Assembly (NCBI GenBank): GCA_030062745.1
Contig: CP099846.1
Coordinates: 27,301,201 to 27,365,200, forward strand
DNA from: Capitulum mitella
Lineage: Eukaryota > Arthropoda > Thecostraca > Pollicipedomorpha > Pollicipedidae
Reading direction: 5' to 3'
DNA length: 64,000 bases
The position numbers were made by a program, and so were the translations under genes. Shown here one piece after another: positions 1 through 64,000 of this stretch. The notes under the pieces are model-generated. The model saw only the letters and a program-made list of their open reading frames with translations, was not told the origin of the DNA and ran no database searches. How positions within the stretch are numbered: the first letter of the stretch is position 1; each line of letters starts with the position of its first letter.

Positions 1-1940
1 CTCTGATTTCCATCTCCAAAGCCCCAGCTTCCACAGCCTCCGAATAGGCGCCGGGAGACGCCCGAGATTTAGCCGAGAGCTCCGCGGGAAAAGTTGGCGC
101 CACATTGCGGGACTGGTATTATCACGGCAGAGATAAATATTTCATTCAGTGACGCCGCGTCAGTCGTTTCAGACGCTGCCTAACTGGCATTTACTGTAAA
201 ATTCTAAACGTTCCTGTTCGTTATTAAGCTTTCAAGAAACGCGACGATAAATTCGTGGTTTCTTGGCACTTATCATCTCCCGTGGATATGTCCTGTTTTT
301 CTTTTTGAGACGACGTTCACCATGGCGCATTATAATAAACCTTGACTTAGGCACTCTTGAAGTATGCAATTACAATCAGCAGCACTACACGCATGGTATA
401 TGCGAGGCTTGGACTCTACGGCGAGTCAAAATTTTTGGGGCATCAGGACGACATTGGAGTCGAGGTTCATACTAATATAAGCAGACTGCCCAAAACGCTG
501 CTAAAGTAGGGTTAATATTTGGGGAAAGTTCCTTCAGCCACTGAGAAGAAAACAACTAGCGGGTTTCAAAACTGTTTATCTGTCTGCGTCGCCGTGCAAA
601 GCGGAAAGTTTGGGTACAGGTGACAACCCACAGGCAAAACATGCAAACGACATTCTGGCGACAATGCGTTTCCACGACGGATGACTGCTGATGGGTAATA
701 AGACCCATGCCGTACCGCTTCTATCGGCAAAAGCACACAGCACCCGGTGGACAGTTCCGGGATCAAAAACGACCATCTGTCGACAACAGCACAAGGCTAC
801 CACCACTAGCTTACACCACAACCCAACGCACTTCCTCAAACGCGCAGTTACAGCTGAGGATTCGGATTCGCAGGATTCCAAAAGATGCGAATAGATTCGA
901 GTCTTGCGAATCCTCGAAACAGGAAAACGACACTTCGAACCCTGGAAATCAGGATTCGAATCCTAAAAACCACAGTCGAATCCTCCAAGCCATCATCTAA
1001 ACGTGCAAATAAATGAAATACTGAAATTCTGAAATACGGTCAAATTTTCTTCAAATAAACTAGTGTTACACGTATATGTCGGTGCTGCATCGGAATGATT
1101 CGTCTGGCGTTTTGTTATAATGCATTAGTTAATGCCGGAATTAACTTCCGTGGTCTGCTATTCGGTGTTTTGCTGTGGAAGCGCAGGCAACACAGCCTAC
1201 GTAGCGACTAGAGCAGTAACCTTTTGGTCGGCGCGGTAGTATGCCAAGGGTGCGGTGTCTTGCCCACCTGGTCATTCATTTTTCCCATACTTCATCAAAA
1301 ATGAAAACTTCGACACCTTAACAGACTAATACCAATGCCCCGACCCCACCAATTTTTTCGCCGAGTTAAAAATGCGTCACTGGCAGAAGCGTTGAGAACA
1401 GTCAGCCAGGGACGCATGAAATCAGTTGAAAAGTGGCAAACTACACCGCGTTAAAAAATCTCGAGATTTCGATAGCAGGATTCGAATCTATTCGCATCTA
1501 TTCCAATCTCGAATCTAGAATCCGAATGCGAACCCGAATCCACCCACCCCAGGATTCGAGTCCCAAAATGCACACGAATTCTCGGTTCTACACACAACAC
1601 ATCTGCCTTTTCACGGACATCGCAGCAGGATTTTCCCACGGCCACGGACACCCACCACATGCGCCACGACCAGGCACATCTCACGGGTCCACAAACGAAC
1701 ACGAGAGGCCCGTTCATCCACAGCAGCCCGGTGCAAGCCCTCCGCGACGTACGGCCATCCGGCCATGTGCCCCGAAACCGATGATGCGACACATGGTCGT
1801 TCAGCACCGTCTCGCCCGCAACTGAGGCAAGAGCAGAGGGGAAACAGCACGACAGCGGCTCTCGCGCGGCCTCCAAGCGCCGTCAAAAGCTGCGGACGAC
1901 AGGCACGGACCTCAGGGCGCCGGCCCGCGGACGGCCTTAC
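1..1940. other. Left-edge region, no gene supported
   Basis: Short open frames occur on both strands but none has a recognisable domain or convincing splice borders. The only structured sequence is the GATTCGAATC-rich inverted repeat at 850-1582. Sequence from about 1600 leftward would be intron or later exons of the minus-strand gene whose exons lie at 1941-2667. Confidence 0.4.
850..1582. repeat. Inverted-repeat element with GATTCGAATC-rich arms
   Basis: The left arm (about 850-995) contains ATGCGAATAGATTCGAG. The right arm (about 1455-1582) contains CTCGAATC-type words and GATTCGAATCTATTCGCATC, which is the reverse complement of the left-arm core. Similarity continues outward through GGATTC/GAATCC words. 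The 450 bp between the arms is unique. The arrangement fits a worn MITE or foldback element. No target-site duplication could be identified, so the superfamily is left open. Confidence 0.5.
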
Positions 1941-2058
1941 ACGTGTCGGACGCCACCGAGACGGTGGAGGCGCGCCGCAGGTCGCGCCGCACCGGCGAGA
2001 TCGGCAGCGAGAAGCGGCGCACGTTGGCGCGCTGGTTGAAGCCCGAGCTGAGCTGGAT
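1941..2058 (-). CDS. Putative internal exon, unrecognised minus-strand gene
   Basis: Read on the minus strand, a CAG acceptor is followed by 39 codons and one extra base, then a GTAAGG donor. The peptide begins IQLSSGFNQRANV and holds two basic serine motifs, RRFSLP and RRAST, that resemble basophilic-kinase (PKA-type) sites. It is in phase (0) with the start-bearing exon at 2623-2667, giving a joined N-terminus of about 54 residues. The family is not recognised. The remaining exons would lie beyond the left edge. The splice signals and phase match are direct observations; expression is inferred. Confidence 0.45.
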
Positions 2059-2622
2059 CTGCGGCAGACGCGGCGCCGTCAGCGCCGTCAGCGCCCCAGG
2101 GGAACAACGCCCGCTGACGGCTCCTTCCCGCGCCGACCGTCGGGTCTTCGAATGAATTGTAAATAACGAGAAGAGAAACCGCTCCCAGCGGAAAAGTGTC
2201 GGGAATTTATGACGCGTTCGTGCTATTTGAGCGTGGAGTGATGTGACACTCGCCAACGCAATGAATGGAATTCGATTATGGTGAACTGCGCACGTCAAGG
2301 GGCGTGGTTAGAGACGTCTCTCTCGTCTCTTCTCACTGGATGAATTCTCATCATTCATTTTTTCCAGGCTGGCGCGGTACCCATCACAGGGTCACGGCCA
2401 CACGAAACGCATCGATAACCCATTTGCCTCGCCTCTCAACACAAAGGCCGTAGCCCACAAAACGGCGGGAAGCTGTGAATCTAAATTCGTCCTGCCAACC
2501 AATCAAAGAGGATCCGGTGCGCCCTCTGGCCACGTTCACCCCTGGCGGTATTGACCCCATCCCGCTGCCGGAGGCCCCACGCCTACAGGGTGCGGGCGGG
2601 CCGGCCGGCAGCCCGCACTGAC

Positions 2623-2667
2623 CTTCTCGGCGTTCAGGTCGCCGTCAGAGTCGTCGGGGGCCGACAT
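2623..2667 (-). CDS. Putative first coding exon, unrecognised minus-strand gene
   Basis: On the minus strand an ATG in good context (CCACCATGT) opens 15 codons, MSAPDDSDGDLNAEK, ending at a GTCAGT donor in phase 0. The next exon candidate, at 1941-2058, starts in phase 0. The sequence upstream on this strand (2670-3000) is moderately GC-rich and could be the 5' leader. The short acidic N-terminus does not identify a family. It could be an alternative first exon of the same minus-strand locus as the exon at 31097-31200, but nothing in the sequence proves this. Confidence 0.45.
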
Positions 2668-2999
2668 GGTGGGATAGGCTGCGCGCACGCTACGGCCGAC
2701 AGGAGCAGCTGACGGTGAGAGTCGCACGGTGCGCCGCGCAAGAGAAGGTCGCGGCGTCCAGAACGAACGCACGCGAGTCACGCGCAGGTGGCGTGTGATC
2801 TCGGTCTGCTGGGGGAGGGGTCTCCTCAGTCCGGTGGGGACGGTGCCTCAGTCTGGGAGTACGAATTATCACAACCCCGACCACATCCGGGACAGTAGCG
2901 CGCCGATCCACGTCGTGGCCACTGGTGTTAACGACGCCAGAACGGGTCTGGCCGCAAAGGACAGCATCGGGTATCCCAAGCGCCCGAATCAAAACTAAT

Positions 3000-5900
3000 A
3001 ACCCGCGTTTGAAGGGAATGCTCGACTCTGACACGTGTTTTGAACCGAGATGATCAACTCGTAATCCGCAGTCTTAGAATTTAATGAAGCCAATCTGTGA
3101 TTTATATTACTCTCAAAACTCTATATTTGCGGAGGTTCAAATCGGCTGCCCATGGTTTTACCATGTGTCTTATCAGTCCATGTCCTATTTACGCCCTCAT
3201 AAAGCTATTGCGTGACGCCACAGCCAGGTGCACGCCAATGAACGCTTACGTTCAGTGGCCTGTACAGGCTCATACTGCATCATATCGGCGGATGACTACC
3301 AATGTTTCTTTTTCCATTCGAAGCTGCTAGGTATTTTTTACACAAATGAGAGCTGAAAACGATAATAGCGACATTTTTCAGAGCAGACAAGTTCATTTCA
3401 GAGAAGTCGACCAAGATGACACATTCTATTTCAGAGCTTCGCCAAACAGGGGTGCGGCAGAGGGAAATTAAAGATCCTGTCCTCACCAGCCCTGGCGGAA
3501 TTAAAGACTTGCGATTTAACTCGGATGGCAAAACACAGAAATCGTCCGAAACCAACCCCCTGGATACGCGTGCCACCAACGACGGCTGCACGGCAACGGG
3601 TACACGAAGCCCCCACTCAGCACAAGGACGTTGTAATGTTTAGTTTTATATCTATCTGTCGGCCATCTTTATCCACATCAACTCACGTCTTGCACCTGAC
3701 AAGCATTCACAATACGCCTAATGAATACGGTGTACTTGATAACCACCGACCGCCGTATCTGTGCAGTGCATTCGCTTTTTGGTAAGTCTTCTTCTCCGAC
3801 CGCTACGTGCCTTTACTCGGATACAACTCAGAGGACACTTGTCACTGCCTAATCCTCCTCGGCGACGACACATCGGCACTAGGCCCGGCATCGAGCACGC
3901 CCAAGAAAACCGACCTGAAACGCACGTCGACAGAAACCCCCCAGGTGCCGCGCGGACCAACTGAACGCCCCCCCCCCCTTCTCACGCGCCGCAGAGGCTC
4001 GTCGGAGCGGGGTGCCGGCGGCGGCGGCTGAAGCCCCGACCCCGGCGCGGTCCGGCATTGATTTCAGATAGAATGGCGGGCCGGCCGGGCCGGGCCTGAC
4101 AGCTTCGGCCCTCCGCAGGGCCGGGAAAGCGCGGCCGGCAGCTCCCCGCCAGTTGCCAGTTCGGACGTGCGTGGGACGCGGCACGGAAGCTCGGCGGCCG
4201 GTCCGGCCGGACGCGGTTCGCGGGAAATCTGGGACGCTTCTCTGGCACTGGCTTGCCGCGTGCTCAGTACACGGGTGCGCAAAAAGAAGCCGAGAAAGCA
4301 GCTGCAGAAGTGCTGACTAAGTGGATGACGTGAGAGCAAATCGGTCTCAACCTTTACTCGCTACCACAAAATACGTAAGCCGGCGATCCTTTTCAGCAGT
4401 CGCTAATTGACGTCACGACTGTCTGGGGAGATGTCGACTCAAGTCACCAACTGTCAAAAGTCAAGTCGTTAACGTTAACAGCCTCGCCCATAAAGCTCCT
4501 GACGATAGCGGCGGAACGCAGTGACCTGAAATACGTCGCCGACCGCGCCCCGCCCGGAGAACCTGCGCAATGACCCGGTCATTGCGCAGGTTCTCGGCAC
4601 CGGTCCCGTCCCATCACCCCCCCCCCACGAGCGTTCGTGACCGGCGGAGTATCGTCCAGAGCGCGGCTGGAGCGCCGCCCGCCAGCGGCACGCGGCCAAA
4701 CCCTGCGGCCAGCTCCGCTCCTCACGGCGCCCACCGCCCGCAGCTGCGCTCACGAAGTAGAGACGCGCCGCCGTCGGCACCGCACGCGCCGCCGAGAGAT
4801 CCACGGCCAGACGCCAACGCCACAGCCGCGGGCCGGGACGTCGCCACCGGTCCACGCAGTCGGACCGATAACTTCGAGTGCAGCCTTGGCGGAACCCTAA
4901 ACCGGGATAACGCTTAAGATTTACGACAGAGGAATATGCTCCTACTATCTGCAGACATCCAGTTTGCGTCCCCGCGCCGACGGCGCGATAGTGAGAATGG
5001 CTATCTCACCTACAGTTCCTTTCTCGTATTTTCGGACCAGAAAATCGATACGCTGCGAATTGTTCGGGTTTGGCACTGGTTCAAACTGCGACGAGATGTA
5101 TATGTTCGTGTACACAGTCCTTTCCGCACGGCATAAATTCAAACTCCGCCACAGAGCAGGCTTAACCCGGCAAAAACGGTGCCTCGAAACCTTTCAGTTA
5201 CTGTGGGCGCATTTGTTTCCCCATCATCTGCCTATCTCCAGAAACAATGGTCAAATTTTGATAGTCCAAACAACATTCCATTAGCCGTCACCCTGAAAAT
5301 CATGATGTGACTAATCTGTTGACTTCAAAGTCGGCAATCCCACCAAAGGTCAGGTCCACGCCCCCAAATTGACGTTACTATGCCGACTGCTTCAGAGACA
5401 CACAACAGTACTAGGATGGCCGGAAATGACAAGATGGTAGCATATATAACAATAAATACGGAATCGCAGATACAATACAGAATCTGCGTACAATACAGTA
5501 CAATAATATGAAGCAATATAATAATAATACAAGCAATTAGGTTTAAAAGATGACTCTTTTTCCTTCCAAAAACCGTTTGTTCGCAAAACGTGATCCAAAC
5601 TCAACCTGAGTTTGGATATAAATGAGTGACGGAGTAATGAGGTCATGGTTTGATCTTTTATATGCTCCTGATGGCGAATTTCACGAGGAGTTCAAAAACA
5701 TGAAATGATAATGAATAAGTATGACGTGGATTTAAATATGATGCAATGAAATCGAAAAGTTATGCGGTTTCCATGTACGATAGGAGAAATTACAAATGCA
5801 ACTAAGGTAAATGGACATTTGAGATGAAACGAAGCCGTTATCTTTCATCTTGAAATGTTGCAATGTCTTCATGCGACGGATGCCAGTAACTTATCCGATA

Positions 5901-6070
5901 ATGTCTACACTGACGCAATGCCAATCACTTTAGGTCAGTCTTTGGAGTTTTGCATACACGCACAAAAAGAGAGCAAATCGGAACAAAAATGGTTCTTCAA
6001 AACTAAATCGTTCGTGGGACTCTGGATCACTTCGTAGCAGGAGTGTCGATTTGTATCCTTTTAAGAGGTC
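3000..6070. other. Intergenic region with two GC-rich islands
   Basis: GC- and CpG-rich patches lie at about 3970-4270 and 4540-4880. Open frames there run on both strands, as expected from composition, and none looks like protein. A full CRE word (TGACGTCA) lies at 4408-4415 between the islands, so a promoter is possible. The rest, including 4900-6070, is AT-richer with no gene seen. A small hairpin with 11-bp arms lies at 5593-5617. Confidence 0.4.
4557..4595. repeat. Perfect 39-bp palindromic hairpin
   Basis: The arms 4557-4575 and 4577-4595 are exact reverse complements (19 bp each) around a single base at 4576. The symmetry stops abruptly at both ends. It sits at the edge of a GC-rich island. 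It may be a cruciform or hairpin, a short template-switch (foldback) mutation, or an assembly artefact. Confidence 0.85.
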
Positions 6071-6071
6071 C

Positions 6072-6128
6072 TGGCCCACCCAATGTTGATTTGGGCCCAC
6101 CCAATGTGGGTTTGGGCCCACCCAATAT
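6072..6128. repeat. Tandem repeat, about 21 bp x 3
   Basis: Three tandem units share the core GGCCCACCCAAT followed by a G/T-rich spacer. No coding role is seen. Confidence 0.75.
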
Positions 6129-6194
6129 TTTCTGCCGGTTTTGAAGATAATGAGTAATAATAGCGATAAACGGCTGCAATACACAACAGATAGG

Positions 6195-6435
6195 TGGAAA
6201 GTAAAAATTAAGTCTAAATTAACGTATCTATCTATATCCCTATCTTCTGTCCATATATATCCAGATGTATGGGGATAAATGCAATTCTTTATTCGATAAA
6301 TAGTAACAAAAAAAAAACTGTAAATTTCCGTTGGTCAAACTTAAGTGGGCCTGTGTGCGTTTCCGTTAAGAAACCCACATTTGGGGGAGGAGGTTAGGTT
6401 GTCAGGCCCTCGGCCCGGCCCCCCAATCATTTACA
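6195..6435 (+). repeat. Dispersed repeat (inverted partner at 40.6 kb)
   Basis: This stretch matches 40625-40845 in reverse orientation. Shared landmarks include GGAGGTTAGGTT, GAAACCCACAT, a GGTCAAACTTAAGTGGGC-like block and GGGGATAAATGCAA. Divergence looks moderate and there is no coding potential. A further short block with an ATCGAC(G/A)CCCCTG word follows at about 6455 and again, in the same orientation, near 40990, which hints at inverted ends. The class is unknown. Confidence 0.55.
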
Positions 6436-6999
6436 GAAATCGACGCCCCTGCTTCATAGCACGGCTCAAAACCCGCACATCTCATCGTTGTTGTTGACCT
6501 GTTTAATGATCGGTTCTGAGAACATGATGATTCAAACCAAGGACTTGAGCAGGAACTGCCATCAGCGTAACGAATTCTCAGAAGTGCTGTGATGGCGAAA
6601 GAGAAAAGCAAGCGGATCAGCAGAATTCGTCCGCGAGCAACGTGAGCAGCCAAGTGCACTGACGCTCAGATTATGCAGGACACCCCACGATGTCGTCAAG
6701 CGCACTAATTCACAATGATCAATCACTACAAAACTGTCTTGCCAAAGCACCAAAAAACGCGATTCACTGGGTCTAATATCTCCTGTACTTCGAGTGCAAC
6801 AGCGACCGCATTCAAGTCCCTAAATGCACCTATGGTTAATTCGGTGTCATCAACAAAGATGGGATCATGAAAGAAACCCAAGCATGCAGAGACGGCAAAA
6901 ATTTCCCACACCCAACAATACCACGCATCCCACCAGGCTGTCCGCGGGTCACGTTCACATCGGACAGCCGTCCTCTCCTGACACACCACCGCCGGAACG

Positions 7000-7434
7000 A
7001 AGCACCATCCCCTCCCAGGGCACCACCCTGAGATCGAGCCACCGTCCCCTCCCGAGCCACCGTCCCCTCCCGAGGCGCCGTCCCCTTCCGAGGCGCCGTC
7101 CCTTCCGAGGCGTCACCCCATCCGAAGCACCGCCCACAGGGCAAGGCATCGTCCATGCCCGGAGCACCATCCTCTGGTCGAAGCACCGTCATCTAAGGTG
7201 GCACCGTCCCTATTCTGGGCCCCAGCACCAGGTCGAGACACCACCTCAGGTCGGCGCACCGTCCCCTCCCGAGGCACTACCCCTGCCCGAGGCACCATCC
7301 TCCGGTGGAGGCACCGTCCCCACCCGAGGCACCAGCCTGCCAGAGGCGCCGAGCGGCGGCCGGGCGGCGCCGTCGGGAGCCGTAGCCGACGCACCACACC
7401 GTCTGGACTCGGAGTCCACACTGGCCGGCGGACG
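7000..7434 (+). repeat. Degenerate proline-coding minisatellite, possible exon
   Basis: Words of the form GAGGCACCGTCCCC(T/C)CCC recur with a variable 15-18 bp spacing. A plus-strand frame stays open throughout and reads as Pro/Ala/Ser-rich protein (PSPPEALPLPEAP and similar), finishing with a less repetitive DAPHRLDSESTLAGG. A GTAGGT donor-like site follows at 7435. This could be the 3' part of a low-complexity exon or simply a minisatellite. No acceptor or partner exon is identified. Confidence 0.35.
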
Positions 7435-10400
7435 GTAGGTGGCGGGGGGGAGGGGAGGGGGAGACGCCGCGCACGCCGGCCCAACCGTGCGATATTAGAA
7501 GCCGTTTGACGTCTCTGGCGCGTCTGGATGAAAAGTTGAGTTCACGTTTCAACGGCGTGAGGTTCGTTTAATTTTAGGATTCGCCGCTGGAAATAGCTTT
7601 GATGAATAGCTGGCACGAAAATGACTCGCGGTCTGCAATTTTCTACAGTTGTGCCCGAGACCAAACGGAGCGTGGGGGCCAAGTAGGCTTACACGAATGC
7701 TTCGCGTTGTACGCATTCGTCCTCATGAACACATTGCGACTACGTTTTGAGGTGGAGGACACGCAGGACAATTTAACACAAGCAATGCAGTTATTATTGA
7801 AGGGAACGTTCCAGCTTGGTCGACTTCTCAAAAATACACTTGGCTGATCTGAAAAAAATGCCAATGACAACATTTTCAGTACCACTGTTACTGAAAATGT
7901 CACTAAGCTTTAGAAAATATTACAAATTAGAAACTGCATGATATAGCCAGCGGCCCGTATGACGCCATACGGAACTGGGCAGATACACTGAACAGCGGTA
8001 AACAGACCACAGAGGAAGGTAACACATGGGAATGTTGGAAATCGCTCTGAATTTTCGTAACTGCAGTATTTTGAAGTACACCACAGACTGGCTTCTAAGA
8101 CCGTGGCTACAATTTGGCTAAGTCAGATCACTTCTAAGACTGCGGCTACAATTTGGCTACGTCAGATCAAAGCATGTGTGGAGGTGGGACACTTCCTTCG
8201 TGTGACTGCCAAAGTCGTGAACAGTTAGGCGAGTGACGGCATCACCGCGAAGGGGGGGGTGGGGGGCAATCGGAGAAACTGCCCCCGCAGCTCGGGAAAC
8301 TTTAGCATTATCCCAACGACGATGCATGGAAGGAAAGGACTCGAAACGTCGTTTTCCCTCACTGTTCTGAATACGTGGTGCCACCTCTGTTCTAAAAAAG
8401 GACAGTAATAATGACTTCCATGCGAGACGCTATAGAAAAGGGACCTATGGCCTACCCTCGCCAGGTAGTGGAGGGCGCTGACAAACGATGAAATCAAGAC
8501 ACCTTCCCAGCGCCGTTTCAGATGCGTTCATTTGTCGCACCGGGCTAGGCTCACACGGCTGTCGTCGCGGGTCACCATCTTCTAGGCCATCGCCTTCCAG
8601 CCGCGCAGAGGCCTGTGTATCGGGCGGCAGCACGAAGCACCTCCGGCCACCACCTCAGTCCCGAACATGCCGCGTTTTACACCCTGCATGTAACAGGGAG
8701 TGTTTTCTTCCCCAGACGCTCATTTTTTAGTTACTCTCTCTGGCTTTACAGAAAGCAATATTTAAAACCGTCAACGTAGACCGAACGTCAGCTGTGAATC
8801 CAGAACGTGTTCGTTGTCTTCGCATTCCCCTGGTATGAGAGAGGATGCCACGACTGCATGAGGCATGACAAGCGTCGAGCCTTTATTATGCAAAATAATA
8901 CAGATATTAAAACATAACACCAATGAAATCTTCCATTTCATACCGTTTACAGATATGCATTAAATACCGACCATAATATTCCAGTTTGGATCCGAGACCA
9001 CGGCTTGGTCACAAAGACTTAAGAGACAGTTGACCAATCTTACCACCACGGAGGAAATAAATAACAACAGCTTTAGATTACCAAATTGTAGTTCTCCTAA
9101 TATACGTTGACCCATCCGCACTTGACCTAGTGCGAAATCAAATCATTCTACAATGGTCAAACTCAAATGTGATAACAGCTTTACGTTAATTTAATATGTT
9201 ATTGTTACAAAATATTATTACAACGTTACCACCAGCGTCCACGATATTTATCATAGACGCACCAGAGATCTAACGTCGTGAAATTCTCTCCAAAAACGCT
9301 TTCAAATATTCCCAATCAAACCCATTCGCTGAGCACCAAATCAGAGACATCACACTCATTCCGTGAAGAACGCACACGATCACCCCGAGCCACACCATCG
9401 GCGCATCTCCAACCGAACTCGACGACGAAAACCGCCCCACTCCTACACCCCCTCTCGCTCCTCTTCCGATACCCCTTCCCGCTGTGACAGAGTGAGCAGC
9501 ATCGGAACGTCCTCAATGAACGGCCAGCCCGACCTGAGCCAGCGCTGGCAAGCTACACGGAACAGCGCGCCAAGCAGCGACCAGGTTCGGCGAACGAAGT
9601 CGGTCGGCCGCATTCTGGGGACGGCACATCGTGCGGAGAAAACTACGCAATTGCAGACTTCTCTGTCGTTGCTGGAGTGTACTGGGAGTAAATGCCGTGC
9701 GAAATGCTCCGTTTCTAGAAAAGCCGACAGCGCACAAATACATGAATGTTTCATTTTCTCTCTCTATTCAACGCGATGACTGTTTCATACCACTTTCTAC
9801 AGAACATAGCACGGCTCAGGCTAGACGCTGTCGATGCGTTCACGACCGTGGCTCTCGTGCTCAAAACGGACAGACACTTTTCCCGGAATTACTCCGGTGC
9901 CGTTCACTGCACAGCAAATAAACGCACGTATACGTCACATGTGAACAAACTCCCACAGGGTTTCAAGGCCGAACACCACCGTCAAAGCCGCGGGTCGCCG
10001 GGAGGGTCTGTCCATTCCTCCGTCCGGCACACCGTGGCCATCAACGGTCTCCTAGTCCGTTCCACGGGCCCCGATGTACGCCCTCGCGAACCGCCACCGC
10101 ACGGCCCGGACGCTGCCACCACAGCAGGCCACCTGATACCCTCGCCAGCGGCCGGCGGCGAGCCCCAGGCCGACGGTCGCTCGGACAGGTCACCCGATAT
10201 GACGGCCGCCGGCGGCAGGTCGGAGAGGGCTTGTTAGCAGATGCGCCGTGACGGCCACGCGGCGAGGAAATCGATGCGGTGCGATTTTGTGAGCAGAAAG
10301 GTTGTGGAGAGATAAGACTTGTTTCTGAGCACCACTAGGCCGCCAGGAGACATGTCGGTGCTTGTGAGGATGATTTCATAACGCGCTATTCAGCGAAAAT

Positions 10401-10480
10401 TAACATATCGTCTTTTCTGCTTCAACACCTATGACCTGATCATATCCTCTCTTCTCCGTCCGCCTCTGTCACTGAACCCT
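7435..10480. other. Intergenic or intronic region, no gene supported
   Basis: Mostly mixed-composition sequence without coding signal. The only clear repeat is a 39-bp tandem duplication at 8092-8169. On the minus strand 10140-10229 reads as a possible short exon (ALSDLPPAAVISGDLSE and more, between an AAG acceptor and a weak GTATCA donor), but with no partner this is weak. Confidence 0.35.
8092..8169. repeat. 39-bp tandem duplication
   Basis: Two adjacent copies (8092-8130 and 8131-8169) begin CTTCTAAGAC and end GTCAGATCA, with only a few differences. It is a simple local duplication. Confidence 0.85.
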
Positions 10481-11160
10481 TGAACCCTGCTTTGCGACGC
10501 TCTGACGTGGTTATCCGAGTCCCAGACTCATCCGGGCGGCGGGGTCCACCAGCCAGGCGGCACCAGCCTGACCGCGAACGCCGTCCGACCGCAGGCGACC
10601 GGCCAGACGGCGCTCTGGCCGGCTGGCGTCATCCCGGCCGGCCGAGCCCGCCCCGAGCTGGCGGAGCGCAGCGCCGGCGGCTGGCGAGAGCCGGACCGCA
10701 GCCGCGCCGGGGCGGCGCCGGCAGATAGCCGGCTCGGATAGCGGCCGCACTCCACCGTGGGGCGTTCCGGGAAGGTCGTGCAAACGGGACCCGCGCTTCG
10801 CAGTCGACTGCGCTATCGGCGCCCTCGCCGCTCTAGATTGCAGGAGCCGCCGGCTTTCGATAAACGCTCATCTCTAGCCCTTAAGGCGCCCATGTCAAAA
10901 ATGACTGAAAGGTCATAACTGATTAGCATGAGTCTTGCACCGGACTCTGACACCATTCCTGCCACTGAGACAGAACTAAACCCACCATAAGCGCTGGTTC
11001 AGCCTATCTGCTCCGCCATCCCACCAACGACGCCAATTTCTGACGAAACCAATCCCGCAAACGTCACGTTTTCGCCAGCAACGTTTCCGACTGTGACCGA
11101 GCCCGCACCGACACCGCCCCGGCTCAGACAGGCTCCAGCACGAGTCACGCGGCTGCACAG
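10480..11160. other. GC-rich region upstream of NAGK
   Basis: Long open frames occur on both strands of 10480-10790, as expected in CpG-rich DNA. No family is recognised. The stretch 10800-11160 is ordinary sequence leading into the NAGK promoter. It could be a distal part of that CpG island or hold an undetected exon. Confidence 0.3.
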
Positions 11161-11352
11161 ACCGACTGGCCGCTTCCGCAGCTGGACGGACGGCAGCCTC
11201 CCGGTATCGCGGTTCAGCTCAAGCGCGCTGACCGGTCCGTGACGTCACCGTGACGCGGCGGGGGCGCGGCCGGCCGGCCCGCCGCAGTGTGGCGACGAGG
11301 CCGGCGGAGCGGGCGGTCCCTGCGGCGACTGCGGCGACTGATCTGACGACCA

Positions 11353-11387
<35 letters not shown>
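11160..11387 (+). promoter_or_regulatory. NAGK: NAGK promoter and 5' leader with CRE and GGC repeat
   Basis: A CpG-rich segment directly upstream of the NAGK start codon. A perfect CRE palindrome TGACGTCA lies at 11240-11247, followed closely by a CGTGACGC half-site. A run of about 11 GGC triplets (11354-11387) abuts the ATG and would lie in the 5' leader. No TATA box is seen. There is no ATG anywhere in this stretch, so ribosomes would first meet the NAGK ATG at 11388. The transcription start is not determined. Confidence 0.5.
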
Positions 11388-12413
11388 ATGGCGAAGTCGG
11401 CGAGCGGCGGCGTGTACTTCGTCGGCATCGAGGGCGGCGGCAGCCACTCGGTGGCGTACCTGCTGGACGGCGGCGGCACGCGGCTCGGCACGGCCGACGG
11501 GCCCGGCACCAACCTCTACCTGGAGGGCCTCGACGAGACGGTGGGCCGCTTCAAGCGGCTGGTGGACGCCGTGCTGGCGGCGGCGGGCCTGCCGGCGAAG
11601 ACGACGCTGCGCGGGCTCGGCATCAGCTCGAGCGGCTGCGAGGCGGCCGAGACGGTGCGCGAGCTGCGCGACCGGCTGCTGGCGCTGTACCCGGGGCTCA
11701 CCGAGCACTGCGTCGTCTGCAGCGACACGGCCGGCATCATGGCCACGGCGCTGGAGGGCGGCGGCGTCTGCGTCATCTCGGGCACCGGCTCCAACAGCCT
11801 GCTGCTGAACCCGGACGGCCGCGTGCACCGCTGCGGCGGCTGGTCCTACATGCTAGGCGAGAAGGCCAGCGCCTGGTGGATCGCCTACCGCGCCGTCAAA
11901 TGCATGCTCGAGGAGGACGACCACCTGCGCGTGCCGCCGCACGACTCGGCCGTCATGCGTCGCTGCATCCTCGAGTACTTCGACATCGAGGACCGCTTCG
12001 GCCTGCTCGAGCACGCCTACACGAGCTTTTCGAAGGCTCGCTTCGCCGGCCTGTGCCGGCACCTGGCCGACGCGGCGCATGCGGGCGACCCGCTCTGCCG
12101 GCGGCTGTTCGCCGACGCCGGCCGCTGGATGGGCCGCTTCGTGCTGGCGCTTCTGCCGCGAGTCGACCGCCGCCTGCTGGCCGCCGACGGCGGGCTGCGC
12201 ATCGTCGCCGTCGGCGGCGTCTTCCGCTCCTGGTCGCTGCTGCGCCAGGCGTTCGTCGACGAGCTGGCGCCGCGGCTCGAGACGTTCACGGCGCTCAAGC
12301 TGACCGGCTCGCTGGCGCTCGGCGCCGCCTACCTGGCCGCCAAGGAGGCGCGCTTCGAGCTGCCCCGCGACCTCGGTCGGAACTCGGAGCTGCTCTGCCA
12401 GCGGACCAAGTGA
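11388..12413 (+). CDS. NAGK: N-acetyl-D-glucosamine kinase, single exon
   Basis: Encodes 341 residues, against 344 in human NAGK, and can be aligned to it from end to end. The enzyme phosphorylates GlcNAc to GlcNAc-6-phosphate with ATP in the cytosol, in amino-sugar salvage feeding UDP-GlcNAc and chitin/glycan synthesis. It belongs to the ASKHA (BadF/BadG) fold. Visible motifs are phosphate-1 GIEGGGSHS (13-21), GTN with sugar-binding Asn42, phosphate-2 CSDTAGIMATA with catalytic Asp113, SGTGSN (131-136) and the CGGW block (149-152). The start is the first ATG in frame, with G at -3 and +4. Oddities: no introns, although vertebrate NAGK genes have many, and Glu158 where the family has Asp in GDEGSA(Y/W)W. 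Codon use is extremely GC-rich. The reading frame is intact. Confidence 0.93.
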   Translation: MAKSASGGVYFVGIEGGGSHSVAYLLDGGGTRLGTADGPGTNLYLEGLDETVGRFKRLVDAVLAAAGLPAKTTLRGLGISSSGCEAAETVRELRDRLLALYPGLTEHCVVCSDTAGIMATALEGGGVCVISGTGSNSLLLNPDGRVHRCGGWSYMLGEKASAWWIAYRAVKCMLEEDDHLRVPPHDSAVMRRCILEYFDIEDRFGLLEHAYTSFSKARFAGLCRHLADAAHAGDPLCRRLFADAGRWMGRFVLALLPRVDRRLLAADGGLRIVAVGGVFRSWSLLRQAFVDELAPRLETFTALKLTGSLALGAAYLAAKEARFELPRDLGRNSELLCQRTK

Positions 12414-12790
12414 CCACGCGGCAGACGGACGCCTTCGAGAGACGCGATGAGCCGGAGACGTCTCGAAAAGAAGCAACGCGCCCGGGGCCAGGAGTCGTCT
12501 CACGAAGAGACGTCGCGGCCGGGAGACGTCCCGGAAGAGACGGCGCAGGGGAGACGGGAGACGGGAGACCGGGGACGGGAGTCAGCGCCGCGTCGGGCTC
12601 AGAGGCCGGCCCCTGAGGCGCGTTCTTTCAGCGAGTGTGTTGCCTGGACTGATCGGATGTCCAGGAAGCAAAGTTGTGGTTCGCGATTAAATGCACAGGC
12701 CGTCGTGCAGGCCGAAACGAATTCAACTCGCAAACGTTTACTGTTGATTATGTCACCATGTACGCACCAATAAATATATAATATAAAGCT
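12414..12790 (+). other. NAGK: NAGK 3' UTR and polyadenylation signal
   Basis: A canonical AATAAA lies at 12769-12774, about 355 bases after the stop codon and in AT-rich sequence. The UTR contains a short run of GGGAGAC/GAGACG repeats at about 12460-12580. The cleavage site itself is inferred. Confidence 0.6.
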
Positions 12791-12799
12791 AAACCAAAA

Positions 12800-15130
12800 T
12801 TGCGACAAGCGTTGAAAATGGAGGGGGTAAAGGGCAATCGGAACGACAATTAACTGTATTCCATTAGGTCTATGAATATGGATATGTTGGATTAAATATG
12901 TCCTTTTCCTCGGTTCCTGTAGCTACGAGAACGGCATGATCTACATTGGATAAAAAGTAAAAATAATCGTTAAAAGTACTTGGAAAACCATGAAATATTC
13001 GTATTCCACATTACAGCCGCATTTCACATTACACCAACATTCACATGACCCTGCAGCCTACATATCACACAGCCAGGCCATGTATCAAAAGTGACGACTC
13101 GTCGTTTGAGAGGTCAAGTCATCCTTGAGATACCAAATAAACTTAACACCACCATTAAAGGACTGCCGATGGCAGATAAGCCCGGTAAAAGCACCGGAAC
13201 TAGGCGCCGGTGGCAGGCGCGGGTGGTGTGTATCAGGGCGTGTCAAGATAACACGCCTGCGCGGCGGCCGAACAGCGCGGCGCGTGCCTGAGGCGAGGTC
13301 CGATGTGAGCGGTGGAAGGCTTCCCGTCGCTTTTCCCGGCTTCTCCAGCAGGCACATTCATGATCATGGGAATTTCTGATTCCTCAGCTGAGAGCGGTCA
13401 GATGAATACTGATCTAAAACCGGCCCAGATTAGAACCGAAACGATACTATATACTAGTTCCACCGGCTCAAATGCCAGGGGTTCGTCGCGATAAAGAAAA
13501 ACGGTAATGGACTGAAGCGCATGGATTCTGTCTGCTCCACAGCACTGCAAACAGTCGTAACCTTGAAGGTCATCGACTTGAAAGCTCAATGCTTTCTTAC
13601 GCTAATGCGGAAGAAGCTGAAGTCAACAATGTACGCAACGCCCACCCCACGAAAATTTCTGGGACCACTGACGCGCCACACAGCACCCCTTCGACTACCA
13701 GACAGCGTCAAAAGCACTAGCCAGTCCCCCAAAGAAAAGCCGACACGCCGACAGGAGGCTAAACCGGCACGGGCATTGTCCGTCGACTATACAAGACATC
13801 AACCGAATTTCGGTGGTTTGTGGAGAGCGCTCGAAAACGCCTCGATCCGGCGAGACTTGTTTTCTCTTTCCACTTCGGGACAGCAGAAATGAGGTACGAG
13901 GCTGCCTGGAGGGTTCTCCACTCACGGCCAGTGAACGCCAAAGAAGGCGCGATTACGTACTCACCACGGTGAGTACGTAATCGGTTCGATCAAAGCGGTT
14001 CGATTCTTAGTCGTTTGCAAGCTCAAACAAACTGGAAACGGCCGAATGTAAAAGCCTGAAATATCACACCAGATAATTCATAACACTTCGTGATTTCCCT
14101 ACCCTTTTGTTTCCTGTCTTCTGCATGAATGCAATTCCAAACGTCTTCTTTTAATCAATCATCATCCACTCGGTACCGGGGCTGGGCCACGGCTCAACAA
14201 CCCAGTCATGACCGCATCCCTCCCCCTCCCCCCGGGACGCCGAAAGAGCCCTGAAACGTTCCCAATGTCCGAAGCCGGTCCCCGACCCAGCTCCGCCTCG
14301 CCGTCGGCCAGACGACCTGTGCCGCCGCCGCCGCCGCCACCAGGCGAAGTCCGAGCCAACCACCGGGCACCTGGGCGGACCGACTAGCCGACCGGGACCG
14401 GCCGATTAAGTTTATCTGGGTCCCCTGCGCTGTAGCTATCAAAACTAACGCCACAAACTGGAGGACTTTGGTCTGCCGTAGAAGGGCTGAAGGGCCAATG
14501 AAGTGGTTCACGTGCGACGTGGACTTCACGGGAAAACCGCTCCGGCAACGGTGGGTGACGCAAGTCGTGGCCGTATCTGCAGCAGACATTACTCACCACG
14601 TAATAGTCGAGACATCACCGTAAGCCCTGTTTACACCCCGGGAAATGCGCACGAAGCCCGGCCTCGCCAAAATTTCCGCCCCGTTCTACATCGTCCGATT
14701 ATATGCCTACAAATCCTCGACAGAAGCATGCCACTGCAGGACGAACACACCCCCGGCAGAACGACCCCCCCTCATTTGACGCCAGTCTGGAGACACCACT
14801 ACCAGCCCGGCCAGCCGGCGGACTCAGCGAGGTCCGAACCGGCTCGGTTTCGCCACGGCGTCCATCTAGCCGCGACCGGTCAGACCCGACCACGGCGGTC
14901 AGCGGTACATGAGACGTCGCCGGGGCCGGCGGGGACGGCGCCTCCTCAGCGGAGGTGGCCCAGCCGGCGAGGCAGAGCCCGTCAACCCGGCAACGCCAGG
15001 CGTCGGCGACAGCCGCCGGCGGAGCGCGCCCAGCGTTGAGAGGGTCCGCCGTGGCACGTCCAGGCGAAGCCATGCGGTCATGCAGGCGCGGACGGTGCGG
15101 CAAGACTGTCCGCGCGCCATGCGCGCAGTG
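12800..15130. other. Region between NAGK and the minus-strand exons
   Basis: No recognisable coding exon. Contains the perfect hairpin at 13950-13983, a short GCC triplet run near 14320-14340, and a GC-rich patch at 14750-15130 with open frames on both strands. A minus-strand ATTAAA (14150-14155) could serve the last-exon candidate at 15137-15287, but this is speculative. Confidence 0.35.
13950..13983. repeat. Perfect 34-bp palindromic hairpin
   Basis: Arms 13950-13965 and 13968-13983 are exact reverse complements (16 bp each) separated by two bases. They contain TACTCACC/GGTGAGTA, so each strand displays a GGTGAGT splice-donor-like word. Symmetry stops sharply at both ends. This is the second such hairpin in the window, after 4557-4595. 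Confidence 0.85.
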
Positions 15131-15136
15131 GAGGCG

Positions 15137-15287
15137 TCAGGGTTCTCCTCGGGGCGGCGATGCGGCACGACGTGTCGCCGGAGTCGGGCTATCGCTGACG
15201 CTGTCATCAAAGTCGGAGAGAGAAGTACTTGCCAGGGCCGCTGCCGTGACATGGGGCCGTGGCCACAAGCTGTCGCAGTAGGAGGAA
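15137..15287 (-). CDS. Putative last coding exon, Ser-rich
   Basis: On the minus strand, a CAG acceptor is followed by one base and 49 codons ending at TGA. The peptide (SSYCDSLWPRPH ... STSLSDFDDSVSDSPTPATR) is Ser/Pro-rich, as in the disordered tail of a scaffold or nuclear protein. Its phase does not match the exon at 15771-15852 directly, so either another exon lies between or one of the two calls is wrong. The polypyrimidine tract is weak. Family not recognised. Confidence 0.3.
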
Positions 15288-15371
15288 CTGCATCATTTGC
15301 GTGCGCTGCGTCTAACGTTAAAGGTGGCCTGACCGACCTCAGCAGTTCGTTTTCTTGGAGAAAAGCTTAGC

Positions 15372-15793
15372 TGAACTGGGGCTTTGGCTGTCGTCCACGG
15401 TCAAAACTTACCTGGACTGTAGCTGTCACTGCAAGCCACAACTCACCTGGGCTGTAGGTATCACTGGAGGAGATAACAACTCACTTAAGCTGTATCTGCC
15501 GTTGGAGGACAGAAGTTACTTGAGCTGAAGCTGCCGTTGAATGGGGTCACAACTCACCTGAATTGCGACTGTTATTGGAGGTCGGAACTAGCTTGGGCCG
15601 TAACTGTTGTCGGAGGTTAGGATTCACCTGAGCTGTCGCTGTTGTCCGACGGCGCCAGAATCCACCTCATCTGTCGCTGTCTCTGAAAGTCAGAACTCAC
15701 CTGCACTGTAGCCGCCACTGAAGGTCAGAACTCACCTGAGATGCAGCTGTTGTTGGACGTCAGAACTCACCTGAGCTGTAGCTGTCGTTGGAG
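15372..15793 (-). repeat. 35-bp x 12 minisatellite built on a splice donor
   Basis: About twelve tandem units of roughly 35 bp. On the minus strand each reads as an exon end plus donor, of the form CTACAGCTCAG then GTGAGTTCTGAC. The unit at 15759-15793 overlaps the 3' end and true donor of the RS-rich exon at 15771-15852, so the array seems to have grown from that junction into the intron. Six units keep GTGAGT, one has GTAAGT and others are diverged. Divergence rises away from the exon: the three units nearest it are the best conserved. Confidence 0.75.
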
Positions 15794-15852
15794 GAGGCGG
15801 ACAGAGATCGGCTGCGGTAGCGGTTCCGGCTCCTGCTGGCCACGCGGGCATC
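15771..15852 (-). CDS. Putative RS-rich internal exon
   Basis: On the minus strand the exon lies between a CAG acceptor and a consensus CAG|GTGAGT donor. It has 27 codons plus one base, reading DARVASRSRNRYRSRSLSAS and ending SNDSYSS. Arg-Ser dipeptides of this kind are typical of SR-type or splicing-associated proteins and other phosphorylated disordered regions, but the protein is not identified. Its donor is the probable founder of the adjacent 35-bp array. Another frame would encode an Ala/Thr/Pro-rich peptide, so the frame choice is inferred. Confidence 0.42.
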
Positions 15853-15859
15853 CTGTCGA

Positions 15860-17690
15860 CGAACACAAGAGTCGGTGAGTACGGCAAAACGTTGACACCG
15901 GACGCCGAGTAACGCATACTCGCAATGTCTTATGTATCACCTCACTGAGTAAACTGCGTCATACAGGCGTCAAAAGCCAACGAGCGGAAACGAAACTCCC
16001 CAAACGGATGACGGTTCACTGGCCAGCGATGGATAACCCAATGCAGTTTACAGTTTCGTTACGGCTGAACGTCAACAATATTACCCCAAACTGAGAGGCG
16101 CAAACAACGAGGGATGTCGAAGAAACCTGCGACACGGTAAAGCTACACGAAGACGCCTGCGGCGCTGTGGTAAGCATATACAAACCAGGCTTGAAAGACT
16201 AGCAATTAATTACCATAGCTGCATTCTATCGCGGTCCACTCTGCCGGTGATCATCCTGCGAAACTCGCTCCCCGGACCAGTTTACGAGGTCTGCTAGCGC
16301 CTTGGGCGGCGGCCGAGATGTCCGAAAACGAGCCCAGACCCGCCGAGAGAGGGTACCGCGCGTCCCATCCGCCGCAGCTGACGCGTCATCTGTCCGACAG
16401 GTCGTCCAGCTGGGCTCCGGCGGGTTCGGGCTGCGCGGAATGACGCCGCGACGAAAAATCGAAGCCGGGAGGGGCTCGGTTTCGGTTGTAATGTGGCGTG
16501 GGAGGCTGCTACGGTGAATGTCGGCCGTCTGCGTAATTTTGCCCGCGAGACTGTACGTACTGCGAAACTCCTGACTGAATTCCCCACAGCGCAAACTGGA
16601 ACAGAATTCGTGGGCAGGCTTCCGCTGCCGTGCAACTACCGCCTTGGTATTTTGGGACAATAACCGCAATGAAAGCCAGAATAGACACGCGGATTTCGGC
16701 CGGCCTTGCGGACGTTGTTTCCGCATTTTGCGATTGTAACCGTAAGCGAAGCCAGACTGAATCATGTGATTAGATTTCTGCCGCAGTACAAAAACGATGT
16801 CCGCGTCTTGGAAATGGAGCGCAACTGGGGACCATTTACGACCCAAAAAGTCTACTGAGATCAAACAGATTCCAAACAAGAGAGCACAACTGAGGTGATC
16901 CACATTTAAGGCAAACTGGTTACACTAACATGCCAAATACAAACTCAAGCAAGAACCTATTTTGTTTTGCTACATAATAACGTTTCAAAAGCATAATGCT
17001 CTAAATAAATGCTCTATAAGATCATACATGATCTCTAGCAAGGTCAAGAGTAAACGCTGGTTCGACATTCGTATTAGTTTTAATCCTGCTTCAGAGCCGT
17101 TGCAAAGAACTAACCGCCAGTTTTAGACTATGGTGACCAAAACCACTTTTTTCTGGAACGAATAACTGCGAGAACTAAAGACATGTGGTGTCAACTGTGC
17201 CTTATCTCGAACATTTCTTCACTTAAAGCGGCTATTTCAAGCAACAAGTCAGAAACTACAGCATTTTGACCAAGCCTGTGACGAGAAACCGTAGGCAGGG
17301 TTAAACCAGGCCCGCCTTCGAAACCGTTAAACACTATATCGTTTATTGCCGTTTGAACGGATAACATCTTTTCATTGTTTGCTGAAAACGTGAAGGAGTA
17401 ATAGCCGTCTTCTATGCTGTCAACAACGCACCAACGTTCGCGAAATACCCCGAAACTTGTCGATTCGACAATACTCTGCTTCAGGCTACGTAACGACGGT
17501 TCTTTCCTTCTCGTGATCAAAACCATTTCCAAAGTTTAACGTAAAACTCTGAATTGTCCTCCCGTCCTTCAGCACAAACCATGCGCAGAAATACTCCATC
17601 TTGAGAACACGGCCGACAGGAAAGATTTCATACGACATTATACTTGTTAACCACCGCTGCGCCCCCGGTCCGAGGCCAGGCCAGGTCAGG
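15860..17690. other. Probable intron of the minus-strand locus, no exon supported
   Basis: A minus-strand frame is open for 225 codons at 16226-16903, but it has no recognisable domain. The half at 16226-16500 is GC-rich and open in a second frame too. The rest is AT-richer without coding signal. Confidence 0.3.
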
Positions 17691-17698
17691 GGACTCAC

Positions 17699-18388
17699 GC
17701 TGCGGGGGCGCCTCTCGCAGACGGTTCTGTTCTGAAGATGACGCCACAGGTCGACGAACCTCTGTGCAGCCGCCGAGAAAGCAGCGGCGGCCGGGCCACT
17801 GGCCTCGGGGCACGAACGGTACTCCCCGAACCCCGTCACCCGACCCGGGTCACAGGTCACTGACCCCTGGCCGGCGACGGGGGAGGCGGGACTGCTCTTG
17901 CCGGGGTCGCAGGTCACCAATTCCCTGGCCGGCGCAGGAGGCGAGCGGGCCCGTCTTGCCGGGGTCGCAGGTCACCCCCTGGCCGGCACAGGAGGCGAGC
18001 GGACTGATCTTGCCGGGGTCGCAGGTCACCCCCTGGCCGGCGCAGGAGGCGAGCGGGCCGGTCTTGCCGGGGTCGCAGGTCGCCCCCTGGCCGGCCTCCG
18101 AGGCCAGCGGGCTGCTCTTGCCGGGGTCGCAGGTCGCCCCCTGGCCGGCGCCGGCGGCCAGCGGACCGCGCTTGCCGGAGCAGGCGCTGGAGGCGCGGGA
18201 ACCGCACCTCTCCAGGCCGCTGGCCAGCTTCTGCCCGAGGCCCGAGGTGAGCGAGCTGCACCGCTCCCGGACACGGCTGCTCCGCTCGCCGCCCGAGGCC
18301 AGCGAGCCGCGCCGCTTGGCGTCCCAGATGAGCGGGATCCAAGCGCGCCCGGTCGGGGAGGCCATCGCGTTCGGAGGCCCGCGACAAA
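17699..18388 (-). CDS. Putative exon encoding 18-residue Cys/Pro/Gly repeats
   Basis: On the minus strand a low-complexity region containing WDAKRRGSLASGGER leads into about five repeats of an 18-residue unit like GQGVTCDPGKTGPLASCA. A unique tail with FVDLWRHLQNRTVCERRPRS follows, ending at a consensus GTGAGT donor (exon end 17699, phase 0). The repeat at 17897-17954 carries four extra bases (AATT), so the repeat frame and the tail frame differ by one step. That may be an assembly slip, polymorphism, a wrong exon model or decay. The 5' limit (an AG near 18389) is a guess. Long frames on the plus strand also cross this GC-rich region, so the strand is favoured but not proven. Protein not recognised. 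Confidence 0.35.
17841..18180 (-). repeat. 54-bp x 5-6 coding minisatellite
   Basis: Four uniform 54-bp units at 17955-18170, each beginning CTTGCCGGGGTCGCAGGTC on the plus strand, plus a 58-bp unit at 17897-17954 and a diverged one at 17841-17896. Being 18 codons long the unit preserves any reading frame. Differences between units cluster in one third of the unit. Confidence 0.85.
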
Positions 18389-18539
18389 CTGGCGGCCGCC
18401 CGGCCGGCCGGCAGACGCCGGTCAATCGCATCGAGGGCGCGGCCGCATCGGGCCCCACCGGTAATGACTGTCTCCACGTATTAATCAGACCCGACAGTGA
18501 TCCCGCAATCGAACGCCGCAGGCCGGCCGGCTGAGAAGC

Positions 18540-21500
18540 CGCAACGAGACAGCCGGGGACGAGCGGCGTCTCGGCGGTATTGACAACCGGGTGCGCGTCG
18601 TCGGCGGGCGACGGCAGGCCAGCGCCGGCGGGAGCTACAGGACTCGGGAAGGTCGACGCTCCTAAAGGTGAAAGGTGTCGGCAAAAAGTTGCAAGTCAGA
18701 AATTACCATGGCAGGACGGAAATGAACTGCTGCCGCTTCAACTGAGACAGGCGATCCGTTGGCAGTCGGCAGCCGTCAAACGTACATCCAGACGTAGGAC
18801 GCGACGAGGTCGTAAAATGGTGCATCACGTCAAATAGTTACGATGACTGGCTACACATTAAACCAGCATTAACCCTGCGGAATAGTTTCTAGATAAAGCA
18901 TGGTAGGCATTCGTCGGTCTCAGTATGATGATACATACACATATAACAAGCGCATCGACGTTGGTTTATCGCGTAGATCCGACGCCTATGTCACATATGG
19001 AAAGTAAATGGCCATAACCACAATTATAAGCGGACCAAAAAAGCTCTAGACACCAATTTTACCTCGGAAAATGCCTCCTCGGCCATGAATTCGGTACATT
19101 CCCCGAACGTCAGATAGCTAAGGACCGATACAGATGCAAGCGCACTCACACTAGCACCATCAAAACGGACAAGACGAGCGACCTTGGTGACACCTTTGGG
19201 CCGTGGTTAGTGGCCACGACACCACGTGAAACTTTTTTACATGTGCTCGAAAATTGTAAACCATTGTGTGTTTTAAGGTAGGTAGCTTCATATGTCTCTG
19301 AAAACGACTGCAAGATGTCACTCTGCCTATTTCCCTGGCAGACTTGTGCCAGGTGGATTAGCGACCGCAAATAACGACCGACTAAAGTATCAACCAGTGA
19401 CCTGATCAGGGGATTCTCATTACCACCTACAACACCGAATCTGCCGGTTCAATCATCACTGCACCTAATGCGCATCTCGCGAGCGAAAATATGAACGCAA
19501 GATGCATGCAACAAATACAGGAAGGAATCCAGTACAAGAACAATGCCGGTAGTTCTCAGCCACAGCTTAGGTGTGGATGAGTATCAAAGAATTATCAAAA
19601 TCCCTTACAAGCAAAGCTACTAGGGATAGCAACTTTAAGTGAGCAAACATTGCGCAATTTGGGAAATTTTCAGCAGGCCCCTGACTGTCCGCTGCTATGT
19701 GTGGCACCGCGTACTGGAGAGGCCCATAAGATGAACAGTAACGACATCTAGTGGCAATGACTGCAAACATATCTTAATCCGTATTGCCACGAGGGGCGTG
19801 GAGAGAGCCGACACTACAGACATCTAGCGACAGAAACTATAGCCACAGCCTACTACTCTGCACCGCCGCAGTGATCGCTGCCAAAAGCCAGGCAGGTTGG
19901 AGTTGCATAGTAACAGTGTGCCGAAAAATGGCTTTCGCCCCATTTCTGAACATAAAACACACAAAATCTACGTGCTGTTTTTTTAACCACGTTTGGCGGA
20001 GCTTGCTGTCCGGACCGAAATCCCATACCATAGACGGTGCAGTTTCGAGATTATGGCTGATGAGTGCAAAAGGTGAAAGTGGTGACAAAGACAAGTCCGA
20101 CAGCCACCGGCCCCCTCACACGCTAAAGCAAGGCCATAAGGACACCGAGTTAAGTGAATGTGAGGCTTGCGTTGGCTAGGAACAACCAATACGATCCCAC
20201 ATGTGCGCGGAAGCCTTCTTCAAGTCGCTGGCAAGAGGTATTTTAAGGTTATTCTTTCCACGTAGCACCACAGGTATCTAATGTTTAAATCTTTTCGAAG
20301 TTAGTAGTTATCACTGCCCTCCACTACAACAGTACACAGCACTGTACAGTACACAAACGGCGGCCCTGGACGACAGCACGAGTCACGCACCGTACATGCC
20401 GAATAACAGCGCAATACCATGACAAGAGCTCATCGCAGTCCAGTGGGGATGTCAAACTTAGAGTAGGTATAACTACAGAGTATGTATTTTGGTTATCAAG
20501 TTCAACGTCACAGAGGTATTTTACTCCGATCCGTACAACAAAGATATGCAAGAGCGGTTGTTCGGAAGACAGGTCGCGGATTGTTTAGGCCCAAAGCACG
20601 CATATGTTAGGAGCAAAGGCCGAAGCCTGCCATAGGTCTTTCCGAACAGCCAGGCCGCTTTCTGGATATGACCAAATTACCAAACACCGACATAGGAGAA
20701 CGATCGTTCTTTGGTCCAGAAAAAGCAACTACAACGCGTTCCGGCAATTTCTCCGTCCCTCAACACAGAAGAAAATATCACTTCGAACAGTGGCTCCTAT
20801 AAAAATGAACACGATGTGATAGGGCAACTCGTTCTTTGCCAGACCGCGTTTCGGCTGTTTAGGAGACAACCAAAGACCGAGACAAAGTTGGTGAGGACAA
20901 TGCCTGCATACACCGGTCTGATAAACGTCTGCAATGATTTGAGGACAAAAAATCCGATCAGAGGCCAAGGTTCAAAAGCTATTCATAAGCAGAAATGACT
21001 GCTACCCGTAGGGTAAGCTTAACGGTTATTTACCTGGCAGGAAGGAAGAAAGAAGCTTTCACGATGGGTAACTGAAATAGAACATGAATCGGCCTTCGGT
21101 CATTTACTTTAACCAACAGGAATGAATTCTGGCAGCTAACGGTCTGTCCCAGCACGCTGTGGCCATTTTTCTGGGAACCACAATGCGAAGTGGCATCTTC
21201 GCCAGTACCTGAGGATGGAAATATTGCCGGAGCGCGACGTGACCGTTTCCTTTTGACCAGAGATCGATACTTCTTCTCACTTCGGTGCGCAACACTTCGG
21301 CCACAGCCAAAACGCGGTCAAGTTGTCTAATGGACTGCTCAGGAGGATGCTATTTCCGAATATGTAGCGACCTTTGCCACATTCCACGTAGCATTAATTC
21401 AAGGAAGCCTCTGTAATGCGGACCTATACTCGACAGCAGGCACGAGGATGATTTTTTCGGCAAATGTCTCCCGATCAGCTCATATTCATGTCTCGGAAGC

Positions 21501-22250
21501 CACAGTGCATACCGCTACTCACATCACTGATCTGAACGGGGACACGCTTGTGGATACACGTAAACTTTACGTATTTTGGGCTTTTCCAAATCACCCATCT
21601 GACTTTGCAGTTTGCAAAAGCAACAGCGATGAGCAACACTTAACTTCGCTGCTAGTTTTTACTCACTCGCGAGAACTTACTAGCATGCTCCCCTCTACAC
21701 CCCTAAATGATTCAATAGCGACTTCATATCGAAACTATGATCAAGCAGCTGGCTATTTATGAAATTTTGACATCCTGTCACTGGAGCATGACCAATTGAG
21801 GGGCATCGCGTGCAACTCAAGACTGAAACAATAGCAGCGATCTGTTCCACCTGCCAAGCCTATTCTTGCCTACCACAAACAAGGCGATGCGCGTGTTATC
21901 GTAATTCACTGCATCACGCTACGTGGGGCAACGATGATTCTCCCCGTCTGCATGCACTGCAAAGGCAATTCACATCCGGTAAGCTTCAAACTGGGCTCGC
22001 TACATCCGGGACTATCCAGCGAATTCATCGCTGAATGTCAGCGCGAACAGCGGAACAGCCGTTCTGGCTTTTTATATTACCAAATGGGCGGGAGTTGTAG
22101 CATCCTCACGCATCACTCACCGCGCATACTAATCCCGTGAGAATTCCCACACCGGACCGAAAAACATCGATGTCACGTCCACGAAATCTCAACATATCGT
22201 GACCGCGACACCTCGCCAGCGTGAACCTGCATCAGCCCGCTCAAAACCAA
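18540..22250. other. Long region with no gene seen
   Basis: Mixed-composition DNA, with no convincing exon, tandem array or transposon end found. Short open frames occur at random on both strands. It would be intronic if the minus-strand exons at 31.1, 28.6 and 18-15 kb belong to one gene. Confidence 0.35.
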
Positions 22251-22790
22251 CTGCCTGTTTCATCCCCAGCTGCTCCCCCAACGTCTCTCCCCCCTTCCAT
22301 CTAAACTCGGCCCGCCGCCGCCGCCGACTGCAGAAGGCCGCGTCGAAAACAGTGTACTGTTTGCCGACTGGCCGGGCCGGGAAACCAGTTTCCGAGGCCG
22401 TGCCTGCGTGACCCGGCCGGGCATTGTGTTAGAGATCGGACAGCGGCAGCGCGCCGCACGTGCTGTTTTCGCAGAGGCGCAACCCGCGTTCTCATCTGGC
22501 CAGGCGAAAACAAGGGCAAAATGTTGGATTTCGTCCGGCGTATTCATGTCGCTGAATTCGTCTAGAACGCGGCCGTGCGTTATCGTCTGATCTGCACTCT
22601 TCCACAACGTCATTTCCTCTTACTTCAAGACCGCAGAGACAGACAAAATCAAGTACTCCACAAGTGTTTGTTGATCTCGTTTAACTTTCGCCGGGCCGGC
22701 CTTCGGATCCTCCGATCCTTCGGATCCACCTTCGCCGGGCCGGACAGGAGAACGGTCATAACCGTCCGATCTAAAAACACCGTTGGAAAG
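22250..22790. other. GC-rich patch, no gene resolved
   Basis: A minus-strand frame (22260-22613) is open for 117 codons, but no family is recognised. A 13-bp direct repeat TTCGCCGGGCCGG at about 22687 and 22731 brackets a cluster of GGATCC/GATCC words. Confidence 0.3.
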
Positions 22791-24290
22791 CCACAGTCGA
22801 AACTAGAAGGGGGTACCCATACTTTTTTAATAGGGTCAATGCTAAGCTTGCCAGAGGTCATCTTAGGTCAAATTGCTCTGTTGACATTTTTGGCACAAAA
22901 AGTTCATAACCAAGTCTTCTGCGTGGCTTAAAAGAGGTTAACCAGTAAAAACAATATCTGATTTACCTACGTGGAGCGGAAAAGGGGTATTCTGGATTAA
23001 ATTTGGCCATTTCAAGGAAAGTAGAAAATAAAAGTCAGAAAATGGTATTTTTTCTAAGGGTAGAAGTCTCCTTTTTTCTGAATGTATAAGTATGCGTCTT
23101 GGTTGCAATGCGCTGCGAATGTGTCTGGCACGCGTATGAAATCAGCAACTAACGTATTTAAGTCAAATCGGGTCAACCTAGGTCAACCCACTGACGCCTA
23201 CATGTAAAGCGTTTCTGGTGTTTGTCGTATCATGTCCTACATGATCGCTGATCAGATACGGTACAGCATAACATTTTATGACATCGGATCATGTTGTATC
23301 CCTTTTACACCATCATACCCATGCCCCAGAGCATCTTTCACTTAAATTACTCCGATACAAGGCGATGGGCATGGCCGCAATGCAAAAACATTATATCTGA
23401 TGGGAAATTATTTTCGCGCCGTCAAGTATTTTTATTCCGGCGACGAAAAATAAGAGCACTGGGACAGTACAAGCTACATAGAAGGAAGGCATAAGTATAT
23501 TTCTCATCATTTTCAGGCATACAAAGAGTGTTTCGCATTGAAAACAAACATTCTATTTCAAAAGGTCAAATCGGATCGTTCTGGGTCAAGTGTGATTAGG
23601 TCACCCTTGGCAAATAAGTTCCCATCATATATTAGTGCTTTCGAAGAGCAAATGACTACCAATAAGCATTCCAAACCGTAAACCAAGGAACTGCACTTGG
23701 TTGCGGGCCCAAACAATTCGGTATGAAACGTGACCTGACCGCAACTGACGCGTCAATGTATACAATTACGTGTGCAAATGACGTGAGAAGCACTAGGGTG
23801 TATACCCAAGCTTCAAAACCGCCGAACCAGTCCCACAATCCCAAAGGCAAACGGAAAACCCGAAAGTTCAGCTGACTTAACGTCAATGACCTGGGACTTT
23901 CCGAAACATTCAAGATGGTAGAATCGTTGCATTTGTCACCTTCTATTTATCATGTTCTAACATTCAAGACAGCAGAATTGTTCCATCTGTCATGTTCTAT
24001 CAGCATGCCAAGTTTGACGTCAATCGCTACATTAAGCAAAATGTAGGGCCAGCTTCATTTTTAACACGGTCTTACTTTACTTGTCCCAGGCCAATGACTT
24101 CAGGTGACCCTGAGTTTAGAAATTGACGCACAGTGTATGAACGTATGAGAAGATGCTCAAAGTACCGTACCTTTGCGCCTTTTCGTTTTCTGGCTAACCT
24201 CAGAAAACAGGAGGGGGATTTTCATGACCTCGCCACCCGGCCCGCCGAAGGGTAATAAGGTACCGACTGGAAAAATAAGGTACGGACTGG
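22790..24290. repeat. Unclassified GGTCA-rich repeat DNA
   Basis: Non-coding AT-rich sequence dotted with GGTCA/TGACC words (for example near 22855, 23165, 23580 and 24070), in the style of the interior of the TTAA MITEs at 36.3, 48.3 and 61.4 kb. No clear ends are visible and alignment by eye is poor. It may be an old relative or a different family. Confidence 0.3.
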
Positions 24291-25073
24291 CTTTCTTTGT
24301 CCGAGTTACAAATCGGTCGGAAGTTCACCATTCTTTGTGTTCACCAAAGTCGAAGCGTCGGATTAACCGACGACGAACGCCACATAAAGTCTCTGGTATT
24401 CCAATGACTGAAAATGGCGCACAAATAATGATCGATGACTAGAATCATGATCAAAAGTGGGATCAAAAAGGCACTCTGTGACGCTAAAAACCACTCATGC
24501 GCATTCGTACAAGCGCAAGTATGTACATGACAAGGCGACAAAGATAAAACGGTTTTCCAAATGTTGCACCTCGTCGACAGAAATTCAGACTAGGTCCTCG
24601 TGAATCTAAAAGGATCCTCACCTACTTCTTACACGGAAATATGTCGGCTGGGAAAGTGCAGATCTGCATTTGCAATGACAGCTAAATTCCCTCTTATACA
24701 GCGTGGGAAACATTATCACGCGTCAGACGAGGTAAGTGACGTTCGCAGCTCACACAATACCAGATCATACCTCTTCCCTACCACTCATCGTAAACGCATT
24801 GAATGGGGTGGCTGGATGAAGTCTGCTACTTCAAAAAGTACCACAGGCGACATGTCCCGACATGTTCCCATTTCATCAGATCGACCGTAAGCCGCCGAAC
24901 AGATCAATCGCTGAACAAAGGAGGGAGAACAGGCACAAACGCACGCGCGAAGGCGGCCGGCGGGCCGTCCATCTTTTTTCCAGTACCCCGGCCGCGGCTG
25001 CCGCTCCGGGGACGGGGGGGGGGGCAGAGTCCGCGACGCACTACCGACAAACTTGCTGGCACACTTTCCTCAG

Positions 25074-25223
25074 CGGCGGCACGCGAGGAGCGGCAGTACG
25101 GCCGCCGGCCGCTCGCCGCCCGGCGCCGCAGTCCGAGGAAATCGCGGCCGGCGGCGGCGCGATCCGCGGAACAATGCGACCATCGAGCAATTCCGCGACG
25201 CCGCCGCCCGGCGGCGCTACCAG
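25074..25223 (+). CDS. Putative Arg-rich internal exon, plus strand
   Basis: A good acceptor (ACTTTCCTCAG) opens 50 codons in phase 0, ending in TACCAG|GTAAAC. The frame begins RRHARSGSTAAGRS and finishes with a likely helical stretch, NNATIEQFRDAAARRRYQ. Other frames are also open because of GC content, so the helical tail is the main argument. No partner exon was found, and the family is not recognised. Confidence 0.33.
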
Positions 25224-25649
25224 GTAAACACAGCGGGAGCTCAGATTACTTCTGCCGACTTTGAGAGCGCATTTCGGCCTCCGGGAGAAGCGACGGAGAT
25301 GGGGAAGGGCAGCCTGTCCGCCCGCCCAGCCGCGACTGGCAGTGGATAATCCCAGCTATCGTCGCCGTGTTCTAGCGTCGGGATATTTCCAGAAAACCCG
25401 TCGCCTAACGGCAGGGAATGTCCGCGGGCGAACGGAGAGGCTTAGCTCGTCCTATTTCCCGGATCTCATTGAGAGAATCCCCCGGAAACAGCTGCGATCC
25501 TTTCCAATACGCTCCGCACAGTCTACCCGGCGCGAGCGGATTAAACACCAGCGCTAAATCAGGACAAGGTCGCACCAGGGAGATCACGTTGCTTGGTTCC
25601 TTCCCTCTGATACAAGGCTGAACTGGGCGTTTACTCTACTCCCGTACCC

Positions 25650-26140
25650 ACGACGGTGGGGCACATTCCCGCATGGGAAGGGGGGCTTACTCGCCCCCCG
25701 CAGGCCTCGAGAACTACCCATTCGATTAAAGCGCAACAAAGGGCGATCGTTTTGCCATGACGTGAGCTTCCTTTTTATAAAAGGAAGGTTTTTTACCTAT
25801 AACGGGGTGGATAAAGCGGGGCAAACATGTCAGAAAAGGGGTAGTTTTTTATTCGATACGGCTCCGCTGTTGAAGGGTCGATTTTGCTTTGCTGTCATGA
25901 ACTCAGAGTTAATCGATGCGACTTTCCTCATAAACCCATGCCTTTGGAGTTCCGAGAAAATTAATAGGCGTTCGCGGGGCTTGGAATATGGGTGAAAATT
26001 TTCTTAAATGACTTATCGTAAAAGTTAAAAGTATTTGTTAGTTTTTACTAGTCACACTATACACAAAAAGCACAAATCGCATCACAATGTCTATAATGTT
26101 GGCATGGGTGGGAAGAAGGGGCTTCTGAAGTCCCCGCATA
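25650..26140 (+). repeat. Diverged relative of the TTAA MITE family
   Basis: Matches the first and middle parts of the 61416-62631 element in order. Landmarks are the G-rich/C-rich inner stem, TCGAGAACTACCCATTCGAT, a GCCATGACGTGA block, a GGGGCAAACATGTCA block, and ACTAGTCA ... CACAAATCGCATCACAATG ... TTGGCATG. The ends (near 25650 and 26140) no longer match the CCCTATTCCCGG terminus, so this is an old or truncated copy or a sister subfamily. Confidence 0.6.
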
Positions 26141-26149
26141 CGGAACAGG

Positions 26150-26730
26150 ATTCAACGGCGCTGGTCTATTAAATGCTGTTAAATGTATTACTTCCCTTCG
26201 TTGCTCACAGTATCATTTCTTCCGAGTTTCAAGTATTCATGTCCGGCACGGGAACTCACAATGTCCTCGCGAGGAATCCGACAGCTCCTCAGCCCCTTCG
26301 ACGCATCATTTTTTTGTCATTATTTCTGTCCCACGTCCATAAGAATCCTGGCGGTTCAGATCTCCGGGGGATACGGTGGTTCAACGACGGTGTCCCATAG
26401 ATCCGATCTTCATCTAAGACCGACACGGCCCTGTTTGGCGGCGTTCCCAGCGGCGGTCGGTGCGAGTCAGCAGATACGCGCTGGATATCGATTACGTGAT
26501 GGTCAATGACCCGTGGGTTCTCCAAGTCACGCATTACGCCACTGATCGTGGCCAGGGAGACCGAGATTTAATGCCCGACCAGAAACGACCCGAGGGCTCC
26601 CGAACACGCCACAGACGTGACCGAGCTCACCGAAACTGGGGCAAGCGGTAAACAACACCGTAAGCGTATGAATTAAGTACTCCCAGAATCGCGTCAGAAC
26701 GGAGCTTCACTGTAGACGCACAGAACATGC
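26150..26730. other. Region with no gene seen
   Basis: Short open frames only, and no repeat recognised. Confidence 0.35.
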
Positions 26731-26739
26731 CGTATTCCG

Positions 26740-27870
26740 CCGCCTCCTTGCTCCCCCCCCCCCCCCGCTGCAAGCGATTCTCTCCTCCCAAGTCGCGACA
26801 CAGCCGCCGCCGCCGCCGCCGCCGCCGCCGCTCCCCATGCGGTGAGCGGTGTGCAGGGCAAGGTTTCCACGCTCTCGGCCGCGGCGGCCCCGGTCGACCG
26901 CGCCGTTACCGCCGTCCACCGCCGGTTGCGCCATCTCCGGCCGGCAGCGGCCGCGGCGGCCGGTCCCGGCGGCGACGCGCCGGGGCCGGCCGCGCGGCGT
27001 GGCCGGCATGAGAGCCGACGCCGCGGAACGAGGGGAGGCCCGCTCCGCGGCGCCGGGCCGGAGGGCAAGCTGGGCTTCGTTCTGAATGGATTCGATTCGA
27101 CTCCGAATCGATCCGGTAACGTCACACTTCCGTCGTGAACCGGAATTTCGATCAATGCACTTGAAAACAACGGTGAATCAGAATCGGAATTAACTCGCAC
27201 ACTTCTTTCAATCCCATCATCAATGAATCAGAACAGAATCGATTCACTAAAAAAAAGTCTTGAAAGACAATCAAAATCGATTCCCAGCCCAGAATCGCGC
27301 CCTGAATCAATTCACCTCAGGTGAATCAAGCGCAAGTCCCACTGGGTGCCGAGAGTGCGCGAGTCCCGGGACGAAGGCAACCGGCGGCGGACGGCGCCGC
27401 GTTCGCTCCGTACGCGCAGCCGTACGGCGGTGCGCCGCCGCCGTCTCCATCTGGCTTCGAACATCCTCATTTGACGGCCGATGCGTGCTCCGGGCCGCGA
27501 TAGTTATTCGTTTTCTGCCACGCCAGTGTCGGCGGGGATGCGCGTCACACTTTTCCCCGGCCGCCCGATCTTGCCCGGCACGGCGGCGCCTTCGCCCGGC
27601 CATCGGCCGATCGCAGGCGGCGATAACGCCTCCCAGCCGCCGCCGGCCGGGCCGAATGAAAGGCGCAATAGCTTCGCGGCCCGGCGGCGAGCCGCTCGCC
27701 GGAGGTGGAGAAATCCCGCCGGAGAGCGGGCCTCTGTCACGAGGCGGTGTGGGTGATCCGTCGGGGACTCGGCCCAGGGCGCGCGGAGAACACGAGGCCG
27801 CGCTTACTTTCGGCGGGACGAGAGCTTGCTGGTCTCGGCGACCGCATGGCGAGACTGGGGAATCGACCAA
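26740..27870. other. GC-rich island with GCC triplet run
   Basis: Contains a C-tract (about 26755-26766), a run of about ten GCC triplets (26802-26831) and CpG-rich sequence at 26840-27080 and 27340-27870. Frames are open on both strands for up to 245 (+) and 187 (-) codons, but the peptides are Arg/Ala/Pro-rich with no domain. It is best read as a CpG island or unresolved exons. The interval 27085-27330 is a separate GAATC-rich repeat. Confidence 0.35.
27080..27335 (+). repeat. GAATCGATTC-rich repeat (partner at 62.6 kb)
   Basis: Dense in GATTC/GAATC words. The segment 27085-27150 aligns with 62640-62715 in reverse orientation, sharing GATTCGATTCGA, GAATCG(A/G)TCCGG and CGTCGTGAACCG(G/A)AAT blocks. 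It is probably the end of a dispersed element rather than a simple repeat. Class unknown. Confidence 0.5.
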
Positions 27871-27879
27871 CCCGGCAGA

Positions 27880-28530
27880 CTGTCAAACTAAAACCGCCGG
27901 GAGGATTTATCGTGACGACTCGAATCCTGAAGGATGTCGCCGTTACTTTTGTCCGGGGTGCAGAGACAACGATCTGCCTCTTTCGCGATACTGTTGAGGA
28001 AAGCGCATTCAACGAGAAATAGCAGGCTCTGACAGGGTAAAGGCTGGGCGAAATATAATACTGCCCTACATATACACCAACATAACGCGCTTTGAAATCT
28101 GGGCTCAGCATGAGTGGCATACTGGACAATATGAAAATGCAAACTAAAATAAGCTACAGGCGCGGAAAAATTACCGTTTTCCACGATACCTGTATATCTA
28201 CACTACATATACATACACCAAACCTGCCACTCTGGAATTTTCATCTTAAGCTGAAATGAAATGGAACTTGCAAGAAAAAACCTGCATCGAAAATGCAACT
28301 TGAGTGCAAAGAAAACAGGACTGCCGCATGCACACTTCTTCATGCACAACAGTACTCAATAAATCACGAGACTGACTTACAACCAAACTGCGTGTTTTCA
28401 TACCGAAATAGCCACCCAACTGGTTCCACCGCCCCAGCCTGAAACCCAACTCTCCTCTCCTCTCTGACCACTGACCAGTCACATCCAGCGGCCCGTGCAC
28501 AGACGTTCAGGTGCCGTCCAGACCCCCCGC
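27880..28530. other. AT-richer region with no gene seen
   Basis: Short frames only, no recognised repeat. It may be intron of the minus-strand locus. Confidence 0.3.
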
Positions 28531-28533
28531 CAC

Positions 28534-28685
28534 CTTCGCGGCGCACCCAGCCGGCTTCGGACGGCTCGGTCGGCTCGTCACTGCCGCTGACGTCACAGGA
28601 CGACACGGGCGACCGCAGCCGGGCAGGGCTGCAGCCGTCCGGCGGCGGCTGCCGCAGCTCGGGCGGCCGACGGTCACGGTTGCAC
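28534..28685 (-). CDS. Putative internal exon, Pro/Ser/Glu-rich
   Basis: On the minus strand, a GGCCAG acceptor is followed by one base and 50 codons, then a GTGGCG donor-like site. The peptide (CNRDRRPPELRQPPP ... SSCDVSGSDEPTEPSEAGW) looks like a disordered regulatory segment. The assigned phase does not follow directly from the exon at 31097-31200. An internal AG just before the CCGCCGCCG codons would fit phase 0, so the 5' border is uncertain. Family not recognised. Confidence 0.33.
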
Positions 28686-29280
28686 CTGGCCAGGACCCGG
28701 GAACGTCCGGGCCGTGAGGTCCGTGAGCGGTCGGAGCGGACTGTTCCGGCGGCAGCGGCGCGGAGACGCCGCGGGGGACGAGGTCGCCGCGATCACGTGG
28801 CGCGCACGTGGCGGCCGCCGGCGCCCGTGGCGTCGCCGCGATCCGTGGCAATTATTCCGCTCCGGGAGAACCGGCGCGTAAAGATTTCGCGCTCGTCTCG
28901 CCGAACGAGGAAGCTTAACGGACCGCGAGAAACGCGCTGACGAGCGCGTGGATCCCAGCCGGCAGGCGCCCCGAGCGATGACGTCACCACAACGGCGCTG
29001 CAGCCAGACACGGGCGTGAGCGGCCCGGCTCAAACCGAACAACCGCCCGGCAAACGTCACCGCACCACGGGACCGCATCGGGCGCCGGGCACCGGCGGCC
29101 CGACGCGTGCCGACCTGGTGATTCGTGCCGGAGCGCGGCGGTCACCAGGCGGGCTCGTGACGCGCTCAGTCAGCGGCGTACCGTCCGCTGACGTTACACC
29201 GGCGGCGGCTCGGCGCCGCGTGCTGCAGCGTGCTGACGACGGAGTCCGCCCGCTGACGTGGCGCAAGCTGACCAAAGCGC
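28580..29280. promoter_or_regulatory. CpG island with two CRE palindromes
   Basis: CpG-rich DNA with perfect TGACGTCA at 28588-28595 and 28979-28986, plus TGACGT half-sites near 29190 and 29250. The NAGK promoter has the same palindrome, so this may be an internal or bidirectional promoter. The first palindrome also lies inside the exon candidate at 28534-28685, which weakens the regulatory reading there. Confidence 0.35.
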
Positions 29281-31090
29281 GTCCACAGTTCCGTGGTGCG
29301 CCCAGGCTAACTTTGCGGTGCCTTGTGGCAGAATGGTACTGTTTGTTGATTTGCTTTCAGCCCTAGGTTATTTGAATGCGTTGCAATCATAATGCAGCGC
29401 ATGAATAACAACACCAATAAACGCGTAAATCTAGTTAGATAACTTGTGAAAGAACCCCATCCAATATTGGTATGAGAAATGCTGGCAATTAGTCTATAAC
29501 CATGTTTCTGACTGGGTCAGAATCGCAGTCCTCATGATATATCTCCCTGAGTCACCAAGACACAGCAGCCCCTGCCAACGGCAGCAATTTCCGTTCCGTA
29601 CCGAATTAGAGTCGACGGCCAACCGTTGCGACACGCCACAAATCAACCCCAAATTAAATTCCAGACAACGTGTCAGCGTTAACCACAACATCCCGCATCC
29701 CCCCCTCCCCGGTCGGCTGCCCGATGGCTCCTTTCGCGCGTTGCGGCGCCAAAGAAGCCGTCATCGACCGCACAACGACCGCCACCGCAGCGACCGCCCG
29801 CGGGCAAATCGAGCGAGGTTCGATCCCCGGGAGGAGTGTCCTTGCGGCGTCCTATCGGGCCCAGCAGCGCCGCCCCGCTGCCGGGCCCGTCTCACCGTCC
29901 GCCCCGCAGGCCCGCAGCCTGCAGGCGGACGGTGGGACGCTGGCGCCCGGACCAGCGTCGGCTCCCGTCAACGTCGGCCTCGACGGCCTCGACGGCCCGG
30001 GGTCGCCTGGTCGGGAGCGTCGGGCGCGCGTCGGCAGCGCAGGGGCGGTGCCAGGGTCTTCAGCTGCGGCAATGCTAGGCTGGACCGCAGCGATGGAACT
30101 GTTCACGACAGACGGGAACGAAATGCGGAAGGCAGAGGTGCAAGATCAACGGTAACCTTGGTGACCCGACAGCATAACTGTGCCTCTGTCGATGGCCGAC
30201 GACGCACAGGAGGCATACCACCTGTGCGCAAGCCAAGGACATATAACAGAATACGCTCGCAGCCATCGGACAGTTACTGAGGACGTGGTTCAGGCATTCG
30301 AACTCAGGCCAAGAACGATGTAACAATGGACCGAGGGTGAATACACGACTGGCTGAATGACAACATGGGTGTGAAAAAACTGTGATTCAGGGAGGGGAAT
30401 TTTCCCTAAACTGATGGGAAGCAACACCCTGGGCAAAACAGTCGCTTTTCTTGAGATACGTTTGCATTATAGTAACACTCACAGCTATCACTTCTAAGCA
30501 CAAAGTTTGAATCTTGCTTTCGCGACCTGTGGCTGATGAGAGCAAAAAAAAAACGGGGAACAGAACAGAAGTAACTTCTGCCTTTCTGTTTTCCGACCCC
30601 CAGTGCTGAAAATGACGTTTACAGAGTGAATATTCCGATTTATTTTAACAATTACAACCTGAGCTGATGCTCAGGCAACATCACAATGCCTCATCGAAAT
30701 GGGCAATAGCTGGATAATCTTGATCTGATAAACCATGAGAACAATTTTGGCACATTATAAACGGGGGAATGGTGACTGTACGGGACATGCATCTCTCTGT
30801 GTATTTCAGAACAAAAGGGCTGATTTTCCCTGGTCCAAAAACGTTTCGAACAAAATGTCTTTCGGGCTGAACACCTTCAAAAGTACCCAAAATTCTGGCC
30901 TCGTCTTGGCATGACCGGTGACCTGGAATCCGCCGTGTACGCACCCCCGGCCGCCGCGGCCATCCAATCCAATGACCTGAAGTGACCGGACCGGACCTGA
31001 CGGTGACCTTGACCGTGCGTTAAGCCCGACTCCACTGCGGTCACATCTAGCTGACCGACTTAAGCCGACCCCACCGTGACCTTTACAGGT
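29280..31090. other. Region with one GC-rich patch, no gene resolved
   Basis: At 29670-30155 (+) a frame is open for 161 codons, Ala/Gly/Pro/Ser-rich with a short GLDGLDGPGSPG stretch. It has no splice context or domain and is treated as compositional. The remainder is AT-richer with nothing recognised. Confidence 0.3.
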
Positions 31091-31096
31091 ACTCAC

Positions 31097-31200
31097 CCTC
31101 GGGCCTCCCGCCGTGGCTGAGACACCGACCGTGGCGTCCTCCTCGGCCTTGAGGCCACCCTCGAAGGTCACCTGCTTGGGGTTATCCTCCGCCATGTTGC
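31097..31200 (-). CDS. Putative first coding exon, unrecognised minus-strand gene
   Basis: On the minus strand a TTGCAG acceptor leads after five bases to an ATG (31195-31193) in strong context (CAACATGG) and 33 codons beginning MAEDNPKQVTFEGG. The exon ends at a consensus AGG|GTGAGT donor in phase 0. A non-coding first exon further right, perhaps in the GC island at 31590-32100, is implied by the acceptor. The acidic N-terminus does not reveal a family. It is the best-supported exon of the minus-strand locus that may continue to 28.6, 18-17.7 and 15.8-15.1 kb. Confidence 0.55.
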
Positions 31201-31322
31201 CTGCAACGGAACAAAAACTGTCGGTTGTCGTCGAACAGCTGCCCCGGCCGACGACGCCTGCGCCGATACCGACAGTCGGCACCTTAACGTCAGGCTTTTC
31301 GCCGACGTCATCCTGGGAGACG

Positions 31323-31334
31323 GGTCACGTGACC
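31323..31334. promoter_or_regulatory. Perfect CACGTG E-box palindrome
   Basis: GGTCACGTGACC is a 12-bp perfect palindrome containing GTCACGTGAC, the core bound by MITF/TFE-type and USF-type bHLH-zip factors (CLEAR-like). It lies about 130 bases upstream of the minus-strand exon at 31097-31200, so it would be in the intron or promoter of that gene. Binding is inferred only from the motif. Confidence 0.4.
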
Positions 31335-31589
31335 ACGGAATATCTGTTTCCGTGCGGTGCAACAAGTTGAGGCAGGAGGAAGAAACTCCTTTGAGCTGGC
31401 GACGAGAGGCACTTGGTGAACAGAAAACATGCACTTGGACTTGGAGTAAACAAGTGCGTTTTAATACCGAAATATTTTGACTCAAATAGCTCGGTCTTGT
31501 TCGATGGTGGAACGCACTTTGTGTCAACTGACAATGTGACTTTTTCATGTTAATTCTCGAGCCGAACTAAATTGTGTCCAGCCAATCGC

Positions 31590-32110
31590 CGCTCCACCAC
31601 GCGAGCAGGCGCACGGAATACAGCCAAAAATCACACCTGCGACCACGCGGTGCAGCACCGGCCGGCAAAAACAAATCACGCCCGACGGACGGCGCCCGGG
31701 AGCACGACGCCGAAACACCGCGAAAAGGCCCCGCGTCGCGCCGCGCGGTCCGCGCTTTTTGCCCCCGTCCCGTTCAGCATCCGCCTCAGACGGGCACCAC
31801 CCTGACTGACCCACTGCCGCCCCGTGCCGGCCGAGAAGCCTTCCCGGGGCTGACCGCCCCCGGCCAGGCTTCGCTCCGGAGCCCTGCGGCGCCGCCCGCG
31901 CCCCGGCCCGCCGTCAGATAGCGCGGTGCCGGCGGCGAACGGCCGGCAGCGACCGAACTGGGTCACCGCCGCGGCGGCCGGCCGCGCCACGCATTGTTCG
32001 GCCGGCTGTGCGTGCGGGGCGACAGCGCGTTTGACGCCTGGGAACAATGGCCGGTCCAGGCGGCACGCACGCCACGGATCGGACGGCTCTATCGCAGCGA
32101 AGACGAGTAT
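31590..32110. other. CpG-rich island, possible promoter
   Basis: CpG-dense sequence open in several frames on both strands and without a recognisable peptide. It sits upstream of the minus-strand start exon at 31.2 kb, so it could hold the promoter and non-coding exon 1. Confidence 0.35.
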
Positions 32111-32149
32111 GGATCCCAGATTGGCATTTGCGAAGAATATGACAAGAAA

Positions 32150-32660
32150 CCAACGACCATGAACCAAACGATAGCAATATTTTTCGGGCCCTTGGGAAAC
32201 CATATTAAACTATCAGACTGTTTAATGTACATGCAAACGGCAGTTCAGATTCTACAGCTCCGGAATTAACAAAAATATGACAACCCAGAGGAAACATTCA
32301 ATCTAATGTTCAGGTCCATGGCATGCCCGTAAGAATACGTCGTCACAATTCCAGCAAGTCCACACAAAAGCGTAAGAGTATGCAAAGCCAAACCAAATGG
32401 TGAGACGGGGAAACAGGGCTCGTTCTCATGTACGTCGTTTGTGAGATAAGTGTCCGGACACGAAAATCCTGCCGCCAACTCTGCGCGTTTGTGCCTACAG
32501 CATATACCAGAAAGGCGATCTTCGTAAGCGAAAATGATATCTCTAAAAAGCAAAAACAAGTCGGAAAAATGAAACAATATAAACCACTTTCCAATTATCA
32601 TTTACGAGTAAAATGTTCTAAGACACGAAGAGCGCAGCGGTTGAGCACGAACGTGCGAAA
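32150..32660 (+). repeat. Dispersed repeat X, copy 1
   Basis: About 500 bp matching 33862-34355 in the same orientation, with shared blocks such as TTTTTCGGGCCC, GGCATGCCCGT, AACAGGG(C/T)TCGTT and GAGCACGAACG. The two X copies bracket the Y repeats (32697-33850). Direct flanking repeats recall a small LTR-type or a tandemly duplicated element, but typical LTR ends and coding parts are not recognised. Confidence 0.65.
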
Positions 32661-32696
32661 CATTTTTGTTTGTTTTTTTTTTGTTTACAAGGTGAC

Positions 32697-32850
32697 ACAT
32701 CAGCATCCGCTATCCACAGCTGAGGGAGCTTTACCAAGAAAAGACTGAAGCATCACAAAACCAAAATACCACCATAAAAAATACAGCCGGTGAGCCCTCA
32801 GGCCCGTCAATCAACAACCAATCACATCCAGTATACCCATAGGCGCGGGG
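32697..32850 (+). repeat. Dispersed repeat Y, partial copy
   Basis: About 150 bp matching the start of the Y unit at 46845-47740 (CAGCATCCGC, then ATACAGCCGGTGAGCCCTCA, then ending near CAGTATACC). It lies just before a fuller Y copy. Confidence 0.65.
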
Positions 32851-32969
32851 GCCATGAGGCCATGGGGCTTCAGCTCCCCTAACCTTTTTGAAATTTAAGA
32901 ATGGTCCTGCGGGCGCTGACTCGAAGAACTTATCCAAAACATCCCCCAAACTAAAGAAGAGTTCACGTG

Positions 32970-33850
32970 CCCCTGGGTATACCAGTAGTGCGCAGCTGAG
33001 AATGCTTTACCAGGAAAAAACTGACGCATTACAAAACCGAAATAACAGCATACAGCCGGTGAGCCCTCAGACCAACTGTCAATCAACCAATCAATCGCAA
33101 CCAGTATACCAGTCGTGCAAGCGAATCCGACTGGGTTTGCGTGACCAACCACCAGCAAGTGCGGCGAAGATCGCGTGCTTTGACCATTGTGCCAATTAGT
33201 AAGCCACAGGTGCACGGTCATACCGCGACCCCGGCTAAAGTTGGTCAACGCGTTTGGACACGGCGTGATCAGCGTCGACTCTTCGGCATCGACATTGTTG
33301 CGATATGATAGCATCGACCCGCGGTGACAGGGCCAATGACTTCAGAACTGTTCCACACGCAAAGTTCCACAGCCTTCGAGGCATCAGTTATGAATAGCGC
33401 GACCACGAACAGTATCCCTGTAACGTCGACAGCTGAGACTGCCAGATTCAGATCAGGCGGCCTTTCCTCCATTTCCAGGAGTGTACAATGCGATCCTTTT
33501 CACATGGCCACGAGGGTCGCAGGCATCCTGGGTCTCCCATGAGCGCGGACACATGGCACCAAACGAACAGGCAAGGGAAATGAAACTTTCAAATCTGAAC
33601 ACCGGCTACCGACTCCCCCTGACAGGCAACTCCCTGGCAACTGGGCCGCAGATACTGGTGGCAGTGGAATTCCCACTTCAGATCCCACCAGATTTCATTC
33701 AGATATCACGAACCCAAGACTGCCGGATCCCACAGCACATAGACGTAAACCCTCATTAAAACAGAAGAACCTTTCCGGGTTTAGGATTCACTTGAGCTAT
33801 TCTGCGCCAAATTGCACGAGTGGGACACCCGCGGCATTCAGTAACCAAGT
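32970..33850 (+). repeat. Dispersed repeat Y, longer copy
   Basis: Aligns with 46860-47740 over about 850 bp with roughly 20% differences and several indels. Both share ATACAGCCGGTGAGCCCTCA near the start and CATTCAGTAAC(C/T)AAGTCTC at the end. No protein is recognised on either strand. Confidence 0.7.
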
Positions 33851-33861
33851 CTCGGACGCCA

Positions 33862-34355
33862 AGGACGTAAAACGATGAAACCATATTTTTTGGGCCCTTG
33901 AAGGACTACTGAAACTATCTGATAAAAATGCAAACGATGATTCAGGCTGTAATGCTCTGAAATTATCGAAAATATTGCATGCCGGAGAAAACATTTAACC
34001 TGATGTTTACGTTAATGGCATGCCCGTGCGAATATGCCGTCACAGTTCCAGCAGATCCATATAAAAAGCGTTTAAGTATGCACAACAAAACCACATGGTG
34101 AGGCAGGAAAACAGGGTTCGTTTTCATGTACGTAGTTTGTGAGATAAGCGTCGAGACATGAAAATCCTGCCGTCAACCCTGCACCTTTGTTCCTACTGCA
34201 TACAACAGAAGGGTGATCTTCGGGCGCGAAAATCGTATCTCAAAAAGGCAAAAACAAGACAGAAAAATGAAACAATCTAAACCACTTTCAAATCGTCATT
34301 TGTGGGTGGAATGTGCTACTACGTAAGAACGCAGAGGCTGAGCACGAACGAGCAC
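33862..34355 (+). repeat. Dispersed repeat X, copy 2
   Basis: Partner of 32150-32660, starting directly after the Y copy. The order X-Y(partial)-Y-X suggests a composite or tandemly duplicated unit. The copy of Y at 46.8 kb has no X beside it. Confidence 0.65.
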
Positions 34356-34359
34356 CTCA

Positions 34360-34790
34360 CACATCTCAAGTTCAACATGGCACCTGTCGAACGAGATCCC
34401 TTCATACTGGGTCCCAGCGCTTGTCTAAGCATCCTCCACCCAGCCAACAAACATCCACCCAAGTTCTCGAAACCGTCCCCGGCTTCACACTAGCCGCCGC
34501 CTCGGCCGCTTACCGTCCGTTCTGCCCGTCGGCGCTGTGCTACCACCAGCCAGTCAGTTCGAAGCGTGCCCTCGGGATATGCGTCTCGCCGGGCGCTCGC
34601 AGCACCTCGCCACCAGCTCCACCTCCGATCACGTGGTGCGAACTGCGCGCCACCTCCGCCGTCTCCGCAAGACCGCTACCGGTCGACGTTAGCGCCGCCC
34701 GGCGGCCGGCTCGCGCACTACCGGCGGCAGGCCGGACCCTCTGACCGGACGACGCGACGCTTCGCGCGAACATTCAGGATAAAAATGGGT
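34360..34790. other. GC-rich patch, no gene resolved
   Basis: Short open frames on both strands at 34500-34780, with no domain or splice context. Confidence 0.3.
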
Positions 34791-35479
34791 GTAACCACCC
34801 GGGGAAGGAGGGGGGGGAGAGACAGGGAAATACAGCCTTTTGTTGCACCCCCAATTTTGCTCGACAAGCGAATGTTCTTCGCAATCTTCGAAAAGTAAAA
34901 TTTTCGGTTAAATTGCCCGCCTTCCAGATTCTGATATAGGGCTTTTATTTTCTGGGACGTGGCTACATCCATGAGGAGAGCCGGTTTTAATTGTTCTGCG
35001 TATCTTTTAATTCAGTCACGACCTCTTCTGGCACCCACGGGTGATGGAGGTTTTCCAAAGTGGGGCCACAGCCATATTTAACCCATATATTTCCATATAA
35101 CATCACAGGACGGACGGCGGAAGCTATTTCGGGATCTGGCGCAACCTAAACTACCCCAAAATTCCGATTTCTCCTGGGATTTGAGTCGCTCCGTTTCGGC
35201 TTCAGACCAGACATGAAAAGAAGTAAATGTGACCAATGTACGGCGATGACGATCAAAGAATCATTGGCCTCCCCACTATTGTCCGGTGTATCATTTTTAG
35301 CTTGTCATCAGACCTTACTAATATACCGCATGTTTTTACGCAAAACCCGGACGTACGCTACCATTCGTCGTTTCATTTCATACATGTGGTTCGGCCCGGG
35401 AAGCTGAAGACTCGAAACGTGTCCCAAAACGAAAATGTTAACGGCATCTTCTTTTTTTAACCAATTTCTTGTCACTGCG

Positions 35480-36150
35480 CTCACACTTCATCTGGTTTAA
35501 TAAGTTAGTGGGACTGGGACAGCAAGCGAACGTTTCAGATGACTTTATCGAGCTCAAATGACTTTATCGGGCTCGCAAGCATGTAGGACGCATTGCGAAT
35601 GCTTTGATAAAAAATACACGACTTCAAACAGGTATCGTGGTCACCAGTCGACACGATTCAAGTGCTTGCGCATGAGGAGACATAGAGGTCCCTGCAGTCA
35701 CCAATGCAAACATCTTTTTCTGATTCTGTTCTGGTCCGCAGCCTGTCTTTCGGTGTCAACCTTACTTTTTCCAACTCCGTTCATGCCGTAATGTATCTCT
35801 AGTGGTTTGTCTAGCGACAGTTTTTTTTACCGTTTTTGAAAACCCGAAATCGGAGAGTGCCTCAAATTCAGCATTATCGAACTTCATTTTCAGCTATGAA
35901 AAAAGGAGGTGATTTGAATCGGGATCGGCAACAACACGCAAAACGCGACACGTAAATTTCTTTTACGTTTTCAGTTGAACCAACCTCAAAGAAACATGAC
36001 CAGTTATGCTTACAGATATGTACAGAATTAATCAATGACTAGTGGTGAAGCGGTATAATCACTCAAAGTTTGAAAACGCTTGACGTCATAACCAGTTGCC
36101 ATTTCAAAATCTGGCTGCCAAAAACTTGTACGTACCACGCGGCTATTTCT
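35480..36150 (+). repeat. Unclassified repeat Z, longer copy
   Basis: Aligns with 37735-38090. Shared blocks are GGGACTGGGA, GCGAACNTTTC, CGCAAAACGCGA, TTACAGA(A/T)CTGATCAA-like sequence, and TGCCACGCGGC(T/C)ATTTCTGGGGGG at the right end, followed by a C-rich stretch. This copy has about 300 extra bp in the middle. G-rich and C-rich runs at 34800 and 36150-36230 may be the true ends of a 1.4-kb element. Confidence 0.55.
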
Positions 36151-36344
36151 GGGGGGGGGGAGATATGCTTGCCCTCATGTCTTTGAATGGGGGGAGACTT
36201 TTCCCCCGCTGCCCCTCCCCCTAGTTTCCGTCGTCACTAAGGCCCGCATTTTTTGTGAAAACCATTGCACATCGTCTTCCCGGCAGGTAGCTTTCGCATG
36301 ATTTCAGTTCATGCTGAGCTCCTTCCCCCTCCCCCCCCCCTTAA

Positions 36345-37421
36345 CCCTATTCCCGGACGGCTAGAAGGTATGGCTAATTCTCGGCAGGCGGGATTCAGCC
36401 CCCCCCCCGAGACCTTGAGAACTACACATCCGATTTCATCGCAACAAAAGACAATCGAATTGCCACGACGCAAACTACATTGTTATAATACGACGTTTTC
36501 AAAATACAGGGTGCAGAAAGGTGAAATGGGGAATATCTTTGGACTTGTTACTCTGTCGTTTATGGACCGATTTTGATGAAATTGGAACGAATCGAGAGAC
36601 TGTAAATGGGACTTTTACCATTGGTACATACATTTGTAATTTTGAGGGAAATTCATAGGCGATCACAGGGTTTCGAGCATACAGGGGCTAGTTTTTCAAA
36701 AACTGAATTAACAAGAAAGTCAAAAATACTTTTTTAGGCTCTGCTAGTCATGTTATGCTGAAGAAGTACAAATCTTATTACAGTGTTTGTATGATGTTAG
36801 CATAGACGGTGCCAGAGGCATGAAAAAGGAGGAACTGTCATGGTCACATGTTCTTCAGGTCAACTCACGACTTCTGACCTTAAATGACCTCCAATGACCT
36901 TAAAGTCACTTGAAATGATCTTGTGTACTTTTCATATTGCTTGAAAACGTCTCCAATCATTTGAATTCATTATTTCTAAACTTCCATTCCACGGCTGTTG
37001 TGATATAGAGTGCGCGCACTGGCATTTTAGGTCATAGCTCCGTGACCCGACCTAAATTCTGAATTTCGACTTTGGCCTGACCTTGTGAACTGACCTAAGA
37101 CAAATAAAATGGCAAGTGTACGTTTTCCAACTATTTACCTGTACATCCATAAAAAAGTTTTAAGTTCTATCTTAAAAACACTATTTTTGGTACACATTTT
37201 CGTTTTACCCTCAACAGGGCCAAAAATGGCCAGAGGTGCCTCCCAAAAACGTTGCCTGGGTTCGCCCCTGAGTAAAACAGAATTACCATATTTGCTTCCA
37301 GCATATAAAAAGAATAGCTACGGTAAGTCACGAAGTTTCGTGAAGCTGCGTCAAAAACCCTGGAATTGGCAAGCAAAAAACCCGAGGGGGGAGGATTCAG
37401 TCCCCTCTGCCGGGAATAGGG
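36345..37421 (+). mobile_element. TTAA MITE copy A (piggyBac-like, non-autonomous)
   Basis: Begins CCCTATTCCCGG after TTAA (36341-36344) and ends with the inverted CCGGGAATAGGG before TTAC (37422-37425), a worn copy of the TTAA duplication. An inner G-rich/C-rich stem lies at each end. The element is 1077 bp with no transposase frame. A TTAA target and a CCCT... terminus are hallmarks of the piggyBac superfamily. It holds three TGACCT half-sites at exact 10-bp spacing (36875-36900). Copies B and C are about 130 bp longer. Confidence 0.85.
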
Positions 37422-37447
37422 TTACGAAAATCCTGGCTGCGCCCCTG

Positions 37448-37690
37448 TACGCAGGCAAAGATGATACACCTATTTTCAGTTGTGAATGAGCATCCCCGCA
37501 ACAGGAAAGCATGGCCGAATGGTTTGTTGGAGCAGGCCACTCCACCTTCCATCCAGCGTCAGCTGTTGACAGCCCTGCCGCTACTGCGCAGTTACATGCG
37601 CCTGTTGACGCCAGTTCCCCCCCCCCCCATTCCAGACCTTTCTGCGAAGGGTTATGGTCTAGGGTCAGTTAAGCATCCTACCCCCTCCCA
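37448..37690 (+). repeat. Direct repeat R, copy 1
   Basis: Matches 38800-39040 in the same orientation, beginning ACGCAGGCAAAGA(T/C)GATACACC and sharing CAGCTGTTGACAGCCCTG(C/T)CG-like and TTCCAGACCTTTCTGCGA blocks. This copy lacks the hAT-like insertion found just beyond the other copy, so it approximates the empty site. Confidence 0.75.
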
Positions 37691-37734
37691 TTTCCCAGGG
37701 CATGTTAATCGCGCATTTTCCGCCCAATTTCTTC

Positions 37735-38150
37735 TCATTATGCCGATATTTCATCCTGTTTAATATGCTTGAGGGACTGGGATCCGCAAGCGAACATTTC
37801 CAATAAGTTCGTCGGGATCGCATGCATGTAGCGCACATCGCAAATGTTTAGACAATCGGCAAAAACGCGCAAAACGCGAAATGTACACTTTTTATAGGAT
37901 TCCATCTGAATTAACCTCAAGGAAACACGACTTTTTCACAAACGTTTACAGAACTGATCAAGGAACTTAACAGCGCAACGGTACAAGTTATGAAAACTTG
38001 AAACCGCTAGACCCCCTAACCAGTTGATATTTGAAGACCTGGCTACCAAAATTTGTTCTTGCCACGCGGCCATTTCTGGGGGGGGGCATTTTTGTCCCCA
38101 TGTCTTTAGATGGGCCCCCTGCCCCCTGTCCCGCTTCCACCGCCACTCCC
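37735..38150 (+). repeat. Unclassified repeat Z, shorter copy
   Basis: Partner of 35480-36150 with a central deletion. Ends in a G-run, ATTTTTGTCCCCATGTCTTT and a C-rich stretch. Confidence 0.55.
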
Positions 38151-38800
38151 ACGGGACTAATGTTAAATCTCTCCTGAGATGGTGGATACACCGTCCCATC
38201 GACACTATGGACTGCACCCACGTCCATGCACCAATACGCCAGTGCCAGCCATTTAGAGTGGCGGTGGGGAAAATCATTCCATTCAGGACGCTTTCATTTG
38301 AATTGCAACGCATGCGTCGCTGTGCGTTTTTTCTCCCTTTTAGAACCAGAGGCTATTTTCGTAAGCCTATCTGAACAGGAAGACCCAATGGTGAGAGACC
38401 TGACTGCACCAGACTGCACCAACACTACATTTACACTGTGCAAAATCCCACAGGCAGGACTTCGGCGCTCCTAATCCATATCATTGAAATATGGATTGGT
38501 TAATGAAGGAAAGAAATTGCCACAAATTAGTCCTGGGAGCCTTTCCAACGTGGTGTCCATCACGCGAACATGAATAACACGCTGAAACTCGACGTGAGGG
38601 TGAAAAAATCCATCCTAACGGATAAGAGTGCCGAGAATTTTGGCCACTAGGAGAATGAATGATATCATCATGTTAATCACGGCTCTTGTAAGAGATCATA
38701 GGCAGCAGTCAAAAACAGTTTCACTTACGTCATGTAGACTGCAAACGGACGTTCAGTAAAGTCGAGCAGCGAATTGTATATCCATGCCAGGATGCAACTA
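38150..38800. other. Region with no gene seen
   Basis: Short open frames only. A small hairpin, AATCCATAT ... ATATGGATT, lies at about 38475-38497. Confidence 0.35.
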
Positions 38801-39039
38801 CGCAGGCAAAGACGATACACCTATTTTCGGTTGTACACTTATTTTCGCATCCTCACAACAGGACGACATCACGGAGTGGTTTTGTGGAAAATGCCATTCC
38901 ACCCTCCATCCAGCGCGAGCTGTTGACAGCCCTGCTGCTACTGCGCAGTAGATGCGGCTGTTGACGCCAGTTCCCACCCGTTCCAGACCTTTCTGCGACG
39001 GGTTATGGTTTTGCGTCATTGAAGCTACCCAACCCTTCC
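38800..39039 (+). repeat. Direct repeat R, copy 2
   Basis: Partner of 37448-37690. Its right end is interrupted by the hAT-like MITE at 39040. Confidence 0.75.
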
Positions 39040-39284
39040 CAGGGACGTAGCCAGGGGGGGGGCACGGGGGCCAAGCCCCCCCCGAGCCAAGCGGCCTACA
39101 CTACACATAGCGGTTTTGCAGGAATACGGAATCGCGATCATATATATGTTACAAAAGCAAACATATGTCTTCCTGTGCGTTAAATAAATTGCATAAAATT
39201 GCTTTTTCTATAAATTTCGTTACATGCCAGTGGCATATGACAAAATTTGACACCCCCCCGAAGGAGATCATGGCTACGTGCCTG
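39040..39284 (+). mobile_element. hAT-like MITE, 245 bp
   Basis: Termini are CAGGGACGTAGCCAGG at the left and the inverse of CAGGCACGTAGCCATG at the right, 14 of 16 positions matching. The flanking octamers ACCCTTCC (39032-39039) and ACGCTTCC (39285-39292) agree at 7 of 8 positions. A CAGGG-type end with an 8-bp duplication is the hAT pattern. Long G and C runs follow each terminus. It has no coding capacity. Confidence 0.8.
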
Positions 39285-39289
39285 ACGCT

Positions 39290-40620
39290 TCCCCGTTGTT
39301 GTCCAGGACGTGTTGACTAGCCCTTCTTCGCCGCCGGGGGACACTGCGCCAACAGCGCACGCAGGACACCTAAAAACGTTTCCTTGTACGGGAGCACACG
39401 AGTGGGGGGGGGGGCGTTCACGAATTTAGTGGAATTCAGCATTTGCGGTGACTATGGGTGTTGCACGGAAAGGAACCAAACGCCAGCTTCAAAGTCGCCA
39501 AGCCACCATCCAGTGGCAGAGACCTTGCCCTAACGGAGTTGCACGCTTGCGTTTCAACACCGCAGAGCCTGCACAATGCACACGCACCGTCCGTCACAGG
39601 CTCGCTGACGACCACTCTGACAAGGACAGGCAAACAGTCCTCACGCTGGACACTTGGTACGCCATTGGCATATCCTACCCACGCCGCGCCGGCCAGGCAG
39701 GTGTTGCCGTAACCGCGCCACGTGGCGTCTGTGTCGGAATGTCTGACGCAATGCGGTCATTCAAGCCGGACTACCGCAACACGCGGTGGACGAGAGGCCC
39801 CGCGTCCGCCTCCGCCACCGGCCAACCCAGGACGGCACATCGAGGCGGACGGCCAAGACCAACCGCCTCGGAACTCAAACCACTGACTGGCGCCTGACGA
39901 AACACACGACTTGACACGAGACTACGACGCTGATGGTCAAGCCTCGCTGACGCGTCGATAAAGAGGGCGGAAAACAAACGAACAAACCGCTCTGGATGTC
40001 GGCGGTTGATCGCGCGACTGACGGCGGCCGGGTCGCCCGGTCCCCCCGCCGACACCTTGCAGGCGGTCGGGGGGCCGCGCGCCGATCTCTCCCTCCCCAG
40101 CGCGCACCTCGCTGCCGCAGCACGCCACGCCAACGGGGCCACCGACTACGGCGACAGTCGGCCGCCATGAGAGCCCGAACCGTCAGCCGGCCTCGGGCCC
40201 CCGCGCAGCCGGGGCAGCGCGTCGACAGCGTCAACAGCGGCGCGCCGACCGCTCCGTCTAGCGAGCGTGCGTGACCCCGGGGCGGCTCTAAACCGCAGGC
40301 CGCCGAATCCGGCGGCACCCGCTCGCGCAGAGCCTTCACCGGACTCCGACTCGGCCCCTGGGGAGAGCTCTGTGATCAAAAGCAGACGCAGTATATGTAT
40401 GAGAAGGCCGCGCCGTGCAGGCGGATATGCATCGGCTGCAGCGGGACACAAGCAATGGGAGGAGCACGCCGCGCGAGCCTGATCTCGAGGAAGCCTCTCC
40501 GTAATATCATACATGGCGGTGAGCAGACCACGGACGGCCAGAGGGAATGCTCGGCGGTCAGGGGCACGTCGAAAAGGGAAAGAACAGGCACACGCAGGGC
40601 GTCGATTCCTGTACATGACT
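39290..40620. other. Region with CpG island, no gene resolved
   Basis: 39450-39900 (+) is open for 149 codons and 39875-40620 (-) for two overlapping frames, all Arg/Ala/Pro-rich without domains. A strong-context ATG (GCCGCCATGAG) at 40167 (+) opens only 35 codons. It may be a CpG-island promoter whose gene is not recognised. Confidence 0.3.
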
Positions 40621-40624
40621 GGAG

Positions 40625-40845
40625 GTCGAGCTGAGGGCCCGGTAACCTAACCTCCCCTAATGTGGGTTTCTCAACTGATTTAGCCCACTTTATTATGACC
40701 AATGGGAATTTTTAGGCTCTTTGTTAGTACTTATCAAATAAACAGTTGCATTTATCCCCGTGTGTGGACGTATATATAAATACACAGATGATGGAAAGAT
40801 GGCTGCATTGCTTTAGACTCAATTCTTTACTTTCTGCTTATTTCT
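40625..40845 (-). repeat. Dispersed repeat (inverted partner at 6.2 kb)
   Basis: Reverse-orientation match of 6195-6435. A second short match, in the same orientation, lies near 40960-41000. Confidence 0.55.
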
Positions 40846-41309
40846 TATTTATTAAGGCCGTTCCTTTTGTTATCACTAATCATTTTCATTGACAACCGGC
40901 AGACAATATCTGGGGAACAAACCAACATAGGGGACCTAAATTAGCATAGGGCGGACCAGGGCCCTCTCAAAAGAATACTAATCGACACCCCTGGGCATAC
41001 GACGGAAAACAACGTTGCCAGATCACCACTGCGACGGCGATGGTTTGCCCCTTACTGTGCAAGGGTCAGCCGAGACAAATATGACCAATCGAATCAGCAT
41101 GTACGAAGTGCACAACAATTCATTTTGCCGCAACAATTCATTTTTCGAAGCCATTACACACGTGAGAACAGTCGCAATTTCAAGACTCTCTGGGGCCTTT
41201 ATGCGACAAAAATTTCACATCTCGCTCAGGACAGACTTCTCTCACTTCCACCTTTGAATTTAGACGTATGTGACCTTAATCTATCCAAAAACAACGGCTC
41301 TGAAAGACA

Positions 41310-41392
41310 AACGCGTTTGTATATATATGTATATATATACATGTGTATATGTGTGTATATATGTATATATATACATATATATATATATAACG
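41310..41392. repeat. TA/TGTA microsatellite
   Basis: Interrupted run of TATA, TGTA and CATA words, about 80 bp. Confidence 0.9.
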
Positions 41393-41582
41393 AGAAACAC
41401 GCAATCATCCGCCATTTTACTGCAAGCTTTCGAGGGTCTGGGTTATAAAACTGCTGCATGCGCGACGTTCTATCCAGGGCAGATGTGCGAAAAACGGGAG
41501 GTGTTGCGGCATTTTCTGCAGTAGATAAGCAATCCCACTTTTAATCAAAAGAGGTCAATAAACGCCCCTCCTTAAATGTCAC

Positions 41583-41722
41583 CGTCAAAAGTCGAGCAAT
41601 CTTATTTTAAGCACGCGCTCTACGCTTAGGAGATCGCAGTATGCACGAGTAACGTCAAAAGCCGAGCAATCGTATTTTACGTGAGTGCTCTACGTTCGGG
41701 AGATCGGAGTGTGCACGAGTAG
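41583..41722. repeat. 70-bp tandem duplication
   Basis: Two adjacent 70-bp copies (41583-41652 and 41653-41722) begin CGTCAAAAG(T/C)CGAGCAATC and end ATGCACGAGTA or GTGCACGAGTA. They differ at roughly one position in six. No coding role is seen. Confidence 0.85.
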
Positions 41723-42540
41723 CGTAGACATTCGAAGACTTAAGGCCTCTGCATAACCATACCGGCCTAATATGGACTATCTGACAAAACAGAACGTGTC
41801 ATCGCCGTGGCCAGTTCATTGCTATTTTACCTAGTGTATTTCTTAACGGTACTGTAGATCTGCATAACATGAAGTAGCATTAATTTCCTTTATAAAGGAG
41901 CGCTCACTTATTCATGACCTGTCGCACCTCACAAATGACTTCGACGGCCAAGGTCGTGCATACACGCTGCACGTACTGTAACTTGATGCAGAGTTTGCGG
42001 ATATATCTGAGCACGGTGGAGATATATGAGCACTGGTCAAGCGGACCATGAAGCTTACGAAATGCCGCGGCGACGCATCGCTTTCCCAGCATTTTGTGTT
42101 TTGGACCTGGCCGTTAGCTGGTATTCGGTAAAATCGCGGTACATCACGTGGCGTCTCTATAAGTATCGTACTATCACAATGCACGTATTATGCATGGATT
42201 TCAGCTTAAAACTATACCACTCAAAGCCAGGCCAGCATAACAGTCGCGTCCGTAGAAAAACAAAACGGTTACAAGTAACAGCAGAGCCATAGCTATCACA
42301 CACTCAGCAAACCGACTAGAAAAGGCAAAACCTACCAAATATACTGCCAAACGTAGGGACTGACAACAGCAAGGCAGAGAGCTTAAAGGCGATCAGGACA
42401 ATCGCTGTAGCATGCGGCAGTTCCAAAGAATTTTCGCTTGCCTACCCAAGTCAGCCCGCCATGAAGGGTAAGTTTGATTTGGATCTTGGATTTTTATCTT
42501 GGAATTTGGGATTTGGAAAAACAAGGTTTATCTACGATAA
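41723..42540. other. Region with no gene seen
   Basis: Short frames only, no recognised repeat. Confidence 0.35.
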
Positions 42541-43705
42541 ACCTCAGGGGGCAGCTGACCGCCCTCCCCTCCCCCGAGGTTTTTCCAGAACTGCGAGAGA
42601 ACGGACAAAACATCGTGTGCCTTTTGCTTGGCCATTTTTACACCTTGTGTCAACGTTTTGACCTCAGGTCAAGTCAGGTGTCTGGACTAGGTCAGGTCAA
42701 GTGGACCTATGTCCAAAAAACTTTAGGGCCCTATTAATTGTTTTGGAAAACATGATATCACAATGATACTTTCCGGGATTAGAGACAATGATAGACGCAA
42801 CAAACATGCTATCTCAGATTTTTCGGAATTTCCTGGGTCACTGACTTAAGGCAATTTTAAGACCTGACGTTTTTCGGAAACTGACGGAATTTCTGAAAAC
42901 ATTTTTAGTGTAGGGTGGTACAGACGTCTAGTTACCGTCAGCGGGCAAGGTATCAATGACTTCCAGCCATTGACCTGAGGTCAGCTCACGAATAACTCTT
43001 ATGAGCCAAAATGTGCCGCCTCAAAATCAGCTACAAAATTACTCAGAACGGGACGAAAATGGCAGAACTGGCCCGCACAACTGGAAGTAATACCAGAAAG
43101 TTCAAACAGTTTCAAAAAATTGCATATTTTGGAAATAACCAGGCTCTCGCGAATAAACTCCGTATTCTGTGTAGATCAATAAGTTGCGGTTTTTTTCAAA
43201 ATATGCGCATGAGATATCACCACAAAAAGCACTAGGGTAAATGAATATAAAATGGATAGGGTTATGTCGCGAAAATAAAACAAGGCTAAAACTAGTTCCC
43301 CTTAATTTCATATCGCGTTCGGCGACGGCGCCCGCAGGCAGTCGACGTGAAAATCGCCGTGTCTTTAACTCAACGTTTCCGCTTATATATTGAACAAATC
43401 GGAGAAATTAAACGTGTATCGGCATCTTCGGAATTTTACGTGTTCGTTGGTGCCTTTACCTGGACTTTATTAATCAAGGCTTTAAGATCCAGGCCTTATC
43501 TCGGTTTCATGCAGTCGGCTGTGGGAAAAACATATATGTGTAGGACGTAAATGGTTTATATATTATGCAAAAGTGCGGAAATGATACCGGTTTCGAGGTC
43601 TACTCTACTTGTCACGAGCTTTCTTACGGTGTGCTTATTTCTATCGTGCGACCAACCGTTCGTGAGTTAGAGGGGGCGGACAACCGCCCCCCCCCCCCAC
43701 CATCG
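42540..43705. repeat. Probable non-autonomous element with G/C-run ends
   Basis: The left end has a GGGGGCAG ... CCCTCCCC stretch (42547-42577) and the right end GAGGGGGCGG ... CCGCCCCCC (43670-43700), with about 1.1 kb of non-coding sequence between that is rich in GGTCA words (42655-42705, 42955-42990). The architecture resembles the TTAA MITEs, but no terminal repeat or target duplication could be fixed. Confidence 0.35.
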
Positions 43706-44040
43706 GGCGTGATGGGCGCCGAGTGGCAGTCGGACGCGGCTCAAGGCATCCTAAGAAGGTGCAGGCGGGTACTGGTATCATTATTGAAGAGTGCGGAGGT
43801 TCCTGAGTCGCTACAGCCTGCGTCCCTGAGACTTAACATAGGCCAAATGTCGACATATTCAAAATATTTCCCAACACACCGGAAACTGGATAGCGGCCAT
43901 TACAATCCAAGAATATGGTCCACGCATTAAACGCCGTACATAACTTGTTTTCCAAACTACAAACGCTAAAATACTTCATACCTGGTTTGCGGACAATCCA
44001 AGGAGGGTGAGTACTCCCGCACTCGGGCGTTATTCTTTAA

Positions 44041-45254
44041 CCCTCGTCCGGGGGTGGCATTTTTACCCCTTCGTACGTCGGGGAGAGGTCCTAAAATGGC
44101 CCCATTACTAAATTTTGAACAAAGGGAGATACAGCAACGAGGTAAAAAAAAAAAAAAAAATAGCGCGTTGCTCGGCACGCCAGCTACTCAACAATATCCA
44201 AGTTTCTGGTCTCGGGTCAGCGGTTGGCCTCCCAGTCCTAGGTCACGACAATAGCCCCAAAGCGGGTATGTCAAAATGTCAAAGTTTTCTTAGCGATATA
44301 GTTTCCAAAATCACAAAAATAATTCGATTCCGTACACAGCAGCGTGTTGGTCGTTGTCTTAACCATCGGAAAATGCATGGGTTTTTGGGTCTAGGTCAAT
44401 GGGTGACATTTCAGGTCAAGGAAATGGCATCATGACTGAAAACGCAATGGAAGGCATGATAGTCCCGCCACACGTTTGTCGGGTAACAGGGCAAAGACCG
44501 ACGACATGAGTGCCAAACTTGACACACCAGTTCTCCTAGGGCTGAGAGAGGTCTACCAATTTTGGGGTTGCGGCCATCTTGGTTTCCAAGGTCACCGCAA
44601 GGAGCGCTAATGCCAATTTACGAAAATAGCTCCTTGTCAACCACTCGAGCTCGTCACCAAACTTGGTGCGCAAGCAGGCGGGAACACGGTCTATTTTAGC
44701 ACAGCATTGTGGCGGCCACTGTTAGGGGTGCGCACGTTTTTGTGCTAGAAATGGCTTGAACGGAGAGCCCTAAGAACTAGAGCCACAAAAAATTTGCTAT
44801 ACGTGTAGTCGGGTACAAATACAACAGTTACCATAACATACGACTCTCCCATTTGTTTTAATCGATGGTCAAATCCCGTCAATGTTTAATATGCACATGT
44901 GGCCTAGTTTGATCTCTGATGACCTCACCTTTCAAATACACTAATATCAGGTTACTGACACCCTAAATCGGAAAAAAATATCTAGACGCATGAAACAACA
45001 ATGAAGCACCCAATATCCAACGAACGAAATGCATTATTCGACTTGGTTAAAAGCACAACTGATATGAGCAATCCAAAAAGGTCACAAGTCACATGATGTA
45101 TGCAAAATTCCGCAAATTTCACTCAAGGTGAATAAATGTTACATACCCAGCTCCAAAAAAGCACTCCAACCCCCGTCACTAAAACGTTAGTAAAAAAAAA
45201 AAAAAAAAAAAAACGGGGGTTTCAACGACCCCACGTTAACTCGCAAGGCGAGGG
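44041..45254 (+). mobile_element. Probable second TTAA MITE family (CCCTCG ends)
   Basis: Starts CCCTCG directly after TTAA (44037-44040) and ends CGAGGG at 45249-45254. The 1214-bp length and the GGTCA words inside are like the CCCTATTCCCGG family. Only about six terminal bases match as an inverted repeat, and the right flank is TCAG rather than TTAA, so this is less certain. Adenine runs lie at 44143-44160 and 45191-45212. No protein coding. Confidence 0.45.
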
Positions 45255-45394
45255 TCAGCGTGTTCAGATTAGTTAAATGGGACCTGTTACGATGATCCAA
45301 ACACGTAACAAACAAAAAATCACATCCACATATCCAACAGGGGAGCCATAAAGGTTGCATATCCCAGAACCATGAATCCCTGGGACCCAATAGT

Positions 45395-46015
45395 ATGATG
45401 GGTGCAGGAGACTGCCCGTCGACAGAGGACCCCGAAGGAGAAGCGAGAACAGCCGCAGGCAGCACAAGCAAACCCTTAAAACGCAAAAAACGGCCGTCCT
45501 TGTCACGCCAGTCACAGAGAAAAATAGCCATAACCGGCGGCCGACCGGACGGGCTGGCGCGGTCCTTCAGGGCGCCCCAAAGCGCGTCGCCACTGTACCC
45601 GGCAGCGGTTACAGGCGCAGTTCAGGTACGGGCACAGCCACCCCCGGATCTGATACGACGATGCCCGGGCGGACGCGTGCCGGCCGGCCGCCCGCCCGCT
45701 CGGGATGCATGTATGCGCCGGACGCGGGTCGCGGCCTGCCGTCGACGACAATCTGACGATCTCTGCGGCGGCGGCGGCCTCCCGGCAGTCCGACTCTACC
45801 AAACATGGCGCCCCGGCCGGACTCGGCTCAATGGCCGGGCGGGACGCCGCGGCGAGCGGCGCATGCAAAGCGGCCAGAGGCGCTTCGTTCGTTTTAAGCT
45901 CGCCACTGCGACACGTGCCGGCGTAGACGTCCGCGGTTGTGCGGCAGTCGAGGTCGTCGACTGCGGAGGTCGGCGTGGATTTAATATCGGCTGTGAGCAG
46001 GAAAGATTCCAATGA
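45395..46015. other. CpG-rich island, unresolved coding
   Basis: Open on the plus strand for 206 codons and on the minus strand for 176. The minus frame (ELKTNEAPLAALHAPL and so on) reads somewhat more like protein, and a minus ATG in good context (GCGCCATGT, 45806) opens 65 codons. None is recognised. It could be the promoter of a gene to either side, conceivably MYBBP1A, whose first exons were not found. Confidence 0.3.
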
Positions 46016-46844
46016 AACGATACTGATCACTCCTCCCGACAACGGCGGTAACGGTACTTGACGGCGATGGTGGTCCGCTTCACAGAATCGATCTGGGGAA
46101 CTGCAAACTCACCGCGGACCGTTAACGTGAGATGACAGATGATTACGAGCGGTTCAAAAATACACAACTGAGGAGGCGGATGAGGGAATTGCTGCACCTG
46201 TGTGGGAAGGAGTGACCAGAAAGAAAGACATGTAATCGCTCGTGTACAACGAAAGAGTTATCTTTACTAGTCTGTCCTAGAACTACTAGGAAATGGCGTT
46301 AAACGTGCATTTTACCGCGATGTGGTCTTAACAGTGCAATACGGACCCAGTGGGTTGTTCGACGATCAGGCCAACAAGTTATTTTCATACTGTCAAAAAG
46401 CGTGGAATGCATTTCCAGCTTCATGAAAAGCGCTCCTGTTGCGAGCAGAGCATCGCACACCATGAAGTAAATCTCTTAATGGCTTCTGCTAGCATGGCGA
46501 TTCCCATACCCACACCTACAATATCACGTACGGCAAAAACGTAAACATAAAAGTAGGCCACAAATCTGCAGCGAAGAAATGAGTGGTACGCAAAGCGTAT
46601 GCCACGCACGGTGATCACGGGTTCTACAGACGAAGGCTGCTCTGATGACTCGCAAGAATGGTCACGAGACGGCGCAGTTACCCTCCACTGAGTGGGCCAG
46701 GCAACACCGTTCATTTTCACGTACTCCGTATCGACATCGCACGGCTTTTCAACTCGACGCTGTCGAAGCAGTATTACTTGGCGTTTGTCTCCACAATTGA
46801 ATCTAGCAACCTTAGGTCCCATTTTTTTCATTAAAATGCTCCGT

Positions 46845-47740
46845 ATCAGCATCCGCAATCCACAGTTGAGAACATTTTACCAGGACAAGATTGACGCATT
46901 ACAAAACCGAAATACCAGCATACAGCCGGTGAGCCCTCAGGCCCCAGCACTCAATCAACCAATCAACCGCAACCAGTATACCAGTCGTGCAAGCGAATCC
47001 GACTGGGCTTGCGTGACCAGCCACCAGCAAGTGCGGCGAAGATCACACGCTATGACCCCTCTGTCAATTAGTGAGCCACAGGTGCACGGTCACACTGCGA
47101 CCCTGGCTCAAGTGGGCCAACGCGTTTGGACTCGGCGTGACCAGCGTGCACGGGCCGCCGGCATCGACAGCTTTGCGATACGACAGTATCGACACGCGGC
47201 GACGGCGACAATAAATTTAGAACTGCCCCACTCTCAAGGTTTCAAGGCCTTCGAGGCGTTAATTATGAATATCGCGACCAGGCACGGTATTCCTGTAAGG
47301 TCGACAGCTGAGAATGACAGATTCAGATTAGGCAGTCTTTTTCTTCCAATTTCAGGAATGTTTTGTTCGATCCTTTTCACGTGGCCACGATCGTCGCAGG
47401 CATCCTGGGCCTCCCATCAACAGAGACATATGGTGCCAAACTCAAAGGCAATGGAAATCACTTTTAGATCTGAACATCGGCTACCGATTCTTTCCCAGTA
47501 CGGAACGTCCAGGGAATTGAGCTGCGGATATTGGTGGCGGTGGAATTCACATACCAGATTTCATCCAACAACACAAAGACATAAGCATTTATTAACACAG
47601 AAAAACCTTCATGGTCTCTGGCACTGTCAGGTCCACAGGATTCAGTTGAGCTATGTCACAGCAGAACTGAAGAGGTGGTTCATGAGATTTCAAGGAAGCT
47701 GAACAACCCTCACACCAAGTAACATTCAGTAACTAAGTCT
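46845..47740 (+). repeat. Dispersed repeat Y, third copy
   Basis: Matches 32970-33850 over most of its length. A plus-strand frame is open across it for 336 codons from 46692, but the peptide has no recognisable domain, so I treat this as a repeat with a chance frame. Confidence 0.7.
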
Positions 47741-48276
47741 CACAAAATGGTTAATAAGGAAACCGTTTTCCCGAGATGCAATCTGGCATTAATATGCTCT
47801 AATTTGCTTAGTAATAATGACTTAGTTCTGCTTTTCTAGTTTCAGGAAATGCCAAAAAATCAACATCTCTTTGTTATTCTGTGTATTACTACAATGTGCA
47901 TCCCACTAAAGTCTGGTGCATTTGACTGAAAATTGCATATACAAAATGAGTGTGTTACTCTCTAATGTAAAAATGCTGTTCCCTTCCAATGGAGTCAGAG
48001 AAACCTGTGCTCTAATACTGGAGCAGGCAAAATGGCTTATGTTTTAAGGAAACTTAACACCACTTTACCATGTGTAGGATATACGTATATGCATGTGTCC
48101 TGTCATTAATCCCAAGGATGAAACTTTAATATGCTGTGAAGTGGCATGTACCCCCTCCCCCTCCCCCTAAAATTGCATAGTTTTAACATGGGCCTTATCG
48201 GTACTGACTGGAAAGAATGGATTCCAAAATCCTATATGGCCCCTCCATCATTTTCAAAATTTTCATCCTTCATTAA

Positions 48277-49482
48277 CCCTATTCCCGGAGGGCTAGACGG
48301 TATGGTCGATTCCCGGCAGGGGGAGGCGGATTCGCCCCCCCCCCTGAGATCTCGAAAAGTACACATCCGATTTCATCGCAACAAACGGCAATCGATTTAC
48401 CATGACGTGAACTACATTTTTATAAAAAAACAAAATTCTGAAAAGTGTGGATACAGGGGGCAAAAATATCAAAATCAGGGGTATTTTTGGACTTCTTATA
48501 ACGCCGTTGTTTATCGACCGATTTCGATGAAACTGGCATGAATCGATAGGTTATGGATAGGACTTTGACCATTGGTACATACATCTGAAATTTTGAGAAC
48601 ATTCATGGACGTTCACAGGGTTTCAAAAATAGGAGGATTAGTTTTCCAACAACGGAATAAACAAAAAACACAAAAACACTTTTTGGGCTTCTGCTAGTCA
48701 TGTTATGCTAAAGAAATACAAATCGCCATTACAATGTTCGTATAATATTAGCATAGGCGGTGCCACGGACATGAAAAAGGGGAAACTGTAATGGTCACAC
48801 GTTCTTCAGATCAACTTGTGACCTTTGACCTTAAATAACCTCCAGTGATGTTGGAGTCACTTGGAGTGATCTCGTGTGCATTCAATATTATCCATAAATG
48901 TTTTCCATCATTTAAATTCACTCTATTTCAAAAATTTCATGTTATAGCTATTGTGATATAGGGTATGCGCACTGACATTTTAGGTCATAGCTCCGTGACC
49001 CGACCTGATATCACGCTGAAAGTTGATACACAAGTAGAGGGCATCCTTTTACGTCATATATATTCCGGGTTTGGCATTTCAAAAAATGGCACCGAAATTA
49101 CTGCACTAAAACCAAATTTTGACTTTTGACCTTGACCTGACCTTGAAAAGTGACCTAAGATGAACAAAACTGTATCTGCACATTGCCCAACTATTTAGCT
49201 ATTCATCCGCACAAAGTTTTCAGTTCTACCTTAAAAACGCTATTTTTGGCAGATATTTTCCTTTTACCCTCAATATGGCCAAAATTGACCTGAGGTGCCT
49301 CCCAAAAACGTTGCCTGGCTCCGCCCCTGAGCAAAACAGAATTTTGAAATTTCGTCACAGCATGTAGAAAGAATAGCTAGGAAAAGCCACCAAGTTTCGT
49401 GAAGCTACATAAAAAACCCTGGAACTGGCAAGTAAAAAACCTGAGGGGGGTGGATTCAGCCTGCCCCCTGCTGGGAATAGGG
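48277..49482 (+). mobile_element. TTAA MITE copy B (piggyBac-like)
   Basis: CCCTATTCCCGG follows TTAA (48273-48276), and the right end CTGGGAATAGGG at 49471-49482 is followed by CTAT, so the right duplication has decayed. It is 1206 bp and by eye about 90% like copy C in compared blocks. It carries a perfect DR1-type pair TGACCTTTGACCT (48819-48831) and a TGACCTTGA word (49127-49135). No transposase. Confidence 0.88.
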
Positions 49483-49957
49483 CTATTTTTGGTGAAACAT
49501 TAGAATATGTTTCTTGAAAAAAAATGGACATCATTCTGCACCATTCTGACCAAACTGAACCAACCAAGCCTAGTTGCATATATAGCACTGCAATAGTTTA
49601 TACTTCCTACCTGAGACTCAATAAGATTTGAGACCTAGGAGAGTTACATGGACAGTTTGGGATAAGAGTGAGGGGTGCCTAGGAAGTGTGAATAGTTTGT
49701 TTGAGTTGCAATTGCAAATGCATCACAAATTATGCAAAATATTCTAATTTAAGAACAGATTTAGTCAGGTGTCACACCCTATGGAATGCAAACATGCTAC
49801 AAGAACTCAAATGACTAAGCATGCATTGCATAATAACCTGAAAACAAATGATGGCTACATCTTTAACAATGCTCGGGTACAAAATTCTACTTCCTTTTCC
49901 AGGACTTCTGGTTATCAGTAATCAAAACTAGTGAAACCCTAAGTAACTATTCAGGTA

Positions 49958-50045
49958 GTGTAGGAAATACATATGTACATACATGCAAACATACATAACT
50001 ACATAAATACATACATACATATATCAGTACATACATACATACATG
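49958..50045. repeat. ACAT tetranucleotide microsatellite
   Basis: Imperfect ACAT/ATAC run of about 85 bp. Confidence 0.85.
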
Positions 50046-53000
50046 CGGTTCCTTTAGAAATATTCACATAAAACAGAAAGGAGCAACTAGTGCACAGATA
50101 CCTCAGCCACTAAGACCAAAACACTGCTCATGTCATGTGCATAACAGAGTAGGTTTTTTCCCCTGACAGGCCACTTAATACGACTAGGTCACACTCCCTC
50201 TGAGAAAACAAAATAAAAAAGAGAGAAAGAAATCATGCAAGCAACAGGGGCCGTGTACCTGACAGCGATGGATGTTTTCAGGGGCGATGAACAGCAAATA
50301 AATCCAACTATTCTGGAGATGCAAGAGATGAAAACACAATGCTGCCGATGAAAAGGATTCTTTGTATTATTGGTCCACTTGAAGTTTTGAACACTGAGTA
50401 CTGTACGTTAAACCTTTGGTTCTAGAAGAACGATGTATTCCACGGTGTGCCACCCAGCTTCGTTTCACAAAAGCTCATCCAAAACGCGCTGCTCAGTAAT
50501 CTTTAATCCAGGTCACTTCCAACATGGACTCACGATACTCCAGCTGGTTGCAGCTTACAAACCATACCTCATTGCCTGCGCCAGTTTTCGAAACACTTGC
50601 GCCTTTACACGAGTGATATTTGTAGATTCTTGTAAAAAAAACAAATATCCTGGAGAATACGTTTTTTTCTGTTTAAAACTCCTCACCACCTCATAATTTG
50701 TAATTTTTTAGTTGGTATTTTTGCAACTTTGAGATGAAATGTTTTTCTCACTGAAATGGCGCAAACCAGGATATAATATTCCAGACCAAAAGTTACACGG
50801 ATACAATTAGTCCGCGAAAGCGACAATAACTAAATGTGTTCCTCTGAAAGCTTGCGAAGCATGGTCGCGTTGCCGAAGAGATTCCGGGTGACACGCGGAA
50901 GGCCCATGCGAATAACCGGCTGGTGTTCGTAGTCTATTGTAGTCCCATCCAAAGAAAATCACTCGATTCCAGTCACCATAGAGCAAGACTGATTGGTGCC
51001 TCAAAAAAGAGGCCAGAAAACAAACAGTATTGTCTTACCGTTTCTGTGACATAGTGAAACAGGTATTGCAAGAGGATGTTTTTTGTAGAAAAGAGTTAGA
51101 AAAAGGAATTTGGCTGGGGAAAACAGCGGAAGCTGGGCTTTTGCAGGTCATCGTAAGAAGCTTTTGCCGTGAAAATAAGGCCCCTTAGAGAGTGAAGATG
51201 CCATCTACTACCATGAAAGATACATTAAAACCATCTGTTTCACCGAAAATTCTGGGCCTGTTTTTCGGATCTTGTTCACAAGGATGCTGATACCCGTGTC
51301 AGAATAGCATCATCTCTGGTTCAACATGCTGTTAGTGTAGAAGAACACATCCAGGTATGTATTGGTATGGCATTTATTGTTGATGCAGGAAAATGTCTGA
51401 AAAGGGGACCAGTTAAAAATGCTTGTCTATTCCATGTATCAAAATTATGAATTGTTACAAAGTAGCCATGTGATGTGCTTTCCATATGTAGCAGGAAATT
51501 GCACATTCCTGGTTTATTGATGTTTGTTTTGTTATTTGCATAATACTTTTAGTTGATATTCATAAAATTTTATCATGCTAGTCATTAGCAAGTGTATTGT
51601 ATATGAGCATAGTTATTTGGAATCTGTTGTTTTGGGGGTTAAGAAAAATATGATGTTATTATCACCCACCAGATGTATCATCCATTGTATCCAAGGGAGT
51701 GCATGACTTAAAAATGCAAAATAGTACAAAAGCAGATGGATAATAAAACAATTTTGGTACTACAAAAGTTCTTTTTATGCCTTACAGTGAATATTCTACT
51801 GTGATCACTATCTCAAAAACAATTTTAGTTAGACTCAGATAAATTGTTCAGCATACTTAAAGCATCTATTTTTCTGGGAGACTTTTAGCTGCATCAAAAT
51901 TCAAAAGATCAAATGTCACCCTTATCTAGCATGTAGGCATCTTATCTCAAGTATAGGTAATTGTGCCTTATCTAATATGATGGGCCATTTTTTCATCTTT
52001 ATCATCTTATTTTGAAGCAATGAATACCAAAAATTTCATTCACTGCATCAAACCACATTGACCTTTCTGGTTTGTTGGGGTATCACCACTCATGTCATTG
52101 TCTTCACTTTCTCAACTTGACTAATTTATACAGATCACATGTGCTAATATAACCTACTTATTGTGGCATATTAAACCATTGTGATCATTCATCAAAATCT
52201 CATAAAGAAATGGGAGATATAAGTCAATAAAAATTAGAGCTGTTTTAATGAAGAACTTTGTTATACTGGTCACAAATTAACCTTGACAAAATATATCAAG
52301 AGTATTGCACCAGTCCCTTATTTCAAAATATGTTCTGCCTTGAAACTGCCATAAGTCTTTCATGTATGGATAACTGGGCAGAAGATAGCTAGCAATGCTT
52401 TTTGATTAGGACAGTGTATGTATTTTCTAGTCCATATAAAAAGGTTCCAAAGACTGGTGCATTAAGTCCACAAATTTCCAGCATTTAGCTTGCAACAAGC
52501 TCAGCTTAGCCTGGACACTGGACATAATGCCATCCACTTCAGCATTTTAGGACCAAATATGTGTAAAAGGAAAAAAAAGGCATTGACATAAATGATTTAT
52601 TTTGTTCTTCTCTCAAGATGTACCAAATTATTGAAAAAAAAATGGAGGTTTTGGTTTCTTGAGCTTGATTGATCTGACATGATAATGATTAACCTTACCA
52701 TTTTGAACTGCATTCTAGGATAGTTAGTTTGTCTTACCAACAAACAAAACATCATACTTTGCTAGGTTCCATTCCAGCTAAAGATAACATTTTCAAACAT
52801 TGGCCTGGGTTGACTGATTGAACTCAGATAGGTCAACTATGCTTTTTGGTATGTAAACTCATGGCATGGACTAAAGGCCACTGCATGCTGAGTGATTTGG
52901 CAGGTTCCTTTGGTCTTTCCAGCCCTGCAGCTGTGGTTTACTTGCAGATAGAACCTCACCTTGTGCGTGACGGGATGCGGATGTAAACTACACATGGTGA

Positions 53001-53243
53001 TGTTTTCACTCGTTTTTGTGCGACGAAAAATGTCTTCAGATTTTTTTTGTACACTTTGTTATGTGATATACTAAGTAAGTATGCTACCAATGTGGTATAT
53101 TAGATGCCACTAGACATAGTTTGCTATAAAATGCCAGGAAAGCAAAACCTGTGTTCTGCAATCACACACTACTCAGTGGAGCCCGTACCCCCTCACGTGG
53201 ACGTCTCGCCCCTACGCCACAACGGAGGCGTTTGTGTCGCCAG

Positions 53244-53609
53244 GGGGCCGACTCGCTCGGCCGTGAGGCCAGCTACTGCCTGAGCCGGCTGGTGCGTGGA
53301 CTGGCGTCGTCGCGGGCCGGCGCGCGCGAGGGCTTCTTCGTGGCGCTGGTGCAGCTGCTGCGCCAGCTGCCGGCCGCCTCGCCGGCGGCGCTGCTGGCGG
53401 CCGCCGCCGCGCAGCTGCCGGACGTGCGCGACGAGCGCCAGGGCACCGAGCACCGGCTCGGCCGGCTGCTGGCGGCGGGCGCGGCCGTGCGCGCCGGCCG
53501 GCTGGACGTCGAGCTGGCGCCGCTCTGCCGCCAGCTGCTGGCCGACTGGGCGCACCGCTCCTACATGCCGCCCGTGGTGGCCAGCTTCGTGGTGGAGCTC
53601 GTGCAGAGG
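53244..53609 (+). CDS. MYBBP1A: MYBBP1A exon (first recognised)
   Basis: 122 codons, phase 0 at both ends, GADSLGREASYCLSRLVRGL onward. Corresponds to the human region around GLGVGRETARPCYSLALAQL, so it is not the true first exon. Donor GTGAGC. Confidence 0.88.
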
Positions 53610-56600
53610 GTGAGCGTGGTGTGCTGGCGGGGGTGAGGGGATGAGAGTTGTCGTGGTTGGAGCGACATGTGTGTGTTTGAACGTGGTGTGTAGAAAACTG
53701 GGCGGAACTTTCATTAAGAATGCTTGGCGTTTCGGGGTGCAAGCTATCTGGCGATAGGTTTCGTCCGCTGAAACATCCTCATAGTCTGGATTACTCGTCC
53801 AAGCTGGTTTTGAATGTTGCACATGAGTACCTTTCTGGCAGCTACGTGAGTAAAGCATGTGTCGTCACCAACCCGTCGTCTGGCGACCCGAGCACTGATT
53901 AGCCCCTCACGAGGCCACGCATGTCTCCGCGCGCGTGACGATCTCGTGACGTCCCTTACCGCGCCTGCCCAGGTGCCGGAGGAAGGGTTCCGGGACGCGG
54001 TGTGGCCGGAACTCCGGCCGCTGCTGGAGCCCGGCTGGGACGGGTGCGTGCCGGAGCGGCTGTGGCTGATGATCGCCTGCCGGCGCCGCTTTCCCGACGT
54101 GTGCGACTCGCGCTTCCTGAAGCAGCACTGGAGCTCCAAGAAGGTGCTCTCGCCCAGGAATCACGAAGGCATCACTGAAATGATCAAGGTGGGTGGAAAT
54201 GGACGTTTGTTTGGGTTGGTTTTCCCTTGTGTCTTTAGGTGCTTCTGTTGTTGAGCTCTGCTCGTATTTTTTTTTTTTAGTGAGTCAACATGGAAGTCAT
54301 TGCATCCTATGCGTGTATTTTTTCTGAGTATCAACCGCCAGTCTGCCAGTAATACCTTGCAATGCGTGCTTGATCCAGATTCCGTTAAAAACTTTGGTGC
54401 CAATCTATCCATTGTTATGCGTTTGGTCCAGGTGGCGGCCAAGAGCCTGCCAGTGATCCACCCGCTGGTGACGTCACTGGTGGCGTTCGCCGTGGAGCGG
54501 CCGCCGGCCGAGATGGTGGAGCTGTACCGCAGCGTGCTGGAGCCGCTGCTGGAGGACCGGGCCACTGCGCTGCTGGTGCTCGCCATGCTGCAGATGGTCG
54601 TGCCCCATCTTACCACGCCGGAAATGGTGAGAACCCATTGTCGGGTATCTGGGACTGACAGTTGCGCTCGTTTCGTTTTTCCGTTCTCTGAGTTGTCTGA
54701 GCGACTGAGCGTGTTAGCTTCATGCCACGGAACAAAGTTCATATGCTGGTGCATGTTCTTGAAATTCCACCGTCGTTGTCCGCGACTGGGGAAATGTTTC
54801 CATGCATGATGAACTGTCGCATTAATCTTCCCCGCAGTCTCCGTGGTGAAATAAGAGTGAAATATGTCCACCACAAAACACGGATGAACAGGTCATAGCA
54901 TGATGTATGTTCGTGTCTTCCCTGTGCGGATTTTTTTCCTTCGTGTATCTAGCGCCTGTTTATAATCTAGGCGTGTGAGTCGTCCCCATGAATGGCGCCT
55001 CAGAAATCACTCGTGCACAGCGCCAGTGTGCACAGCACCGTCCCCGCTTGCGAGGTCCGCAGCAACGTATGACTCCGTCTCTGTATGCCTGGCCAGCTAG
55101 TGGGGATTCCTCCACCATCGTATGGGACTCATTCTTAACGTGTCGTTTCCACTGCGATTTGACTGCAGTCTGACTTCAAAGTTCGGTTCGCGTCATGCAT
55201 GTCTTGGGCGGAGACACCACCACTACTCCGTACCAGTGCCGACTCAGCCGCATGGCTCGCGTGATCCGCCGCTTGATGCCGCCGTTTGACTTCGCTGCGT
55301 GGCTTGACTCCATCGCTTGACTCCTCCTCGTGACTCTGCCGTGCGACTTCGCCGCGCGACTCTGCCGCGCGACTCCGCCGCGTGACTCCGCTGCATGACT
55401 CCTCCGTGTGACTCCGCTGCATGACTCCTCCGCGTGATTCCGCCGTGTGACTCCGCCGCGTGATTCCGTCGTGTGACTCCTCCGTTCCGCCTCAGCGGAC
55501 TCGGCCTTGCGACTCCGCCGCGTGATTGCGCCGCCGGTCGGCAGGTGGAGTCGGTGCTGACGCCGGCGGCGGTCGGCGCGCTGGTCCGCCTGCTGCCCAA
55601 GCGGGACCAGCTGACGGAGCAGGCGGCGCGCGGCCTCGGCTCGGCGCTGGTCAGCCTGCTGCTGACGCCCGACTGCGGCGCCGACACGCAGCTGGCCGTG
55701 CTGGGCCGGCTGGTCTGTCCGCCTGGCTCCGTCAACTTCGACCACATGACAGGTCAGACTGCGGCCAGGGCCGTCAACTTCGACCACATGACAGGTCAGA
55801 CTGCGGCCAGGGCCGTCAACTTCGACCACATGACAGGTCAGACTGCGGCCAGGGTACAGGTCGGGTCACGGTCCGATTACAGGTCAGACCAGGGCCCAGT
55901 ACAGGTTTGAACCGGTAGCGAGGCATGTCAGGGTCTGTCGGCGTTTACGTGTGGTGTATGTGTGTGGTGAGTGATGGATCAGATCGGTGTCTGTCATGGT
56001 ACATTCTGTCGGTTTCTCTGAAAATGTTGGTTTATAGGATTAGCCCGAGCGTGCTGAAATGATCAGTTTTGGGATCAGAGTCTAACGAAATCTTTGATTT
56101 GATTCATTGTTACTATTGTTATTGTTTGTTACTAAATCCAAGGGTATAAATCGTTGGTAATACCGAGAATCATCGGCTACGATTAGAATATTCAGAACTA
56201 CAAACTGTGATGTAAAGAAGTCAGACATAGCCATTGGAGGGTGAAATATTGAGAAACATCATATTCAGAAAGTGTGCGGCGCAAATTACGATTTCAGATT
56301 AATGTTTTTGGTAGGCATGTCTCAAATTTTCCTCACAATATCGGTGGACTTCATTTTCTTTTCTCCAAGCGCCATGGAACATTTTCGACTTTAGATGTTC
56401 CCGTCCGCAGGCACGAAGATCCTGACTCAGATGATCAACGGACTGAAGCCCGAGGCGCTGGAACCGTTCAGTGAGATTGCCATCAGCGCTTTCAGAGGCA
56501 CGCACGCCGACCGGAGCCTGGTAAGTTATCGGGGCTGGCTGTCCAAGGGCTCCCGCGCTTATCCCGGTGTTCGGAGCTGGGCATGGTGTTGGTCACTGCT

Positions 56601-58846
56601 TTAGGTCTTAGTCTGCTAGGAACCGGACCCGCTCTCGCTTATCCAGCCGTACGCTGCCGGTTCATTTACTTCGTCTTTTTATTTCGCCGTCCTCTCTTCC
56701 TGTTTCGTCAAACACATAACTCGCCAGCACCGATCGGCCGAGGCTGGCCCTGCGCGTCCTTCATCACCGCGCTGTCAATCGTGTTTCTCGTCACTGTAAG
56801 TCCAGCGACACTGGAAGCCCAGCCCAGGGGTGCGCCCTCCGTTTGACGCCGCCTGCCGGCCGCCAGACGCCGCGCGGCCGCGCTGTCGCCTGCGACATGC
56901 TATGCCGGCTGGTGCAGCACCCGAGCACGCCCGGCCTGACGCCGCTGAAGCAGCGGCTGCTGCAGATGCTGTTCACGGCCGGCGCCGTCCAGGACGAGGC
57001 CGTGACGGAGGAACTGGCCGCCACCGCGCTCCGCGCCTTCTTCAGGTGAGTGGCCGCCCGCCCGACTGTCCCTTTGTGAGGCGGGTCAGTGGTTAAGCGT
57101 CCTTGTCTCTTTACCGCTGGACGGGGAAGAAAGTTCTTAACATCGTCCCCGGTTCGTCAGTTCATCATCGTTACCGCCAGTTAGTCGCTGGTGGCTGGAT
57201 AAGGGAGGAGGTTCCCCAGAACTGTTGGTGCAGGCAGGAATGGTCTGGTCCCCACGCTGTCATTCATCCGAGTGTGTGCAGGGCTAGATTTACAGAATTA
57301 TTGCTGGCGTGTTTGCGACACCGATGTCTTCACCACGGTGCTGCATTGACAGCGCTAAATGGGTTTCCTGCTGGCCGCCGTGATACAGTCGGGACAGCAA
57401 GGGCTCCTGTCCAAGTGATTGACATGCATTCAGCTGGCGACTGAAAACCTGCGACTGCCGATAAGCATGGTCTTGGCAGCAGCAGGGTGCGAACCGTCGT
57501 CGCCGGGACGTTGGTAAACTCTCTTCCTATCCTCGTGCGATCATCCCCCGCCCCCAGCTCCGCGCCCCCCTCTGACCGCGGCCGCCTCCGGCAGGGCGCT
57601 GGACCACCCCGTGCGGCGTCTCTCGGACCTGACGGCGCTGCTGCGCGCGCTGACCGCACACCAGGACAAGCTGCTCCGCTCTCGGACGGTCGTGCTGCGG
57701 ACGCCGCTGTCGGCCGCCGCTCGGCAAGCCTGGGACCAGGCGGCGGCGGCGCTGCGCCGCCTGGAGGCGGCGGCCGGCCCGGACACGGACGTGTTCGTCA
57801 TCCTGCTGGGCCACCTCAGCCAGCAGCTGTTCGGCGTCGACTGCGACACGGCCATCGATGCGCTGCAGGTGCGGCCCGGGGGGAGGCGATATTGCCGGCT
57901 GGACGAGGCTCACGTTTTTATTGTTTTCTATTTTAATTATTATATTGTTATATGTTGCTTTATTGTACATTATATTTGGATATATTACTATATCATTATG
58001 TAGATATTGTAATGATATAAAATATTATTGCATGTTATATGTTACTTTTCATTTGACGTGCATTAACAAAAAAAGAAAAATGTTGTACTCGAGTGCTACC
58101 TAAATCAAATCAGGTTGATCCAGGGACATTGTCTGTAGTGACTTTATGGTAGATGACCTCTGTGTCATCACCTGTGCGCGTCGTCTTCTTCGATCCGCTC
58201 GTGATTGTGAGTCGGATCTTCCGTTGCAGGAGTTACACACCTGCCTGGAGCGCCAGCAGCGGAAGAGCCGCGGCCGGCGGCGCGCCGGCGACGCCGCCGA
58301 GCCCGACTGGAGCGAGGTGGTGGTCGACCTGCTGCTGTCGCTGCTGTCTCTGAACGTGCATCTACTGCGCAGCGTGGTGCGCTCCGTGTTCACGCTGCTG
58401 GCGCCGACGCTCTCCCGCGAGGCGGTCATGCACGTGTTCCAGGTGCGGAAGGTGGTGGGCGGATCTGGGGAGGCGTCGGGGATGGGTTAGCATAGTGTTA
58501 TATGGGATAGATTTTGAGGAAAAGCAGTGTTTGGGACCATGCTAGGCCTAATCTGGGACCAATGGCGGAGGTAGACGGACGAGGCTGTTGAAGGAATTTA
58601 GGAAAGCATTATGAGTCGATGTGGATTGTTTTTAAAAATGCTACACGGTATCGGCTAGTGGGTTAACTCGTTAACGTTTTTTTCGAAGCCGCTGACTAAT
58701 AACTACTAGATGTTTAGAGGCTGTACTTATTTCTTTTGGGACATGGTATCAACTTGGACAAAGAGGTGTTTTATATTTGTTAAATTAAATTATTAAACAT
58801 TAAATAAATAAAAAAAAAATAAATAATAAGTAATAACAATAACAGT

Positions 58847-58901
<55 letters not shown>

Positions 58902-58931
58902 TTTATATTTATATATTATTATTTTATTTAA

Positions 58932-58971
<40 letters not shown>

Positions 58972-61900
58972 AATATATCATAATAAACAATAAAAAGTAA
59001 TAATAATAAAAATAAATAAATAATTTAAAAAAATGAAATAAAATTAAAATTATTAAAATTATTTGTTAAACGCTGTGACGTTGCGTGTTTGGCCATGACA
59101 TGTACATCCTTAAACGGATGTGTGACGAGAAACCTGAGTAGCCAAGTCACGTGTCGTTTGGATTTCATGGCTGCGTTTCCACGCGCTACCCATGCGATCC
59201 TCATATAATAGCGTTTGTTGGTTCACATGCCGGTTTGGTTTGCAACTTTGATTCGGTCCCAAAAGTTTGTCACCGTTTGGCTCACGCGGCTGTATCGGTC
59301 TATAGTGACAGGAGAAAAGTGGCGTCACTTCGATACTGAACCGTGTCTCTTCTGCCAGTCGTTGGATCCCCAGCACAGCATGAACGGGGAGAATGAAGAC
59401 AGCATTGAAAACGACGAAAGTGAAGACGAGGGCACTGACGAGGAAGAGGAAGACGAAGAGGAATCTGAAGACGGAGAAGGCGGTGAACAAGAAGATGACG
59501 AAAGTGATGTTGAAGACGATGTAGAGGAAACCGAGGACGCTCAAGAGGAGATGGAGACGATGCGTTCGCAAGTGAAGGCAGCTCTGGGAGACGAATCGGA
59601 CGACGCCGTAAGGCGGGGGTCTAGCGTAGTTGGGCTTAGCGTACTGAAAATTGTGGCGTGTCTGCGTATGGTTGTGGTGTGTCTGCGTATTGTCCTTTCA
59701 TTTAGCACTGCTTGGCCGCTGGAATCCTTGCATCTGTCAACATACTTTTGCGTGAATCCGTTGTGCGGTAGTTTTATGCTTGTTTCACTCACTAGCATTG
59801 GATATGATGTTCAAAAAGAGTCAGGCCATTCCTGTCCTCGTCAGATGTCTTTTGAGGTTAAGCTGATCATTACTTGGACCAACCCATCAATCGCTAGACC
59901 ACCAAAGTCGTATTGCTCTTGGTCAGAGCGGTTTAGCCCCGGCAGTGTGGCCGACTCGTCTCGCCACTGTAAGCCGTTTCACCGCCATCCTCTCCCCGGC
60001 AGGCGTCCATCGACATGGACGACGTGCCGGAGGAGCATTTCGCGCGGATGGACGCGGCGCTGGCCGCGGCGTTCCGCGCCATGCGCAAAGATCGCCGCAT
60101 GAAGCGGGGCGGCCGCCAGACGGACGAGGAGCAGGCGTTGATGCATTTCAGGATCAGGTGCGGGGACGTGGGACTGGTGGAATGACGGGGGGAGGGTCGT
60201 GTGGTTGAAGGGAGCGGTAAACTGGTTGGATGATGGGACTGTGTGTATTACGAACGGGAGCGTTGGGTTTTAGAATGGACTGGTGTGGCGTGTCCTGGGA
60301 GTGGTATGCAATGTGGGTCAAGGCGGGTCAGTGAGATCAAGTTTTCGACAGATGTATGCCCCGTTCCAAGGCAGCTTTTCTCATCAGTCACTCGAGTTTC
60401 TGACGCCTTGAGCTCCGTCATGACTTTCCTTGGAAGGATGTTCAAGGCGAACTTTGACTGCACTAAAGTCAGCCGCCTCTCGTATCTAATAGTCGTATCT
60501 CTCGCACCAACGCCGTGTTCGACTCGGTCCGGCAGGGTGCTGGACCTGGCGGACGTGTACGTGCGCGTGTGTCCGCGCGCGCCGGCCACGTTCGACCTGC
60601 TGCCCGTGCTGGTGGCGCAGCTGGCGCGCGCCGCCGCCGACCGGCTGCAGGCGCCGCTGGCCGGCCGCCTGCGCGCCTGCCTGGCGCGCCTGACGGCCGC
60701 CGGCGGCCGCCTGCCGGAGGGTCACGGCCTGACGCCGGGCCTGCTGGCCGAGCTGGTGCAGGAGGTACTGCGCGCCGGCGCCAGACGTGAGTTCCGCGGG
60801 GTGATGAGAGCTCGTCGGTTGAAAGTCGGCCTCTCAGCGGTGCCTCCAGATGACGTGCGGACGCGTAGCCTGGTTATGGCTGGGTTTGAACCTGAGGAAA
60901 ATTTGTGAGGCGCATGTGGCGGATTGTTGTACTGGGAAGCTAATCGGGGTCAGTGCAGCCGAAATTGAACGACGCCGAGGTAGTTTCATACTTGAAGGTT
61001 TTGGTTATTACTAGGCGCATCGTCGTGCATGAACACTCTTGTATTAGGAACCGCCTTGTGATCGCTGTCCAGTCGCAGCAGGACGTTCCGCACCGGCTGA
61101 ACATGTTACTGCCTTGTACGGATCGCGTCATCAGCCTGCCGCCTAACCCGGCGCCGGGTGGCGGCCGCAGTGCCGGCGACCAGCCTGGAGCTGGGCGGCC
61201 TGCTGGCCGCGGCGGTCCGGTTCCTGGTGCGGACCAGCGCCCAGCTGGAGGGGGACCAGACGCCCGTCATCGACGTCCTGCGCGCGGCCCTGGACGCCTT
61301 CTTCACCGACAGGTGGGAGAAGTCGGCCTCCCGCCGGCCGGTGCGCTGAGAGGGACGTCCCCGTGCAGGCCTGAGTGTGATTCAGCTAAAACGGCTCGCC
61401 TCACTGCCCAATTAACCCTATTCCCGGAGGGCTAGACGGTATGGCCGATTCCCGGCAGGGGGGGGGGGGGGATTCGGCCCCCCTGGGATCTCGAGAACTA
61501 CTTATCCGATTTCATCGCAACAAACGGCAATCGATTTGCCATGACGTGAACTACATTTTTATGAAAAGAAATTTTCAAAATTTTAAAATTTGTGGATACA
61601 GGGGGCAAAAATGTCAAAATGGGGGGTACTTTTTGACTTCTTATAACTCCGTTGTTTATGGACCGATTTCGATGAAACTGGCATCAATCGAGAGATTATG
61701 GATAGGGCTTTTACCATGGGCATGCAAATTTGAAATTTTGAGAAAATTCATGGGCGTTCACAGGGTTTCAAAAACAGGGGGATTAGTTTTCCAATAACGG
61801 AATGAACAAAAGAGGCCAAAACACTTTTTTAGCTTCTGCTAGTCATGTTATGCTAAAGAAGTACAAATCGCATTACAATGTTTGTATAATGTTAGCATAG

Positions 61901-64000
61901 GCGGTGCCAGGGACATAAAAAAGGGGGAACTGTTATGGTCACACGTTTCTCAGATCAACTTGTGACCTTTGACCTTAAATGACCTCCAGTGACCTTGGGG
62001 TCACCTGGAATGATGTTGTGTGCATTCAATATTATCTGTAAACGTTTTTAATTGATTAAATTCACTCTATTCCAAAAAATTCATTTTTTGGCTTTTGCGT
62101 TATAGGGTACGTGCACTGACATTTTAGGTCATAGCTCCGTGACCTGACCTGATATCAAGCTGAAACTTGGTACACAAGTAGAGGGTATCTTTCTACGTCA
62201 TATATATCCCGGGTTTGGCATTTGAAAAAACGGCGCCGAAATTATTGCGAAAAAAACAAATTTTGACTTTTGACCTTGATCTGACCTTGTAAAGTGACCT
62301 CAGATAAACAAAATTACATATGCACATTGCCCAACTATTTAGCTATATATTCATATAAAGTTTTAAGTTCTATCTTAAAAACTCTGTTTTTGGCAGACAT
62401 TTTCCTTTTACCCTCAACACGGCCAAAAATGACCTGAGGAGACTCCCAAAAACGTTGCCTGGCTCCGCCCCTGAGCAAAATAGAATTTCGAAATTTTGTC
62501 ACGGCGCGTAGAAGGAATAGGTAGGAAAAGTCACCAAGTTTCGTGAAGCTGCGTCAAAAAGCCTGGAATTGGCAAGCAAAAAACCCGAGGGGGGGCGGAT
62601 TCCGCCCCCCCCCCCCCTGCCGGGAATAGGGTTAAGCGAGGAATCGATTCTTATTTCGGTTCACGACAAAAATGTTAAATTTCCGGACCGATTCAGAATC
62701 GGTTCGAATCAAATCATCAAGCACAGACCTATCCCGGTGTGGGCGGCTTGCTGTGGACTGGACTGTTGGGGGAGGTGTCGTTGGGGGACTGAGCACGGCG
62801 TTAGCTGTATGGTGTGGCGGTGGTTGAAGAGCTCGTTTTGCTCCAGTTCTGTCCTAGCATAAACTTTCTCATTGCCGTTTACCGGACTGTTCTGTATCAC
62901 TCTGACGACTTCTTCGCAAACTGCCGATCATTGCCACATCAAATAGGCAGCGACCCATCGTGCCATCGTCCCCGGCGATGATGACCCTATGAGCAATCAC
63001 CACATACGAGCTCGTAATAACCCCGTAACCGATACAGTCGAACCGCATACAGTCGAAGCTCCAAGCCCACTGCAATCCTTCTAACCGACTCCGCCTCGTC
63101 CGCGCGCAGGGAGTGCGTGTACCCGACGCGCCTGTTCAGCCAGCTGCTGTCGCTGCCGGCGTGGCCGCACGGCTGGCGGCTGGCGGCGCCGCTGCTCGAG
63201 GCGGCCTTCAGCGGCCAGGTGCGGCTGTACCGGCGCACACAGGCGCTCCAGCTGCTCGCGGCGGCCGCCAAGAACGCGCCGCTGGTCGCCGCCGCGCCCG
63301 CCGAGGAGCTGCGCCGCCTCGCGGCCGATCTGTGGCGCCACCTGGAGCAGGTGAGGGCGCCACCGCCGGAAGGGACGCTGCGCGGGACCGCGGAACGTCC
63401 GTGGTCGGTTAAGGTGGACGGAGACTCGGTAGTGGGTATGGTTGGTACGTGGGTGTACGTTGGTAGTGGGTTGGATGGATACGTAGGATGGGGCTGGTTG
63501 GAGGGTTTCGCATGGCGAGGTCGATAACGGAAGCCGGGCCTGCGTGGAAGCTCGGCGGAGTCCGGCGCTGCGGGCCGGCTTGTACCGATTTCTGCTCGGA
63601 AAGCCGTTGGCGGTACCGGTAGGAGGATTACAGTTAAATGGTGATGACTGAGTCGGTTGCTGACAGTAATGTGGGTGGAATGTGCAAAATATGGACGAAG
63701 CTTCATAATCGCCGTTTGTCGGTAATTGATCTACTCAGACGACGTCCCCAGTCGGTGTTGTTCGCACACCCGGTCCGTGCTGGCATCCCGTGCTGGGTCC
63801 ACATTCCGACTGCGCGTTCCCGCCCGCGAGCCGCTGCCGCGAACCCCTCCCTCCTCCTCCCCAGGTGCTGGCCGGCGTGTCCTGCGCCAGCGACGTCAAG
63901 ACGAACTACATGAGCTCGGCGCTGGCCACGCTGTTGGCGCTGCGGCAGGCGGCCGCCCGGCGTGGGGTCGCTGTGGAGCCACCGGCCGACCGGCTGGCCG
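53244..64000 (+). CDS. MYBBP1A: MYBBP1A (Pol5 family), 14 exons, both ends missing
   Basis: About 978 residues are encoded by 14 exons: 53244-53609, 53973-54188, 54432-54626, 55545-55752, 56411-56520, 56867-57045, 57595-57868, 58230-58442, 59359-59607, 60003-60157, 60536-60786, 61171-61312, 63110-63350, 63865-64000. All borders are AG/GT and all phases agree. Human MYBBP1A has 1328 residues; this part corresponds from its early helical repeats to past the RVLDLVEVL block. Diagnostic pieces are an ARQAWD block, a long acidic domain and HFRIRVLDLADVY. Members of this family are nucleolar HEAT-like proteins that act in rRNA synthesis and processing and bind transcription factors. Roughly the first 70-100 residues and the basic C-terminal nucleolar tail are not in the window. 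Introns carry minisatellites and a MITE. Confidence 0.92.
53973..54188 (+). CDS. MYBBP1A: MYBBP1A exon
   Basis: 72 codons, phase 0/0, between CCCAG and GTGGGT. Contains WLMIACRRRFPDVCDSRFLK, a helical-repeat segment. Confidence 0.85.
54432..54626 (+). CDS. MYBBP1A: MYBBP1A exon
   Basis: 65 codons, phase 0/0, AAKSLPVIHPLVTSLVAFAV onward, donor GTGAGA. Confidence 0.85.
55310..55485. repeat. 13-bp minisatellite before a MYBBP1A exon
   Basis: Consecutive units like GACTCCGCCGCGT, at least a dozen, in the intron and ending about 60 bases before the acceptor of the exon at 55545. It also generates a spurious long minus-strand frame of Ser/Arg/Ala-rich repeats. Confidence 0.8.
55545..55752 (+). 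CDS. MYBBP1A: MYBBP1A exon with triplicated donor
   Basis: 69 codons plus one base, ending FDHMT then G at CAG|GTCAGA, a weak donor. The leftover G joins GC of the next exon as Gly, giving FDHMTGTKILTQM, a junction that agrees with family sequences. The last 22 bases of the exon belong to a 42-bp unit repeated three times, so two further identical donors lie 42 and 84 bases downstream, each in frame. Confidence 0.85.
55731..55856 (+). repeat. 42-bp x 3 minisatellite spanning a splice donor
   Basis: Units 55731-55772 and 55773-55814 are identical and 55815-55856 differs only at its last bases. Each contains the exon end GTCAACTTCGACCACATGAC and the AG|GTCAGA donor. As 42 is a multiple of three, use of a later donor would insert 14 or 28 residues without a frame change. 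The near identity points to a recent event. Confidence 0.92.
56411..56520 (+). CDS. MYBBP1A: MYBBP1A exon
   Basis: Two bases plus 36 codons, TKILTQMINGLKPEALEPFS onward, with a consensus GTAAGT donor in phase 0. Confidence 0.88.
56867..57045 (+). CDS. MYBBP1A: MYBBP1A exon
   Basis: 59 codons plus two bases with CDMLCRLVQHPSTPGLTPLK and ALRAFF near the end. Phase 0 at the start and GTGAGT donor. The start could be another nearby AG, but this one keeps phase. Confidence 0.82.
57595..57868 (+). CDS. MYBBP1A: MYBBP1A exon with the ARQAWD block
   Basis: One base plus 91 codons. PLSAAARQAWDQAAAALRRL matches human FTAQQRQAWDRMLQTLKEL. Donor CAG|GTGCGG, phase 0. Confidence 0.9.
58230..58442 (+). 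CDS. MYBBP1A: MYBBP1A exon
   Basis: 71 codons, phase 0/0. ELHTCLERQQRKSRGRRRAG and DWSEVVVDLLLSLLS match human DIQTCIRKSLGEKPRRSR and PWVEVLVEILLALLA. Confidence 0.92.
58795..59060. repeat. AT-rich intronic tract with two TA runs
   Basis: Nearly pure A/T, with TA dinucleotide runs at about 58851-58895 and 58937-58965. It lies in the intron before the acidic exon. Confidence 0.9.
59359..59607 (+). CDS. MYBBP1A: MYBBP1A acidic-domain exon
   Basis: 83 codons, phase 0/0. SLDPQHSMNGENEDSIEND leads into an uninterrupted Glu/Asp-rich domain of about 60 residues, then SQVKAALGDESDDA. The position and character match the acidic stretch of human MYBBP1A. The domain is AT-richer than the other exons because of its GAA/GAC codons. 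Confidence 0.93.
60003..60157 (+). CDS. MYBBP1A: MYBBP1A exon
   Basis: 51 codons plus two bases. DMDDVPEEHFARMDAALAAA and FRAMRKDRR ... ALMHFRI match human MALDQSLASLFAEQKLR ... RRDFQI. Confidence 0.93.
60536..60786 (+). CDS. MYBBP1A: MYBBP1A exon
   Basis: One base plus 83 codons plus one. RVLDLADVYVRVCPRAPATF matches human RVLDLVEVLVTKQPENALVL. GTGAGT donor, phase 1. Confidence 0.92.
61171..61312 (+). CDS. MYBBP1A: MYBBP1A exon
   Basis: Two bases, 46 codons and two bases. TSLELGGLLAAAVRFLVRTS ... LRAALDAFFTD corresponds to human LYHFNASLYLLRVL ... STALSSFLTK. Donor CAG|GTGGGA. Confidence 0.88.
61416..62631 (+). mobile_element. TTAA MITE copy C in a MYBBP1A intron (piggyBac-like)
   Basis: The best-preserved copy, at 1216 bp. 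CCCTATTCCCGG opens after TTAA (61412-61415), the inverted CCGGGAATAGGG closes before TTAA (62632-62635), and both target duplications are intact. Long G and C runs sit inside each end. It carries four TGACCT half-sites (61963, 61970, 61980, 61990) and TGACCTTGA at 62271-62279. No transposase frame, so it would need a protein supplied in trans. It lies in the intron 61313-63109. Confidence 0.93.
62640..62715 (-). repeat. GAATC-rich repeat fragment (partner at 27.1 kb)
   Basis: Reverse-orientation match of 27085-27150. It abuts the right end of MITE copy C, whose insertion may have split it from a left part no longer recognisable. Confidence 0.5.
63110..63350 (+). CDS. MYBBP1A: MYBBP1A exon
   Basis: One base plus 80 codons. 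ECVYPTRLFSQLLSLPAWPH and RRTQALQLLAAAAKNAPLVA correspond to human SPLTVPMFLSLFSRHPVL and RHQACLLLQKTLSMREVR. Donor CAG|GTGAGG, phase 0. Confidence 0.88.
63865..64000 (+). CDS. MYBBP1A: MYBBP1A exon, cut by window edge
   Basis: A strong polypyrimidine acceptor (CCTCCTCCCCAG) opens phase 0: VLAGVSCASDVKTNYMSSAL onward. The frame is open to the last base of the window. Corresponds to human VTENLRVLGEAQ ... QALSSLELLNVLF. The rest of this exon and the C-terminal basic tail lie to the right. Confidence 0.85.
   Translation, partial: MLAGVSCASDVKTNYMSSALATLLALRQAAARRGVAVEPPADRLA

What the first reader, a model, noticed from the sequence alone, without database searches (positions are those of the whole stretch)
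55731..55856. In-frame triplication of an exon end plus its splice donor in MYBBP1A
A 42-bp unit holding the last 22 bases of the exon, the donor AG|GTCAGA and the start of the intron occurs three times almost without change. All three donors have equal strength on paper. Because 42 is divisible by three, each choice gives a legal protein with 0, 14 or 28 extra residues (repeat VNFDHMTGQTAARA) at the FDHMTG|TKIL junction. Copy number could tune both splicing and protein length, and the near identity suggests it is young and perhaps polymorphic.
Basis: partly seen in the sequence, partly recalled or inferred. Interest (0 to 1): 0.72.

Follow-up and report, generated by a model that had tools for sequence, protein, structure and literature searches.

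The report
Splice-donor minisatellite in a barnacle-like MYBBP1A
A 42-base piece of DNA that straddles the end of a protein-coding segment, splice signal included, occurs three times in a row in the nucleolar-protein gene MYBBP1A of what is probably a barnacle; it looks like a young local repeat expansion that could give slightly longer proteins but shows no sign of being a built-in control device.

Summary
In detail: window 55729-55854 is three identical 42-bp copies, each with the last 24 bases of a coding exon, the donor CAG|GTCAGA and 18 bases of intron. The gene is the MYBBP1A/Pol5 orthologue (PF04931, 340.3 bits, profile 1-765). Donors after 55752, 55794 and 55836 keep the frame (+0, +14, +28 residues). 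The +0 protein fits the family better than +28 (340.3 against 331.7 bits; +14 not scored), so donor 1 is most likely ancestral. The kind is not unique: a decayed donor-bearing array lies at 15399-15794 (35 bp x11), and the word CAGGTRAGT sits in close pairs 3.5 to 16 times more often per occurrence than three control words. Six of 10 hand-chosen loci have a Pfam match in the upstream exon. Yet 0 of 40 kinase-domain exon ends carry such an array, and unit lengths show no clear preference for multiples of three. The human IFI6 minisatellite is a direct precedent. Verdict: real, probably young, probably a neutral passenger with possible isoform noise; no evidence for tuning. RNA is needed.

The parts
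55729..55770 (+). Copy 1 of the 42-bp unit: last 24 bases of the exon + 18 bases of intron
55771..55812 (+). Copy 2, identical
55813..55854 (+). Copy 3, identical
55545..55752 (+). MYBBP1A exon up to donor 1 (phase 1 end); the +0, probably ancestral, form
   Evidence: gene model; +0 protein scores better for PF04931 than +28
55753..55758 (+). Donor 1 GTCAGA (exon end 55752)
55795..55800 (+). Donor 2 GTCAGA (exon end 55794), +14 residues, open
55837..55842 (+). Donor 3 GTCAGA (exon end 55836), +28 residues, open
55855..55910 (+). Degenerate continuation: ACAG|GT sites after 55859, 55882 (GTCAGA again) and 55904; all three break the frame
56411..56520 (+). Next MYBBP1A exon (TKILTQMING...)
53244..60786 (+). 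Span of the 11 predicted exons of MYBBP1A used for the protein test (exons before and after not modelled)
55305..55534 (+). Another minisatellite (13 bp x 17.9, TGACTCCGCCGCG) in the intron before the same exon, ending 10 bases before it
   Evidence: exon start

Best explanation
A young tandem duplication (minisatellite expansion) that straddles the exon-intron border of a conserved MYBBP1A exon. SHOWN: three identical units, each with the whole donor; an older, decayed 23-bp ACAGGTC repeat continues into the intron; the first donor gives a protein that fits the family better than the third does; donors 2 and 3 also leave an open frame. INFERRED: the array arose by slippage or unequal exchange in a repeat-prone intron start and was tolerated because the original donor stayed in place and because each of the three legal choices keeps the frame. 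INFERRED, and less certain: since the three donors are identical from -24 to +18, U1 cannot tell them apart by their own letters, so more than one is probably used, giving a mixture of +0, +14 and +28 proteins; position, not donor strength, would set the ratio. No step needs selection for the array.
For: Perfect 3 x 42 array; family fit better for +0 (340.3 bits, one stretch over 1-765) than for +28 (331.7 bits, two stretches); frame-breaking sites beyond donor 3; decayed 23-bp substructure; many like repeats in the genome, some at exon ends of other conserved genes; spacings without clear multiple-of-three preference (hand count); even spread of changes over codon positions in the 21-unit VPS9 array. 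Precedent for use of repeat units as donors: IFI6 (PMC4526556, passage).
Against: No RNA was available, so donor use is wholly inferred; splicing could use donor 1 only. L051's in-frame array shows 16 of 26 changes at third positions, as a translated array would, though its copies share a three-unit higher order, so the changes are not independent, and its exon has no Pfam match. No read or population data speak to youth or polymorphism.
Confidence: 0.68

Rival explanations
1. Same origin, but donor 1 alone is used; copies 2 and 3 are plain intron and the protein never changes. (It differs from the best explanation only in donor use, so the two odds overlap.)
For: Donor 1 gives the more family-like protein; in 8 of 12 arrays examined later donors shift the frame or meet stops, so those genes presumably rely on the first donor; 0 of 40 kinase exon ends have such arrays, so no general device is implied.
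Against: Nothing in the letters from -24 to +18 sets donor 1 apart from 2 and 3. It is recalled, not looked up, that with duplicated identical donors the intron-proximal one is often favoured.
Confidence: 0.4
2. A functional length switch: unit number and donor choice tune MYBBP1A.
For: In-frame, open, identical donors; arrays in L048 (VPS9), L051 and L037 (PDZ) are also in frame and open at every later donor counted within 500 bases; L051 has an excess of third-position changes.
Against: Worse family fit of the +28 form; no clear multiple-of-three preference among 33 clusters (hand count); no codon-position bias in L048; array probably young.
Confidence: 0.08
3. Assembly artefact (false extra copies).
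For: Perfect identity; copy number of short arrays can be wrong in assemblies.
Against: 126 bp is far shorter than a long read; if this is the published barnacle assembly or a later one, PacBio reads were used; decayed arrays of the same kind cannot be copying errors of an assembler.
Confidence: 0.06
4. Nascent intron by AGGT tandem duplication (Rogers model): a GT...AG stretch between copies is itself spliced out.
For: Each unit runs GT...ACAG, and fission-yeast genes with 24-bp AGGT repeats have introns across copies (PMC4974935, passages).
Against: A downstream acceptor and conserved exon exist at 56411, so an intron was already there; 42 bases is very short for an intron and the unit shows no pyrimidine tract before its ACAG.
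Confidence: 0.04

Closest known systems
[quoted passage not shown] 1995: title seen in reference lists only; use of repeat units as donors stated in PMC4526556, passage)
   Same: Tandem repeat at an exon end whose units hold a donor, giving transcripts of different exon length
   Different: Other gene and phylum; the IFI6 unit is recalled as about 12 bp with many copies, here 42 bp x3 and perfect; donor use is reported there, not known here
Intron gain by tandem duplication of AGGT-bearing segments (Rogers model; PMC4974935, passages)
   Same: Tandem copies that carry AG|GT
   Different: Here an existing exon-intron border was copied; no new intron is needed or shown
Competing alternative 5' splice sites (e.g. 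DOK7 intron 4, PMC5585400, passages)
   Same: Neighbouring donors compete for U1
   Different: There the two sites differ in strength and are 11 bases apart; here the sites and their flanks are identical copies 42 bases apart

Membership tests
MYBBP1A / Pol5 (PF04931 DNA_pol_phi) | Full-length match to the family profile | tested here: met
   340.3 bits, profile 1-765 of 765, cut-off 27.6; the 4 matches found in the genome at E up to 10 all lie in this gene
Donor-bearing minisatellite (IFI6 kind) | Tandem repeat in which every unit holds a consensus-like donor | tested here: met
Donor-bearing minisatellite (IFI6 kind) | Array starts at a real coding exon end | tested here: met
   gene model and unbroken family match across the junction
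Donor-bearing minisatellite (IFI6 kind) | More than one unit used as donor in RNA | not testable with these tools
   no RNA data
Intron gain by AGGT duplication | The intron arose from the duplication and is bounded by two copies | tested here: not met
   the acceptor before 56411 joins two conserved exons in phase and lies outside the array; related species not examined

The most novel reading that the evidence does not exclude
Donor-straddling minisatellites are a recurrent feature of this genome: exon ends in several conserved genes (MYBBP1A, ALMS-motif, PDZ, FTHFS, VPS9, EGF) carry ladders of repeated donors, some in-frame and open over many units, so that repeat number at exon ends is a widespread, fast-changing source of isoform-length variation or of extra U1 binding at intron starts.
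Probability: 0.15. Interest if true: 0.72.

Novelty: new member of a known kind. Interest (0 to 1): 0.36.

Why it matters
It is a clean natural version of the duplicated-donor experiment: identical competing donors with identical flanks, in frame, so RNA from one animal would show how position alone decides donor choice. If donor arrays at exon ends recur as suggested, this genome offers a set of such experiments at many ages and copy numbers.

Tried and rejected
A strong donor-specific enrichment claim was softened: CAGGTRAGT pairs number 187 against 12 for the word read backwards, but CAGTGRAGT gives 58 and its reverse 85; per single occurrence (6124, 6165, 7602, 9652) this is 3.1%, 0.19%, 0.76%, 0.88%. 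By separate clusters (hand counts) the 100 listed rows, covering about 58% of the genome, hold 33, and all 58 rows hold 35; scaled up and divided by single counts, the donor word is only about twofold above CAGTGRAGT.

CAGGTCAG pairs (5220 against 788) were not used as evidence, because many listed rows are overlapping (AGGTC)n simple repeats. Of 12 such loci fetched, one (L065) looked like a clear exon end by eye and was the only one of the 12 sent to Pfam (EGF). TTTCNCAGG (acceptor-like) pairs show no excess (27 against 33), but the acceptors of this gene are C-rich, so this is a weak control.

A codon model trained on this one gene (805 codons) was weak. It gave a higher coding score upstream on the sense strand than on the antisense strand from the other side in 26 of 31 clusters, top tenth in 16 of 31 against 2 of 31 (31 of the 33 listed clusters, the duplicate L045 and the window's own left out). 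The 8 CAGTGRAGT control clusters gave 3 of 8 sense and 3 of 8 antisense in the same call, so the sense rate alone is not far above the control; and single donors would show a sense bias too. PDB search with a 516-residue part: no match up to E 0.1. In the second window array the donor columns vary less than the rest (0.12 and 0.15 against 0.24), but unit ends were picked by eye. Paper searches for repeats with multiple donors (listings) found the IFI6 precedent and no report of a genome-wide class; three searches are no proof of absence.

Full report
What is there. Window 55729-55854 holds three letter-identical 42-bp units. Each has the last 24 bases of an exon, CAG|GTCAGA and 18 bases of intron (the donor hexamer included in the 18). 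Behind the third unit the intron goes on as a decayed 23-bp ACAGGTC repeat (TRF 55748-55862, 5.4 copies) with three more AG|GT sites. A search with the 211-bp stretch found no second match in the genome.

Gene. Eleven predicted exons at 53244-60786 on the + strand join in phase to an 805-residue protein that matches PF04931 (DNA_pol_phi, the MYBBP1A/Pol5 family) over all 765 positions with 340.3 bits. The 4 PF04931 matches found in the genome lie in this gene. The genome (477 Mb, 16 contigs, first contig 45.5 Mb) resembles that of the stalked barnacle Capitulum mitella as published (16 chromosomes, longest 45.43 Mb, initial assembly 463.09 Mb; passages of PMC8416341). The naming rests on these numbers alone: likely, not proved.

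Which donor. The +0 protein is one unbroken family match; with 28 extra residues the match falls to 331.7 bits and splits in two (the +14 form was not scored). So donor 1 is most likely the original one. Donors 2 and 3 are open; 55859, 55882 and 55904 are not. Predicted local pairing leaves 0.35, 0.37 and 0.20 of donors 1, 2 and 3 unpaired, no strong difference. Sequence therefore gives U1 little reason to prefer one copy. In mammals SRSF1 favours the intron-proximal and hnRNP A1 the intron-distal of competing donors (PMC5585400, passages; in its DOK7 case the preferred proximal site is also the stronger one). It is recalled, not looked up, that with identical donors the intron-proximal one is often favoured, which here would be donor 3. 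I expect a mixture, but this is inference.

Is it one of a kind? No. In the same window, on the minus strand, 15399-15794 is a 35-bp x11 array whose units hold CAG|GTGAGT-like donors and the end of a probable exon; the exon is unproved (coding score only in the top 24%). Genome-wide, CAGGTRAGT pairs 25-55 bases apart occur 187 times; the word read backwards 12 times; the swapped word CAGTGRAGT 58 and its reverse 85. Single counts are 6124, 6165, 7602 and 9652. Per occurrence the donor word is thus 3.5 to 16 times more often in pairs, partly because its arrays are longer; by separate clusters it is about twofold above CAGTGRAGT (hand counts). Of 31 clusters read (of 33 in the listed 100 of 187 rows), 26 have a higher coding score upstream on the sense strand than on the antisense strand from the other side (Wilcoxon p 5e-5); 16 of 31 sense against 2 of 31 antisense are in the top tenth; the 8 control clusters give 3 of 8 and 3 of 8. 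Some of the 31 are two donors in unrelated sequence rather than repeats (L016 and L017, as read).

Exon ends by homology. Ten loci (9 CAGGTRAGT clusters and L065 from the CAGGTCAG set), picked for a promising reading frame, were sent to Pfam; 6 gave a match at E up to 0.01 in the upstream exon: ALMS motif (L006), sterol-sensing (L017, 21.4 bits, below its cut-off of 22.3), PDZ (L037), FTHFS (L046), VPS9 (L048) and EGF (L065); L007, L013, L044 and L051 gave none. Five of the six are real repeats (not L017). Because the loci were picked, 6 of 10 is no rate.

How common, and is it selected? In 40 exon ends taken from the 138 kinase-domain matches without regard to repeats, none has a TRF array over the chosen donor, while the MYBBP1A stretch run as a positive control does; at least five of the 40 donors are doubtful (simple score 5 or less of 9). 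So such arrays are rare per exon. Cluster spacings show no clear preference for multiples of three (13 of 33, hand count). Of 12 arrays read (6 of them, besides MYBBP1A, without Pfam support for the exon), MYBBP1A, L048 (VPS9), L051 and L037 (PDZ) are in frame and open at every later donor at the unit spacing within 500 bases; the other eight shift frame or meet stops at some. In the VPS9 array 21 units differ by 14, 13 and 12 letters at codon positions 1, 2 and 3, as expected of non-coding DNA; L051 differs by 6, 4 and 16, which leans the other way but its copies are not independent; L037 has 1, 1, 3 and L035, whose frame has stops, 8, 6, 2. Taken together the arrays look like passengers, with a lead worth following in L051.

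What is known. A minisatellite whose units serve as donors is known from human IFI6 (title in reference lists; use of two downstream repeat units as donors, PMC4526556 passage; the original paper is not held). The AGGT-duplication model of intron gain (PMC4974935 passages) shares the AG|GT copies but not the outcome. So the MYBBP1A array is a new member of a known kind. A genome-wide class of donor ladders is the boldest reading left open; my searches found no report of one.

Noticed in passing
15399-15794 (-), first exon end at 15771: A 35-bp x11 decayed array whose units hold CAG|GTGAGT-like donors and the end of a probable exon of another gene; donor columns vary a little less than the rest.
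   Followed up: partly
55305-55534: A 13-bp x 18 minisatellite (TGACTCCGCCGCG) ends 10 bases before the same MYBBP1A exon, so the exon has arrays on both sides.
   Followed up: no
L048 (G000:C7:25256268-25261268, minus strand): Exon of a VPS9-domain gene followed by 21 in-register 33-bp units, nearly all GT...CAG, open in frame for 20 units but without codon-position bias.
   Followed up: partly
L051 (G000:C8:725467-730467, minus strand): 13 in-register 30-bp units with donors, open in the presumed frame until the last, with 16 of 26 changes at third codon positions; a candidate for a translated donor ladder, though the exon has no Pfam match.
   Followed up: partly
L044 and L045 (G000:C6 about 6.607 and 6.633 Mb); G000:C1 9097547 and 9148817: Like-looking donor arrays occur twice, 26 kb apart and (inverted) 51 kb apart: segmental duplications or uncollapsed haplotypes.
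   Followed up: no
48140-48541 and 61390-61797: Two similar reading frames (NPIPGGLDGM...SRQG..., HDVNYIF) on the same strand, looking like copies of an interspersed repeat.
   Followed up: no
11232-12410 (+): Long open frame that looks like an N-acetylglucosamine kinase (recalled resemblance, not searched; frame).
   Followed up: no
whole genome: CAGGTCAG pairs are very frequent (5220 against 788 for the reversed word), partly from (AGGTC)n simple repeats.
   Followed up: partly
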